NCBI GenBank assembly: GCA_905221615.1
Contig: CAJNDT010004502.1
Coordinates: 277,001-341,000 of the forward strand
DNA: 64,000 nt
Direction of reading: 5' to 3'
DNA from: Symbiodinium sp. CCMP2592
Taxonomy: Eukaryota; Sar; Dinophyceae; Suessiales; Symbiodiniaceae
Below are positions 1 through 64,000 of the stretch, piece by piece (the first letter of the stretch is position 1; each line of letters opens with the position of its first letter). Under the pieces are notes generated by a model that saw only the letters and a list, made by a program, of their open reading frames with translations, was not told the origin of the DNA and did no database searches. The position numbers and the translations under genes are program-made.

Positions 1-258
1 TAAACCCTATAACCCCAACAAACCTTAAATTCAAGGACCCTAAACCTGAAACCCAAAACCCTAAACCTTAAGCCCCTCAACCCTATCAACCCAACGAAAC
101 CCTAAACCCAAGGACCCTAAACTGAAGCCCAAAACCCTAAACCCTAGCTATATACCCTCAATCCAGAGAGGATGCGTGAATCAGACGAGAAGGCGGCAGT
201 CGAGAGCGGAACGCCGGAGCAGGCGGAGATTTCTGGTAACGGTGGGGCCTTCACGGCT

Positions 259-551
259 TACTTGGAGGTTCATGGATAGTTATAAGGGTTCCCTAAAGGG
301 TCCCTTTAAAGGGATCTATAGGGATTCTATAAGGGTATAGGGTTTTCTTCGAGGTTCATGGGTAGTTATAAGTGGAGTTGTAAGTCCGATGATCATATGG
401 GTAATGCTTGTAGTTACCTTGCTTATGACCCCACTTATGACTACCCATGAACCTCGAAGAAAACCCCATATATACCCTTATAGAATCCCTAGAGATCCCT
501 TTAAAGGGACCCTCTAGGGAACCCTTATAACTACCCATGAACCTCCAAGTA
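259..551. mobile_element. Long nested palindrome, GGTTCATGGGTAGTTATAAG family
   Basis: The outer arms start TACTTGGAGGTTCATG and end CATGAACCTCCAAGTA. A second copy of the same motif pair (about 350-463) sits at the centre, and the intervening arms (CTTTAAAGGGATC and its complement) also pair. The whole ~293 bp is close to one inverted repeat. TA at both edges fits a TA target duplication. It has no coding capacity, so any mobility would be non-autonomous. Confidence 0.8.
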
Positions 552-594
552 CCTGGACCCCGTCAGGGGATCATCAGTTCAGGGTTTACCTGGC

Positions 595-743
595 CCCTAG
601 CTACTATTTGCTTAAGAACCACCCAAAAAATACAAAATAGATTCCTTATAGGGATAATATAGGGATTATAATCTTATAGGGATAATATGGGGATTATATT
701 TTTTAATTTTTTGAAGGGTTCTTAAGCAAATAGTAGCTAGAGG
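595..743. repeat. Foldback element, CTAGCTACTATTTGCTTAAG arms
   Basis: Terminal inverted repeats of about 25 bp enclose an A+T-rich core containing a repeated TTATAGGGATAATATAGGG motif. I saw one copy in the window. No protein is encoded. Confidence 0.75.
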
Positions 744-1015
744 GCCTGCCGTTTTAGGGCTCCTTCTTGTGAGTTTCTTATATGCGTCCTTAAGAAGGTA
801 GGTATCCTGGGTACAGGTAATGTTAGGGTGCAGGGTGTGGGGGTTTTGTATTTAGTGCTTAGGCTTTAGGTTTCGGGTTTAGAGTTTGGCGGTTTAGGAT
901 GCAAACAGGGCTTTCGGTGAGCGACGGCTTCGCACTTAATTGGGCTCTATGCCCTGAGCCTGAAACCCCCTACTGTAGTCCGGCAACACAGGGGCCTTGG
1001 TGAATCATGGTAATC

Positions 1016-1153
1016 TACCCTGAGGGTCCATGTACCCAAATGGCATATACTCTGGCCCCAAAGTACCTAAACCCTAAACCCTAAACCACCTATATAGGGA
1101 CTACTTCAATCAAGGTCAAAGTTTTTACTATTTGGGTACATGGACCCTCAGGG
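1016..1153. mobile_element. Foldback element interrupted by telomere-like patch
   Basis: Arms read CCCTGAGGGTCCATGTACCC and the complement, as in the copy at 32837-32945. Compared with that copy, about 24 bp of CCTAAACCC-type repeat (about 1066-1089) interrupts the interior at the AAAGTACCTA motif. This suggests telomeric-repeat DNA was added inside an existing element. Confidence 0.75.
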
Positions 1154-1184
1154 CTCGGGCCCTGGTTCGTTGCCTATACACTTT

Positions 1185-1296
1185 CCTAGGATGCCCAGTA
1201 GTACCCTTATTCTTTTTTTTGTCCTAGGTTCCTTATAAAGTTACCCAATACCAAAAAGAGAGGCCTTTTTGTTCTTACGTTACTGGGTATCCTAGG
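1185..1296. mobile_element. Foldback element, CCTAGGATGCCCAGTAG family
   Basis: Arms CCTAGGATGCCCAGTA and TACTGGGTATCCTAGG enclose a core with CCTAGGTTCCTTATAAAGTTAC. A second copy with the same layout is at 17235-17347. Confidence 0.75.
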
Positions 1297-1371
1297 TAAT
1301 TGTACTGTACCTCAAAAGCCTCTTCTAGGTTTTAACGCCCCGGTACTATAACTTCTTGAGGCTTAAAGGCC

Positions 1372-1485
1372 CCAGACCTTCCAATGTCCCGTGATTCTGA
1401 ATATACCTTAGTTCGTATTATCGAAGCATCTTTTGCAATTAAAGGTATATTCCTTAGTAAACGCGTATTGGAAGGTCTGAGGCGA
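1372..1485. repeat. Foldback element, CAGACCTTCCAAT arms
   Basis: GGCCCCAGACCTTCCAAT pairs with ATTGGAAGGTCTGAGGC. An internal GAATATACCTTAG also pairs with TAAAGGTATATTC. Single copy in the window. Confidence 0.65.
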
Positions 1486-2270
1486 TACTATTGTTAGTTA
1501 TTCAGAACCAGGTCACGTTCCATTGCCACTAAACCAAAACATGCAAACACGAAGCAAACCAACACTGCTACAACCCCCACCATAATGGTAATGTATATGA
1601 ACCCTCTGGGGTCACAAAGAAAAAGCCCTAAACCCTAAACACTGGCAGGAGACATCATCTTCTGATGGCGAGAGCAGCGATGCTGGCCTTGGGGTCTAGG
1701 TTGGCTTTATCGTAGACATGCATAGACCCCTGGCTGCGATGAATCGCTTTGGGCGTGAAGACTTGAGGTTTAGGACAGGAGTCTATCGAAGCAGATTCTG
1801 CCAGACCTTATACAATAGGAGTGGAGATTTACGTCCAGGAGATGGCCTTCGACCCCAACCCCTTGACAACCAAACAACATAGAAGACGATCCTGTACCGA
1901 CCTTTGACTTAGACCACATATACTAGCCACACGAACCCTGAGCTCGACAACCTAAGCGTGTCTGTCAACTCCTGGTGACAATGGTTCGTGCAGTGTCTGC
2001 GAACCGACTACAACCGCACCAATAATCACATGTACATACATAAGTATAAACCGAAGAGCACGCCCAACATCAACAACCCCTCAACTTCATCTCTAAACCC
2101 GACGCCCTCACTCCTAAATCCCACGTCACATGAGCCCGAGGTTTCGGGACCCTTAGGACCCAGCGGTATAACTCGAGCTAGGGCTCGAGGTTTTGCGCTC
2201 GAAAGCGGCAGCATGGAGAGGATCGTCGACCCATCTTCCAGGTCTAAGAAGAAGCTGTGGGGGTTAAGGT

Positions 2271-2367
2271 CTACCTTAACCCAAAATAACATACCCTTTT
2301 AGGGCTCCTTATTACGATTTCCTTATATAAGTCCTTAAAAGGTCGGTTATTCCGGGTTAAGGTAGAG
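2271..2367. mobile_element. Foldback element, CTACCTTAACCC arms
   Basis: CTACCTTAACCC and GGGTTAAGGTAG are the outer arms. The core contains TTTCCTTATATAAGTCCTTAAAAGGT, related to the cores at 29019-29147 and 36015-36108. Confidence 0.65.
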
Positions 2368-2749
2368 TTTGGAGTTTAGGGTTCAGGGTGAAGGGTGGAG
2401 CTTCAAGGCTCGAGGGTTTAGGGTTTAGGGTTTAGGGCAGGATTTGCCAGAGTTTCCCCTTTCAGTCCTTACAGATATCAGTATACCTATCCAGTCAGTA
2501 AGGCTCTGTCAAACTACACCTTACGGTAGTACCCCTTGTAGAGGCCTTGCAAGGCCTTAAATGAACCTTAGTTTGATTATTACGGCCGCTGTCGTATCTT
2601 GTTAAAGAGCCCTGTTCTAATCGACATGGCCCCTATATTACACCCTTAGAGCAACGCTCAAAGAAAGCGTATTCTAATTATGAAGAAGACGTCTAAAGTA
2701 AACTTCAACATCATCCTTTGAAGGAGCCCCATTATAATGATCGTCATTA

Positions 2750-2875
2750 CCTGAAGGATCACGGGACTCAAAAAGGAAAGGTAAAGGTTGTAAGTACATT
2801 ACTTGGGGCAATAAGTGATTGTACACTGCCTTATATTGTTACCCGAGTTGCCAAGTCCCTTGATCCTTTCAGCAA
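2750..2875. mobile_element. Diverged member of the ATCATGGGACTTAGTAA foldback family
   Basis: CTGAAGGATCACGGGACT and AAGTCCCTTGATCCTTTCAG are the arms. The core keeps the GTAAGTAC and TTACTTGGGGCAATAAGT signature but is strongly diverged, so this is probably an old copy. Confidence 0.6.
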
Positions 2876-4450
2876 CCCTAAGCCCCGATCCCGTTAAGGG
2901 CCCTCTTTAGGAGCCCTATAGCTACTTAGTCACATGATCCGTTAAGTCAGACCCCTACCGTAGGCTAAGGCTTCGACGGTCTTCCGAGCTGCCTTCGAAG
3001 CCCAAAGGGCGGAGGAAGAGAGGGATTTAGGGCTCCAAGTTTCCAGAGTTTGGGGTTCAGGCTTTGGGTTCAGGATCTGGGGTGTGGGGTGTAGGGTTTA
3101 GAGTTCGGGGTTTGGGGGTGGGGTCCTTCCGAGAGGATTCTTGCAACGGCGTTTTGGGAAGGTGCTTGTCACTTCTTAAAGCAGGTTTTCAACAGGTGCT
3201 GTACGCCTATGTTACTAAAAACGTATTGACAGTGCATATAGGGAGCTATAGCGCAGTTCTTGTACTATTAACGGGCTTCATTTGCCTTCATAGAAGCGTT
3301 AAAGGAGTGTTGCATGGTGTTGGTACCAGGGGGAGGAGAAAGTCGAGTGGCTTCTATAAAAAATGCATTCTGGGTTGCTCCCACTTGAGTCCTTTGGCAT
3401 CTCAGACAGCTTCTTTGAGTCCCCAATCCTACGTAAAGGAACACATGATCTTCCAAGTCATGTCTAGATCCTCAACCCCTTTCGCCCGACCCTTTGGGCA
3501 ACATCAAGACTCTTCGATGTTGCCACCAGTGTAAAGCGGCGACAACGCCGAGGCAGATCGAGCTTCGGACTCTGCCAAGCCAGGTGATTCAATGTACAGT
3601 CGAGCTCGGAGCCTCTCCGTAGCATCTTGTGTCGGGTTTAGGCAGATAGAAGTTTAGGGTTAAAGGGTTTGGGGATGTAGGGTTTAGCGCTGCGGCCTTC
3701 AGTAAAGCTGTTTGTGCACAAGATGCTGGCAACATCTGGCAAGCGTTTGATGATTTGATGTACAGAGTGTCGAGTTCATTTGCCAAGTGCCGGCAGTCCA
3801 TGTAGCACTGTCTCTGTACACGGCTTTGAGACTCCCAGGTGTATGAACTCATATGCGAGCTAAACCCAAGAAGACGCCATAAATGCAGTACTAAAATTTT
3901 AGGACTAGGCCGCTTAGCGAGTCCGCAACCTTGCAGCCCAAGCACCCGCAAAGCCCAAGAGAGCTTTATCCCTGAATCTCAAATCGCAAAGCCGTGCAAG
4001 TAAGACTCCCAACCCTAAACCCTATAAACCCTCCAGTAGCCAAAACCGAGAAACCCCTCGCTGGACCATTCATAGTATTTGGAGGATCCCGGGACTTGGT
4101 AAGCAAGGTTAGAAGTACCTTAACTGTGGTTATGAGTTGCTTAATTTTTAACTTTACTCTGGGCATCAAAACAGCCCAAAAGCCTTGTATAGTATGGTCT
4201 TTGGGCCCAAAAGCCTTAAAACATGAGTCCGTAGATCCCTTGGTCTAGTTACTACGTCCCAGGATCCTTTAAGCAATGAAGGCCCCTGAGTAATATGCCC
4301 ATCTCTCAGGGATCCTAATGTTGGAGCCTGTGCTCAGGGGTCGAGAGTACTCTTGCCCCTAGAATGCCCAATGCTACCCTAAACTCCAACGCTCTCAGCC
4401 CCAAGCTCAAAACCCTACTATAAGGGTTCCTTTACAGGGCCCTACAAGGG

Positions 4451-4556
4451 TTGGGAGTTTCCACAAATTAGGGGTACATTATTTGGGGGTCCTTATAATT
4501 AGGATCCCACTACTTAGGGTACTATATAAGGGTCCACTATGTTCAGAAACTCCCAA
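4451..4556. mobile_element. Foldback element, TTGGGAGTTTCC family
   Basis: TTGGGAGTTTCCACAAATTAG pairs with GTTCAGAAACTCCCAA. The core has TTGGGGGTCCTTATAATTAGG and TACTTAGGGTACTATATAAG. Related copies are at 47485-47578 (truncated) and 62213-62323. Confidence 0.7.
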
Positions 4557-4641
4557 AGTCTTCCCTCATCCCATATTTAGGGTGTCGGGTGTCGGAGAGC
4601 AGCCCCTATACCTCTGAACCCCGAAACCCTAAACCCTAAAC

Positions 4642-4927
4642 GGTACCTTCCGGTGGTGTGGGAGACCACGGGGCACCCAAGGGTGACCTCGCCGATAATT
4701 CCCCCGGTGCACGACCGGTAAGGTGGGGGTTACCCACCGCCATGGCAAGGGGTTTGGCTAGCCCCAGTCAAGCGTGCGATAGGGACCTGGCGCAGGTAAA
4801 CCGGGGCTGGTGGGAGGGGTGGGCCCACTGACGACGACGCGACTTTGGTGGATAGACGCGACATGATGAAACGACCTGTGAGGCACGTGGCCCGAACCTT
4901 ACAGTATAAGCGCCACTTTCATGAAAC
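4642..4927 (+). promoter_or_regulatory. Structured viral 5' leader with upstream AUGs
   Basis: The leader is rich in short hairpins, for example GGTGGG/CCCACC at 4722-4738 and GTGG/CCAC near 4654-4671. It contains upstream ATGs at 4742 (a 30-codon frame ending before ORF1), 4863/4866 (88 codons, overlapping the ORF1 start to 5126) and 4921 (about 51 codons). Simple 5'-end scanning would meet all of these before ORF1 at 4928, so leaky scanning, an internal ribosome entry site or leader replacement by trans-splicing are all possible. That is inference; no known IRES class is recognised. Confidence 0.5.
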
Positions 4928-7900
4928 ATGTCCACAAATTCATCATCGGGACGTGTACCAGCCCAAAGCAGAGGAAGTTCCGAGCATCCTTCTGCGGGCA
5001 CACATGCAGCTTCAAGGAACAGCTTTTCATACCGGGATGCGCAATTACTGGCGCGTGCACAGCGCGATGCCCGTGACCTGGAGCGAGCTGGGGCAATGCC
5101 TCGAGCTGCTGATCCAGTGTCACTGAATGCGGGCTTTGCACTGGCGGTTGAGATCCTTTCGGGGTCCTCGGCCAACACGTTAGCCGACCGGTATATTGCA
5201 GCTGTTTCCCTGGGGTTGGGGAGGAGGCAATGGGAAAGTGAAACCGGGGCGTTGGACGATGCGTTGCGCGAGCGGGCTCAATCTAGCTCAGACGCGCAAT
5301 TGCACTCCGCCCTAGACGTGGAACCTACCAGAACCTCCCGACCATCCACGGGGGCGAGGCGGGCAGCTCGGAAACGGATAGCTGCTAAGTTCAGCGGCCC
5401 TCCCGATTCGTGGGAGGATAGGGCTGAGAGACCTTCGCGCCGGGAACGCGCGCGGCTGCGGGCCAGCGCTACCGGTGGGTCTCCTCGGCCCGTGGCTCCG
5501 GGTGGAACACCTGCTACCTCTTCACGGCAAAGTGTCGTGGAAGGGGGACCCAGAGTGCATCCTGAGCCAGAGGCTGGAGAACGGGTGGTCACGCCTCCGG
5601 GCAGACCAAGGAGGGTTTGGTGCAGCCCTGGGGGCGTCGTGAATGCTTCTCAGGTGTCTGCGCTGGATCAAGCGGCGGGGGCGAGTGAGACACAGGGCAG
5701 CGGGTTCCTCGGGACTACGCCTAGTGACGCACGCTTTACTGCCGCTCAGGGAACGCCTGGCCGGTTGGGAATCCAGGAGTTTGTTGCACCAGGGGCTGTT
5801 GGCCCTTGCAACACTGGATCTGGCCAGGAGAGAGCGGACCCCAAGGAGAGAGAGCATCGGCGGAGGAGAGAAAGGAGAGCGCGAGGACGTGAGCGGCGGA
5901 GAGAGCTGAGAGGGTTGGAGGTGGCGAGCACGGAGGAGAGATCAAGTGGTGAAGAAAGGCGAGTGAGCCCGGGTGGTGACGAGGCTGAAAACGCTCAAGC
6001 GGCTCGGTTGAGCGCGTTGGAGGAGCAAAACCAAAGGCTGGAAGCGCAGATGGGCCGGCTCATGAGCTTGATGGAAGAGGTCGTGCAAGGGCAAGCCGGT
6101 CTAGGAGAGCGTGATAGGGAGGCTGGAGAGCACGCAGAGGCCGCAGGAGAGATTGCAGCTGCAGGAGGCGACAGCGAGGTGAGTGCCGCAGAAGAGCCAG
6201 ACAGTGAGAGCGAGGAGGAGAGTCCAGACTCATCCTTGTGGGCGTGCGCCTCCATCATGATGGCAGATGTTCCCCGAATGAGCTCAGGGGCTTTTGACCG
6301 GGCATGCAGGTTGTGTCGGTCTTTGTTAGCACGAGAAGGGCTGGAGGTGAGCGACTTGGAGGAGATAGTCGCGCACTTGGGGACAGACGCCTTCGTGGGA
6401 GCTGTGCGTCGATCGGATGAATTGACGCTGCTGGCCGCAAGAGTTGGGCCAGTGAGCGAAAGCTTGCGTGAGAGGTTGGCAGGGGGAGAACGCCGAGTGC
6501 GGACCGAGAGGCCACCGCGGCGTCCGAGGAGCAATGGGCCTCTGAGCCCTCCGAGCATGGGCGCCGTGGCAGAGGAGCTCAGCGGCTTGCACGATGCGAC
6601 GGAAAGGCTGTTGGAGGCGGCAGGGGCCCGAGATGGGGAGCTGATCGCCAGGATCCAGTCAGTGTTAGCCGGCGCAGAGGTGGGACAGCCGGTGTGGGTG
6701 CCCTCGGGGCCCAACGTGGAGCGCTTGGAGCAGGCAGGCCAGCTGTATCGCACCGCAGATGGATTCGGTTTCGTGCGCTGGGCGGGGCCTGAGCCAGAAA
6801 GAGTGGTGCCGGAGGGTCGATACTACTCCCCAGATTTAGCTGGGTCCCGCGTGCAAGACGCGTTCGTTGCACCGCATTGGGAGAGGGCTGTGGAAATTCA
6901 CTTGCGCCGCCACAAATTGGTGGCGTTTGGGTGGACTTGGAATGGGGCCCTGGCAGCATTGGTGAGCGAGGTTGGCCCAAGACCGCTCTCAATTCGGGAC
7001 CAGGCGGTGCAAGGTGACATGAGGTGCCGGTTGCGAGCCCAATGTGCGTGTGGCCAAAGCAAGGGGCGCGTGTTGGTCCAACACAAACCACGGCTTGGCC
7101 TGAACTGCGGGTGGTTCGCCTTGGCGTATCATCTTGGAGGCCAAGAGGCCATCAAGGATGGGCACGTCCGGCTAGCAGCAGAGGGGGCTGATAGGGTGAC
7201 TCAGGCTGCTGATAGAATCAAGGATCTTCATGCAGCCGCAACATATGCAGCAGTGGCCTTGTCAGAGGTGCCCATCTACGAGGGGCCAGAAGAGTGGTCT
7301 GAGGATTATGTGACCTTGCCAAGGTACCTGGCGATGGTGGCTAGGCGGTTGGCGGAAGGCGAGGTGTTTGAAGATGACACCGCCATGTCATCAGATGCTT
7401 TGGTGGTGGCCTCCTGGTTGGCCAACCAAGGCACGGTGAGCATACCCGATCTGGAGGGAGAAGCAACCGGGCCATTTGAGGTGGAACGTTTGGTGACCGC
7501 CAGGCGGATGGAACGGGTTCGCGAAAGTGTCCGACGACTCTGGGCTCTGAAGGGGGCCTACCCGGTCGACGTGGGCGTCATTTGTGACGTGGCGACTGAC
7601 CATGGCTTGGAGCTCCGGGTACACAGCACTGAGCAGTGCATGGGGCCTGAGAACACTAACGCCCATGTGTTTGTGAGCCCGAGCCAAGCGGTGGGTCACA
7701 TTGTAGCCTTGGAGAGTGAGCTAGACGGGGTTGGAGCCAGCGAGTACGACGAGGGAAAGCAAAGGTTGTACACGTACATGGCGGGGCGGGCAGTTCATCT
7801 GACTGATCCGTTTGATTCCACCCCTTTGGTAGCAGCTGGGGCGCATTTTTGCCATGCTCAGGGCATGCCAACCTCTTTGCAAAGCGACTACTCTGGACCG

Positions 7901-7975
7901 GCGCCAGGGCGATGTTGGGGTCACTGCGTGCCCAACACTCAGAGAGCTGGTTCGCAATGGCCAGGGAGTTCATAG
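4928..7975 (+). CDS. Viral ORF1 polyprotein with possible cysteine protease
   Basis: A 1015-codon frame begins at the ATG closest to the end of the leader. Residues 1-290 are Ser/Arg/Ala-rich. About 300-360 is an Arg/Glu low-complexity tract. About 357-392 (ALEEQNQRLEAQMGRLMSLM) is a strong coiled-coil candidate, followed by an acidic Ser/Glu stretch to about 435. Further on, NCGWFALAYHL around Cys727 resembles a papain-like nucleophile motif. GHIVALE around His924 could be the paired histidine, although the spacing (~197 residues) is long. The last ~40 codons look off-frame, and the protein-like reading continues in another frame from about 7850. ORF1 therefore probably extended to 8349 originally, or is reached there by frameshifting. 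No jelly-roll capsid motif is recognised. The protease call is tentative; that this is viral coding sequence is firm because of the polymerase downstream. Confidence 0.8.
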   Translation: MSTNSSSGRVPAQSRGSSEHPSAGTHAASRNSFSYRDAQLLARAQRDARDLERAGAMPRAADPVSLNAGFALAVEILSGSSANTLADRYIAAVSLGLGRRQWESETGALDDALRERAQSSSDAQLHSALDVEPTRTSRPSTGARRAARKRIAAKFSGPPDSWEDRAERPSRRERARLRASATGGSPRPVAPGGTPATSSRQSVVEGGPRVHPEPEAGERVVTPPGRPRRVWCSPGGVVNASQVSALDQAAGASETQGSGFLGTTPSDARFTAAQGTPGRLGIQEFVAPGAVGPCNTGSGQERADPKEREHRRRRERRARGRERRRELRGLEVASTEERSSGEERRVSPGGDEAENAQAARLSALEEQNQRLEAQMGRLMSLMEEVVQGQAGLGERDREAGEHAEAAGEIAAAGGDSEVSAAEEPDSESEEESPDSSLWACASIMMADVPRMSSGAFDRACRLCRSLLAREGLEVSDLEEIVAHLGTDAFVGAVRRSDELTLLAARVGPVSESLRERLAGGERRVRTERPPRRPRSNGPLSPPSMGAVAEELSGLHDATERLLEAAGARDGELIARIQSVLAGAEVGQPVWVPSGPNVERLEQAGQLYRTADGFGFVRWAGPEPERVVPEGRYYSPDLAGSRVQDAFVAPHWERAVEIHLRRHKLVAFGWTWNGALAALVSEVGPRPLSIRDQAVQGDMRCRLRAQCACGQSKGRVLVQHKPRLGLNCGWFALAYHLGGQEAIKDGHVRLAAEGADRVTQAADRIKDLHAAATYAAVALSEVPIYEGPEEWSEDYVTLPRYLAMVARRLAEGEVFEDDTAMSSDALVVASWLANQGTVSIPDLEGEATGPFEVERLVTARRMERVRESVRRLWALKGAYPVDVGVICDVATDHGLELRVHSTEQCMGPENTNAHVFVSPSQAVGHIVALESELDGVGASEYDEGKQRLYTYMAGRAVHLTDPFDSTPLVAAGAHFCHAQGMPTSLQSDYSGPAPGRCWGHCVPNTQRAGSQWPGSS

Positions 7976-8349
7976 AGGCGCGGGCTGGGTACGCCGAGTT
8001 CGCGGCCGTTGTGCCCAAAAACTGGCGCTTGTGCGCAGTGCTCACACAGGGGCGCACGGCAGTGGAAGCGGTGGAGGCTCTGATGAAGGACGAGCGGCTT
8101 CTCGGGGAAGTGGCTCTCATCTTGCCTGGTGGAGCAGCATTGACGAGCGCTGGAATAGCGTTGGGAGGCACCGCCGGGCCGTTTGCCGCGAGTGCCGTGG
8201 GTGGTGCATTGGCCCTGGGAACGATAGTGGCAGCAGTGGCAAGAAGCAGGACGTTCCTCCGGTTGTCAAGCAATGCTTGCTGCAGTGCAGCGTTGCTTCG
8301 TCTCGTGCGCTCAGCGCGCCGGGGCAACAAGCGCCAGATACGCGTATGA
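7816..8349 (+). CDS. Hydrophobic ORF1 continuation in the -1 frame
   Basis: This frame is open from 7816 after a TGA at 7813, but its reading looks genuine only from about 7850. It is rich in Ala, Glu and Leu, with a long hydrophobic Gly/Ala stretch (nt 8110-8241, containing GGAALTSAGIALGGTAG) that could form two membrane helices. This suits the membrane anchor often found between protease and polymerase in positive-strand viruses. No good ATG opens it at the 5' end. It is most simply the C-terminal part of ORF1, separated either by a one-base loss at the five-T run at 7846-7850 or by programmed -1 slippage; a canonical slippery heptamer is not evident. Its TGA (8347-8349) overlaps the ATG of the polymerase frame. 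Confidence 0.6.
   Translation, partial: FHPFGSSWGAFLPCSGHANLFAKRLLWTGARAMLGSLRAQHSESWFAMAREFIEARAGYAEFAAVVPKNWRLCAVLTQGRTAVEAVEALMKDERLLGEVALILPGGAALTSAGIALGGTAGPFAASAVGGALALGTIVAAVARSRTFLRLSSNACCSAALLRLVRSARRGNKRQIRV
8346..8349 (+). promoter_or_regulatory. ATGA stop/start overlap before the polymerase
   Basis: The TGA ending the hydrophobic frame (8347-8349) overlaps the ATG (8346-8348) of the polymerase frame. Overlapping AUGA is a known site of coupled termination-reinitiation in some RNA viruses, for example victoriviruses. Here it would express the polymerase at low level after ORF1. Function is inferred; the overlap itself is directly visible. Confidence 0.6.
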
Positions 8350-10637
8350 AGGGTCCTTGGATCCATGTGTCGCCTTCCCACTCGTATCAAGAGGGGGAAC
8401 CCACGAGCTGGGCCTCACCACTGGAGCCACAAGAGTGGTGGGGGGCGCCACTGGACAGGGCCTATTTGGTGCGCTTGAACGCGCACAGCGAACGTGTTGA
8501 GGCGAGCGTGAAGGCAGCGTGCTTTCGGGCACCCTGGCTTGGCCCAGGGTTGCCACCCAAGCTGCTGAAACGCTTGTCGTCTGGAGGGCGGAAATACCAG
8601 AAAGTTTATGGTGACAGGCCTCAGGTCTGGAGCGGCCATGCAGATTCGCCGGAAGAAGCAAAGGGTGTGAAACCAGCGCTGCAACAACTGAGAGTCGCCG
8701 CAGCGGCTCAAGCCGAGAGGGTGGGGCTACATGATCCAACCGTACACCCATCTCCAGAAGCTCCACGACTCGTGGAGTGGTGGAGGCGAGGACCGCCATC
8801 ACGCAGGGAGGAATTTTTCTCTGAACCTAGGTGCCATGTTCCAGTTGGCGGGGCTCTTGATCTGGTTAACGGCACTATACACAGGTTGGGGAGGATGCAT
8901 CCTCCTTGTTTGGGCGCTCCGCCAGGTTGGAAACCAGGTCATTCAACTGGGGGATTTGGGGGTCCACTGGGGGCGCTGCGTGGGGTGTTGAAACGACTGG
9001 TGCCAGTGTTCCTGACGCCAGGCTGGGTCCAAGGAAATCCGTTGCCGTTGGCGCCGGAAAGGTTGGCTCCTGCTTCGGTAGAGGAAACACTGCACCACGC
9101 ACCTCCGCGTAGCAGGAAACGCCTCCTAGAAGCGCTGCAAATGAAGTGCATGGGGCTGGCAAGCACGAGAAAGCGCCTCAGCCTCAAGCTCACGGTGAAA
9201 CGTGAGCTCATGCATCTCAGCGGCAAGGCGCCGAGGATTTATGCAGCTCCCATGCCGCAGCGAACGCTCGACATGGCTCCATTTTACTTGGCGTGGTCCC
9301 GACAAGCCGTGGGCATGTTCTGGTCGGACAAGGGCATGACCCCTGCTGAAAGGGCCAGGCACATTGGCGCACATGCACAGGCCCACGATCTCGAGTGGGC
9401 AGTGCATAGTGATGTTTCGGCTTGGGATGCCTCTTTCGCTCCCGAGATCAATGCGTTGATCATGGAGTTCGAGGCTGCGATTTTCACCCAGCCGTACTCG
9501 GAGACCACTGCCAAGGACCATGCCGTCAGGAGTGCCAAATCTCGTTTTGTAAAGACCCTCCTGCTCGGACTACACCACTCGGGTGAGGGTGGAAACACCG
9601 CCCAGAATTGTGAGCTCCATGTGGGCATTCGCATTCTCATCTTGGAAGTGGTGTACGATCTGCGGCCTTTGAACGATCCAGCCATCCTCATCATGGTATC
9701 CGGAGATGATGGCATCGACGTGCACAAGAAGGCCTATGATGTTGAGCTGGCTGAGCGTGCCACCAATTTGATGGCTGCCTTGGGCTTCCGAGGGGAGCAG
9801 ATGGTGGCGAAACTCAATGCGGTGGAGTCTGAGCCGGGGGAGTCGCTGTACGAGCAAGAGGAGGATGCATACTACCAAGGCGTGGAAAAGGCGGTCGAGG
9901 AACACATGAGGGTTGAGGAAAGCCGCAACTACCAGGCATGGGAGGACTGGGCAATCTTCGACGAGATGCATGGGCCCCGAGCTCGTCAGAAACGGCGCAG
10001 AACTATGCTGGAAGTGACTGTGGGGCCGCAAGCGGGGCAGCCGGGTTCCTCGCAGTCTGTCCGGGTGCCGTGGCCTGGCACGGGATCGCGAATGGTGGTC
10101 ACGTTGCAGACTACGACGGAGTCGGATGATGATGCCACTACGGTCAAGGCGTCGCCTGGGAAACCGGAGGAAGTGGAGATCCCTCTGGAGTTCGGTGAGT
10201 ACATGGACCTATTCACGCAGTGGTCGCAGGGGGTGGTCAGCAGTGCTGAGGTGAAAACTCGCTTTGGGGAGGCGACCTTGGACATGCTGGAGACGCAGAT
10301 GGTGGTGAAAGCAGGAGCCTTGGATGAGGGCGAGGAAGGCTACAACGACGGGTTTGACCGGGAATCGCCGGGACCTGGAGGAGTTGGGCCCATTGTCGAT
10401 GACCGGGGTGTTGCAGAGTCTCCGGTTCCTCCAGCGATGGCGAGTGCGATGAGTGAGGCGTCCCAGAGAGCAGAGACACTATTGGATGCAGTGCTTTCCA
10501 ACACCCAGGTGGAGGCTGAGGAGACGATGGTGCTTCAGGGTGCAGGGCAGGGACATGCTCTAGGTGATGATGGAGAGCTTGCTGGACAGTGTGAAGGTAC
10601 CGGGTTTGACGGATGTGCCGAGAAGGATGAGAAGTGA
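8346..10637 (+). CDS. Viral RNA-dependent RNA polymerase (EVE)
   Basis: This ORF copies viral RNA. I choose the ATG at 8346 (763 codons) because it overlaps the stop of the preceding frame as ATGA; the frame is also open up to an ATG at 7854 (927 codons). Numbered from 8346, the motifs in order are: motif F-like basic region, K285-R-E to K-A-P-R297-I; motif A, D356-V-S-A-W-D361; motif B, S412-G-E-G-G-N-T-A-Q-N; motif C, S-G453-D-D-G. All catalytic aspartates are present. After about residue 500 comes a long extension with a basic patch (RARQKRRR) and then an acidic Glu/Asp/Gly-rich tail of unknown role. There is no premature stop, so decay is slight. The motif order identifies a positive-strand RNA virus polymerase. 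The family cannot be fixed by eye; candidates are the noda/tombus/sobemo-like groups and dinoflagellate RNA viruses. Confidence 0.88.
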   Translation: MKGPWIHVSPSHSYQEGEPTSWASPLEPQEWWGAPLDRAYLVRLNAHSERVEASVKAACFRAPWLGPGLPPKLLKRLSSGGRKYQKVYGDRPQVWSGHADSPEEAKGVKPALQQLRVAAAAQAERVGLHDPTVHPSPEAPRLVEWWRRGPPSRREEFFSEPRCHVPVGGALDLVNGTIHRLGRMHPPCLGAPPGWKPGHSTGGFGGPLGALRGVLKRLVPVFLTPGWVQGNPLPLAPERLAPASVEETLHHAPPRSRKRLLEALQMKCMGLASTRKRLSLKLTVKRELMHLSGKAPRIYAAPMPQRTLDMAPFYLAWSRQAVGMFWSDKGMTPAERARHIGAHAQAHDLEWAVHSDVSAWDASFAPEINALIMEFEAAIFTQPYSETTAKDHAVRSAKSRFVKTLLLGLHHSGEGGNTAQNCELHVGIRILILEVVYDLRPLNDPAILIMVSGDDGIDVHKKAYDVELAERATNLMAALGFRGEQMVAKLNAVESEPGESLYEQEEDAYYQGVEKAVEEHMRVEESRNYQAWEDWAIFDEMHGPRARQKRRRTMLEVTVGPQAGQPGSSQSVRVPWPGTGSRMVVTLQTTTESDDDATTVKASPGKPEEVEIPLEFGEYMDLFTQWSQGVVSSAEVKTRFGEATLDMLETQMVVKAGALDEGEEGYNDGFDRESPGPGGVGPIVDDRGVAESPVPPAMASAMSEASQRAETLLDAVLSNTQVEAEETMVLQGAGQGHALGDDGELAGQCEGTGFDGCAEKDEK

Positions 10638-10769
10638 GATGGTCGGTCGCACAGTGGAGTCATGATGGTCGGGCAGTGATGGGAACTGAAGGTAGAGGGA
10701 CTGGCCTGCCCAAATGGGCTCTCTATGCTGTACTGCAGTATGGAAAAAGGTGTTCAAAAAAAAAAAAAA
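10638..10769 (+). other. Viral 3' untranslated region and poly(A) run
   Basis: About 118 nt follow the polymerase stop, then 14 consecutive A residues (10756-10769). No AATAAA signal was seen, which suits a genome-encoded or cytoplasmic tail better than a host-cleaved mRNA. The run passes directly into CCCTCAAACCCTAAAG. Confidence 0.75.
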
Positions 10770-10870
10770 CCCTCAAACCCTAAAGCCCTAAACCGCCCTA
10801 AACCGCCGACGTGCAAAGACTAAGCTTTGGTCTGCTCGCAAAAACCCTTCCAGCCTGCACAGGAAAAGGA

Positions 10871-11010
10871 GGTTTGGGGTTCAGGGTTCAGGGTTTAGGG
10901 TTTAGGGTTTGGGGTTGAGGGTTTAGGGTTTAGGGTTTAGGGTTTGGGGTTCAGGGTTTAGGGTTTAGGGTTTAGGGTTTAGGGTTTAGGGTTTGGGGTT
11001 TGGGGTTGAG
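10871..11010. repeat. Interstitial telomere-like array (TTTAGGG)n
   Basis: About 19 units of TTTAGGG and variants (TTTGGGG, TTCAGGG), read G-rich on the plus strand. It begins about 100 bp after the viral poly(A), beyond CCCTAAA-oriented repeats, so the orientation flips just outside the insertion. Confidence 0.9.
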
Positions 11011-11872
11011 GGCTTCCGGGTTTTTGGCTCGGAGATGGGTTTCTTTGGTTTGTTCCGGGAATCCGTATCCTTCTTTGGGAAGGTTTAGGTTCCTGGGCAA
11101 GCCGAGGCATGTTTTGATGTGAAGGAAATTGCGGTTATGGTTCACCTAACCTGCCATATCAACCCTCTAGAATTGCAGTCTAGGGTGTCTTGCTTGCCAT
11201 GGTTCAGACATTCAGGTTCAGACTGTTTGAGCCGGTTTCTGCTTCGGGTGGCATCACATGGAGCCCTACCTCCTGGAGCTCTGGGCAGTTTCATCCCGAA
11301 GCCTAGATTTTACCTTCCAGCTCAAGAATCCTGGACCATTGTGGTGAGACCCCACACCATGGCCCCTCAAAGCAGAAACCTTCCCCCAGAAAGCCCAAGA
11401 TGCTCTGTGGAGCCTCACGGTAATGACCTTAACGCCTGAACTGGATAGTTTTGAAACCCGGCACCTTGCCCGAAAGCCAGATCAGGGACATACTAAGTAG
11501 GAGACAGCAGGGGTAAGGCGAATATAGAGTACGAACACTATCCGCTGCTCGCCGTTCCCTGATGAGTAGACAATATTATAGCCGCAAAAATACGATCATC
11601 TACTACGCCCAAAACCCTAGCCCAAGCATTGAGGCCCCTAGATGAATCGACGCGGTCCTGCCTTGTTCATCAAAGCAACGACTCAGGTAACTCAATCTTC
11701 GTCCAGTCCCTGTAATCCTCTATGAGGGTCCCAGGAATGAAGAATCTGGTACTGAGGTTTTAGAACAGTTGTTCGTCGGTGCTTTGGACTTTGGGTGTCG
11801 GAATGTTGAATTTAAATATATGTTGTGTTGCTCAGCCGCTCTTGGCAAGGCCTACCTTCCGGGTGGGTGTGT

Positions 11873-12043
11873 TACTCGGAGGTTCATGGGTCATAGTAGA
11901 AGCCCAAAAGTTGGAATCCCAATAGCTTTTTTCCTTCAGAGTGATGCATAGGGAATCCCAGCACTATTTGTCCTTAATCCGGTTTCCAATTAGTTTTTCA
12001 CCCATATTGGGAGAGTTGAATTCCATTTGTAACTACCCATGAA
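11873..12043. mobile_element. Foldback element containing a nested second element
   Basis: The outer arms TACTCGGAGGTTCATGGGT and AACTACCCATGAA belong to the family seen at 259-551. The inside (about 11893-11999) is a copy of the AGTAGAAGCCCAAAAGTTGG family, closely matching the core of 58489-58605. Confidence 0.65.
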
Positions 12044-12669
12044 AAACCTAAATGCTAAACCCCACCACAACTTTGCGCACCCCAAACCTAAGCCCCAAGA
12101 AGCCCAGCCAAACCCTATGACGCTGCACCCTGAACCCCGAACACCCTGATAGAACCGTTATGGCAAACCCTAAACCCTTAATAAAACTCCTAAACGCCTA
12201 CGCTCTAATCTCCTATATCCTATAAACCCTGTAAGCCTTGTAAGCCCTCTAAACTTTACTAAACCCTAAACCCCTAGGAAGAGCCTAACAAGATACCTTT
12301 TAGACCGGCTGAGGCCTGAGGAGAACGTGGACGAATCCGAGAAAGTGGAGCCTCTTCTCGCCAAGCTGTGGTCCCCGAAGGCCAGGCTCGTTCGTTTAAG
12401 GGATCTCTAGGGGCTCCTTTAAAGGAAGCCTTTAGGGAACCGTTACACGAGCCCTAAAAGGTGCCTTTAAAGTGGCCCTTAAAGGAATTTTACAGAAGCC
12501 TTTAAACGAACCCTTAGAGGAGCTTGAAAAGGTTTGAGTGTTTCAGGGTCGCTTAGGGGTAGGATCCTTTTGAAGGGGTCCTATGTGAAGGTCCGGATAA
12601 GCATCCCTGTAGGCATCCGTTTGGGTCCTGGTTCGAAGGGCTCCTGGAAGTTTGGGGTTCAGGAATCAG

Positions 12670-12749
12670 GGATTAGGGTTAGGGTTTAGGGTTTAGGGTT
12701 TAGGGTTTAGGGTTTAGGGTTTAGGGGTTTAGGGTTTAGGGTTTAGGGT
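12670..12749. repeat. Interstitial telomere-like array
   Basis: About 11 TTTAGGG units on the plus strand, bounded by GATTAGGG and TTAAGGAGGG variants. Confidence 0.9.
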
Positions 12750-13076
12750 TAAGGAGGGTGAAGTGGCAGTTCCTACCATCGCCCTCATAAGGCTTGTCAG
12801 TTTCCTGTCATGGTTTCCATTTTGTATAACAGCTCCATAAGGGGTTTATCTCGAATTGCGTGGGTTCTCCAGGGTTCAAGGCTTTACCAGAACTCCTCGA
12901 GGCACCATTGCTTGTTTCGGTATTTTCCGGATTAGAGGCATTACGGTTGGAATGCAGGGTAGTTGGGGGTTCGGGGGTTCTCGGAAGTGTTCATGGTTCA
13001 CTTCTGATTCTGGGGTGCAGGGTTAGGGTTGAAAGCATAGGTTTAGGGCATAGCAACGTTGCAGCAAGTCCTTGAG

Positions 13077-13200
13077 TACTTAAAGGATCATGTGACTGAG
13101 TAACTAGGGTTATCATTAGGGTAGCTATACTTATAACTACTTATACCCCCAATTAAGTTACTTATAACCTCACTTACTAAGTCTCATGATCCTCCAAGTA
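13077..13200. mobile_element. ATCATGGGACTTAGTAA-family foldback (124 bp)
   Basis: TA-CTTAAAGGATCATG and CATGATCCTCCAAG-TA are the edges. The core carries AACTAGGGTTAT, GGTAGCTATACTTATAACTAC and AAGTTACTTATAACC, matching the other 124-bp copies almost base for base. Confidence 0.85.
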
Positions 13201-13799
13201 AATCCTGACACCAAGTTGAGAAATGTGGAATTCACGTCACAGCTGGCAGTCTGTGGAGCTGTGGTTCGACTATTCCGCAGCCTTGTCCTTGTAGCACCCC
13301 GCGGTCCAAGGCCACAAAATGTGCGAGGAGGCGAAGGCCGCAGTCGCGCCTCCTCAAGGTCAATGCATGCCCGGAGCACCAGGCGGTGCTACCAATTCGG
13401 GCCCTGTCAGTGACCCTAATCTGGTCACTTTGCTGCTGGACCGAGCCGTGCTGCACTGGGGTCAGATGGAGTCCCCTTTAAGGCGCCACCATTGCAGTGG
13501 CACAGTGACCGTAGGAGCCGGAAGCAATGGTGGGAGTTTAGACACAGGTTTCGACGAGACAAGCTCGGGACTCGGGGGTGTGAAGGTCCAAAATCATCTT
13601 AGAGCAATCTTCCTGCGATTGAAACTGAAGAAGTCACGGTCAGGGGGAATAGATCGAGATAGACTTCCCTAAACCCTAAACGCAAAACCCTAAGAGCAAC
13701 GGTTTGGCCCAATATAGGCTAAACACCCAAACCCTAAACCCTGCAAGCCCAAAGCTCGAAACCCTTAAGAGCAACGGTTTAGTAACGGTTTAGGGTTGA

Positions 13800-13885
13800 C
13801 CCTGCCCTATCCCTCCAAGGACCTATAGTTAGGGCCCTAGACCCCTTGAGGACCCCCTACTAAGGTCCCTGGAGGCATAAGGTTA
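13800..13885. mobile_element. Foldback element, CCTATCCCTCCAAGGACC family
   Basis: CCCTCCAAGGACC pairs with GGTCCCTGGAGG around a core with TTAGGGCCCTAGACCCC. A copy in the opposite orientation is at 58408-58482. Confidence 0.65.
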
Positions 13886-14610
13886 GGGTCAGGATCTCGC
13901 TCTTCAACTTTTTGCGCCTGCCAATGGGCTTTCGGGAAAGGTCTCGTGCTTCTCACAGTGTGGATCGTAAAAGCCCTAAACCCTAGACCCTAAACCCTAA
14001 ACCGTCCGTGACGTCGTTTAGCTGAAAGGGCCTTGGGGGCTCACCCTAAACCCCTAAACCCCGAACCCTCAACCCAAAACCCAACCATGCTGAGGAGAAT
14101 CGCCATGAGCTCAACAAGACAATTATGGTATATAAGTCATTGCGTATCATAGTTTATATATGATGTTGTTACAGTAACTTGCGACATATACTACTATATT
14201 ATATGATAGATTAGTTTGGGTTTTGCAGTGGTTTTCTCTCCTGTGTCCTTCTTCTGCAAAGTCCCAAAGCTACATGGTTTTAGGGGTTCGGTTTGTTTGC
14301 TCCTCCTTCGTCCCATCAGCAGGTGGCGGTAACGAAAGCAGGCAAGCTGCAACACGGATATCTGCAGGTGCAGGGCTTGGGGTGCAGGGTTTGGGGTTCA
14401 GGACTCAGGATTTATAGGGCTGGGTTTGGGGTTTATGATTGAATTTAGGGTTTGGGGTTTAGGGTTTAGGATTTGCGGTTCAGGGTTTAGGCTAAGAGTT
14501 TCAGGCTTGGGTCCATGCTTCCGAAGGTTCTGACGGTGCTACTCGGCGCGGAGACGGCAAGGTCGTTCACAAAGGTGGTGAGGTCCCCAAACCCTGAACT
14601 CCGAAACCCC

Positions 14611-14734
14611 TACTTAAAGGATCATGGTACTTAGTAACTAGGGTTATAATTGGTGTAACTATACTTATAACTACTTATAGCCCCAACTAAGGTACTTATA
14701 ACCTTACTTACTAAGTGCCATGACCCTCCAAGTA
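14611..14734. mobile_element. ATCATGGGACTTAGTAA-family foldback (124 bp)
   Basis: Complete copy with TA at both edges. One arm reads ATCATGGTACTTAGTAA (G to T change) and the other AAGTGCCATGACCCTCC. Confidence 0.85.
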
Positions 14735-14836
14735 GACCACAGAAGGGTCCCACAGTCCCTAAGCCTATGTAAAATCTAAGCCCTTAAACACCCCAAACTC
14801 TCAAGGAGCCTAAATCCTAAGCTCTAAATCCCAAAC

Positions 14837-14856
14837 CCTGGCCATTTTGGCTAAGG
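14837..14856 (+). other. Possible relic of dinoflagellate spliced leader
   Basis: CCCTGGCCATTTTGGCTAAG matches the conserved dinoflagellate leader at about 18 of 21 positions, including an uninterrupted GCCATTTTGGCT, with one base missing before AAG. In dinoflagellates such relics mark mRNAs that were reverse transcribed and reinserted. No recognisable coding sequence follows, so this may be a truncated retrocopy or chance. Confidence 0.35.
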
Positions 14857-15253
14857 GCAAGCTTCCTGCATCTGCCACCGAGGAAGCCACCAGCAAGTGT
14901 TAGCATGTGCCCACACTCGATCGGTCTAGGAATCAGGGTTTGGGGGTTTTAGGCTTTAGGGTTTATGATTCGGGTGTGGTTTCATTCGGTAGCTGCTCTC
15001 ATGGAAAAATGTTGTGCCAGCGGTGAACTGGATCAACCTGTCAAACTCCGAGTTGTCCGAGGCTCAAGCTTTCGGGTTCTGCCAAATTACAAGGCTGGTT
15101 CAATATGTGCGTTGAATTTTCGTTTTAAGCTGTAGCAATAGAATAGCCACCGCAGAAGAACAGTACCATGACGGACAGCTGCAACAGCCAGCTTTGTGTA
15201 CTAACCTGCTCATCATTCATAGTCAACCAACACAGAGACATTAAATCTCAACC

Positions 15254-15365
15254 ACTTGGAGGTTCATGGGTAGGTATAAGTGGAGTCATAAGTCCCCTCA
15301 TATGGGTTATAGTTATAGTTACCTTACTGATAACCCCAGTTACAACTACCCATGAACCTCCCAGC
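15254..15365. mobile_element. GGTTCATGGGTAG-family foldback
   Basis: CTTGGAGGTTCATGGGTAG and CTACCCATGAACCTCC are the arms. The core alternates TATAAGTGGAGTCATAAGT and TTACTGATAACCCCAG. Same family as 259-551 and 42379-42496. Confidence 0.8.
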
Positions 15366-15382
15366 ATGCTCGTAAGTCCTGA

Positions 15383-15506
15383 TTCATGTAGGAACCTGAT
15401 TAAGAAACGCTGGGCCTATAACCCCAAAACAGTAGGATTCATACAAGGAACCCTATCTAATAAAGGCCCAAGGTTTCTAAATCAGGTTCCCACATTAGGC
15501 ATGCCA
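15383..15506. mobile_element. Foldback element, ATGTAGGAACCTGATTAAG family
   Basis: ATGTAGGAACCTGATTAAGAA pairs with TTTCTAAATCAGGTTCCCACAT. The core holds TGGGCCTATAACCCC. An inverted copy is at 41884-41998. Confidence 0.75.
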
Positions 15507-15603
15507 ATCCGTCAGCATCGAGGGGGACATTGACTCAATCTGACTTCTTCCGAGGCACGCGGTCGTATGTTACTGTGCATTATGTGATTCTGTTGGTGAA
15601 AAA

Positions 15604-15749
15604 ATTTCATTACCTGAAGGACCCTAAACTGTTGGAATTAAAGCATATCCTTTATTGTGGGTAATGCCCATTAACAATACAAGGAATAGACCATCGATCT
15701 CATAGTCTAGGGCCACTAAGATAATGCAGGATTTACATCATCAGCCCTA
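15604..15749. mobile_element. Diverged TGATATAAATCCTGCATTACC-family foldback
   Basis: Keeps CATTACCTGAAGGACCCTAAACT at the left and AATGCAGGATTTACATCATCA at the right; the interior is rearranged. A solo end of the same family (ATGTATATCATCAACCGTAG) lies at 15833-15853. Confidence 0.6.
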
Positions 15750-16679
15750 GATAAACCCTAACCCCTATAGATCCCTTAAAGGCTCAAGGAACCCCTTAAA
15801 GGGACCCTTCGACCCCTTTGAAGGAAGCCAGGATGTATATCATCAACCGTAGTCGCGCTTGGAGTTAGGTGCTGGTAGCTCGGAGCTCCAATCCATCGCT
15901 TTGTTGTCTTTTGATTGCCGGGTGTGGGTTCAGCGTTTAGGGCCTAAGGGGCTTAGGGTTTAGGGGCTTATTAGGGGTTTAGGGTTTAGGGTTTTAGGGC
16001 TTAGAATTTAGGGTTTATATAGGGGTTTAGGGTGCACGGTTTTTGGTTGCAGGAGTTTCCTTTCTTTTCCGAGCGCAACAGGCTGAACTCGAGTAATGCT
16101 TCCCTATAAATCCAAAATGGGGTTTACAATTTCTCAGTACCAGAACCTACAAAGCATAGATCATGGTAGCTGTAGGTCGGCATGCATGAGATTTTCGCAA
16201 GTAGGCCAGATGTCTGCAGTTCTCGAAGGTTTAGGATCCTTTTTATAGTAGCCCTTACATCTTGCATCGACAACATCGGCGACTATTCAAGCCACCATGA
16301 AGAGTGGCCACCTTGACTGCTTGACGAGGAAGCTAGCGGCAGCCGTGGACATGCTTGAACAACAGCACTTTGGATGATTACAATGAATACAAATCTCCGC
16401 CGTTCTATAGGCTTAATCCGACACCCCGCAACCCTGGGCATTCCCCTATAGACTCCGAAGCTTAATCCATCCGTTTGATGCCGAAGTCTTCATAACCCCT
16501 AACCCCCTACACGCCTACATTTCCCCTACACCTTTAGATTACCACAATCTCTAAACCCCTAAACCCTAAGCCCCTCAGCCGTTACGCCCCACAAACCCCA
16601 AACCCTCGGCCCAGGCGGTGATTGCAACGCTGCGGAACGGCTCTCGAGCCCGCCACTAGTGGAAACTTCTCGCCCTTTC

Positions 16680-17050
16680 GGATTTTAGGGTTTAAGGTTC
16701 AGGGTTTTATAAGCTTAGGTTTTAGGGTTTAGAGCTTAGGGCTTAAGCCTTAGAGTTTAGGGTTTAGGGCTCAGGGTTTAGGGCTTAGGCTTACTTTTTT
16801 GGGTCTGGGGTTTGAAGCTTAGGGTTCACGGCTTCGGGTTTAGGGCTCAGGATCTAGGGTTCAGGGAGAGCCCTTAAAGTTTGAAAAAAAAACACCGGTT
16901 TTGGTTCACAAAAGCCCTTCTAAACCCCCGAACCAAGAGATCCCGAAACCCGGTTGAGGGGATTAGGGTTTAGGGATTAGGGTTTAGGGTTTAAGGATTA
17001 GGGTTTAAGGTTTAGGGATTACAGTAGGGATTAGGGTTTAGGGTTAGTGT
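16680..17050. repeat. Degenerate telomere-like tract
   Basis: Long run of TTTAGGG, TTCAGGG, GCTTAGGG and GGGATTAGGG variants, including a 14-bp GGGATTAGGGTTTA period at 16966-17043. Too diverged to be recent telomerase product. Confidence 0.7.
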
Positions 17051-17234
17051 AGACCCTATAAGTTGGAAACCCCGACGCTCGGTTCAGTTTTATTAACGGC
17101 CATTATAAACCCAGAAACCCGGATATCAAACGGTCTTCTAAACCCTAAGACCTTGAAATCCCGGCACCCGCTTCAGCTAAAAAGGTCCTTCTGCAACCTG
17201 AAATCCCAAAGCCCGGTTCAGTGAAAAGGCCCTA

Positions 17235-17347
17235 ACTAGGATGCCCAGTAGCACCCGTATTCCCTTTTTGTAGTCCTAGGCTCCTTCTTAAGTTACTAAA
17301 ACCGAAAAGGAAGCCCTTTTGATTCCTAGGTTACTGGGCATCCTAGC
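17235..17347. mobile_element. CTAGGATGCCCAGTAG-family foldback
   Basis: CTAGGATGCCCAGTAGCACC and TTACTGGGCATCCTAG are the arms. Matches 1185-1296 through the core (TAGTCCTAGGCTCC). Confidence 0.75.
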
Positions 17348-17441
17348 TAATAACCTTTAAGCATGAAAAACCCATAGCCTGGTTCAAGAAAAGCCGGCCA
17401 TTGGGGAGGGTAGGGTTTCCGGTGTTACCGTAAATCATGCT

Positions 17442-17536
17442 CTACCCAGAGGCTCCATAGTAGTTCCTTTTGGGATATACCTTACAGGATTCTCAATATG
17501 AGCCCCAAAAAGGAAGTGCTATTCAGCCTATGTGTA
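17442..17536. mobile_element. Foldback element, ACCCAGAGGCTCCATAGTAG family
   Basis: Left arm ACCCAGAGGCTCCATAGTAG with a decayed right arm. The core contains GATATACCTTACAGG. The better copy is 42198-42290. Confidence 0.55.
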
Positions 17537-18851
17537 CCTAGGGGAGAGAGTTCTGTCCAGCCGCAACAAGCGCGGCTTGGGAGCAATTCCCGGGACGGAT
17601 CCGGCCATGATGTCTTTTTCCCTGGTAGGTAGACTTACTTCGTCAAGAGCTGATGCGGTTTCCGTGTTTCGTGTATGTCGTAAAGCTTTAACAGCTTGCA
17701 ACGGGGGTAGTAATAACGTAGGTTAGAGTTTATGGAATATGTGATAATTTGTGACTTGATCCCTTTAAGCCTTTAGGCAAGTTCATGGGGACAGGACTTT
17801 GCACTTATCAATGCAGTTTCTGTGTGTTTTCGTTGTACACTGCTTGAGTTGTGTGGCGTGGTGCGTTAGGGGGCAGATGATTGCTATCAAAAATAGAAAG
17901 CAGAAAGCCTAGTTGTTGGTCCTTTTCCCGGGGGTCCACATACCCAAATAGTACGGCTTTATGTATCCCTTTGCATGTCCCAGACAGTATAAACTCTGAG
18001 TTGTTGTGCTTACAGACCCTAAGCTTTATTCCATTGATTCCAAAAATGTACAACATGACACCTCTAGTTGTACGAAATCCGAAGTTAGCCCTTGTAACAA
18101 TCTTATAAAGCCATTGTGAACTCCCCCTCAAAACGTATTCTGGTTCGTATAAAAGCCTGAGTAGTTAGTAGGGTATTCCATAGAGTTCCTTTCTATAGTT
18201 CTGCCGTAAAATGCCATCCCAGACCACGAAACTTGTTCGTTTAGCCGTACCTATAAACCCTTCTGATTTCGGGTGCTCAGTACGATTTCCTTATTCAAAT
18301 CCCGAGAAAGGTTTGGGGTAGGCACACCCTAAACGCCGAATTTCAGGAGTAACATGGCCTGGTCCAGTATTCCATTGGAAGGGGCGCGCTGCATTCAAGA
18401 GTTTGCAGCACAGCACAATCGATAGTAGGGTTTGCGAACTTTAACTTCAGATTTCAGAGTTTGACCGAGGCAGGTTGTCAGGTTAAGAATACAAATGTAA
18501 GGAGATATGGAGAAGAGGGATGGTTTGGGGTTCATAAGGCCTTATGCGCCGTTGCCTAGAAAGCGTGCCCCTTTGCCAAGTAGGACCATTTGAACCATTT
18601 TCCTTTCGTATCCCTGGAGAGCATCCAGGTGTGCCGTGGACGTTCGAGGCAGGTTTTCTTGCTCAGTTGAAGACCAAACACTTTATCTTTAAACAGCATT
18701 CCCCCTGCAACCCGAAACCCGAAAAGCCCACATATGCTTATGTGGCGTAATATAATGTACACCCAGGCCCTGTTCTGGTTATCAAGGTGAACATGATACC
18801 GTGATAAGGGTCCAAAGTACATAAGGTGCATTCCTTTCTTACGGGCTGTCG

Positions 18852-19256
18852 GTGCATGATTTTGCTGGCCTAACTGGCAGCATTTTTGATGCGCAGAATC
18901 TTGGCTTCTACATGCGACTCAAGCTTCCTTCAATTTGGAAGTGGTCGTTGGTCAGTACACCTAGCACCTGGGTCCCAGTCCAGTGTCGCATCTTCGATGC
19001 AGTAGATTGCTACAGCAAAACCTGTTGGCACTGCAGCATGCTTGATTCTGAGATGATAGAATGCTCGTTGCCTGAACCCTCCTCGCCCCCAGAGCTATAC
19101 CCCAAACCCCCAGCCCGTTGGCAGGCCAGTTTGTTTCAGCAACCAGTTTCTCTGTCACAGCATCCTGGTGTTGGAAATCTTTCGGCTGACATCGGTTTTA
19201 CCAGGCACTGGGAGGCTGAGTCCACGTTCAGGGGTTCATTTCAGATATTCAGATAA
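18852..19256 (+). CDS. Unrecognised open frame, possible gene fragment
   Basis: A 134-codon frame from an ATG, free of telomere-like repeat translation except near its 3' end (CCCAAACCCCC). It is rich in Ser, Cys and Trp, with mixed composition and no domain I recognise. Dinoflagellate-type genes can be intron-split, so it could be an exon, but there is no splice or homology support. It could equally be a chance frame. Confidence 0.2.
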   Translation: MHDFAGLTGSIFDAQNLGFYMRLKLPSIWKWSLVSTPSTWVPVQCRIFDAVDCYSKTCWHCSMLDSEMIECSLPEPSSPPELYPKPPARWQASLFQQPVSLSQHPGVGNLSADIGFTRHWEAESTFRGSFQIFR

Positions 19257-19479
19257 TCGGATGATGAGTGTGTGAACGGGCTCGTGAACGAGCTTCACAT
19301 GTGTCCTCGATCAGTCTTTGACACCTTGCTGCACTTGTAGATCTCGAGCCAAACCGCATGCTGGCGCTAGAATGCTGCCAGGATGCGTTTGGGTAGGGCG
19401 CATTTGAAGGACTCGTTGACTCCCACGACTGTGTAGTGGTGGTATTTTTCGTTGTTGGTTGTACTACTGCTATTATATA

Positions 19480-19765
19480 CCGACACCACCACCACTTCCA
19501 CCGCCAAAACCACGAAAGGGCAATATCAGTAGCATAACCAGCAGCAGCAAAAACACCAGCGACGAGAATAAAGCAGGCAAGCCGGAGCTGCAGCAACTAT
19601 TACTACTGCCACAACCAAGGACGACTGCGGTTGCGGCTGCTGCTGCTCTTGCTGAGACGACGTCGACGACGACGACTTGTACTACAACTGCTACCGCTAC
19701 TGGTATTGCTACTGCCAGTGCCACTGCCACTGTGCTAACTACTACCATCCGCGATTACTGCGACG
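19480..19765. repeat. Degenerate trinucleotide (ACC/ACT/ACG-type) repeat
   Basis: Three-base phased CCACCACCACC, ACTACTGCC, GACGACGACG and CTACCGCTACTGG motifs. All frames are low-complexity (Thr/Ala or Val/Ala runs), so frames through it are not called as genes. Confidence 0.75.
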
Positions 19766-19842
19766 ACGACTACCATTATGAGACACAGTCCCTGCAACCA
19801 TTGGGATGGTCTGAAACAATTATTTGTGTAAGGTTTTGTGTG

Positions 19843-20242
19843 AGCGAGAGTGTGTGCGGAAGTGTGAGGTTGAGTGCGAGCGGGGATTCTGAGTGTGAGC
19901 GGAAGTGTGAGATTGAGTCTGAGCGGAAGTGTGAGCGGGAGTGTTAGAGGGAGTGTGAGCATGAATGGGCCACTCACACTGCGGATCCCGCGCACACTCC
20001 CTCTCATACTTTTTGCTGTGTTTTACAGCAAAAACCGTGTGAGCGGACGTGTGAGCAGGAGTGTGAGCAGGAGTGTGGGAAGGAGTATGAGCTGAGCCGC
20101 AGTGTGAGAGGGAGTGTGGGCGGCCCATTCATGCTCGCACTTGCGCTCACACTCAACCTCACAATCAACCTCACACTTCCCGATGAGCTGGAAATTCATG
20201 CTCACACTTCCGCTCACACTCAACCTCACATTCAAACTCACG
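19843..20242. repeat. Inverted minisatellite, GAGTGTGAGCGG unit
   Basis: Left part: variants of GTGTGAGCGGAAGTGTGAG on the plus strand. Right part: the complement (CTCACACTCAACCTCACA). CATGAATGGGCCACTCACACTGCGG (19962-19986) is mirrored by CCGCAGTGTGAGAGGG...GGCCCATTCATGCTC (20097-20135). The block is therefore two opposed arrays able to fold back. Frames through it give Ser-Val-Ser-Gly repeats and are not credible genes. Confidence 0.8.
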
Positions 20243-21338
20243 AAATATTCATTTCCTGGAATCCAAGCAATTGCAGGGCACCGTGTCTCAGAAGACTACC
20301 AAGGGTGATACATTATTTCCGAGTTGTACTGCAGTCTCGGCTTTCCACAACGGGTCCTTCAGGCAGGGAGGGGAATTCAAGTTCGGCCTGCTGGTGCTCT
20401 GAATGGTCAGCCTTGTCAGGCCAGGGACCAATCTTGGGTTTGGTTTAGGCTTCATAGGGTTTAGGGGTTATAGGGTCTATAGGGTTTATAGGGTTTAGGG
20501 TTTAGGGGGCTTTAGAGGGTTCTATACAGGGATCCATAAGTAAGGGTTCCATAAGGGATCTATACGGTTTGGGGCTTAGGGTTTAAGATTTAGGTTTTAG
20601 ATTTTCGGTGTTAATGGTTTAGGGCTATATTGAATAATCTAACTGAAAGTATGGCAGAAAGATTCCCCAAACCCCAAGGTCTGGGTTTTATGATCGTAAC
20701 GCAGGAAGGGTGCGTTGAATGCACTGTTCTGAGGCATGTCCGGCTGCAAGGCATTGTAACCACTTTGAAATACATCCGATTGTATAGTTGGTTCGTTGAT
20801 TTACCAAGGTCCACTGTGTCATCGGATGTATTTTTCGCCTTCGTCATAGCAGCACGTCTTAATGTGTTTATCATGGTCATCGTGTGTCATATATGTTCTA
20901 CGCCCAGGACAGTGTATTGCAGAAGGAGCAGCTGTGCGGCATGAAGCTTACGGCAAGGCATTTCAAGGTCACGTGAGTCAGGTCGTTCAGGAAAGTATTG
21001 TGTCACCCACTGAGTGCTATGCAAAGAAGATATGAGCCAACAGCATCACAATGAGTTTCTAGACCCAAATCCGCAAACCGCAGACACCAGCCTGTAAACT
21101 GTAAACCCAATCCTTAAACCCTAAAACCAAGTCTAAAGGTGCCTAAAGCAACAAAAGCCGAAACCTAAAACCCCAAACTCTAAACCTCGCATCCCAAAGC
21201 CTAAAACCTGAACCCAAATCCCTGGCATGCTCACCTTCCAGGCCAGCCCGCAGGCTAGGGCAAGCTTATTCGAAGCATCCGTGCAGTGAGCCGCACACGT
21301 GTGATTTGCGGACCTCAATAACCTAGAAGAGGTAGGGC

Positions 21339-21340
<2 letters not shown>

Positions 21341-21370
<30 letters not shown>
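21341..21370. repeat. Poly(G) homopolymer of 30
   Basis: Thirty uninterrupted G residues after GGTAGGGCTT. Exact length is unreliable for any sequencing method; it may mark a gap-like or collapsed site. Confidence 0.85.
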
Positions 21371-21372
<2 letters not shown>

Positions 21373-21990
21373 TTGGGTGAGTGTATACAGGGCTTCGAAA
21401 TTTCTCAGGGTTTCTCAGGAGGATGGAGACGTTACTAAACAGAGCAGCTCGAAGGGCGCTGGATAGAAGAACGATGAGGTTGTGCTACTGCACATATCCC
21501 CTGAACCGCTTTCGGCATGCATGGCTTTTGCTTTCTGTTTCGGTCCACTGCTGCTCGGATGCGTAAGACGTTCGCCGTGCGGCGATGTGATTCTACGGCT
21601 GCGGCCGAAGCGATTTGAAACGAAGGGCGCGACCCCACAGGGTTTAAGGTTAGCGTGCAGTCACTCCGTCGTCATCGTCAGCGTGATGGTGGCGGTGGAG
21701 GTAGTTGCAGGAGTCGGGGTGCACAGCATGAGCAGCTGCATCAGTAGTAGTCTTTTGCATGGTCTGTACAGCAAGTATACAGATACTATGTACTAGCTTG
21801 CATAGCTCAGGCTGGCTGTGTTTGGATCCGTGAGTGGAGTAGACATGGGCAATGAGCAGCTATCAAGCTCATTTTGCTGCAAGACCCTTGTTTAAATGGC
21901 TCTGAGGACTCGCATGTTGAAGTGTTTGGGCCGAAAGACCATACTATATAAGGCTTTTGGGCTCCAAGCTTTGAACTCAGACGAGGCTAA

Positions 21991-22075
21991 CCCAAAGGGT
22001 CCAAGTAATAATATAGTATATGCATTGGGGGCCCGAAGATCTTCAAAGTACCTACTATGTTGGTACTTGGATATA
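21991..22075. mobile_element. CCCAAAGGGTCCAAGTA-family foldback
   Basis: CCCAAAGGGTCCAAGTAATAATATAG at the left, GTACTTGG at the right with a short decayed end. The core is GGGGGCCCGAAGATC. Related: 23864-23952, 35629-35708, 48769-48852. Confidence 0.6.
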
Positions 22076-23863
22076 CATACCTATACATATATAGTGTGTA
22101 GACATACCCTCAGCCATACAAGCCCTGAGCCAGAAAGCCTAAAACCCAAACCCCTGAAAGCTTTCAACCCCAAAAGCTAAGCCGGGCAGCCATGCCGACC
22201 AGCCGGACCAGCAGCGATGCTAGCTCAAGCGTGTCCTCTAAGCCGCTTGGCAGGGGATATTAGTTGGGCTTTAGGGTTTTGGGTTTTTGGGGGCTCTGGG
22301 CTTAGGGGTTTGGCTTTGGCGTGTGTGCATGGATCTTGAAAGTAAGCAGACTAGTGGCATTTTGCAGATGTTGAACCATCAGTTTCATCAATTCGTGGGG
22401 TCTGGTCTAGGTACTGACTTTATAGGGGTCTTACAAGGACTTTTGGGAAGTTTGGTCAGGTCTTATAGGGTGTCTCCCACAAGCATCTTGGGAGGGCGAA
22501 TACAGGGGCCTTTACTCTAAGGCTCGAAATAGCCCAAAAACCTTATTTAGCATGGTCTTTACGCCCAAAAGCCTCAAAATATGAGTCCTTGGAGCCTTAG
22601 GGTTAAAGTTCGATCAGTGATTTTGCGTTTTCATCGTCTACGTATAGAAGGACTGCAACGCTGTGATGCAATATCAGTGGTTTACAGGCGTTGTAGAAGC
22701 TTCCCAAATTTGCCATAGTCCCAAAGCCTAATTTCTAAATCCGAAGGACCCTAAACCCCAAACCCCGAAGGACCCTAAACCCTGAACCCAAGGCCCAAAA
22801 ACCCTAAACACTTGAAGCTTGGCTTCAGGGAGTGCTTCTCCTGAGATTCTCCGACAGCTTCACGGGTCCAGAGTGACCGATACGAACAGAAGCTAATTGG
22901 AAAGCTACCCCTTCGTCAGGACGTGACCACATTATACCCAAAGTCATTTTCCGCTTGTTTGGGTGGCTAGAATTCCAAGGCTGTTGAGTTTCGGGGTTTG
23001 GAGTTACAGGTTTCAAGCGAGCTTTCACGGTTCAGATGCTTGGGGTTGAGGGCTTGTAGGGTTTGAGCGTAGATAAGGCATTCACGTCTTGTGCACGGCT
23101 TTTCGGAGCATGGCTGCGCAGGGCTTTAATCCATTATAGTCCTATGGAAGTGTACTGTTTCGATGATTAAGGCCGCCATAGCAGTATAGCAGGGTGCGTT
23201 TCGAGAAATCAGTAGCTTATGAAAGCAGACTGCAGCGTCGCAAGGCCAAGCTTTGAGAGGGTAGAGGGTTTGGGATTTGGTTTTTAGGAAAACCCTAAAC
23301 CCTAACCCCTAAACCCTAATAGAAGCTTCACTAACCCAAAGGGTCCTATGTATCGATACAGCAGAATGCAGGGTTTCCATAGTAGGAATTACCATTATGA
23401 TTTAGGAAAGTATCCCTCATAACATTACAAAGGACCCTTTGGGTAACTACAAACATAAGTTCACATAACCCAACTTTGTCATTTTGAGAGAGATATGGCT
23501 CAAACCCCGAACTCTAGACCTCAAACCCTACACCATTCTTAACCCAATGCCTAAAGGCCTAAACCGTGAACCCTGTTTCCTAAACCCTATTCAAAGAGAA
23601 GTTTCGGGACAGATGTTCAATTTCCTTTATGGTCCAGGTAGCCTAAACCCTAAACCCTAAACCCTAACCCTAAACCCTACACTCTAAACCTCTAAACCCT
23701 CCGGGAGCCTTTAAAGTGCAACCCAGCATTCCTAGACCCTCAAGATTCCCGAGTAGTGCCCTTTGTTGTTTTGGGGGTTCCTTTCACGGGACCTATAAGG
23801 GTACCTTTAAGGGGTTCCTTTAAGGGATCTATAGGGGTTTTAGGGTTTAGGGTTTAGGGTGCC

Positions 23864-23952
23864 AAAGGGTCCAAGTACCATTTTAGCAGGTGCTTAGTAG
23901 GTATCTGGGGCCCCAAAGTATATCCGATACTGCTACTTGGACCCTTTGCGGG
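23864..23952. mobile_element. CCAAAGGGTCCAAGTA-family foldback
   Basis: CCAAAGGGTCCAAGTACC pairs with TACTTGGACCCTTTG; core CTGGGGCCCCAAAGTATA. Follows directly on a TTTAGGGTTTAGGG patch. Confidence 0.75.
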
Positions 23953-24107
23953 TTAAAACCCCAAGGAAGAAAGAGGGTACCCTTATCCTAAGGCTCAAAA
24001 TAGCCCAAAGCCTCATACTGTACGGTCTTCAGGCCCAGAAGCCTTAAAATATGAGCCCTTAAGGCTCTAGGGTGATTATTTAGGGGTCACTCAGGCGCCC
24101 AAAACCC

Positions 24108-24231
24108 TACTTATAGGATCATGGGGCCTAGTAACTAGGGTGATAATTAGGGTGAATATACTTCGAACTACGTATAACCTCAATTAAGGTACTTGTAACC
24201 TTACTTAAAAAGTCCCATGATCCTCCAAGTA
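24108..24231. mobile_element. ATCATGGGACTTAGTAA-family foldback (124 bp)
   Basis: TA at both edges; TACTTATAGGATCATGGGGC at the left and CATGATCCTCCAAGTA at the right. Confidence 0.85.
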
Positions 24232-24804
24232 TGTTTCCTGCATGTGTCATCCAGCAGAGGCCGGGTGCTAGAGCCTCAGCTTCAAACAGCGAGGCACGAA
24301 GCGCAGCTCGAAGTACTACGTAGTATACTGGGTTCAGGGATTAGGGTGTTGGGGTTCAGGGTTCATGGAAACTAGCTAGTAGGGTTCAGGGTTTATTTGG
24401 TTTAGGGTGTGGGCGTCAGGGTTTGGGGTTTACTGGTAGGGTACAGGGTTTAGGGCCTTGGGGGAGGGGGGGTGTAATTAGGGTTTATAATCACACTCGA
24501 AATCCTAGTTTTGTTTTAGGGTCCTTCCTTGCCCGAGACCTGTCCCTACACCCTAAACCCTTTGTCTCCAAGGACTCAGATGTTGAGGCTTTTGATTTTG
24601 GCCCCAAAGGCCTTGTAGTTTCCAGAACATGTGCGAATATGAGCTTGAGTAAACAACCCTAAACCTTCAACCCTTGACAACGAGCCCCTGTAAACCCGTA
24701 GCCCGGCCCTGAACCCTGTGGATATCTAAGCCGTGGGCACCTCTCGTTTGCAGAAGAACCAACGAGAACATCACCAAGCCCTGAGGGCCCAGGTATAAGA
24801 CCCA

Positions 24805-24917
24805 TATGGGTGGTTGTCAAAATTAGGGTAGTTTTTTGGGTCCTTCTCATAATACGGCACCTGATATTTAAGGTACCCCAAAAGGGACCACATATTTTTG
24901 ATTTTGACACCCACATA
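24805..24917. mobile_element. TGGGTAGTTGTCAAAATT-family foldback
   Basis: TATGGGTGGTTGTCAAAATT pairs with ATTTTGACACCCACATA. The core is GGGTCCTTCTCATAATACGG / GATATTTAAGGTACCCC. Other copies: 28151-28259, and nested at 50646-50748 and 62712-62814. Confidence 0.8.
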
Positions 24918-25077
24918 TTATATACGTTGGACAAAAACTTGGATAGTTCCATACAAGTGTTTTTTGTTCCTGGTTTCGAGTATAGTACAAGTAATTAGGC
25001 GATATATAATTTTCTCAGTGGGTTACTTAGCAGCCTGGTAAAGTGCTGCTACCCGTATATGGACTACTTGAAACCCA

Positions 25078-25182
25078 TACTGTTGATGGACAAAATCCTG
25101 CATGACCTTCAGGACCCTAAACTATGGAAATTATGGTGTATTCCTTATACTGTGTAATGCAGGATTTTGTCCATCAGCAGTA
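25078..25182. mobile_element. TGATGGACAAAATCCTGCAT-family foldback
   Basis: TA-CTGTTGATGGACAAAATCC at the left and ATTTTGTCCATCAGCAG-TA at the right; the core is AGGACCCTAAACTATGGAAAT. The near twin at 57455-57554 has the core in the opposite orientation. Confidence 0.85.
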
Positions 25183-25292
25183 GTAAGGACCCTTAGGGAA
25201 GGAGACCCGGCTCATGTTCAGCACGTCTCGGCACCAGTAGCTTGCAGATGGCCGTGCCAAAACGCACACAGTTCTATGGTGTTGACAATGAC

Positions 25293-25405
25293 CCTAATGT
25301 AGGGGCCTAAATGACTACATATACTATTGTGGGGGGATCCTCATTATGGTTGTATTATAATGGGCCCCACAACCCTGTTCTAATTATGAAGGCCTATATT
25401 AAGCC
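25293..25405. mobile_element. GGGGCCTTAATAATTA-related foldback
   Basis: TAGGGGCCTAAATGACTAC pairs loosely with TAATTATGAAGGCCTATATTA; core GGGGGGATCCTCATTATGG. Member of a diffuse family also at 34632-34748, 48541-48664 and 57712-57832. Confidence 0.6.
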
Positions 25406-25469
25406 CTAAACCGTAACATTGACATCAGGGAGCCCAGCATGGACCGTAACGCATAGCGTTCTTTGTTGT

Positions 25470-25586
25470 TTGCCCAGAGGGTCCATATTCACTGCCATTA
25501 TGGAATTGGGTACCGGAAGACCATCCCCATTATGGCTTTGGGTACCTAATCCATACGTAGTGTTAGTGTAAATGGACCCTCTGGGG
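25470..25586. mobile_element. CCCAGAGGGTCCATA-family foldback
   Basis: CCCAGAGGGTCCATATTCAC pairs with TAAATGGACCCTCTGGG; the core contains GGAAGACCATCCCCATTATGG. This is the uninterrupted form of elements at 30273-30467 and 50631-50847. Confidence 0.8.
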
Positions 25587-25693
25587 TATAAGCACCCCCC
25601 AAAGCCAGGTGGCTTCGCCTTATTTCTAGGAGACACCGGTACACACAGCAGCACATGATAACAGCCAGATCACAGGTCGTAACATAGTAGCCT

Positions 25694-25812
25694 GACCCTA
25701 AGGCTCCATGTACCCATATGGTATGTACTTAGGCCTTAAGGTACCTAAAAAGGGACCCTTTTAAGGCTTCAATATCTATTATACAAAAATACACGGGGCC
25801 TTTGGGTGAATA
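25694..25812. mobile_element. Foldback element, CCCTAAGGCTCCATGTACCC family, decayed
   Basis: Left arm CCCTAAGGCTCCATGTACCC and the core AGGCCTTAAGGTACC are clear. The right arm has largely lost its complement. Confidence 0.5.
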
Positions 25813-26036
25813 ATTGCCAATATTGCTTTTGAGGACTACAAGGGCTCTATTACAGGACCATTGGCGTCCTGGAAACCCCTAAACCCTAAACCCTAATCCC
25901 AATGACGGAGGGTTGTGAGATGATGATCGGCTGAGAGGGTTTTCTGTTCCAGTATGTCAAAGGTTTCGGCATCCTATGCTCGCCTGAATAGGCTTTGGGT
26001 ACACTTCGCGTGGACCCAAAAAGGAGCCCTCTAAAA

Positions 26037-26173
26037 AGGAAACCCTAAACCCCTAAACCCTAAACTCCTAAACCCTAAAACCCTAAAACTCTAAACCCTA
26101 AACCCCTAAACCCCTAAACCCCTAAACCCTAAAACCCTAAACCCCTAAACCCTAAACCATAAACCCTAAGCCC
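26037..26173. repeat. Interstitial telomere-like array (CCCTAAA)n
   Basis: About 18 units, many with an extra C or A (CCCCTAAA, CCCTAAAA). Confidence 0.9.
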
Positions 26174-26885
26174 TGCTCCCGAAAGACTTCGTAAGGCCCC
26201 CCACCTGAAGTGCAGTCGGCCAGGTGTCGAGCAGCTTAACGTCCGTCGCCTCCTCTTCCAGCCAGGAGGGCTCAGGGTTTCGGGTTTACTGGTAAGGGTT
26301 TGGGGTTAAGGCTTTAGGGCTTTCAGGGTTTAGGATTTAGGGTTTAGGGTTTTCTTTAGGTTCTGGGGTTCAGGCTTGAGGGTTTAGTCTGGGATGGTTT
26401 GGGATGCTTTAGGAGGTTTAGGGGTTTTGAGTTTGTAGCATTTAGTGTTAGTGCAGTCAAGAGTCTCCGTGCAACGAACCCAATATGAAATCCTTGCGTG
26501 TAGGACACCGCCGAATCTGCGAACTCGCAACGCGAGCTGAGAGCCATGCAATCCACAGGGTCTTGAGGGTAATTATCTCTTAAGGTGTAGGGTTTAGGGG
26601 GGTTGCGGGCTTTCGTCGTGGCCTGAAAGCCTTCACCCTCGCTTTGTTTTTGAGGGGGCCTTTCACTGTGTCGCCCGCCAACCACAGAAAGAACTGAACA
26701 GGTAGGACAAGCCCTATTTTCCTCATGCAATGGAGCATACTGAGTCGCAGCTGCATTGTTTTATGAGCTCCTAGCTCTCACGTGTCATTTTGGTTCGCAC
26801 TACTTACATATATTTCACATCACGCTAAGCCCACGATTGGTTGGCCTTAAGGTCGCACCTGCTGAATCCTGTATCTACTAGGTAG

Positions 26886-27344
26886 GGCTTTGGGACATTT
26901 TACATTTTCCTTCCGGATGACCCAGGCACCTGCTTTGCTGTGCCCTTTGTGCATAACACCGTCCCTCAGGATTTGTCGTCGAGTGTCAGTCAGGAGGTTA
27001 TTCGGCCATCATGCTTCGACCGCGCGGATCGCACATGGGTGCCATCCACAGGATTCTACGGCCGAATGTCTTGGCCGAAACCTGCTATTCGGCTACCAAA
27101 GCTCGACGGCTCCCAGCCGGAGCATTTGAATGCCATGCGGCTGTCGATGATTGGCGCTCGATGCTTCGGAGGGAAAGAAGTTGACACTAGGACATGCGCC
27201 GCCTTAGGATGGACCTTTGTGAGGCAACACACTCACTACAAGGCCGCCCACGCCTCCGATCAGACCTTTGGGCATCTCTGTGATTTGATTCACGGCGCTC
27301 ATCTTCTTGCAGCATCGAGCGTAGCTGCAGGGTTTGGGGTTTAG
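26886..27344 (+). CDS. Unrecognised protein-like open frame, possible exon
   Basis: A frame of 152 codons opens after a TAG at 26883 and runs to a stop formed inside a TTTAGGG-like motif (GGGTTTGGGGTTTAG). It has no ATG near its start, so it would be an internal exon or a broken fragment. The composition is balanced, with motifs such as PDDPGTCFAVPFVHN and STGFYGRMSWPKP that do not come from repeats. The 3' end merging into telomere-like sequence suggests truncation. No family recognised. Confidence 0.35.
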   Translation, partial: GFGTFYIFLPDDPGTCFAVPFVHNTVPQDLSSSVSQEVIRPSCFDRADRTWVPSTGFYGRMSWPKPAIRLPKLDGSQPEHLNAMRLSMIGARCFGGKEVDTRTCAALGWTFVRQHTHYKAAHASDQTFGHLCDLIHGAHLLAASSVAAGFGV

Positions 27345-27875
27345 CCGTCGGCTGCTTGTTTCTCTCAGCCGAAGCTCGTTATCCCGATACTTGCCCTGCG
27401 AGTGACGCTCTCACAGGCAGTGATTTTGCATGTTCTAGCCCATCGTGCCCTACACCTAGGCCTCAACCGCACATAGGCCTTAGGGTTCCATGTCTGTTCG
27501 ACATTGGGTGCTTGGAGGCGGCGATCGTAAACCCTGAAGCCCAAAACTACCTAAACCCTGAAACCCTAAACCGTGGGAAGATCCCGCCATCGTTCCAGGC
27601 ATCTCGCTTGCCGGCGAGCCAAGGTGGATCCCATCGTGATCACGTTACTTGATGGAGCAATGATGATCGCAACATTTGGGACTGTGGGACTGCAGGCCAT
27701 CGATAGTGATAGTGACACGACGTGAACCATAAACCCTAAATGGCTAAACCCTAAGCACTGGAGTAAGTGAGTAAGGTCCTCCTGCAAGATGGAAATCTTA
27801 AGACTTTGAGTTTCCGACAAGTTCGACTCATCCTCAGGGTTCGTTTGAGGGTTCCTCTCAGGACTCTATACGGCT

Positions 27876-28007
27876 TTACTTGGAGGATCATGGGACTTAG
27901 TAAGCAAGGTCATAAGTACCTTACTTGGGGTTATAAGTAGTTATAAGTTATAAGTATAGTTACCCTAATTATAACCCTAGTTACAGAGTCCCATGATCCT
28001 TTAAGTA
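27876..28007. mobile_element. ATCATGGGACTTAGTAA-family foldback
   Basis: TACTTGGAGGATCATGGGAC and CATGATCCTTTAAGTA edges with TA on both sides. The core runs in the orientation opposite to the 13077 copy. Confidence 0.85.
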
Positions 28008-28150
28008 GGGTCGCAGTGGAGTCAAGGTACCTATAATACGTAGTAGGTGACAGTTTGAATCTTCCTGGGCTACGAAAAGCCTAAACCCTAAACCGCCCCA
28101 AACAAAACAATCCCAAAGGTTCGGCTGGACAAGCAAATGCAGACCCTTCA

Positions 28151-28259
28151 CGTGAGTGGTTCTCAAAATTATGGTCCCTCTCTGGGTCCATCATATATTA
28201 CGACACCTATTATTTAGGGTACCCCATAAAGGGATCCCTATTTTGACAACTACCCATGT
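28151..28259. mobile_element. TGAGTGGTTCTCAAAATTATGG-type foldback
   Basis: Member of the TGGGTAGTTGTCAAAATT family: ATTTAGGGTACCCCATAAAGG core and TTTTGACAACTACCCATG right arm. Confidence 0.75.
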
Positions 28260-28322
28260 GATAAAACCCGAAACCCAAAACCCTGCTACTTACCAGTCCA
28301 CGGGTCGAGGTTCTATGGTTAC

Positions 28323-28470
28323 AGGGTTTAGGGTTCTTGGGTTTAGGGTTTAGAGATTTGGGGTTTAGGGGTTTAGGGTTTAGGGTTTTGAGAAATTTGG
28401 GGTTTAGGGTTTAGGGGTTTAGGGTTTAGGGCTTAGGGTTCTAGGGTTTAGGGTTTAGGGATTTCCGAGG
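28323..28470. repeat. Interstitial telomere-like array, G-rich
   Basis: About 19 TTTAGGG units with GATTTGGGG and TTCTAGGG variants. It faces a C-rich array 300 bp downstream. Confidence 0.9.
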
Positions 28471-28621
28471 TTCCTCAATGATACCCTTTTGCCCTTTCTA
28501 TTTTGGGGTTTTACGGTTAAAGCGGAATACCAGGACAAAGGCCACCCTAATTATCAAGGGGCTACTGGAGAACCAGGTTAGGGCCCTTGAAGAGAAGGGG
28601 TTAGCAGTCAGAGGCCTGCAT

Positions 28622-28678
28622 TACTTGAGAGGATCATGGGTTATAAGCTGGTTACTCAGCCCCACGATCCTTCCAGTA
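28622..28678. mobile_element. Internally deleted ATCATGGG-family foldback
   Basis: Both ends survive (TACTTGAGAGGATCATGGG and CCACGATCCTTCCAGTA) but the interior is reduced to about 25 bp. Confidence 0.65.
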
Positions 28679-28770
28679 GGGTTTAGGGATTTGGTACCTT
28701 CAAGCTCGGGTGCTATACCCTAGGGCTCAAGACTGTCCAGAAGCCTCAGGTAGTAATGCAGGGGTCTGAT

Positions 28771-28955
28771 ATAAACCCTAAACCCTAAACAGGAGCTCAA
28801 AAAAAATCTAAACCCTAAACCCTAAAACCTAAACTCTAAACCCTAAACCCTAAAACCTAAACCCTAAACCTATACCCTAAAACCTAAACCCTAAACCCTA
28901 AACCTAAACCCTAAAACCTAAACCCTAAACTCTGAACTCTAAACCCTAAACCCTC
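28771..28955. repeat. Interstitial telomere-like array, C-rich
   Basis: About 24 CCCTAAA units with 6-bp CCTAAA and CTCTAAA variants, interrupted once by AGGAGCTCAAAAAAAATC. Confidence 0.9.
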
Positions 28956-29018
28956 CGGGAGCCTTCATCTCGATGGTTCCTTTGAGCTGTCGGGTACTGG
29001 TACATTAAGCCCACGTAA

Positions 29019-29147
29019 CCTACCTTTTTAAGGACTTATATAAAGAAATCATATTAGGAAACCCCAAAAAGGTAGGTTGTAAAACATTTTTTACCTTTTT
29101 AAGGATCTATATAAAGAAATCATATTAGGAAACCCTAAAAAGGTAGG
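29019..29147. mobile_element. Tandem pair, CCTTTTTAAGGA-type foldbacks
   Basis: Two successive copies of CCTTTTTAAGGA(C)T(T)ATATAAAGAAATCATATTAGG, each closed by AAAAAGGTAGG (29022-29087 and 29091-29147). A local tandem duplication of a foldback element is the simplest reading. Confidence 0.75.
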
Positions 29148-29873
29148 TTCCTTAGGGTCCAGGTAATGATTACGGTCTTGAGAGTTTTCACTCCTCAGCA
29201 TTTGGGCCCGAAGCTCTCCTTCAATAGCTGCCCGGCGTGGCCGTGTGTTCTTAGTCTTCCGCTGGCCTGTGCCAGATTAGAACATGCAGACAACAGCAGA
29301 AAATCGACCTACACACTCGGATGGCACCTTGGCTGACGTTGGGTTTTTTTGTCCCTCCAAGGGTTCCTGTAAGCATGAAATGGGTGCCTTGAAGGCGATC
29401 CGTGGGGTTCAGGACATTCAGGGTTTTGGGGTTTGGCGCTTAGGCTCTGCACTCTACCCGTTTCCACTCCATCCTCAATCCTGCAGTGTGCGGCAAGAGA
29501 GATAGAGAGATAGGGAGAGTAGGTGCAAGCAGCTTGAAATGTGGTTACAAACCTGCATCTACATCGCCTAACCTTTTGACCCCGGCGGTATACCCCCAAA
29601 CCTTGAGCTCTTGAGAAACCCCGTACAGAACCTCAGAACGGCACCCGTAACCATAAGCTCTTTTGTGGAAACCGACTCAGAGCGTTGTAGTCAAGAGTCG
29701 GGAGGTTACCTCCTGCTGAGCGCCCTAGGGGTTCAAGTTTTAGCTTTTGCTGATCAGTTTTTGTGGTTCGATCCCTAAGAAGAATTGAAACACGGCTTTT
29801 GGTTTGGTGTGGGGCGACAATTTTCGTCGCTTACACAGCAGGACCTTTGTGGATTTATGCAGTCTGCCTTCAT

Positions 29874-30052
29874 ACCCCTAAACCCTAAACCCCTAAACCC
29901 CTAAACCCTACACCCTAAACCCCTAAATCCCTAAACCCTACACCCTAAACCCCTAAACCCCTAAAGCCCTAAACCCCTAAACCCTAAACCCCTAAACCCT
30001 ACACCCTAAACCCCTAAACCCTAAACCCCTAAACCCCTAAACCCTACACCCC
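29874..30052. repeat. Interstitial telomere-like array with CCCCTAAA units
   Basis: About 23 units, mixing CCCTAAA, CCCCTAAA and CCCTACA in a loosely repeated order (a CCCTACACCCTAAACCCCTA block recurs). Confidence 0.9.
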
Positions 30053-30176
30053 TCCTTTCATACTCCCTTCAAGTCAGCTTAACGCTGGAAGACCTGGGGC
30101 CCCACGAAGTGAAAGAGACATGTAACCGGGGTCATAAGTAGGTATAAGTAGAGCTACCCTAATTATAACCCTACTT

Positions 30177-30275
30177 AGGGGTACTTTGAAATGATTTTTA
30201 GTTTTTGGGTATTATAATCCCTAAGAAACTGCTAAAATTACAATTTTTGCTAGGGTTCTAAGTTCAGTATAGCCC
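30177..30275. repeat. Dispersed repeat, copy 1 (ATTTTTAGTTTTTGGGTATT)
   Basis: ACTTAGGGGTACTTTGAAATG to GGGTTCTAAGTTCAGTATAG recurs at 37677-37777 with few differences, including the shared stretch AATTTTTGCTAGGGTTC. The copies are about 7.5 kb apart in the same orientation. Confidence 0.75.
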
Positions 30276-30467
30276 AGAGGGTCCATACCTGGAGCCCCAA
30301 AGTATGCAGAATAATAGCCTTGTATAATTATAGGTATTGGGCTATTGTTTTACCTACTTTTGAGGGTCTAGGTATACACGACCATTATGCAGTTAGTTCC
30401 TAACAGACCATCCCTATTCTGGTTTTGTCTCAGTTCCATAGTATTTAGTTGTGTATATGGTCCCTCT
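30273..30467. mobile_element. Foldback element carrying a nested insertion
   Basis: The outer element is the CCCAGAGGGTCCATA family. At 30288-30372 it holds an ACCTGGACCCCAAAAGTATG-family element flanked by TA on both sides (30286-30287 and 30373-30374). Removing the insert and one TA leaves GGTCCATATACACGACC, the expected uninterrupted arm. Confidence 0.75.
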
Positions 30468-31148
30468 TCTCTTGCAACTTTCACGAATAGAACAGCCGTC
30501 GAGTTCCTCAAGCCATTCTTCTGACTATGCTCTAAGATACCCAAAAATGACAGTCTAGCTATTGCAGCCCCTTTTTCCCGAATTAATGTAGATATGCTAT
30601 GCCTGCATGCAGCAGGGGTCTCGATAGCAGTAGTATTGCAAAGCTGCAGTAGATCCTTGCTGAACTGCACACGCTCCCAGGACTCGGGCTTGTTTCGTTC
30701 CGTGTTCTCCGTAGTCTTTCCCATTGCCCCCAAACAGTGCAATCATCCTACAATCTAGCTGTAGCCCCCAAAGCCTAACCCTAAACCTGTCTCCTATCAA
30801 GTTAGCTAGAAGCCTGACACCCTGCGTATATCTCCAAAATCCAAAACCCTAAAGCCCTAAGCTCTCTACAAGGATCCCGTACACGAAGTATCTGCTGATG
30901 CCCTCTGATTTATTTAGGGCTTGCTAGGTTTCTGTAACCCTGAGGGCCTTCGGCTATGGCTCCACGTAAGGGTTCCGTTAAGGGTTCTATTCCCCTTCGG
31001 GTATGTATTTGGAAAAGATATGATAAGTACTTTTGGGGTTTGGATATAGGGTTTAGGGTAGCTCCCCTTAAAGGAACGCAAGGGAAATCCTGTAGATCCC
31101 GTTCAAGGATCCCTTAAAGATCCCTGTAATTGAGCCCACAGGAACTCC

Positions 31149-31274
31149 TACTTGGAGGATCATGACACTTACTAAGTAAGGTTATAAGTACCTTAATTGG
31201 GGTTATAAGTAGTTATCAGTATAGATACCCTAATCATAGCCCTAGTTACTATAAGTCCCATGATCCGTTAAGTA
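31149..31274. mobile_element. ATCATGGGACTTAGTAA-family foldback
   Basis: TACTTGGAGGATCATGACAC and CATGATCCGTTAAGTA with TA edges; full-length, a few substitutions. Confidence 0.85.
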
Positions 31275-31496
31275 CTGATAAACGCTACTAAACCTCTTAG
31301 ATTCTACCTAAACTCTAGACCCTAAACCCCTAACTCCTATAGATCACTTTGAAGCCCCTAAACCCTAAACCCCTAACTTCTATAGATCCCTTTACAGAAC
31401 CCCCCCAAAGCCCCTAAGCCGTAGCCTGCCCCCGAGGAGTTCAACGTCGGATGTCAGCTCTCGGGCTGGAGCCACCCAATGCGAAATTGCTGAGGC

Positions 31497-31800
31497 CATA
31501 TAGGGGTTCCTTTAAAGGGATCCCTATAGGGGCTCCTCTAAAGGGATCTATAGGGGTTCCTTTGAAGGGATCTATACCTGGACCCCAAAAGTATGTAGAA
31601 TAATAGCCTTTTATAGGTTTTGGGCCATTATTTGACCTACTTGGGGGGGGTGTCTAGGTAGGGGTTCCTTTAAAGGGAACTATAGGGGTTCCTTTAAAGG
31701 GATCTATAGGGTTCCTTTAAAGGCATCTATAGGGGTTCCTTTAAAGGCATGTCTAGGGCCCCTTTAAACGGATCTATAGGGGTTCCTCTAAAGGGATCCA
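31497..31800. repeat. Tandem repeat, CTATAGGGGTTCCTTTAAAGG unit
   Basis: About nine copies of a ~25-bp unit (CTATAGGGGTTCCTTTAAAGG plus GAT). The unit is also scattered singly elsewhere (259-340, 12410-12480, 23810-23830, 39020-39080, 54150-54210). An 82-bp foldback element interrupts the array at 31577-31658. Confidence 0.8.
31577..31658. mobile_element. 82-bp foldback inserted in a tandem repeat, TA duplicated
   Basis: CCTGGACCCCAAAAGTATG pairs with the complement ending GTCTAGG. The array on the left ends GGGATCTATA and resumes TAGGGGTTCC, so the element duplicated a TA of the unit GGGATCTATAGGGG. This shows TA target duplication, as in Tc1/mariner-type elements. Other copies: 30288-30372 and 56297-56375. 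Confidence 0.8.
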
Positions 31801-31967
31801 TAAGTAAGGGTTCTATATGGGATCTGTAGGGTCTAGGAGTTTAGGGTTTGGGGGTTTAGGCCTAGGGTTTAGACGTCCGTGTACCTTAAGTAACCCTAAA
31901 CTCCCTAAACCCTAAACCTTAAAGGGCTCCGTGTTACCGTCTCCTACAGTTTATTTGCGGCTTACAT

Positions 31968-32083
31968 ACCCAGACGGTCCATACATTCTACCATTACGGT
32001 CCGAAAAGTTTTAGGACCATCTCTAGTTTGGTTTTGGGGACCTAATTCCATAATAGGATTATTTGCGGACCCTCTTGGATACC
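31968..32083. mobile_element. CCCAGACGGTCCATA-family foldback
   Basis: CCCAGACGGTCCATACATTC at the left and GGACCCTCTTGG at the right, flanked by ATA on both sides. Core GGACCATCTCTAGTTTGG. Confidence 0.7.
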
Positions 32084-32302
32084 CTGATGCCTGATGTTTG
32101 TTCTAACTCAGGTACGGCCCCCACTCAGTAATAGTTGAAGAATGTTCATAATATAGATATAGTAGGACCGTAATAGTAGCCCTATTATAGACTCTTACTG
32201 TATGGGGGCCGTACCTAAGTTCTAAGTCATGAGGGAAGCACTCGAGTGAACCAACCTTGCACCAGCTGCTCCCGCCATGGCGATTGCCCCTAAAACTCAA
32301 AG

Positions 32303-32415
32303 GGGAAAAGGAGGGACCCTTCATGGGGACCCCTACCCTATAATGGGCTATATAATAGCTATATTAAGGGTATATGCCTAGGGGTTCTTATTAAGGGTCC
32401 CTCCTTTTACCCTTG
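32303..32415. mobile_element. AAAAGGAGGGACCCTT-family foldback
   Basis: GGGGAAAAGGAGGGACCCTT pairs with AAGGGTCCCTCCTTTTACCC. The core holds ACCCTATAATGGGCTATATA. Related copies: 35268-35567, 35788-35907 and 56677-56803. Confidence 0.8.
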
Positions 32416-32427
32416 GATAAACCCTAA

Positions 32428-32552
32428 ACCCCAGACCCCCGGGAGGATGGGACCCCCAATTTGGGGCCCTATGCTACTAAGGGTACGTTATAGGAACCCC
32501 CATTAAGGGATCTTCTTTTGGTATCCTCCCGGGGGTCTGGGACCCTTCGTTT
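32428..32552. repeat. Foldback element, CAGACCCCCGGGAGGAT arms
   Basis: CCAGACCCCCGGGAGGAT and ATCCTCCCGGGGGTCTGG are near-perfect 18-bp arms with a core of GGGACCCCCAATTTGGGGCC. Single copy. Confidence 0.75.
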
Positions 32553-32587
32553 CAGGATCGGAAGCTGAAGAACCTAACTCTGATCAG

Positions 32588-32672
32588 CTAGGGGTTTAGG
32601 GTGTAGGGGTTTGGGGTTTAGGGGTTTAGGGTTTAGGGTTTAGGGGTTTAGGGTTTAGGGGTTCAGGGGTTA
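32588..32672. repeat. Interstitial telomere-like array, G-rich
   Basis: About 11 units alternating TTTAGGG and TTTAGGGG. Confidence 0.85.
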
Positions 32673-32836
32673 AGGCGAGCAACACGTCCAGCCTGTCATC
32701 TACCACTTGTTTTTGTCATTCGCTCATTCGTTCATCAAGCAACAACGCAACGAAGGAACCCACACCTTGAGAATCCTTGCACCTACCTGAAGCACCTAAA
32801 GTTGAACCCGTGCTGGAGTCAATGTTACCATCTACA

Positions 32837-32945
32837 CCCTGAGGGTCCATGTACCCAAATAGTATATACTTTGGCCTTAAAGTAGTCCCTATGTAGGTAC
32901 ATTGGGCCCAAAGTATATGCTATTTGGGTACATGGACCCTTAGGG
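32837..32945. mobile_element. CCCTGAGGGTCCATGTACCC-family foldback
   Basis: Arms of ~38 bp; ACA on both sides may be a 3-bp target duplication. The uninterrupted interior shows that the copy at 1016-1153 carries an added telomere-like patch. Confidence 0.8.
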
Positions 32946-33052
32946 ACAGGTACACCAAATCGTATATGTTCAGTGGGTTTGGGGCACCAACAGGACACGT
33001 AACTCGAAACCCTGAACTTCGGTTACGCGGGCATTTGAACCTCGAAGCCCCA

Positions 33053-33172
33053 ACCCTAAACCCTAAACCCTCTAAACCCTAAACCCTCTAAACCCTCTAA
33101 ACCCTCTAAACCCTCTAAACCCTCTAAACCCTCTAAACCCTCTAAACCCTCTAAACCCTGACCCTAAATCCT
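33053..33172. repeat. Telomere-variant array, CCCTCTAAA nonamer
   Basis: About ten 9-bp CCCTCTAAA units follow ordinary CCCTAAA units. Homogeneous repetition of a two-base-longer variant points to local array expansion rather than telomerase copying. Confidence 0.85.
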
Positions 33173-33433
33173 AAGCCCAGCAATCGCTGTTCAGGAAATT
33201 CCGCGCTCGCGTTGCTGTAGCAGGCGGGGACTTTCTGATGCCCCAGTCCGAGGTTCTTGGCGGTTTAGGGTTTAGGGTTTAGAGTTTAGGTGACCTGCTT
33301 TAGGAACCACTAGCAAGCCTGATGGGCCACCTCCTGGTCGGGCAGGAAAGGGCCAAGTGCCAAAGCCTGCTGGGCCACCCACCTCTTGGCACCCAGCAGC
33401 AGGCCACTTCTACCAGAAGACATGCCACCTCCT

Positions 33434-33679
33434 TGAGCACCACAAGGACAAGTGCCAGGGCCGAAGAAGAGAAATGCCAAAACCTCAGCTCCTGTGGAGC
33501 ATGTGGAAGAGGAGACCACAGCAACGGCTGTGGATGTGGAGCTTGCGACAATGGCAGAGGATGCCGACCCAGCTCCAAGGCGGAGGAAGAGAAAGCAAAA
33601 GCCAACTGTCGTTTTGTGTGGGCGGTGTCGGGTTCGGGTTCAGGGTTGTAGGCTTACACTGCCGGGCCGAAGGTTTTGA
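33434..33679 (+). CDS. Possible exon fragment with nuclear-localisation-like basic motifs
   Basis: An open stretch after TGA (33434) reads as a charged segment with PGPKKRNAK, an acidic middle (VEHVEEET, AEDADPAP) and RRRKRKQK, followed by VLCGRC. From VRVQG onward the reading is telomere-like repeat translation and no longer credible. No ATG lies in a good context. This resembles part of a nuclear protein, but alternative frames over the same DNA are also open, so the call is weak. Confidence 0.25.
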
Positions 33680-34021
33680 ACTGTAGGGCCTTTTATCTAG
33701 CCGTTACATACTACTGACTCCTGTGGAGTAGCAGAGTGCTTCAAATTTCCCTCTGCCGGCTAGCGGAGAAAGAACTACACCGTTTGGAAATATTCTACGG
33801 CTCCAGTTTCCATAACTTGGCGGGCCAGCACTTCTGAGGACGTGTCATAGGGCTTGGAATACCTTGTAATTGTACCCCTTCTAGTCCTCGTTGTAGGTCA
33901 TTATGGGATATTCGCCACCTTTCCCCCTTCCATAAATCTGAAAGCCCCCTAGGTTTCCAGGAAAGGATGCTGGTCGTCGCGTGATACTCGTAAAAGTACA
34001 TAAATAAACATTAAACAAATA

Positions 34022-34023
34022 AA

Positions 34024-34055
<32 letters not shown>

Positions 34056-34092
34056 ATGTATGTATGTGTATATGTATGCATGTATGTAACAA
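34022..34092. repeat. Microsatellite (TA)n/(TATG)n
   Basis: (AT)12 passing into TATG/TGTG variants. Confidence 0.9.
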
Positions 34093-34394
34093 CAAGGACC
34101 ATTTATAACCTTAGCCTTAGTTTTAAGCCCTATAGTTGAAAAAACCAGGTTGCGCCTGAGGCATCTGAACCAAACAGGGTCGAGACATGGGCTACAAGAG
34201 CCAAGGCCTAGACATGAGCTTTCAACCCTAAACCCTAAACTTTCCCTTTTTTAGGGTTTAGGGTTTAGGGTTTAGGGTCCTACACCTCTAAGAGATAAAC
34301 CCCTAAGAAACCCCAAGCAGGAGCCTTCTCTAGTCATCGCCGTGCATTCTTCCGGTCGGGCTGACCCGCTCCACTATATTTCCAGCAGTTAACT

Positions 34395-34507
34395 TACCCT
34401 AAGGGTCCAAGTGCCCAAATAGTAGGGTTTCAAGGTCCAAAAACCATTCAGGGTATGGATTTTGGGCTCTAAAACCCTACTATTTGGGTACTTGGACCCT
34501 CTGGGTT
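34395..34507. mobile_element. CCCTAAGGGTCCAAGTGCCC-family foldback
   Basis: Arms of ~36 bp (CCCTAAGGGTCC and GGACCCTCTGGG), TTA on both sides. Confidence 0.8.
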
Positions 34508-34631
34508 AAAGCTCTATGTGTTAGCTCTGAACGTCTCAGACCCTATAAGCCCTCGACCCCCACAACCCAAATCCACAGACCGCCAACAGCACCCTTCTTT
34601 GAATCGAGCGCACCACTACAGAAGCAACGCC

Positions 34632-34748
34632 ATGTACTATAAGGGCCTTAATAATTACCTGTACTATTTTGGGGGTTTCTTGTTTTAATTATAATATAAT
34701 GGTCCTCAAGACCCTGTTCTCATTATTGAGGCCCCTATATTACCCTCG
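34632..34748. mobile_element. GGGCCTTAATAATTACC-family foldback
   Basis: TATAAGGGCCTTAATAATTACC pairs with TCATTATTGAGGCCCCTATA. The core is TTTGGGGGTTTCTTG and AATGGTCCTCAAGACCC. Confidence 0.75.
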
Positions 34749-34854
34749 GACCCTCAGCTGTTCCCAGGTGAACATGTTCAACAGCTCAGAGCCGCCCCAC
34801 AGCCAAACCCAACTGTTCAAGCACAGGCCATGCCTCCTTTCCGCGCAGGTTGCT

Positions 34855-34978
34855 TACTTAAAGGATCATGGGGCTTAGTAACTAGGGTTATCGTTAGGGT
34901 AACTGTAGATATAACTACTTATAAGCCCAATTAAGGTACTTATAACCTTGCTTACTAAGTCCCATGATCCTCCAAGCA
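34855..34978. mobile_element. ATCATGGGACTTAGTAA-family foldback (124 bp)
   Basis: TACTTAAAGGATCATGGGGC and CATGATCCTCCAAGCA; the right TA has become CA. Confidence 0.85.
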
Positions 34979-35267
34979 GACTAGTTCAAAAGCTTAGGGT
35001 TTACGGTATTTGGGTTTGAGGCTTGCGGGACTAGGGTTTAGGGCATCGCATGTAGACACTGAACTGTAGAGCCAATTCTTGGCTGTGGTTTTTGATCCTG
35101 CGCATAGATTTTGCTACGATCCAAGCCCTAAACCCTAAACCCCTAAACCCTAAACCCCTAAACCCTAACCCCTAAACCCTAAACCCTAAACCCGGGCCGC
35201 CGTTTGGGGTTCCGGGTTGGGTGTAGGCTTCGGGCATCAAAGGAATGTGCCGGGCTTCAGGTTTAGG

Positions 35268-35567
35268 TGCCAGGTGGTCCCTTAATGGGGACCCCGACCC
35301 TATATTTAGGGTTTAGGGTTTAGGTGCCCTATAATGGACCATATAATGGGTATATTAAGGTTCTATACCTAGAGGACGCCTACCCTATACAGTAGAAGCC
35401 AGAAAGTTGGAATATCATTATCGTAACCCCTGTAAGGTAAATTATAGGGGATCCTACCATTAATCCATATTCCAACTTTCTGGAGTTCCCTGTAATGGAC
35501 CATATAATGGGTATATAATAGCTATATTAAGGTTCTATACCTAGGGGTCCGTATTGAGGGCAGAGGG
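35268..35567. mobile_element. Composite: foldback with telomere patch and nested foldback
   Basis: The outer element is the AAAGGAGGGACCCTTAATGGGG family, with decayed arms. A ~21-bp TTTAGGG patch (35304-35324) splits the CCCTATAATGG motif on the left. A complete CAGTAGAAGCC-family element sits at 35390-35492 flanked by TA (35388-35389 and 35493-35494). Removing it restores CCCTATAATGGACC. Three events in one element give a relative chronology. Confidence 0.75.
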
Positions 35568-35628
35568 AGGGACATGATTGAGGGCGCAGGTTCACATCAG
35601 GCACCGTCTGTAAACCCCAGACCCAAGA

Positions 35629-35708
35629 CCCAAAGTGTCCAAGTAATGGTATAGCATATACTTTCGGGGCCCAAATACCTACTATAATGGTGCTTGGACC
35701 CTTTGGGA
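35629..35708. mobile_element. CCCAAAGTGTCCAAGTA-family foldback
   Basis: CCCAAAGTGTCCAAGTAATGG pairs with GTGCTTGGACCCTTTGGG; core TTTCGGGGCCCAAATA. Confidence 0.75.
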
Positions 35709-35787
35709 GATATGCCCCACGCAAAACGTTGTACATGCCTTGATTGAACAACTGCTTAGTGTTATCTGGAGCCCGCCAAGCCCCATC

Positions 35788-35907
35788 AAAGGGCAAAAGG
35801 AGTAGGGACCCCTAGGTATAGAACCTTAATATAGCCATTATATACCCATTAAATGGTCCATTTTAGGGCAGGGGTCCCCATTATAGGGTCCCTCCTTCTG
35901 CCCTTGG
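35788..35907. mobile_element. CAAAGGGCAAAAGGAG-family foldback
   Basis: CAAAGGGCAAAAGGAG pairs with CCTTCTGCCCTTG. CCCCA precedes the left arm and follows the right one, a possible remnant of a longer target duplication. Confidence 0.75.
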
Positions 35908-36014
35908 ACCCCAAGCCCAACAGCCAGAGCTGAGAACCCAGATTCTGCTTCCTACCTCTACGCCCCTGCAAAGTCCCCTTCATCCTCCGAAGTTTCCCAT
36001 CAACCTGAAACCAT

Positions 36015-36108
36015 ACCTGGACCCTAAGAGACCTACTTTTTTAGGTTTCCTTGATATGATTTCCTGGAAAAAGTCCTTAAACAGGTAGGTTATTTGGGGT
36101 TAAGGTAA
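36015..36108. mobile_element. Foldback element, ACCTACTTTTTTAGG type
   Basis: GAGACCTACTTTTTTAGG and CCTTAAACAGGTAGGTTA flank a core with TTGATATGATTTCC. Related to 29019-29147. Confidence 0.6.
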
Positions 36109-37041
36109 ACCCTGAGCCCTAAACCCTACATGTATGGTCACTGCCACGGCCCCTTGAGCATTGCAAAGCTTGTGCCCTAAGCCGTCAAGCCGCAAGCAGA
36201 ACTCTAAGCCTTATAAACCCAGGGTTTAGGGAAGTAGGAGTATGAGTAGGAGTAGGAGTAGGAGGATGACCAGGAGGCAACAAGGTTTAGGGTTTGAAGC
36301 CTCCAGCCTAAACTAAACCCTCCGAAACCCTAAATCCCCACACCCTCAAGCAACGAAAAATGTAAGAGCCCTCAACAGGACCTAACGAAACCCTACACCC
36401 CAAACCCTAGACCTTAATCTAGTTGCAGTAAACCCAAAACCCTCCAAAACCGAGCCCGTGTGGACTGCCCTGGCAGGCAGGAAGGAGGGCCGATGCCCAC
36501 GCAGAGCAGTGATGCTCGCCAAGGCACTTTGGCGCTTCTGGACCATTCTCTTGGGCTTTTCCGAAGGGTCCCAGGTACTGTTATGGGAGAATACTTCTCC
36601 GAGTCATCATAGTAACTCTTTTCCTACTATTTTACCACATAGGTTTTTGGGCTCCTTTGGGTTTATATACTTAGAGGATCGGTGGGCTTTTCAGTACTGT
36701 GTAGACATAGAGGCTTACGGTTCGTATGATTGGTTATGACTCTAGTTGTTTGCTTCTAACCACACTTCTTAAAAATGCCCCTGATCCTTGCAGGACAGGT
36801 CTGACGATTAGTAATTGTCCATTCTGTATATACCATTCATTGTACGGAAGTTTCTATCCCACACACCACTCTGTTGCAAGGTTCTATATATTGCGGCCTG
36901 TAAGGGGTTACCCGTGGTTTAGTTCTGGGGCTTTGGGGTTTTAGGGTGTGACAGAGTGATGTTGAAGTGTATAGGTCTTATGAGGTGTGCTCGGTCATGG
37001 TTCGCATCGGTGCACGAGTTTCGAGAGACGGGCTGCAAAAG

Positions 37042-37158
37042 CTTACCCTAAGGGTCCAATTACCTAATTATCATATACTCTCAAAACTAGTAACCTACAT
37101 CACTACTATCCCAAACCCGAGTACCTAATTATTGGGTCCTTTGGACCCTTAGGGTTAA
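37042..37158. mobile_element. CCCTAAGGGTCCAATTACC-family foldback
   Basis: CCCTAAGGGTCCAATTACCTAATTA with arms closing at GGACCCTTAGGG; TTA on both sides. Confidence 0.75.
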
Positions 37159-37498
37159 GCTTGCATCGGGCTGGAGCTGAAATACCAAACCCGCGATCTT
37201 TATACCCCTGAACCCTCATCCCAGAACTGTAAACCCTGAACTTCAAACCCTAAAACCCTACAATCTAGGGCCCCTCGGAAGGGATCCCTAAACTCCTATA
37301 GACCCCCCCTGGATCCCCAGAGGGTTCCTGGGAAACTACAGGGTAAAACTTAGGGCTTCTACAATAGGAATTACGATGATAGCTTGGGCAAGCATTCCCC
37401 ACGTGGGTACTTAGCACTCTTTACATAAAGCCTTGTGAAGTCTCCTTATGATAACCCTAAACCCTAAACCCTGATATCCTAAACCCTTATAGTAGCCA

Positions 37499-37591
37499 TT
37501 ACCCTAAGGCTCCACGTACCCTTATAGGTTCCTTTATAGGTACTTTAAGGCCTAGGTATATACTAGAAGGGTACATGGAGCCTTAGGGTTA
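37499..37591. mobile_element. CCCTAAGGCTCCACGTACCC-family foldback
   Basis: Arms CCCTAAGGCTCCACGTACCC and GGGTACATGGAGCCTTAGGG; TTA on both sides; core AGGTACTTTAAGGCCTAGG. Confidence 0.8.
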
Positions 37592-37676
37592 TAGACCCCT
37601 TTCGAAGGAACCGTACTTAGGACCCTTAGGGCCATCGCGTTAAAAGACCCCGAGCTGGCTCCAAGGGCTTAGGGTT

Positions 37677-37777
37677 TACTTAGGGGTAATGAAAAATTAT
37701 TTTGAACTTTTGGTTATTATAATCCTTAAGAAACAGCTGAAATATAATTTTTGCTAGGGTTCTAAGTTCAGTATAGT
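37677..37777. repeat. Dispersed repeat, copy 2 (TTTTTGCTAGGGTTCTAAG)
   Basis: Second copy of the 30177-30275 repeat. Here it is followed by TTTAGGG repeat instead of a foldback element, which sets the right boundary at TTCAGTATAG. Confidence 0.75.
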
Positions 37778-38286
37778 TTAGGGTTTAGGGGTTTCTGGGT
37801 TTAGGGTTTAGGATTTCGGGGTTTAGGGGTTTCTGGGTTTAGGGATTATGGTTTAGGATTTAGGGGTTTAGGGTTCCAGTCTGTCTTGCTGCGTTTGGGG
37901 GTCCCACGGCACATCCAATAGTAAAGACTTGACTAGAACAAGATTTCGGGGTACATTGTATTGCAATAGTATTCAGTGGCAAAGTATAGTATACCATAGT
38001 ATAGTTTAGCATGGTATAGTATACCATGGTATAATGTGGTAGAGCGGCAGAGCGGAGCAGAGTACGTATAGTATGGTATGGCATGGTACGGCTATGGTAT
38101 TTCGAGCATCCGCCCCCCCTGTGCTGACGACGGCACTGAGCTCCCTACACCCTAAACCCTCAACGCTAAAACTTTATACCCTGAACCCTAAACCCCTTTA
38201 ACCCCTAGACCCCCAGAACTAACCACGAAACCCGATACTATACATCCCTTACAGAACCCTTGGGTATGGATCCCGTTAACGGAACC

Positions 38287-38409
38287 CCTCTTAGAGGGTC
38301 ATGGGACTTAGTAAGTGAGAGTGCAAGTCCCATAGTTGAGTTACATGTAGATACAAGTACAGTTACCTTAATTATAACCCTGGTCACTAAGTCCCATGAT
38401 CCTTTAAGT
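38287..38409. mobile_element. ATCATGGGACTTAGTAA-family foldback
   Basis: CTTAGAGGGTCATGGGACTT and AGTCCCATGATCCTTTAAG; edges lack a clean TA. Confidence 0.75.
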
Positions 38410-38497
38410 CTAGCCCAATGAACTGTTAAATTACCCTAGACTCCCTAGACGGTCTGAACTCCCACACCTTAAACCCTATGAAACTCAAAACCACAAT

Positions 38498-38755
38498 CCC
38501 TACTTAAGGGATCTTGGGACTTAGTAACGGGGGTTATAAGTACGGTGATTAAACTTCTGTATGTCCCTACAGAAAGCTCGTTCCTGAGTAGTACTCTTTT
38601 GCCCTTTTTAGTTTGGGGTCCTCTCATTAACACCGAATAGTAGCAAAAAGTGTACCCTATAAAGGGCCTACTCATGCACCTTGGTACCCTTTAGAGAAAT
38701 CGAACCCTTGGAGGAAGCCTAGTTACTAAGTACCATGATCCTTTAATCCTGCAAG
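38498..38755. mobile_element. ATCATGGGACTTAGTAA-type element split by another foldback
   Basis: TACTTAAGGGATCTTGGGAC to TAACGGGGGTTATAAGT is the left half; CTAGTTACTAAGTACCATGATCC (to 38742) is the right half. Between them lies a foldback with TGAGTAGTACTCTTTTGCCC and GGGCCTACTCA (about 38594-38675). Confidence 0.55.
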
Positions 38756-38880
38756 TACCCCGGGACCCTTATAGAACCCCCATAAGAACCATATGAATCC
38801 CATAAACGAACCCTTAAACCCTAAACCCTGCTCCCTAAACCCTAATCCCTGAACCCTAATCCCTAAACCCTAATCCCTAA
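38692..38880. repeat. Segmental duplication, copy 1
   Basis: The segment from TAGAGAAATCGAACCC through a half foldback into the CCCTAATCCCTAAA array is repeated at 40627-40815 with few differences, same orientation. Confidence 0.8.
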
Positions 38881-38912
38881 ACCCTAATCCCTAAACCCTA
38901 AACCCTATTTCC
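38810..38912. repeat. Telomere-variant array with CCCTAATCCCTAAA period
   Basis: Alternation of CCCTAAA and CCCTAATC/CCCTGA units gives a 14-bp higher-order period. Confidence 0.8.
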
Positions 38913-39105
38913 TAAGTCCCCTACAGAAAGCTCAGGTATCCGAGGATCTTCACTTCCGAGGCTCATCTTCCCCCGGGGGGTTGAAATTTGGAGCACTTCC
39001 TTCCATCCTAGGGGGGGTTTAGGGTTCCTTTAAAGGGATCTATCAGGCTACCTTTAAGGGGCTCCTTTAAGGGATCTATAGGGTTTTAGGGTTTAGGGTT
39101 AAGGG

Positions 39106-39207
39106 TCGATGATATAAATCCTGCATTACCTGAATGGCTCTAGACTATGGAAATTATGGCATATTCCTTATTTACGGGGTAATGCAGGATTTATATCATC
39201 AACCGTA
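39106..39207. mobile_element. TGATGATATAAATCCTGCATTACC-family foldback
   Basis: TCGATGATATAAATCCTGC and GCAGGATTTATATCATCAACCG-TA; core AGACTATGGAAATTATGGC. Confidence 0.85.
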
Positions 39208-40268
39208 GGGGGGTTTAGGGCTCCTTTAAAGGATCGATAAGGGTTCTATAAGGGATCTAGTATAAGGGTGGTTCAAGGTTTCCGGGTTTAGGTTTCCGTT
39301 CCATCATATGAATTTTAGGGTTTTGGGTTTAGGGGTCGTTCCATCATAGGCATGTTAGGGTTTAGGGGTTGGTATGACTGCTCGGTTAATATGGGCTTAA
39401 GATGCGCTGCAACCTTTTCCGCTGCAGAGTGCCGCAGTTCGCGCGTTGATGCTATAGACTATCATGGTTTAAGTTTAGGGTTTCGGCTTTGTCAACTTCA
39501 GCTGGGACCACCCGAACGCCATCGCAGCCTTTCATTCCCGACAATCTCAGAAGTCCGTGCCTATGCCGAACACTAAACGCTCTAAGCCTGAGCCCAGACA
39601 AAGAGTCCTGTTCCCAACAACACGCATTCCTAGGGACCCTCAGAAAGGTGGGGGGAGGGTGGTAGGGGACTATATTTCCTTAAATAGGCCTTGTTAGGTC
39701 CTTATTGTGGCAAGGCCACTAACCCCTCTTGGGTCCTGATGACGCATGGCTTGCAGGAAATGTTGATGGCCTCGGTCCAGATGCTTGCAGCGAGTGAAGC
39801 AGAAGGGCCACGATATCTCAGCCTGCCGCAAGACTTCAGGCTTCGTGCCGTGTGTTTGGAGTCCTAAACCCAAAACCCCCTAAACCCTAAATCCTAAACT
39901 CCTAAACCCCTAAACCCTAAACCCTAAACCGGGTTCGGGTATTGAGCTCAAGACTAGCAGAACTACAAGATCTCTGCAGTGCACAGTCACGATTGGGTGA
40001 TGGTGTCTGAGTCACAGACTAAGACATTCTTGAAAGAGCCAAGTAGATAGACCTCTAGGACAGTCACATCAGAAGCCCTTCGGAAGCAGAAGTGTATCTT
40101 GAAGCATTCAGACACCCTTAACAAGGGACGGTCAGGGAAACCTTCATTCTTCATGTTCTGCAGTGTGGTTGGTAGGTTCCTATTGGGGGTTAGATATCCG
40201 CAAGTATTCTACAGATTCTTCAGCTTTTCGCCGTTCAGGTTCGGCTTGGATCGTGCGTTTATGCTTTA

Positions 40269-40392
40269 TACTTAAAGGATCATGGGACTTAGTAACTAGG
40301 GTTATAGTTAGGGTAGCTATACTCATAACTACTTATAACCCCAATTAAGGTACTTATAACCTTACTTACTAGGTCCCATGATCCTCCAAGTA
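40269..40392. mobile_element. ATCATGGGACTTAGTAA-family foldback, near-consensus
   Basis: The cleanest 124-bp copy: TA-CTTAAAGGATCATGGGAC, a core of alternating GGTTAT/ATAACC motifs, CATGATCCTCCAAG-TA. No coding capacity. Confidence 0.9.
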
Positions 40393-40626
40393 GGGTTGAC
40401 TGTGATGTGCATCAGTGGAGGGCCTTACTTCTTGCGAAGTCAGTGCTGGCTGAAACACTTCACTGCAGAATCTGCAAAACCCTAAGGGTTCAAAAGGCCC
40501 AATAAGGCACTTGGGTCTGGGATAATAGAGGTGACTATTTTGGAGATACTTGGACACTTGGACCCTTAGGGAGATTTTTTCCAGTCCCTGCCAGGGTTCG
40601 GGTCAAGCCAGTCTTGGTTGCCACAG

Positions 40627-40815
40627 TAGAGAAATCGAACCCTTGGAGGAAGCCTAGTTACTAAGTACCATGATCCTTTAATCCTGCAAGTACCCCGGGA
40701 CCCTTATAGAACCCCCATAAGAACCACATAAGTCCCATAAACGAACCCTTAAACCCTAAACCCTGCTCCCTAAACCCGAATCCCTGAACCCTAATCCCTA
40801 AACCCTAATCCCTAA
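40627..40815. repeat. Segmental duplication, copy 2
   Basis: See 38692-38880. The duplicated block includes part of a foldback and telomere-variant repeats, so the event is younger than both. Confidence 0.8.
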
Positions 40816-41008
40816 ACCTAAACCCTAATCCCTAAACCCTAATCCCTAAACCCTCATCCCCAAACCCTAAACCCTAATCCCTAAACCCTCATCCCCAAAC
40901 CCTAAACCCTAATCCCTAAACCCTCATCCCCAAACCCTAAACCCTAATCCCTAAACCCTCATCCCATATAAGTCCCATAAACGAACCCTTAAACCCTAAA
41001 CCCTAGTA
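40739..41008. repeat. Higher-order telomere-variant array (35-bp period)
   Basis: From about 40850 the block CCCTCATCCCCAAACCCTAA plus ACCCTAATCCCTAAA recurs three to four times as a five-heptamer unit. CCCATAAACGAACCCTTAAA from the array start reappears at 40977-40996. Confidence 0.85.
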
Positions 41009-41072
41009 GCATTCGGTGGAGGGTTCCGGGCTCGAGGGCACGGGGAGCTTTACCAACGAACGTTGCTGGGGT

Positions 41073-41174
41073 GGGTTTAGGGTTTAGGGTTTAGGGTTTT
41101 GGGTTTTGGGTTTAGGGTTTTGGGTTTTGGGTTTCGGGTTTTGGGTTTAGGGTTTAGGGTTTAGGGTTTATGGT
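41073..41174. repeat. Telomere-variant array TTTAGGG/TTTTGGG/TTTCGGG
   Basis: About 14 heptamers with single-base variants; opposite strand orientation to 40739-41008. Confidence 0.85.
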
Positions 41175-41343
41175 TAAGCAAGCAGGGGTGGTACAGAATG
41201 CCTGACTCACGGAGACCTCACCTCAAAACCAAGTTTCAAGTTTCCTCCATACTCAGAGGAATTGTTGATGTAAGGAGTGCTGTGTGGGACTGCAGTCCCA
41301 GTAGTTCAAGTCCTATACAATGCGTGCTGTGCTGCAGCATCTA

Positions 41344-41452
41344 TAGTAGAAGCCAGAAAGTTGGAATGTGAATTTCCGCTTGCCCTTACAGGTAAAGTAT
41401 GAGGAATCCTGGCACTAATCATCCTAAACCCATGTTCTAATTTTTTATGGAA
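41344..41452. mobile_element. Decayed AGTAGAAGCCAGAAAGTTGG-family foldback
   Basis: TATAGTAGAAGCCAGAAAGTTGG survives on the left; the right arm is no longer a clear complement. Confidence 0.5.
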
Positions 41453-41883
41453 ACGCGTATTAGAGGATGTCCAGCCTAGCTGTTCGGGTTGCCAGGATGC
41501 GAAGGTTCTCTGAATTGGCGTCTAGCTCCATGTACAGCACCCATGTCCTTGGACCGGATTTTTGCTTCTACTTCTCAACAGGCAGGACTGCCCAAGACGA
41601 AATTCAAAAACCTCCGAAATCTTAATCACCCAAACCCTAAAGCCTAACCCTAAAACATCCTCCTCACCATTTTCCTCTGAACCCAAAGCGCCTTCACTCC
41701 TAAGCCTCAACCGTGTGCTGGGATTTGGGGTTCAAGCTGACACCCGATGCACAACAGTGTTAGTACAGGGTCCTTCATATCTAGACCATGGTTTTCTTGG
41801 GCATACCGCCGTATCCAGAGACTGTAAAAGAATCGGGGTCGTTTTTCTACTATGGAAATAGATCCCCGAAACCACGATGATAA

Positions 41884-41998
41884 TGTAGGAACCGGATGAA
41901 GGAACCTCGAGCCTTTATTAGGGTTTCTTTCGTGAATCTACTGTTCGGGGGTTATAGGCCCAGGGTTTCTTAATCAGGTTCCTACATTAAGGAAGGGA
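41884..41998. mobile_element. ATGTAGGAACC-family foldback, opposite orientation
   Basis: ATGTAGGAACCGGATGAAGG and TTCTTAATCAGGTTCCTACAT. The core (GGTTATAGGCCCAGGG) is inverted relative to 15383-15506. Confidence 0.75.
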
Positions 41999-42025
41999 TT
42001 GGGGACCTATGGTTCACTATTGACC

Positions 42026-42129
42026 ACGGTTGATGATCTAAATCCTGCATTACACATAACAAGGACTACACCATAAGTCCCATAGTTTAGGGTCTTGAAC
42101 TCCAAGCAGGATTTATATCATCAACCGTA
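42026..42129. mobile_element. GTTGATGATATAAATCCTGC-family foldback
   Basis: CGGTTGATGATCTAAATCCTGC and GCAGGATTTATATCATCAACCG-TA; core CATAAGTCCCATAGTTTAGG. Confidence 0.85.
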
Positions 42130-42197
42130 TTTCGACCCCCGCATAGACTAGCTGCAGTGACTAGCTAGTAGAGTTTAGGCTTTATGGGTTATAGTTT

Positions 42198-42290
42198 TAC
42201 CCACAGGCTCCATAGTAGTCCCTTCCTGTTTTTAAATTTAGGAGCCTATAAGGTAATCCCAAAAAGGAACGACAATGGAGCCCGTGGGTA
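42198..42290. mobile_element. CCCACAGGCTCCATAGTAG-family foldback
   Basis: TA-CCCACAGGCTCCATAGTAG and ATGGAGCCCGTGGG-TA. The core CCTATAAGGTAATCCC relates it to 17442-17536. Confidence 0.8.
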
Positions 42291-42378
42291 GCTTGTTCAA
42301 TGGCAGTAAAACCCCAGCAGCCATTATACGTATTTTGTCTATGTCAGGTCTATGGCATTACAGACTTAAGAGTGCTCC

Positions 42379-42496
42379 TACTTGGAGGTTCATGGGTAGT
42401 TCTTTGCGGGGTTGTAAGTAAGATAACTAGTTGTAAATATAACCCAAATTAGGGCACTTATAACCCCACTTATAACGACCCGTGAACCTCCAAGTA
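42379..42496. mobile_element. GGTTCATGGGTAGT-family foldback
   Basis: TA-CTTGGAGGTTCATGGGTAG and CGTGAACCTCCAAG-TA, full-length. Confidence 0.85.
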
Positions 42497-43074
42497 TGGG
42501 TTTGGGGTTTATATAGGTTAAGGGCTTCGGGAGGCTCAGGGCAAAATGCACATTAGCTAAACCCTAAACCTTGCGTTCAACCTCACTTGCCGCTGAGCGT
42601 TAGTAGTATAGAAGCTTGACATTTGCTTCTGATATGCCTGGACCCACAAAATCTTCGCTTTGATGGGTTCCTCAGTGGGATTTCCTGATAATATAGATCA
42701 TTAGTTATGCGGGTTCCAGGCAAGACTATAAGGGTAAGGGTAAGGTTGTCGGCAATGCAGGAAGGGCTGGTCGCGTCATATTTTGTGGGTGGTTAGGGTT
42801 CAGGGTGAGGGCTTGCTTTTATCCTCCAGCTTTGAAACCCTAGCATGGTCGCTAAGCCCAACGGTTTAGGGTTTAGGGTTTAGGGTTCAGGGTTTAGGGT
42901 TTAGGGTTTAGGGTTTGCGCTTGATCCGTCGGCAGTTGTGCGTCTGCGTCTGGCAGGGACTCCTTTCGTAAATGACACCCTGTGCGTGGTTGGGCTCCGC
43001 AGGAGACTCCAGATCCGCGGCAAGGGAAGCCTTCCATTTCAGGTTCCCTGTGGTGATTTCTTGTTTTCCTGGTA

Positions 43075-43185
43075 TAAGGGCCTCATAAGAACCAGAATAG
43101 GGTTTTGGCGCCCATAATACTATAATCATAACAAGGAACCCCCAAAAAGTATTGGTAATTATTCAGGCCCTACAGTAGGTCCGTA
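43075..43185. mobile_element. Foldback remnant related to the GGGCCTTAATAATTACC family
   Basis: TAAGGGCCTCATAAGAACC and AATTATTCAGGCCCTACAGTA with AACCCCCAAAAAGTATTGG between. Confidence 0.55.
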
Positions 43186-43439
43186 AAGAAGGTTGGTTGT
43201 TGGGGTTCAAGGTAGTTTTAGGTTTGGGTTTTATGTAGGAAGCATTGTTCAGGACAGCTCGCGCCAGCAAACGAAAGAAGCTGTGTTTTGGCAGCTCATG
43301 GATGTTTTTTGCTCCTACACGGGCTTTGGACCAGCAGATGCAGCCAGAAAGCAAGAGTGTACATGTATGTACCTATGAACTATATATGTCCACGACATAT
43401 ACAGAGTGTAGGGTGTGTCAGGGTCACTAGATGACTACG

Positions 43440-44431
43440 GGGAGAGAGAGAGAGAGAGAGGAACCATACATAGACAAAAACATAGACTTGAAACTTGAAA
43501 CAAGCAAACAAATACAAACACATGTTTTTTACTTTTTTACACTGTAGTACACTACATTGCATGTTCATGTTATTTTGTATTAACTTATATGATCTCGTAG
43601 TATAATGCACTATATGATAAGAGTTTGTATTGTATAGTGTCATGTCATATCATACCACATCATTTCATACTCTGTATTGGTAAATAGTGTTATAAAACGG
43701 TCTTATTGTTATCTTACATGGAAACATGCTTGATTGTTTCGTACTGCATTCTATTTTATCACGTTCTACGTTATGCCATACTATTTACAACATTTTAAGC
43801 TGGGTTCTATTTTGTGTTTTAAAGTTTGCTGCTTTACGCATTTACTAACAGTTATGTTAAACTCTTTTCTGTTATATGATAATTACAGTGTTATTTCATA
43901 TCACGCTATAACATGACACACAAGCTTATGTTTTACACGTTCATGCGATGTGAACTTGTATTTCTACGCCACTATAGTACACTAGTGTTTTAGATTATGC
44001 TCTGTAACATTAGATTTGTTCTGCTTTGTGATGCTTTATCACAAAATACCATGATATGTTCTAGCATCGTACAGTCTCTTGTATTACATGAAATAAGAAC
44101 ACCGCATATTACATTGTACTATATAGCAGTATACTAAGTTTCGCTCTAGTGCAACATGTCAGATTATAGCATGCTACGCTGATTTGTACTATATAATGAT
44201 ATATTATGTGAGTTTGTATTGTGCCTTTTTGCATTAACTGTGCTACTTCATGTTACATTGCACTACATTACATCGTACCAACAGGCATATTACAGACCTT
44301 ACCATATCGCACTGTATCATAATGTATGATATGATACTGTCTTACCATATCAGTTCATACCGTGTCGTACCAGTTTGTTGTTGAATTGTTTATGGTATTT
44401 TGTATTTCGCCCCACGCACACACAAATACAA

Positions 44432-44478
<47 letters not shown>

Positions 44479-44750
44479 AGTACACATATACATACATATT
44501 TATATACATATGTGTGTATGTATGTATGTAAGTATGTATGTATGTATGTATGTAGGTATGTATGTATGTATGTATGTATATATATATATAGAGAGAGAGA
44601 GAGATAGCGAGAGAGTTTGCTTATATCAATTTGTTACATTCTTTGCGATTTGATTTCGTTTTTTGGTGTCGTACATTATTTGGACGTATGTAATTACATG
44701 TTTGTACATGTAGAAGGTAGTTAGTCCATACAGACACGGATACATATGTA
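43440..44750. other. A+T-rich island with few telomere-like repeats
   Basis: About 1.3 kb of A+T-rich DNA with quasi-repeated CATATCATACC, TACATTGCACTAC and GTACTATAT motifs and no TTTAGGG tracts, unlike everything around it. It includes an (AG)n run at 43440-43459 and the microsatellite at 44411-44612. Frames are short and biased; no gene is seen. The origin could be an expanded degenerate minisatellite or transferred A+T-rich DNA. Confidence 0.5.
44411..44612. repeat. Compound microsatellite (TA)n-(TATG)n-(GA)n
   Basis: (TA)~18 around 44439-44476, a long GTAT/TATG run around 44508-44578, then TATATA and GAGAGA. Frames through it encode Tyr-Val-Cys-Met repeats and are discounted. Confidence 0.9.
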
Positions 44751-44991
44751 TACCTATATATGCATATATATGTGTTTGTGATGTGTTTGATATAGATGTC
44801 TATGCCCCCCGCAAACAGTGTAGTAGCACTTTGGGTATCTTGCGTCAGAGCCATTAGGGGCAAACAGATTCGAACTGATTGCAGTTTGTGTGCGGCTGTT
44901 TGTTACAGCTAATGCTGCCAACCTTGTAGTAGTTGTGGAGTTCTGCTTGCCACGGGTGCACGATCTACGGTTCCAGGTATGCCCGTACTCC

Positions 44992-45261
44992 CTAAGTGAC
45001 CTCGAGCGTTGTTCCTTGCTTGAGCTTGGCGGTAGGCACGAATCCCACAATAATGATTCCCCAAGCACCTTGAAGATTTAGATTACGGTTTGTAACATCG
45101 CCGCATAGGACCTCAGCCGTGAACCACTTTCCATCCACAAGCAAACGGCGAAGCATCTCCGATTGCTCCAAAGTCCCGCGTTCTTTCAGTGCCACAGTGA
45201 TTCCCAGTTCAGTTTTACCTGTCCATGTTGTCCAAAATACTGCCTCAAGGTATTCTGGCAA
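44992..45261 (-). CDS. Unrecognised protein-like frame, probable exon
   Basis: On the minus strand, 89 codons from an ATG (and a few open codons upstream) encode a segment with globular-protein composition: PEYLEAVFWTTWTG, LGITVALKERG, LLVDGKWFTAEVLCGDV, GAWGIIIVGFVP. It is free of repeat-derived residues and of low complexity, unlike nearly every other frame outside the viral block. It ends at a TAG and is followed upstream and downstream by repeats, so it could be a single exon or a truncated gene. I do not recognise the family. Confidence 0.4.
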   Translation of the reverse strand: MPEYLEAVFWTTWTGKTELGITVALKERGTLEQSEMLRRLLVDGKWFTAEVLCGDVTNRNLNLQGAWGIIIVGFVPTAKLKQGTTLEVT

Positions 45262-45425
45262 GGCTCGTTCACTAAACCCTTTTAGAATACCCTAAGCCCT
45301 AAACTTGCAGTCGTCCTGCCTGCAAGACGCGAACCCTGGACACTAGGCCCCGGACCCTGCGCCTTACCTTCCAAGAAGACTCCAGCAATGTACCGGCCTC
45401 CTTAACTAATAATTAGAATAAAGGG

Positions 45426-45525
45426 AACTCCAGAAAGTTGGAATATGGATTAATGGTAGGATCCCCTATAATTTAGCTTACAGGGGTTACGATAATGATA
45501 TTCCAACTCTCTGGCTTCTACTGTA
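45426..45525. mobile_element. CAGAAAGTTGGAATAT-family foldback
   Basis: ACTCCAGAAAGTTGGAATATGG and ATATTCCAACTCTCTGG with a CTACTG-TA right end. Inverted relative to 35390-35492. Confidence 0.8.
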
Positions 45526-45668
45526 GGGCTTTGGGGTATATTGAAAGGAAATCGGACCTGGAAGCCGAGAGAGCACAACTGGAAACTATTCAACCTTCTA
45601 CCTGACCCCCTTCCTTAAGGAGTGTAGGTTAGGCTCAGAGCTCTAGTTTTGTCATCTCTGAGTAAACC

Positions 45669-45792
45669 TACTTAAAGGATCATGGGACTTAGTAAGCAAG
45701 GTTATAAGTACCTTAGTTGGGGTTATAAGTAGTTATAAGTGTGGTTATCCTAATTATAACCCAAGTTACTAAGTCCCACGATCCTTTAAGTA
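45669..45792. mobile_element. ATCATGGGACTTAGTAA-family foldback (124 bp)
   Basis: TACTTAAAGGATCATGGGAC and CACGATCCTTTAAGTA; TA edges. Confidence 0.9.
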
Positions 45793-47121
45793 ACTGCCAG
45801 CTTTGAATGTACTCTTTGCATGGTGATAAAACTTCTCGGCCCTAATCCCTTAACCCCAAGACCCTACACCCTAAACTAAAGGGACCCTAGTAGATCACCT
45901 TGGATTGAGCTTTGCCTGGTGGTATTTGGGCTTTCCGTCTCATCGTTCGTTTGATTCTGACCAGCAAGTTACTGTGCTGCACATTCCACCTGATGGCAGG
46001 CTGTCGCGCGCGCACCGCAGTTTTGAATTGTACGTCGAACCCCAAAGGTTATGGTATAAAACTGAAGAAGGCAACTACAGCCAAGCACCAGACAATAAGA
46101 TAAGAACCTTGCGAGCGTATAAGTTCTGGGTCTTGGGGCTTGGGGCTTGGGCGCAGGAGCCCATAACAGCAAGCATGGTGGCTGAGCCTGCACCCGTTCC
46201 CCTGCAATCTCAGACCTAAACGGACACCTGGAGGCTCAAGCCATTGCTCCCGCTTTGGAGTAATTACTTACTTTGTGTTTGTCCCTTTTTAGGGGGTAAT
46301 TACGTGTTTTGCTGTGTTGAAGATAGCCCTAAACCCTAAACCCTAAAACCCTAAACTTCAGAGACCCTATAGTCCCTAGACACGCTGCAGGGCGGGAGGG
46401 GGGTCGGGAGGACCGGCACTCGTTACTAGGTTCATCGCGCCTTAGTTTCAGCGTTGCGGCTGTAAGCCCGAAGCATTCTCAGATGGGCTGTAAGCCCGAA
46501 GCCCTATACCTTGTAAGGAAGTTGAACCTGCGAGTCTTTAGAGGTGAACCTTAATTAGAAAACCTACACCCTGGCTGTGCGCCAGACTGGTCTGTGCTGG
46601 GCCTTTCGTCGGGCAGAGACCCGTTCATGGCCGGGTATTCCATCAACCAAGTCTTTATTGTTTTTGGGTGGAGTTCGAAGCAATCAACCGGATTTCGATG
46701 AAGGAGATCTAACACTTCGGAGGTTTGGATTGTTCAAGAAGCCCAAATCTACCAGCCTAACCTGAACTGTAGTCCTCAAGCCAACTAGTAACTAGCATGT
46801 TCGGTTGCTACAAATTTCAGACCGGTGTGTGCTGTCTGAGCGCTTGGACCGGCTCCCCACCCTTAGCAGCGCGAGACTGCTTGAAACACAGAACCCTGAG
46901 TGATTGATAGCTTATGCTCTCCCGGCGGGGCCCCCTTTTTTATCAGCCTACTATATCATAGCCCAAAACCCGATGCTTCAATTCAAGGCCCAACGTTTTA
47001 GTTCTTCTTCAGGTTCCCATATGAGAAGGGACTCTGGGTTCACGGGGTAGTTTTTTTTTTTTTTTGAGGGGGGTCCCGTTGGTCTAAAAGCCTGAACCAG
47101 TGGCACTCCTTCATACAGCCA

Positions 47122-47322
47122 TAGTGAACTTCAGGAAGTTGGAACATGGAGTCAGGATGACTATAGCGGTAGGATTCCCTGTAGTTCACCTTCCAGGATC
47201 CCTTAGAGGAGACCCTAAACCCTAAACCGGCAGCCCTAGTACCCTTAAGGGCAACGCCTTATAGTAGCCCGTAGTGGCAGGAGGATAACGATGTTCCAAC
47301 TTTCTAACATCTGCTCTTGAGC
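47122..47322. mobile_element. GAAGTTGGAA-type foldback split by telomere-like patch
   Basis: TCAGGAAGTTGGAACATGG at the left and GATGTTCCAACTTTCTAACATCTGC at the right. GACCCTAAACCCTAAACC (47211-47228) interrupts the interior after GTAGTTCACCTTCCAGGATCC. Confidence 0.6.
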
Positions 47323-47484
47323 CTTAGCCTTAATGTAGGGGCCTGAATAATGATTCTACACTAACATACCCCAAAACCCCACTCTGGTTCTAAAGGCATC
47401 CATGCTAATCCTCCTCGAGGCTGAACTCAATGCTGCTTAGAGTAGCGCCTTTGTAGGGTGTTTCGTGGAAGGGTCCTGGGACAT

Positions 47485-47681
47485 ATATGGGAGTTTCCGA
47501 AAATAGGGGTGCCTTATTTTGGGGTCCGTATAATAAGGATCCTACTATTTAGGGTAATTACTATATTAGGGCCCCCTACTTTATAAGTACCTTAATTGGA
47601 AGTTATGACAAATAAGTATAATGACGTGGTTACCTTACTTCTCGAATCGTAGTTACTATAAGTCCCACAATCCTTTAAGCA
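47485..47681. mobile_element. Two truncated foldbacks joined end to end
   Basis: 47485-47578 is the left part of the TATGGGAGTTTCCGAAAAT family. From 47579 (TATAAGTACCTTAATTGG) to 47681 it is an end-deleted ATCATGGGACTTAGTAA-family element. The missing ends face each other, implying a deletion across both. Confidence 0.55.
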
Positions 47682-48540
47682 GGGTTTAGCTTTGGGGGCC
47701 GGTTTGGCCCCCAAAGCTAAACGTTCTGCATTCAGCGAGATCCGTTGAGCTACACTCCGCCAACAAGATCAGGCCGGGCTCGAGCCTAAATCGGGAAGTC
47801 TCCTCTGACAGGTTCCATTGGCCGATCCCGGCCGGCAAAGGTTTCTTGTCGGGCAGTAGGAGCGGCTTGGGGTTAGGGATTTAGTAGGGGTTTTAAGGTT
47901 TAGGGTTTCGGATTAGTCAGGGTTTAAGGTTCAGTCGCGCCGAGAGAGCTGTCGGCAGCAGCATTTCGCAAAGCCTAATATGTGGCAGCTGCAAAGGTAT
48001 ATCAAACAACTATTTGCTTTTTGTTGATACTAAAATCTCATACAAAAAGCTTCATAGCTTAGCCAGTGACAGAAAGAAGTGGCAAAGATGTTCGGGCTCG
48101 AACCTCGCCAGGTTTGACAAGGTTTGAAAACAGGAGACGATACTTGGTTACGTGGTTCAATCAGTACTGGCTACCAACAAATAAACAGTTCGCAAGACTG
48201 GTAGCATGCATAGTAGGCATCTTCCTCGCAAGGCGCAAAGGACCAGTAGGGGCAGCATTTAGAGGATATAGGAGCAACAAACAAAACGACGAGTTGCCGA
48301 AAGCTTTGTCAACCCTGCCTGATGAACCATTGAGGGCTTAGGGTTTAGTGAACCATTGAATCTGTTGTCTTACCGAGGCATGCCGTATCAATGCCCGACA
48401 GAAAAAGCCGTGCCTGTTGTCTTAGCATTGCGAAATTAGCAGATAGTGCCAGCTCCGATAAGACGAGCAGAAGAGCTCCCCATGTGATGGCAGGGAAGCA
48501 TGCACCTAGAAGTTGAGTAGGTGTCATTGAACGTTTTGGG

Positions 48541-48664
48541 GTGTAACATAGGGGCTTGAATAATTACCAATACTATTTTTTGGGGGGGGTTCCTCATCAA
48601 ATTATAGCAAAGTGGCCCCCAAAACCCTACTCCAATTATTAAGGCCCTATGTAGTATACCCTTC
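48541..48664. mobile_element. GGGGCTTGAATAATTACC-family foldback
   Basis: TAGGGGCTTGAATAATTACC pairs with AATTATTAAGGCCCTATGTAGTA; core TGGGGGGGGTTCCTCATC. Confidence 0.7.
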
Positions 48665-48768
48665 CCTTGCTAAACGTGCTCCCAAACCCCACAACCGGTA
48701 GCCAGAGTCCCATGCAAACGCCACAAGCCCGACCAGGACGCCCAACCCTTGAACCCCAGACGCTAAAC

Positions 48769-48852
48769 ACACCAAGGGGTCCAAGAAATAGTATAGTATT
48801 CCGGGGCCCAAATATCTACAAGGTACCTTTTATTTTGGTACTTGAGCCCCAG
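48769..48852. mobile_element. CCAAGGGGTCCAAG-family foldback
   Basis: CCAAGGGGTCCAAGAAATAG, core CCGGGGCCCAAATATC, right arm GGTACTTGAGCCCC partly decayed. Confidence 0.6.
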
Positions 48853-49053
48853 ACCCGAAACAGTTAAGTATTGGCCGTTGATTGCAGATGCCGGGCTGCC
48901 AGCCAAAACCTCCATCCTAAACCCTAAACCCGAAACCCTAAACCCTAAAGCCCTAAACTAAGGCGTAAACCCCTGAAGCCTGAGCGTTAAGCCCAGCCAC
49001 GCTCTCTTGCTTAGGGTTTAGGGTTTAAGATGATTTAGTGTTCAGGGTAAGCT

Positions 49054-49177
49054 TACTTGGAGGATCATGGGACGTAGTAAGTAAGGATCTAAGTACCAGA
49101 ATTGGTGTTATAAGATGGTATAAGTACAGTTACCTTAATTTTAAGCCTACTTACTAAGTCCCATGATCCTTCAAGTA
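49054..49177. mobile_element. ATCATGGGACTTAGTAA-family foldback (124 bp)
   Basis: TACTTGGAGGATCATGGGAC and CATGATCCTTCAAGTA; TA edges. Confidence 0.85.
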
Positions 49178-49690
49178 TACCTCAGGCCTTAGGGATGCAC
49201 AGATTGCGGATGGGTGTCGTTTCTTTACGGTCTACCTAGACATGAAGATTTTGGAGTTTTTCGGTTGGGGTTGGTTGTTTTGTCAGTCCTGATTTTCTGT
49301 TTCTACAAGTAGTGCTCCTCATATTATCGTTGTTCCTTTCATGCTTCTCATGTAGCCTTGACATTGGGTTGGCCCGATGTGGCCGCGACTGGAACGCCTT
49401 GTGCCTGCCGTGTCGACATTGAGGAACCAATGAAAAGGCGTTGATGCAGAACCCCAAGGTCAGATGGCCCTTGATACGTAACGCATTCAATACATCAACT
49501 CGAACAGCATGGCTGGAGACGGCCAAAGACAACGCAAGCAAGTAGGACGGTTTGCACAGCGGGAATACAACTTAACTGATGTGATGCCCTTCTTAGTGAA
49601 GCTCCCCAAAATAAAACAATAGCTCGTAACAGGGTATGAAGGAGCAGAACGCCTGAACGCCGCTACTTCCTGGATCTCTGGGAAGCAGTC

Positions 49691-49794
49691 TACTTGCAGG
49701 TTCATGGGACTTAGCAAACACTCGGGCTATAAGTAAGGTAACCATAGTTATAGTCACTTTATAACCTGACTTACTATGTCCCGTGATCCTCCAA
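49691..49794. mobile_element. Hybrid foldback between two related families
   Basis: The left arm starts as the GGTTCATGGG family (TACTTGCAGGTTCATGGG) but continues ACTTAG as in the ATCATGGGACTTAGTAA family. The right arm is TCCCGTGATCCTCCAA. This suggests recombination or shared descent of the two families. Confidence 0.6.
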
Positions 49795-50630
49795 AAAGGG
49801 CCCAGGAGTCAGATCAGACTGTCAGTGTACTGTAGGGGGCTTGATGACTAGAGCAGGGCTTGGACACTTTGGAGTATACATCAGTAGGCTCAGAATATGG
49901 AACCCTAAAGATCTTTATGAGTAATTGTTTAGGCGTTCTCTATATCATAGGAGGCCTTAATGCCCACAGTACGGACCTAATATTAAGGTGCATTTGATGA
50001 AGGAAGTATAATTAGTCCCCTACCCCCCTCCCCCTTACTCCCCTAAGGGTCCCTATGACTGTGTCAGTTCCCGTCGCGGCATCTGAGGGTCCAGAACCCT
50101 TCCGTGAGCAGCCCCAAGACTTGGTAGCTGGGTGGATACACTTTACACTTTTTGGGATAATATTACCACTACAAAACTAACCCTAAACCCCAAAACCCTA
50201 AACCCCTAGACCCTAAGCCCCTAAACCCCTAAACCCTAAACCGTTTGTGGGGGCTTATGAACTCAGCAACTAAGAAGAGCCGTTGCTGATTTTCCGAAGG
50301 GCTGTTCGCCTGGAGGGACCTGAGGTCCTCCGGTCGCACTGGGCTTAGGGTTTAGGCCGGCCTTGTCCTTTTTCATGGTTCCCCCAAAAGAAGTATCCGA
50401 AGACAGATAGGCGGGTTTAGGGTTTAGGGTCCTGTAGCACCTTTGAATTAATTAGAAAGTAGGGTCTCCATGTCGCTACTTTCAAATTTCGACATGTTTA
50501 TGCGGTTTATGTTGCAAGTCGGTGTAAGCAACCTTCCCGGTGTATGGGATATCCACTGGAGAGGCAGGAGCATCTGCTCGCTTCTCGCTGGTTTCCTCTG
50601 TGCAGCAACTAGTGAATTAGGAGTCTGTTG

Positions 50631-50847
50631 CCCAGAGGGTCCATATGGGTAGTTGTCAAAATGATGGTCCCTTTTGGGGTCCCTAAGATAGTACAGCACC
50701 TACTATTTAAGGTACCCAACAGAGGGCCATAATTTTAACAACCACCCATATATGCTACCATAACATAATTAGGTCCCAAAGACCATCCCTATTATTCTTT
50801 TCGGATTCCTAATTCCATAGTAGGAGTATATATATGGACCCTCTGGG
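50631..50847. mobile_element. CCCAGAGGGTCCATA foldback with nested element
   Basis: Outer arms CCCAGAGGGTCCATA and TATGGACCCTCTGGG. A TGGGTAGTTGTCAAAATG-family element occupies 50646-50748. Removing it with one TA leaves GGTCCATATATGC, an intact arm. Confidence 0.8.
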
Positions 50848-51414
50848 TTATGGTGTAGATATACTGCAGCGACTCAACTCTACCGGGAAGTTGTTGTTGT
50901 TTTTTAGTAAGTTCTGAAGACACGAATACTTGGCCCCTAGAGCCAACAGCCCTAACCCTTGACACGCCCTGAACTCTAAGCCCTGTTGGCGGCCCATTTG
51001 TTCGACGGAATTGAATGTCTGAGAAGTTTGCGCCCAGGCATAAGACAAACGAAGCGCGTCGAACTACCAATTCACTTTGCGTTCGGGGTTTTAGCTTCAG
51101 GCTCTAGGGTTTAGGCATGAGGTTTTACGAGTTGAAGCTTCCGAGGATAGGGTTTAGGGATTGATTAGGGTTTTAGGGTTTGGGTTCAGGATTATCTGGC
51201 ACTCTCTGAGTCCCTAAGTTCAGAATTTGACATGTCCGCAGTGGTTGATTGTCTTTTTGTTGGGTTCCTCTCCGTGCTGGTAAACGGATCTTGGAAGCAC
51301 TGTAGACAGACTTGTTTGCACAAGCTCCAAGTGGAGTAGAGCTTGATGCAGGAAGGTTCATTGTGTTGCACACGGCTTCTTCTTGTCGGATTCCACAACA
51401 CACTGTGTAATTCT

Positions 51415-51622
51415 GATATATATATATATATATGTGTGTGTGTCTGTATGCATGCATGCATGCATGTATGTATGTATGTACGTATGTATGTATGTAGGTA
51501 TGTACGCATGCGTATATGTATGTGTATATGTATGTGTGTAGGTGTGCATGTATGTATGGATGGACGGATGTCTGTATGCCTGTCGGTATGTACGTATGTA
51601 TGTATGTATGTTTGTTTGTTCT
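51415..51622. repeat. Microsatellite (TA)n-(TATG)n
   Basis: TATATA, TGTGTG, ATGC and TATG/TACG runs. Frames in both strands give Tyr/Met/Cys or His/Thr/Tyr repeats. Confidence 0.9.
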
Positions 51623-52337
51623 ATATACACGTCACATACACACAGAGGCATATCCATATATCTATATATGGGTACAAACGACTACGTACACATGTACTTA
51701 TACATGTAGGTATGTGTATACCTATATAGAAGTGCAGGCACATTCCTGCATGAAGGGCTAATTTGCATTGCTGCTTTGTTGTCCAGGCTTCCAAACGTAC
51801 CGATGTGAGGTGCCCTAACCGTCAGAGTAGTTTTGGGAGGGAGGCAGAAAGCTCACAGCATTTAGCAACATCAGCAATCAGGTGCTCGATGTATAGGGTT
51901 GTGCCCCAAAACCCTAAAACCTGAGCCTTAACATGCTGGACCTTAGACCCTAAACCATTGGAGTAACGGCATCGGGGGTTGAAGCCTGGCTTGAGGAGTT
52001 GGGCTGTGGGATTCTGTTTGCTTCCTGCGGGCTGAGGTCGAGGAGAAGCCCAACGTCATCAAGTCGCCCCACTATGCAGGTCGAGGTGGTGACATTGTGG
52101 ATGAAGAGGCTACGAGGGGTTGAATTGCGAATTTAGCTCCCCGAACCTTAAAGACCTTAACGGTTTGTGTTTTTTAGGCTTCTACGGTTTGTGAGGCGTG
52201 TAGGGTTTGGGAAATATAGCACTGGTTTACGGTCCGTTAGGGTTTAGGGTTTAGGGTCGATAGCTAAACAGGCAACCCTGAAGAACGACTACCAGCCCGA
52301 GCTTGCATGGCTCCTTCGTGGGACTCCCACAGAGTCC

Positions 52338-52553
52338 TTGCTATAAGGGGCCTTAACAATTGCGAACTTTATTCCTATAGGGTTCCTTATTATAGTTTGT
52401 ATACTATGCCCCCAACCCCATTCTACCTAGAGGCTCATACCCTACCCCTTTTTTAGGATACCTAGTTTTATGGATAGGATCTGATATCTGAAAAAGTAGG
52501 CGCCCTCAAAAAAGGGTAGGGTATGAGTCTTTTAGGAATTATTAAGGCCCCTA
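52338..52553. mobile_element. GGGGCCTTAACAATT foldback with nested element
   Basis: Outer ends TATAAGGGGCCTTAACAATT and GGAATTATTAAGGCCCCTA. Inside, AGGCTCATACCCTACCCC and GGGTAGGGTATGAGTCT (about 52430-52532) form a second foldback. Its right end abuts the next element at 52552. Confidence 0.7.
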
Positions 52554-52675
52554 CTTAAAGGATCCTGGGACTTAGTAACTAGGGTTATTATTAGGGTAAC
52601 TATACTTATAACTACTGAAAACCCCAGTTAAGGTAGTTATAACCTTACTTACTAAGTCCCATGATCCTCCAAGTA
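52552..52675. mobile_element. ATCATGGGACTTAGTAA-family foldback (124 bp)
   Basis: TACTTAAAGGATCCTGGGAC and CATGATCCTCCAAGTA; TA edges. Confidence 0.9.
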
Positions 52676-53229
52676 TACGAACTTTAGGACCCCAGCAGGC
52701 GGCCCACATACACAGGAAACCGTGAATCACAATATGAAGCACTGGACCATGGGTTTAGGGTTTAGGGAGAAGCATCGCGTAATTTCAGAACCCGAAAAGT
52801 GGCTCTGAAAACCGTAAGGACAGCCTGAACGCCAGACCTCAGCTGATGCACAAACAGCCTGGGCGGCGACGGTTTAGGGTTTGTTGGGGTTTAGAGTTTA
52901 GGGTTGATTAGGGTTTAGGGTCCCGAATCCCCAAATTCTAAACCGAAGACACCTGGACGCACAATCCCCAACCCTATTTCCCGCCAAGGCGCCCAAAGAA
53001 GCCCCTGACACCTGATTACACACAACCATTCACAGGCGCCACATCTTAGACTCTACACTTTGACCCATAAAAACTCTATACATCCTATCGGCGCCGACGC
53101 TGTGAACTCTATAAGCCCAAAACCTCCAAAGTCTAAGCCCTACGACGAGCTCTGAACCTTTATACACCCTGCAAGCCCCAAGCGAACTCTCAGCATCCTA
53201 AGCCTAAAAGGCCTAGGCCTCACCAGCCG

Positions 53230-53353
53230 TACTTGGAGGATCATGAGACCTAGTAGGTACGGTTATATGTAATTTAATTGGGGTTGTAAGTAGCTATAAG
53301 TTTAGTCACCCGGATCATAACCCTAGCTACTAAGTCCCATGACCCTTTAAGTA
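53230..53353. mobile_element. ATCATGGGACTTAGTAA-family foldback (124 bp)
   Basis: TACTTGGAGGATCATGAGAC and CATGACCCTTTAAGTA; TA edges. Confidence 0.85.
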
Positions 53354-53683
53354 GAAGCCCCTAACCCTTCAAGCACATCGTATACACTATAAGCCCTGAA
53401 CCCACTGAACCCCATAAGCTCCAACCCCTAGAAATGCTGAACGCCCTAAACCCTAAACCCTAAAATTCTAAATCCTAAACCCTAAACCCTAAACCCCTCA
53501 AAGCCCCTGGGCCCCGTTAACCCTATAAACCTAAACCCTGTCTACCTGAGGCCTCTACACCCTAAAACCACCAAAGCCTTGAACCCTATAAGTCTATCAC
53601 CCATACAACGCTTATTGCCCTAAACCCAACTCCAAAACCGTAACTCCTGTAAGTTTAAACCGCTCAACCCTTTCACCCGGACC

Positions 53684-53819
53684 TACTTAAAGGATCATGG
53701 AACTTAGTAACTAGGGTTATAGTTAGGGTAATTATACTTATAACTACTTGTAACCTTATAACCCCAATTAAGGTACTTATAACCTTACCTACTACGTAAG
53801 TGCCATGATCCTCCAAGTA
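53684..53819. mobile_element. ATCATGGGACTTAGTAA-family foldback with small duplications
   Basis: TACTTAAAGGATCATGGAAC and CATGATCCTCCAAGTA. It is 12 bp longer than its relatives because TATAACC and TACGTAAG are locally repeated. Confidence 0.85.
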
Positions 53820-54224
53820 TAAGCCATCAGCTCCGCAAACTTTAAGAATGAGAAGCTCCTATAACCGACAACCCCTATCCCTAAAACCTAAACCCAAAGT
53901 CCTAAATCCTGAAAACTATATCCTAAACCCTAAATCCTAAACCCAAAGATTCTAAATCCTAAACCCTAAACCCTAAATCCTAAAAATCTAAATCCTAAAC
54001 CCTAAACCGCCAAAGCAGCTTTCAACTAAAGAAGTGACGAGGAAGCCGAGCCCCTCCTCGGCTCGGAGGTCATGTCTCAGCCTCGGAGAATTCGGGCTTA
54101 CCTTTGGGCGTCAATGCACGGATACTACGGTGGATGATACAAATCCTAGGGTTCCTTTAAAGGGATCGATAAGGCTACCTTTAAGGGGCTTCTTTAAAGG
54201 ATCTTTAGGGTTTTAGGGTTTAGG

Positions 54225-54327
54225 GTTGATAGAAATCCTGCACTACTACCTTAAGGGCCCTAGACGATGGGAATTATGGTATATTCCTCATTATGGGTAA
54301 TGCAGGATTTACATATCATCAACCGTA
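54225..54327. mobile_element. GTTGATGATATAAATCCTGC-family foldback
   Basis: GTTGATAGAAATCCTGC (left) and GCAGGATTTACATATCATCAACCG-TA (right); core CTAGACGATGGGAATTATGG. It follows the same CTTTAAAGGGATC and TTTAGGG leader as the copy at 39106. Confidence 0.8.
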
Positions 54328-54930
54328 GTTCTCGTACTAATACTAAGGCTCCTGGACCCTTGTAGTGAGATCCCAAGCCCTAGCCCCCAAACCCGGACAC
54401 CCCCCAGAAGGATCAAGACCTGTTAGGCGCCTTAGGGCCTGAGGGTTCTTCTAAAACTATGTTACATGTGGTTGTTTACATGTGGTTTGTGGTTTAGGGT
54501 TTAGGGTTTAGGGTACAGGGTTTAGGGTTGTCAACCCGTTTGTTGGTGTTAATAACCCAGACGCTTGAACTTCCATCACCCTAAACCCCTAAACTTGCAG
54601 GGCGTGTAGGTTTGGCACTCAGGCCTTGCATTCTGGCTTTCCGGAGTGTAGGGTTTGGGCATCAGGGTTTTGTGGGCTCGGGGGGGTTGGGTTTGTATTT
54701 TGGGATTTGGACTAGGGGTGGTGCGGTTTCCCTGCTTAGTGATATAGATTGTTTGGTGGGATTAGTTTTAATGGAGTGTGTGGTGTAGCGGGTTGGGCTT
54801 CATTCGAAAGTTTAGGGTTCAGAGCGCAGCAAACTTTAAGTTCGAGTCAAGGATTTGATTTGAGCGGAAACCGCGAGCTGGAGCGGTGCTCATAGCAGGC
54901 TTTTGGAGGTCGTATCCTTTCCCCTGAGCC

Positions 54931-55278
54931 ATGAACCAAAGTCACAATGCCTACGAACTGACTTTTCAGCAGATCGCTCTGGAAGAGGTGTTGTCGAACG
55001 ACCAAGTCCTGAGGATCTTCAAGAAGTATGACACGTTCCTGAAGATGTATTCCGAAGATCCCACACGCAATGCTCCATTGCCTACGAGGATCGTCCGGGA
55101 TAAAGTGGTCGACAATGATCTCATCCCAGCATGGGCAGCGTTCCGAGCGCCGCCACTCCTGCTGGTGTTTATCTGCGGAGGCCTGGCGGAGATCTCATTG
55201 GGCTGCAACGGAGCACGACTGGCACAAAGAATCACAAGTTTCATCATACCTATAGTGAGGACCCAGCAGCAGCGATGA
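54931..55278 (+). CDS. Unrecognised small open frame, possible gene or exon
   Basis: A 115-codon frame opens at an ATG in good context (GAGCCATGA), just after an in-frame TGA. It reads as a balanced protein: ALEEVLSNDQVLRIFKKYD is helical-looking, and PPLLLVFICGGLAEISLG could be a membrane or buried helix. The C-terminus is basic/polar (QQQR). It contains no repeat-derived segment. The next 400 bp is a trinucleotide repeat. No family recognised; it may be an intact short gene, a first exon or a fragment. Confidence 0.35.
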   Translation: MNQSHNAYELTFQQIALEEVLSNDQVLRIFKKYDTFLKMYSEDPTRNAPLPTRIVRDKVVDNDLIPAWAAFRAPPLLLVFICGGLAEISLGCNGARLAQRITSFIIPIVRTQQQR

Positions 55279-55439
55279 CTGTAACAGCTGTACGGCAAAG
55301 ACTGCTTTCCTGAATGTGCACAGGTACAGGTGGTCAGGTTCTATCCATACCATCACCGCTGCTACTCGTCACAGCCACAGCAATTATTTGTGTAGGTAGC
55401 TTTCCCAGTTATGCTCGTCATGACAATCAAAAAACACAC

Positions 55440-55545
55440 AGGCGGCAGCAGCAGAAGCAGCAACAGCAGCAATAGCCGCCGCCGTAACAGTAGTCGCAGA
55501 AGTGGCGACAGCAGCGGCCGTAGCAGCAGTGAAAGCAGCTCTAAT
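55440..55545. repeat. Trinucleotide (GCA/GCC)n-type repeat
   Basis: Phased GGCAGCAGCAGAAGCAGC and CCGCCGCCG motifs, decaying to the right. Frames give Ser/Arg or Leu runs. Confidence 0.75.
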
Positions 55546-56296
55546 CTAGTGACCCTTGTGAAAGGTAGTAAAACAAAAACCTTGCATTTAGGTGCAGAAC
55601 ACAACAGTATTGTTCCAAGAAGTCATGGAAGTAGTGGCGATACATGCTGTAACAACCATCATGATCCCGAGCAAAAGCATCAGAATACACCTTAGTCCAA
55701 ACCCTTACTTATCATCTGGAGCTTGTTTGAAGGGTCACAAATGAGATTAGAAATCTCAATATCGCATAATCCCCAATTAAAGTACTTATAATCTTCCAAG
55801 TCCACTGATCTTGCAAGTGTCCGATGGCCTCCGTCTTTGGAAACTTGAGGACTTCATCTGCCACAGCCTCCGCCGTGGCATCCTCGTTCGCACAGATCCT
55901 TGGCAAACGCCTGAGCAATTTATACTATATTTTGGGGGCTCATTATTGTAATCATAGTAAAATACACCCCAAACCCCATTCTAAGTATGAATAATGAGGC
56001 CAGGTTCTGAGCTCTATAGAATTGGCAATGTCGATTAAGACACCCGTGGCTTTGGGGCTTACATATAGGTTTCGAGCTTGTCTGCGGTTTGCATGAGAGA
56101 AACCCAGGCAAGATGAATCATACTGTTTAGGGTTCAATTCGCGCAGGAACAGACACAACAGGTACATGCGTGGTATGCACCGTATAAACAGCAGACGCTA
56201 CGGATGAATGCGAAGGACGAAGTACTGTTTCGGACTGCAGAGAGCGAAACTGAGCCTCAAATATCTTTGCGGAATAGTCCGGTGTCCTAAGCCCAA

Positions 56297-56375
56297 CCTG
56301 GACCCCAAAAGTATGTAGAATAACAGCATTTTATAGGTTTTGGGCCATTATTTTACCTACTTTAGAGGGTCTAGG
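56297..56375. mobile_element. CCTGGACCCCAAAAGTATG-family foldback
   Basis: 79 bp; closely matches the insertions at 30288-30372 and 31577-31658. The edges here are A and A, not TA. Confidence 0.75.
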
Positions 56376-56676
56376 AAGGTGCTATTCCCAATACCCTCAA
56401 CACCACGCCAGTCCCTACGTGGACCCCAAGAAGCTGTAAAGTAAGATCCTTCTACCTAGTAGTAGAGTAGGCAACCTTTAACCCGTTTTGGGCAGTCTAG
56501 TCCCTATGTAATCCCTATATAACCTAAACGGTTAACCTTTACTTCCCCATGATACACGACAAGTAAGTCTATAACTGTTGGCCGATTATTTTACCTGTAC
56601 TCTTGCAGGTTTGGGTGCCACCCTAAACCCCGAAAGCCCTAAGCGCTAAACACGAGCCCTCATGCCTAGACAGCAA

Positions 56677-56803
56677 TGGTAAAAGGAGCGACCCTTAATA
56701 GGGACCCCTACCCTATAATGGGCTATATAATGGGTATATAGTAGCTGTATTAAGGGTATATACCTAGGGGTCCTGATTAAGGGCCCCGCCTTTTACCCTT
56801 GGA
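56677..56803. mobile_element. AAAAGGAGCGACCC-family foldback with long target repeat
   Basis: GGTAAAAGGAGCGACCCTTAA pairs with TTAAGGGCCCCGCCTTTTACC. TAGACAGCAA occurs at 56667-56676 and again at 56804-56813. Part of it may belong to the arm, leaving about 8 bp. An 8-bp duplication would suit hAT-type transposition, unlike the TA of the other families. Confidence 0.7.
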
Positions 56804-57454
56804 TAGACAGCAAGGAGTGGCTTTCCGGAAGTGACGATGGCTGTGACTTGACGGCAGCATCTCATTCGGCATGAGCTTTGAGTGCTTCTTTAAGGGTTAG
56901 AAGGGATTCTGTAAGGGTGCTAAAAGGGATCTGTAGGGTTGTACCAGGTATCGATTTGGGATAAGTTTTGATTTCGTTTATTGCTTCATGTAGAGCCTTC
57001 ATGCATATTTTTGGGGGTTGCTGAAATCGTTTCCTGGTTCAGGGTTGAGGGCTTAAGGTTGAGGCTTTTCAGTTGGAGACCAACTGTTTGGAGATGTGCT
57101 AAGACCCCATACCCGAAATGCCATAAATCGAAACCCCAAACGGAAAGTTCTAAGCCCCTGATACAAACCTTGTTACGTTTCTATTTAGGGTGTCCCTCAA
57201 CAGCCAGCGCAATTTCTGCTTGCTGGCTTATAAGTTTCGGTGCACAAAGAAGGGGGTTAAGGGTTTCGGGTTTGGTATACAAGATGTCAGGGTGTGGCAT
57301 AGCTGAGGCGCAAAACAGACTTCGAGCCATAGCAGAGAGGCTCCTCAAGACATGGGTAGTTCTCCCACTTTTGGTGCCTCCTTGTCTCCAAAACGGTACG
57401 TCACACGTATAGAACGGACCGTAAACGGGAGCCTAATTTAGAGGTTTCCCCACA

Positions 57455-57554
57455 TACTGCTGATGGACAAAATCCTGCATTACCCAAGGAATATACCATA
57501 GTTCCCACTGTTTAGAGTCCTTAGGGTCATGCAGGATTTTGTCCATCAGCAGTA
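57455..57554. mobile_element. TGATGGACAAAATCCTGCAT-family foldback
   Basis: TA-CTGCTGATGGACAAAATCC and ATTTTGTCCATCAGCAG-TA; core reversed relative to 25078-25182. Confidence 0.85.
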
Positions 57555-57711
57555 GTTCGCTTATTCTTCCTTTGTAGTAGCATTGCACTCCGCACCCCTA
57601 GGAGGCGATTGCGAATCATGTAGTATAGGGGAACCCTAAACCCTAAACCCTCACCGGTTCGAGCGGACGGAAAAAGGCGTTAAACAAAATAAAACCTCAA
57701 CCGGTTTAGGG

Positions 57712-57832
57712 TTTAGGGGCCTTAGTCATTTGAATAGGGTTTTGGGGTATGTAATCATTATACTATAACTATAATTCGGAGCCAGCAGAATAGTTGTGTT
57801 ACTTATTCAGGCCCCATATAGTAGGTCCCTAA
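57712..57832. mobile_element. GGGGCCTTAGTCATT-family foldback
   Basis: TAGGGGCCTTAGTCATTTG pairs with TACTTATTCAGGCCCCATATA; core TAGGGTTTTGGGGTATGTAATC. Confidence 0.65.
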
Positions 57833-57879
57833 TCCCGAGCATCCCGGTTTCCTGTGGAGTTATGTTTCCTTAAACCCTA

Positions 57880-58003
57880 TGCTTAAAGAGTCATGGGACT
57901 TAGTAACTAGGGTTATAATTAGGGTAACCATACTTGCAACTACTTTTCAGCCCAATTAAGGTACTTATAACTTTCCTTACTAAGCCCCATGATCCTCCAA
58001 ATA
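57880..58003. mobile_element. ATCATGGGACTTAGTAA-family foldback (124 bp)
   Basis: GCTTAAAGAGTCATGGGACT and CATGATCCTCCAAATA; edge bases slightly decayed. Confidence 0.85.
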
Positions 58004-58407
58004 TAGGGCCCTCACCCGACGGGTGCATGCGCTCAGAAAGGATAAGACCTTTGCCATGGGATATTGGAACTGTGGGTCTAGCGAGGGTTACTTGCATCTC
58101 ACCCGCTGTGGATACGTGAGTAAAACACGAAAGCCGCCATGGATCTACGCAAGACTCCTACTTGCATTTGATGCCTTATGACTTAGTACCTCAAGGTTCA
58201 GACTTTGGACTGCAAACCCTAAATCGTAAATGCACAGCCGATATCCTTAATTAAACCCTACACCCTCACTGGCCTAACTACCCCAACTAGCCTAAAGCCC
58301 TAACCCGAAACCCGTAAGCCCTAAACCCTAAGTCCCAACCCCCTAAATCCCTAGACGCTATATTATAAACCTTAAACCCCTAAACCCTAAACTTACACAA
58401 AAACCCT

Positions 58408-58482
58408 ATGCCTCCAGGGACGTTATTATGGGGTCCTTAAGGAGTCTAGGGCCCTAACTATGCGGTCCTTGGAGGGATAGGA
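58408..58482. mobile_element. CCTCCAGGGAC-type foldback
   Basis: GCCTCCAGGGACG pairs with GGTCCTTGGAGGG; inverted copy of 13800-13885. Confidence 0.65.
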
Positions 58483-58488
58483 AATTCC

Positions 58489-58605
58489 TACAGTAGAAGC
58501 CCAAAAGTTGGAAACCCCATAGCCTCGATCCTTAAGAATAATGTATAGGGAATCCCAGCGCTATTTGGCCTCATTCCGGTTTCCAACTTTATGGGGTTTA
58601 CTGTA
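58489..58605. mobile_element. CAGTAGAAGCCCAAAAGTTGG-family foldback
   Basis: TA-CAGTAGAAGCCCAAAAGTTGG and CCAACTTTATGGGGTTTACTG-TA. Near-complete copy; the CAGT end and TA duplication resemble Tc1/mariner-type elements. Confidence 0.8.
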
Positions 58606-58681
58606 AGGACATGGAGCTCTCTCCTGAAACACGTGATCGACTGAACAAGTTTAAGGCCGGACCGGGGCGCTGCCTGGGCAT

Positions 58682-58785
58682 GCGGTTGATGATATGAATC
58701 CTGCACGACCCATAATAAGGAATATACCATAAATCCCATAGTTTAGGGTCCTTGAGGTAATGCAGGATTTATATCATCAACAGTA
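58682..58785. mobile_element. GTTGATGATATAAATCCTGC-family foldback
   Basis: CGGTTGATGATATGAATCCTGC and GCAGGATTTATATCATCAACAG-TA. Confidence 0.85.
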
Positions 58786-59393
58786 GGTTTCAGGGGTTTG
58801 AGGTTTAAGAGTGTTTAGGGTTGAGGGTTTGAGAGGGTGTGAGGTTTAAGAGGGTTTAGGGCTGAGGGTTTAAGATGGTTTAGGGTTTAAGAGGGGTTCG
58901 GCCCTGTTGGGTTTTGGCTTAAGTAGTGTTTCGGGCTTCCTGGTTTTAAGGTTCGGTTTAGGGTTTAGGGCTTAGGGTTCGGCATATCGAGCCAGGCGTG
59001 TTGTCCCTCAACGGGGTTCCTATAGAGGTACTTTAAGGTCTGAGCATACACCGTTTGTTAATGAAGAACCACAACCCTAATAATAGTTAGCACTAAGAAC
59101 CAGAACCTTAATAATGGTAAGAATAAGAAGAAGAGCCATAGCCCTAATAATGGTAATAAGAACCACAACACTATTAATTTAAGTATATGGAGCCGTAGGC
59201 TCTGTGGATCAAAGACTTGCACGCTGGAGGGCGGACAATTGACATTTATAATCAGAGATCCGGTTTAGGGTTTAGGGGTGTTCAGGGTTTAAGGGTGTTT
59301 AGGGTCTAGGTTGGTTTAGCGCTTAGAGTTTCGGGTCAGAATACCCAGCTCAAGACGCGAGCTTTGGATCTGGCTGTATAACTTACCCAGTTC

Positions 59394-59472
59394 CCTAAGG
59401 GTCCAAGTAGCTTCTTTATGGCTTTAAGGCCCCCAAAATCCCATTATAGGGACGACTTGGGCCCTGAAGGTT
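59394..59472. mobile_element. Decayed CCCTAAGGGTCCAAGTAG-type foldback
   Basis: CCCTAAGGGTCCAAGTAGC at the left; ACGACTTGGGCCCTGAAGG at the right, with an indel in the arm. Confidence 0.55.
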
Positions 59473-60504
59473 TGCTGATCTTCCAAACCTCAAACTTGTT
59501 CAGAGATTGCATAGGAAGCCAGTAGGCTGTGCTGGTTTTCCAATCCTTTAATTAGCAACCAAGTCGATCTTTAGAGGTCTTGGGCAATCACCCACAGTGT
59601 AAGCAGACAAGAAGCCTCAGTTTCGGGCACTGGTAACACCATCCCAATCGAGCGCCTCCGTCCCTTTCGCATCGGAGCATAGAAATATCTTCGGCAGCAG
59701 AAGCCTCAAGTATTCTAAGCCCTGCACAGCACCCAGAAAGCCTCTGACCAGGCCTGTGGGTGCATGGGTTGGAAGGATCGAAGCCTCGATAAGCCTCGTT
59801 TCGTTTTCGCGCCCATACCATGAAGCGGCAGACCTGGCGAAAACACCCCGACCCCCCCCCCTCCCCCCTCCGAGAAAACATCATCTGGACCTACTCCCGA
59901 AACTATCATATCCGTGTCCCGATTTCCGGGTGACTTGGTTGCTCCATAATTACTCCGCATTTTCCCAGTCGCATTTTTGTAAACTAGATTTGGCTGGATT
60001 ATAGAGCAAGTCGCGAATGCAGCCTTCGAGCTAGCTGGGGTAGTATATAGTAGAGAACTGAAGCAGAGGCGCTCCCTGTGTCCCCTAAGACACCTGAAGG
60101 TTTAGGGTTTAGGGGATGCTTAAGGTTTCGGGTTTGGACACTGACACTAAAACCCGAAAGGAGACAGCTCTGCAGCTGGCTCTGCTGGCTTTGATCGTCA
60201 TGGTCTTAGGCTTTGTCGTGTGGCTTATCTGGTGGACGCCCCAGCTGCATCACGGGGTGGGATCGGCGAGGTCTCCATCATTTTCGGTTTAGGGTTTCGG
60301 GTTTAGGGGTTTAGGGGTTTATGGTTTAGGGTTTAGGGCCCATCTTTGTTTCAGCATGTGTTGTGGCCCAACTCCTGGAGCCCCCTACGAACCCTAAAGC
60401 CCACATCAACCGTCCTGATCGGTATGCTGAGACACAGCTTTGCTTGGTGGTTGCTGTACGCTGTAACCTGAAACGAGAACTAATGGTCCGACCACGTGGC
60501 TGTG

Positions 60505-60627
60505 CTGAAAGGATCATGGGACTTATAGTAACTAGGGTTATAATTAGGGTAGCTATACTTACAACTACTTATAACCACAACTAAGGTACTTAAAGCCTTA
60601 CTTACTAAGTCCCATGATCCTCCAAGT
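60505..60627. mobile_element. ATCATGGGACTTAGTAA-family foldback
   Basis: CTGAAAGGATCATGGGACTT and AGTCCCATGATCCTCCAAG. It is flanked by TG on both sides, so it may have used a TG rather than TA target. Confidence 0.85.
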
Positions 60628-60929
60628 GGGACTTCAGAAATAAAGGGGTTTACGGACAAGGAGCTTGGTGTAAACAGGGTGTGGGGACAAAGAGTTTAAG
60701 GTTTGGGGTTTTGGTGTTCCTCTTGAGCCACGACGGCTTACACGTGTTGCTTCTGTGCCGGATTCCTAGATTCTTGGTGTCACCGGAACTCGTCGTTGTA
60801 GGGGTTTGGGGTGTAAGGGGTTCAGGGCGATACGGCAGATTGGCGCTGGGAGCTTCTACGCGGCATGTGATTGCGGGTACGTTTCGCTGGTCGGTCTTCC
60901 ACGGTGGACTGGTGGGCGCAAGGCATCGG

Positions 60930-60990
60930 TACTTGGAGGATCGTGGGACTTAGTACAGTAAGTAAGGTTATAAGTTCCGCAACTGGGGCT
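60930..60990. mobile_element. Left half of an ATCATGGGACTTAGTAA-family element
   Basis: TACTTGGAGGATCGTGGGAC to GGTTATAAGTTCCGCAACTGGGG; the right half is missing or unrecognisable, although TTTAAGTAGGG occurs at 61037. Confidence 0.65.
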
Positions 60991-61296
60991 GTCACTATCT
61001 ACAAGTATTGTTTTTGACAAAAGTTGAGCGGAAGCTTTAAGTAGGGTGCTAGAACACCATATTATGACAAGCCGGTAACAAATAACATACTATAACTGGT
61101 GGGATAGATAAGGTTCCATATATCATGGTCCCATATCTTCAGAAACCCCCACATGATATGAACCATCTGTACATGCTGGCGCTTCAACGGCAGTGTTGCT
61201 TCGGGATTCCAGGGTTTGTGCTTGAACCGGCACCATGGGTTTAGGAGGCTTCAGGCTAGATGCCTTTTGGGCTTCGATGTCTGGGTTAAGGATTTC

Positions 61297-61398
61297 TATA
61301 TCTCCCTCTCTCTCTATCTCTCTCACTCTCTGTCTCTCTCTTTCTCTCGCTCTCTCTCTCTATCTATCTCTCTCTCCCTCTCTCACTCTCTCTCTCAA
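61297..61398. repeat. Microsatellite (TC)n
   Basis: TCTC with CTAT, CTGT and TTTC interruptions, ~100 bp. Confidence 0.9.
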
Positions 61399-61500
61399 GT
61401 AGATGTATACGCAGGATACCCCAAGTCCAGTACTGCACACCTCTACTGCGAGCCAGCCGGCTGAGTCAGTCCTGACCCTGAGAGACTGCGAAGCCTCCCA

Positions 61501-61729
61501 CCCAGAGAGCCCAATACCCCTTAATTAAGGAATATAGCTTAAATCATAATATTAATCCCCGTAATTAAAGAATATAGCTTAAATCATAATATTAATCCCC
61601 GTAATTGAGGAATATAGCTTAAATCATATTATTAATCCCCTTAATTAAGGAATATAGCTTAAATTGTAATATTAATCCCCTTATAGTTTAAGGTATATTG
61701 CTTAATTAAGGGGTATTGGGCACTCTGGG
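61501..61729. mobile_element. Foldback enclosing a 40-bp tandem repeat
   Basis: CCCAGAGAGCCCAATACCCC plus TTAATTAAG forms a 29-bp left arm. The right arm (61701-61729) matches its complement at 28 of 29 positions. Between them are four 40-bp units (61521-61680) containing AATATAGCTTAAATC and ATATTAATCCCC. CA flanks both ends. No coding capacity. Confidence 0.85.
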
Positions 61730-61951
61730 CAGTTGGCCCAAGTGCACGCCGAGCTGGCGCCTATGCCCGACTTTCTGTAGGATTATTGTTTGCTCATAAA
61801 CCCTTAACCCTCTAAACCCTGATTGAAGGGTGCCGACCCTGACAGGGTAATTAATCAGCGAAGAACGCTGGAACTGGCAGAGGGGAGATGTAGAGAATAT
61901 GAACCCTAAACCCTTAGACACTAAAGCCGCCAAACCCCACCTTAAACTACC

Positions 61952-62050
61952 AAACCTTACTTTTTTGTAGCTTGTTATTATAAACACTAATATGAAATGT
62001 ATAGGGACCTTACCAAAAAAAAGGTAGGTTTTGGTAGGTTAAAGTAAGAC
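61952..62050. mobile_element. Foldback element, ACCTTACTTTTTTG arms
   Basis: CCAAACCTTACTTTTTTGTAG and AAAAAAAAGGTAGGTTTTGG flank a core TATTATAAACACTAATATG. Related to 29019-29147. Confidence 0.6.
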
Positions 62051-62126
62051 TTAAGGCTGAAAGCCTTCAAGACTTCCTCCTCTGCGTCCTCATAACGCGC
62101 CCGCTCTTCTGCGAAACGAACCCAAG

Positions 62127-62455
62127 CCCAAAGGCTCCATGTACCCGTTTAGCAGGAACTTAGACCTTAAAGTACCTAAAGAGGCACACCTTTGAGGCCT
62201 AGGCACTTACTATATGGGAGTTTCCGAAAATTAGGGGGTACATTCTTTTGGGGTCCCTAGAATAAGGATCCTACTATTTAGGGTACTATATTAGGGTCCC
62301 CCCATTTTCGGAAACTCCCATATCCGGCTAGGGGCTTCGAGTTTAGGGCTTTGGATTTACACAGGGTTTGGAGTGTTGGGAAATCAGATCCTGGCCTTAA
62401 AGTACCTATATAGTTACTTACTAGATGGGTACATGGAGCCTTCGGGAGGTACAGT
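62127..62455. mobile_element. CCCAAAGGCTCCATGTACCC element with a nested foldback
   Basis: Outer arms CCCAAAGGCTCCATGTACCC and GGGTACATGGAGCCTTCGGG. A TATGGGAGTTTCCGAAAATTAG element lies at 62213-62323, followed by telomere-like spacer before the outer core resumes at CCTTAAAGTACCTATATAG. Confidence 0.75.
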
Positions 62456-62687
62456 CATGTGGTGGGGCTATACCCTCGTGCATTTAAACTGCACAGTTTG
62501 AGGTTAATTCGATTTGCTCGCGCTTCTGAACCCTAAACCCCTGGACCCCTAAACCCCTAATCCCGAAACCCTTAAACCCCTAAACCCCTAAACCCCAAAA
62601 CCATAAACCCGTGAAAAGGTCTCAGCGCGAGGCCTTTAGAGCCTGGTGGAAGCATACCTTTCCTCCGAGGCACCGGCCGTTCTTTTT

Positions 62688-62902
62688 CCCAAAGGCTCCA
62701 TGTGCCCATATTGGGTAGTTGTCAAAATTAAGGTCCCTTTTCTAATCCCTTTTGTAGTACGGCACCTATTATTTAGGGTACCCAAACATGGGCCATAATT
62801 TTGACAACCACCCATATAGTAGGTACATCGGCCTTGAAGTACCTATATAGGGACCCCTTTAAGGCCTAAGTACCTACTATATAGGCACATGGAGTCTTAG
62901 GG
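62688..62902. mobile_element. CCCAAAGGCTCCATGTGCCC element with a nested foldback
   Basis: A TGGGTAGTTGTCAAAATTAA-family insertion at 62712-62814 is flanked by TAT on both sides (62709-62711, 62815-62817). Removing it restores GCCCATATAGTAGGTAC, the usual arm. Confidence 0.8.
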
Positions 62903-63149
62903 TTTCTGGTTGAGCCTAGCCCCGGAGCCCGATTGGGTTCATCTTTAGTTAGGCTGTGGCACATTCTGATGTGATCTTGAAAGCAATCTTTTCTTTCTGG
63001 TCTTGGTTTCAGAGTTCAGGGCTGAGGAAAGCCAATGCCATCTAGCAAGTTCGCGGCATGAGCTCTGTAGTTCAAGATTGCAGCACTTTGTTTCTCGTGG
63101 CATGAACAGTTGCTCCAGAATCCCTTATACTGTCTGGTTCTTAGTACGG

Positions 63150-63226
63150 AATGGGGGAATGGATTATGGAGACTATAGTGGGGATTACATAGGGACTGCT
63201 ATAGGCATCCATTCCCCCATTCCCTA
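63150..63226. repeat. Foldback element, GGGAATGGGGGAATGGAT arms
   Basis: GGAATGGGGGAATGGAT and ATCCATTCCCCCATTCC are a near-perfect inverted repeat around a 40-bp core. It abuts the next element (63228). Confidence 0.75.
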
Positions 63227-63227
63227 C

Positions 63228-63351
63228 TACTTAAGGGATCATGGGACTTAGTAACTAGGGATGAAATCAGCGTAACTATACTTACAACTACTTATAACCC
63301 CAATTAAGGTACTTATAACCTTACTTACTAAGTCCCATGATCCTCCAAGTA
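63228..63351. mobile_element. ATCATGGGACTTAGTAA-family foldback (124 bp)
   Basis: TACTTAAGGGATCATGGGAC and CATGATCCTCCAAGTA; TA edges. A solo right end of the same family (CTTACTTACTAAGTCCC to CCTCCAAG) follows at 63428-63460. Confidence 0.9.
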
Positions 63352-63544
63352 GACCCTAAACCCTTATAAATCCCATTATAGGAACCCCTTATAGATCCCT
63401 TTGGAAGGAACCCTAAACCCTAAGGCTCACCTTACTTACTAAGTCCCATGATCCTCCAAGCAAGCACCAGACAGACAGCATACCCATCAGGTGTTTTCAA
63501 GCTGCGGGGGTCCATATCAACAGATCCAGGGCCCTCCTTCTGCA

Positions 63545-63690
63545 ATGAGTTTAAGGGTACCTAGATCCTTATAACAAGGATCCTACCATTTAGGGTACTA
63601 TATTAGGGTTTATTTGGGGGTCCTCATAACAAGGATCCTACTATTTAGGGAGCTATATTAAGGTCCCCTGTTGTCGGAAACTCTCATGTA
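63545..63690. mobile_element. Rearranged TTTCCGAAAATT-type foldback
   Basis: The core AACAAGGATCCTAC.ATTTAGGG appears twice in tandem (63572-63608 and 63636-63661). Only the right arm (GTCGGAAACTCTCATG) survives. Confidence 0.55.
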
Positions 63691-64000
63691 GGATCTTGAT
63701 TGTAACCGGCACCTGGAAAGTGAGTGTGGCAGGGATCCAGTATATGAAGAAGGCATTCCAAAACGGGAGCTTATTAACCCCAGGTCTACATGAAGGGTGA
63801 TGGGTGTAGAGTGTTATTCCCGCCGAAAAACGCCCGGCAACACGCTTGCGTGACTTTGAAACCACACGGAAAACACCAGTTACGCGGGTCGAAATCATTA
63901 GCAAACTATCTCCTTATAGTCTCTCTACTGTATGTTTATGGCCTAATGGCCCACCCAGACCAAGACCCTATTCCAGTTATTCGAGGCACGGTCAGAACGA

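What the first reader, a model, noticed from the sequence alone, without database searches (positions are those of the whole stretch)
4642..10769. Nearly full-length RNA virus genome fixed in nuclear DNA with its poly(A) tail
Seen: one 6.1 kb block carries two long same-strand ORFs, RNA polymerase motifs with intact aspartates, and a terminal A14, abutted on both sides by CCCTAAA-type repeats. Known: non-retroviral RNA viruses can be copied into host DNA by retroelement reverse transcriptases, usually as short fragments. A copy with apparent 5' leader, complete coding region and tail is unusual. Inference: polyadenylated genomic RNA was reverse transcribed and inserted at a telomere-like site.
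Basis: partly seen in the sequence, partly recalled or inferred. Interest (0 to 1): 0.95.

Follow-up and report, generated by a model that had tools for sequence, protein, structure and literature searches.

The report
Virus-retrotransposon hybrid in dinoflagellate DNA
A stretch of a dinoflagellate genome holds much of an RNA virus's genes fused directly to the tail end of a host jumping gene that inserts at telomere-like repeats, which points to how viral RNA got copied into this host's DNA.

Summary
The reading is half right. The block is not a near-complete viral genome with its own tail but a chimera. About 5.2 kb (4642 to ~9835) is viral and stops inside the RdRp, shortly after motif C. 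The last ~0.93 kb (~9843-10769), with part of ORF2, the 3'UTR and the A14, is the 3' end of a host non-LTR retrotransposon (LINE), 75.7% identical to a full-length copy in the same genome. That LINE's A-tail lies against CCCTAAA-like repeats (23 of 33 sites examined; 9.7% of random host positions). A second virus+LINE-tail insert (another virus, a distant LINE relative, another junction) lies on contig C5090 with a 10-nt flanking duplication; the window's insert has none. Best explanation: LINE reverse transcriptase primed at a telomere-like repeat, copied the 3' end of its own RNA, then switched template onto viral RNA. The viral coding signal changes frame twice but the three segments hold no stop: decayed yet probably young. 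LINE-made viral inserts are known; a LINE-tail chimera at base level, seen twice, is a new variant.

The parts
4620..4641 (+). host telomere-like repeats (CCCGAAACCCTAAACCCTAAAC) abutting the insert on the left
4642..4927 (+). viral 5' leader, 286 nt; found once in the 1.1-Gb genome
   Evidence: 1 match, itself
4928..7975 (+). ORF1, N-terminal part of the viral polyprotein; coding signal in this frame up to ~7880
   Evidence: remnants of relatives at C2113 (57% over 61 aa) and C2112 (33%)
7816..8349 (+). segment open in a third frame (177 aa); coding signal in this frame ~7900-8300; carries two hydrophobic stretches
8349..9835 (+). viral RdRp segment in the ORF2 frame (end approximate, 9810-9843)
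9198..9251 (+). motif F-like KRELMHLSGKAPRIYAAP (motif letter recalled)
   Evidence: alignment with L038, L039, L044
9408..9428 (+). motif A, SDVSAWD
9579..9608 (+). motif B, SGEGGNTAQN
9699..9713 (+). motif C, SGDDG
9810..9848 (+). virus-LINE junction zone
   Evidence: protein similarity to LINE clear from 9843, DNA alignments to three LINE copies all start at 9848
9843..10637 (+). C-terminal part of LINE ORFc, in frame with the RdRp, ending at the ORF2 stop
   Evidence: 66.8% aa identity to L029 over 286 columns; weak DUF6822 match in the same region of ORF2 and of the LINE ORFc
10638..10755 (+). LINE 3'UTR, with GGAAAAAGGTGTTC core
   Evidence: 34 genome matches for 10645-10769, itself included; L035 98.8% over 85 nt, L034 96.4% over 110 nt
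10756..10769 (+). A14, the LINE A-tail
10770..10807 (+). host telomere-like repeats (CCCTCAAACCCTAAAGCCCTAAACCG...) abutting the A-tail

Best explanation
The block is one insertion made by a telomere-repeat-preferring LINE of a dinoflagellate. SHOWN by sequence: the insert is a 5' viral part fused to a LINE 3' end with A-tail; the LINE family exists in the genome as long multi-ORF copies with a reverse transcriptase and as many short 3' pieces; its A-tails lie against CCCTAAA-type sequence; a second virus+LINE-tail insert exists. INFERRED: the LINE enzyme opened a TTTAGGG/CCCTAAA repeat, used the TTTAGGG strand's 3' end to prime reverse transcription at the A-tail of its own RNA, copied ~0.93 kb, left that template and jumped onto a viral RNA inside the RdRp gene, copied ~5.2 kb to the end of the leader, and was joined to the upstream repeat. 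The insert was defective from the start (no motif E, thumb or 3' end of the virus) and has since changed frame twice.
For: LINE identity of the tail: blastn 75.7% to L029 over 9848-10768, 72.5% to L030 over 9848-10769; protein 66.8/64.3/53.2% to L029/L030/L031; the ORF upstream in L029 and in L036 carries RVT_1 (2.9e-16, 1.4e-18) and P0002 matches R2 and LINE-1 structures (8 PDB sequences at E<=0.01). None of the viral pieces matched the LINE loci L029-L031, L036, L040, L045, L048 at E<=1e-3. Viral identity of the rest: profile A1 11 of 11 and A3 12 of 12 PDB matches are RdRps, while the tail profile A5 gave one match, ferritin, E 0.27. Target: 23 of 33 3' ends examined are followed by >=9 of 14 matches to (CCCTAAA)n against 9.7% of 20,000 random host positions; the best TTTAGGG-direction score is 7 of 14. 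5' truncation at many points; exact flanking duplications >=9 nt within 8 nt of the 5' edge in 10 of 33, >=5 nt in 15 of 33. Second chimera L044 (C5090): motif F/A/B in 3341-5086, GDD in another frame, then LINE ORFc piece (34% over 47 aa, E 1.8e-5), GGAAAAAGGTG core, A-rich end and CCCC-repeats, with CCCCAACCCC exactly at both edges; that 10-mer lies near 288 of 20,000 random AAACCC-type draws.
Against: The window's insert has no exact target-site duplication; only CCCTAAAC / CCCTCAAAC can be matched, imperfectly. No close full-length donor of the tail is in the assembly (best 75%). LINE tails were found at 2 of the 8 RdRp loci examined, so most RdRp remnants show none (2 of 10 loci not fetched). 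The AP-endonuclease expected of such a LINE was not confirmed by Pfam or PDB searches. The L044 LINE match is short and weak on its own. Template switching itself is inferred, not observed. A second profile, A2, which held a misaligned row, lost the RdRp matches.
Confidence: 0.77

Rival explanations
1. The chimeric RNA was made before reverse transcription (RNA recombination by the viral polymerase, or splicing of viral to LINE RNA) and the LINE machinery then copied it as one molecule.
For: The viral and LINE frames run on in one ORF across the junction, and dinoflagellates trans-splice their mRNAs (PMC6050394, passages). Sequence cannot tell a DNA-level from an RNA-level jump without the exact viral and LINE parents.
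Against: Frame agreement has a one-in-three chance; in the second chimera the LINE frame differs from the RdRp frame. No spliced leader within 3 mismatches in the window. LINE template jumping is the simpler known route (recalled).
Confidence: 0.12
2. Two events: an older viral insert, later hit by an ordinary 5'-truncated LINE copy.
For: 5'-truncated LINE copies of this family are common.
Against: No viral sequence follows the A14, only repeats; no telomere-like sequence or duplication lies between RdRp and LINE tail; in L044 the matching 10-mers enclose virus plus tail as one unit.
Confidence: 0.06
3. A LINE lineage carries an RdRp gene as cargo and moves it as a composite element.
For: Tail and RdRp share one ORF; the tail would be recognised by the LINE enzyme.
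Against: The leader matches only itself in the genome, the ORF1 piece has only two short, diverged matches besides itself, and the RdRp matches are 29-46% identical remnants; no repeated virus-LINE junction was seen.
Confidence: 0.03
4. Assembly chimera.
For: Reads could not be examined.
Against: No N in the window; both flanks are the same kind of repeat as at other LINE sites; a second, different chimera with flanking duplication.
Confidence: 0.02

Closest known systems
dinoRNAV endogenous viral elements of Symbiodiniaceae (PMC10235124, passages read)
   Same: RdRp of a non-retroviral RNA virus in dinoflagellate nuclear DNA; LINEs proposed as the agent.
   Different: There the LINE link is nearness (for example a LINE 95 bp downstream in one case, or non-LTR-like ORFs nearby) and relict spliced leaders; here the LINE 3' end is fused to the virus without a gap. 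Whether this virus is a dinoRNAV was not tested against a reference; its profile finds pestivirus-type polymerases first.
LINE-1-mediated bornavirus elements (EBLN) (PMC3205384, passages read)
   Same: Poly(A), target-site duplications, made by a non-LTR element.
   Different: Those are viral mRNA copies with the mRNA's own A-tail; here the tail is the LINE's.
LCMV-IAP recombinants (Geuking 2009, as described in PMC3205384)
   Same: Recombination of an RNA virus with a retroelement giving integrated viral cDNA.
   Different: LTR element, experimental and somatic; here a LINE, inherited in a reference assembly, two inserts.
Telomere-repeat LINEs such as SART1/TRAS (PMC7265360, listing only) and Zepp (recalled)
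   Same: Non-LTR element whose insertions sit in telomeric repeats.
   Different: Repeat is CCCTAAA-type and interstitial; long copies have a third ORF of ~1100-1200 aa after the RT ORF; clade not tested.
LINE template-switch chimeras with cellular RNAs (U6-L1 and the like; recalled)
   Same: 5' foreign RNA part, 3' LINE end.
   Different: The foreign part here is a 5-kb piece of viral RNA.

Membership tests
non-retroviral endogenous viral element | homology to an RNA-virus polymerase | tested here: met
   profile A3 to PDB RdRps, best E 2.1e-4, 12 of 12; A1 11 of 11 at weak E (0.041 best); no Pfam RdRp family reached E<=10 with single pieces
non-retroviral endogenous viral element | lies in host nuclear DNA with host sequence on both sides | tested here: met
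   G000:C4501, 625,000 bases, window at 277001-341000; repeats on both sides; not checked with reads
near full-length viral genome with its own poly(A) | complete viral coding region and viral 3' end | tested here: not met
   LINE sequence from ~9843 to the A14
non-LTR retrotransposon (for the tail) | same 3' end as an element with a non-LTR reverse transcriptase | tested here: met
non-LTR retrotransposon (for the tail) | A-tail, 5' truncation, target-site duplications across copies | tested here: met
   (duplications >=9 nt in 10 of 33)
non-LTR retrotransposon (for the tail) | AP-like endonuclease domain | tested here: inconclusive
   no Pfam or PDB match for the N-terminal 340 aa; motifs seen by eye only
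telomere-repeat-targeting LINE | insertions next to telomeric repeats, fixed orientation | tested here: met
   23 of 33 against 9.7% background; 10 of 33 do not reach the threshold
telomere-repeat-targeting LINE | phylogenetic placement with TRAS/SART/Zepp | not tested
   no tree made
Alvernaviridae / dinoRNAV | RdRp and capsid gene homologous to HcRNAV | not tested
   no reference fetched; no Pfam RdRp hit; any capsid gene would lie in the lost 3' part or elsewhere
Flaviviridae (pestivirus) | RdRp of that family plus its gene order | tested here: inconclusive
   only distant profile similarity; not filed there
host is a dinoflagellate | DinoSL on retroposed transcripts; TTTAGGG telomere repeat | tested here: met
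   exact 21-mer at the 5' end of one LINE (L030), DinoSL given in PMC6050394, TTTAGGG in PMC11453091; genome-wide count did not complete

The most novel reading that the evidence does not exclude
This LINE family is a standing route by which a dinoflagellate files pieces of its RNA viruses into interstitial telomere repeats: the enzyme starts on its own 3' end and jumps onto abundant viral RNA again and again, giving an archive of otherwise unknown viruses (here a lineage with a pestivirus-like polymerase that had one relative in a search of 5.8 billion proteins), perhaps later used as antiviral memory.
Probability: 0.2. Interest if true: 0.85.

Novelty: new variant of a known kind. Interest (0 to 1): 0.66.

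Why it matters
[quoted passage not shown] A virus joined without a gap to a LINE 3' end, seen twice with different viruses and junctions, points to the enzyme, the priming site and the order of events, and makes the LINE 3' end a bait for finding more captures. It also gives a large piece of a virus lineage that the searches made here did not otherwise find, except for one short relative.

Tried and rejected
Viral poly(A) reading: rejected once the 3' 125 nt matched 34 places including the window itself and the tail matched LINE ORFc. Programmed frameshifting: one heptamer (7822) is in phase for the first frame change, none in 7990-8349 for the second, so two indels (decay, or assembly error) are preferred; not proven. 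Telomere-end location: rejected, the repeats are interstitial and dense. Homology by single proteins: Pfam, PHROGs, PDB, protein database at E<=10 and viral contigs gave nothing convincing. DUF5553 at the motif F region (E 0.0096, 15.8 bits, cut-off 25) was not followed. Profile A2 gave one ribosomal-protein match (E 0.67); it held a misaligned row (L044:5001-5483) and was dropped in favour of A3. The AlphaFold model without alignment had mean pLDDT 39.1 and was not searched; alignments with genome-search loci were not submitted because the tool's stated list of allowed sources does not name them. One search's 20 matches were not used as an RdRp count because that query included LINE tail; (10 matches, window included) was used.

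Paper searches (listings) showed me no report of a virus-LINE-tail chimera in a dinoflagellate; passages were read in four papers only, and most subscription papers are not held.

Full report
WHAT IS THERE. The window is contig C4501:277001-341000 of a 1.098-Gb assembly in 5383 contigs. At 4642-10769 a G+C-rich block (about 0.56-0.63 per kb from 5 kb on, against roughly 0.44-0.52 over most of the rest) carries ORF1 4928-7975 and ORF2 7854-10637, far longer than expected by chance, a terminal A14, and CCCTAAA-type repeats directly on both sides. Such repeats are scattered through the window.

THE POLYMERASE IS VIRAL. ORF2 holds SDVSAWD, SGEGGNTAQN and SGDDG in the order and spacing of RdRp motifs A, B, C (motif names recalled). 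Single-sequence searches found no family above its cut-off and no homologue. The same genome, however, has 10 places matching the RdRp piece, the window included, at 29-46% identity for the other nine. An alignment of four of the pieces (A3) matched 12 PDB sequences at E<=10, all 12 RNA polymerases (one is named as classical swine fever virus NS5B; that the others are pestiviral is recalled), best E 2.1e-4, over motif F to D. A wider alignment, A1, gave 11 of 11 RdRps but only at E 0.041 or worse; A2, with a misaligned row, gave none. The LINE tail profile, as a control, gave one ferritin. One 125-aa protein in the 5.8-billion-protein database is 63% identical over half of the query (E 1.6e-35). 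The viral contig collection gave nothing.

THE TAIL IS A LINE. The last 125 nt match 34 places, the window included. The longer tail, 9840-10640, matches three others at 75, 73 and 68%, all starting at 9848. These are long elements with three ORFs: about 310-380 aa, about 1017 aa with a reverse transcriptase (RVT_1 in L029, 2.9e-16; R2 and LINE-1 structures in PDB), and about 1140-1200 aa whose C-terminal part is the tail (66.8% aa identity to L029). A fourth, more distant element, L036, has the same order. The RT ORF's first 340 aa matched no endonuclease model. Viral pieces did not match the LINE loci. The junction lies at 9810-9848.

THE LINE PREFERS TELOMERE-LIKE REPEATS. I examined 33 of the 34 3' ends (C86 not fetched). 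After the A-tail, 23 of 33 have at least 9 of 14 matches to (CCCTAAA)n; 9.7% of 20,000 random host positions do. In the opposite direction the best score is 7 of 14. Many copies are cut short at the 5' side and meet repeats at once. Exact flanking duplications of >=9 nt within 8 nt of the 5' edge were found in 10 of 33 and of >=5 nt in 15 of 33; about 7% of random pairs of AAACCC-type sites share a 10-mer within 35 nt, so single cases are weak. The window's own insert has no exact duplication.

THE HOST. The long copy L030 begins with an exact dinoflagellate spliced leader followed by GGCTCAAG relicts; L029 and L036 show tandem GGCTCAAG, L031 one. The 8-mer alone also occurs 8 times in the 64-kb window, so relicts without the full leader are suggestive only. 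DinoSL is quoted in PMC6050394 and TTTAGGG as dinoflagellate telomere repeat in PMC11453091. The window has no DinoSL within 3 mismatches. A genome-wide count did not complete.

A SECOND CHIMERA. L044 (C5090:41000-50900) has a G+C-rich stretch starting in the 3201-3400 bin and fading by 5601-5800, with motif F, A and B in ORF 3341-5086, GDD and the following region in another frame, then a LINE ORFc piece (34% over 47 aa, E 1.8e-5), the GGAAAAAGGTG core, an A-rich end and telomere-like repeats. CCCCAACCCC stands at both edges and nowhere else in the upstream 5.6 kb; that 10-mer lies within 35 nt of 1.4% of random AAACCC-type sites. Virus, LINE relative and junction all differ from the window's. 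Of the 10 RdRp places I could look for LINE tails at 8 (window, L044, L037, L038, L039, L019, L023, L025); 2 have one. C1569 and C2879 could not be fetched.

STATE AND AGE. Codon usage puts the viral coding signal in one frame to about 7880, a second at about 7900-8300 and a third from about 8300, also when trained on ORF1 alone. The three segments hold no stop in 1608 codons, which under equal, unselected substitution bounds divergence near 1.7%. The two closest short LINE copies are 98.8% (85 nt) and 96.4% (110 nt) identical to the tail, which fits a young subfamily. The frame changes may be real decay or assembly errors; a programmed shift is possible for the first only.

HOW IT LIKELY AROSE. 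Target-primed reverse transcription at a telomere-like repeat from the LINE's own A-tail, a jump onto viral RNA inside the RdRp gene, copying to the leader's end, and joining upstream. Steps shown: composition of the product, target preference, recurrence. Steps inferred: the jump and its enzyme. RNA-level joining before reverse transcription cannot be excluded.

WHAT IS NEW. LINE-made viral inserts (PMC3205384, passages) and LINE nearness to dinoRNAV inserts (PMC10235124, passages) are known. I saw no report of a gapless virus-LINE-tail fusion in a dinoflagellate in eight searches (listings).

Noticed in passing
window 57650-57700 (+): A very short LINE-like 3' end (GGAAAAAGGCGTT then A-rich) between CCTCACCGGTT and CCTCAACCGGTT, as in a minimal 5'-truncated insertion.
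   Followed up: no
L036 (C1236:937000-946900): Two LINEs head to tail; the second is preceded by a degenerate DinoSL at 8269.
   Followed up: partly
L030 oriented 1758 (C1035): Exact DinoSL plus relicts at the 5' end of a LINE, as if its RNA was trans-spliced and recycled.
   Followed up: partly
L029:411-3944, L036:4798-8130: Third LINE ORF of 1111-1178 aa downstream of the RT ORF with a DUF6822-like region (7e-08 in L036, above cut-off; 6.1e-04 in L029, below); function unknown.
   Followed up: no
window 7900-8299: Viral segment with two hydrophobic stretches, possibly membrane-spanning.
   Followed up: no
L037, L038, L039, L019, L023, L025 and C1569, C2879: Further RdRp remnants of related viruses, without a detected LINE tail where looked at.
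   Followed up: partly
whole window: Dense interstitial CCCTAAA/TTTAGGG arrays on both strands.
   Followed up: no
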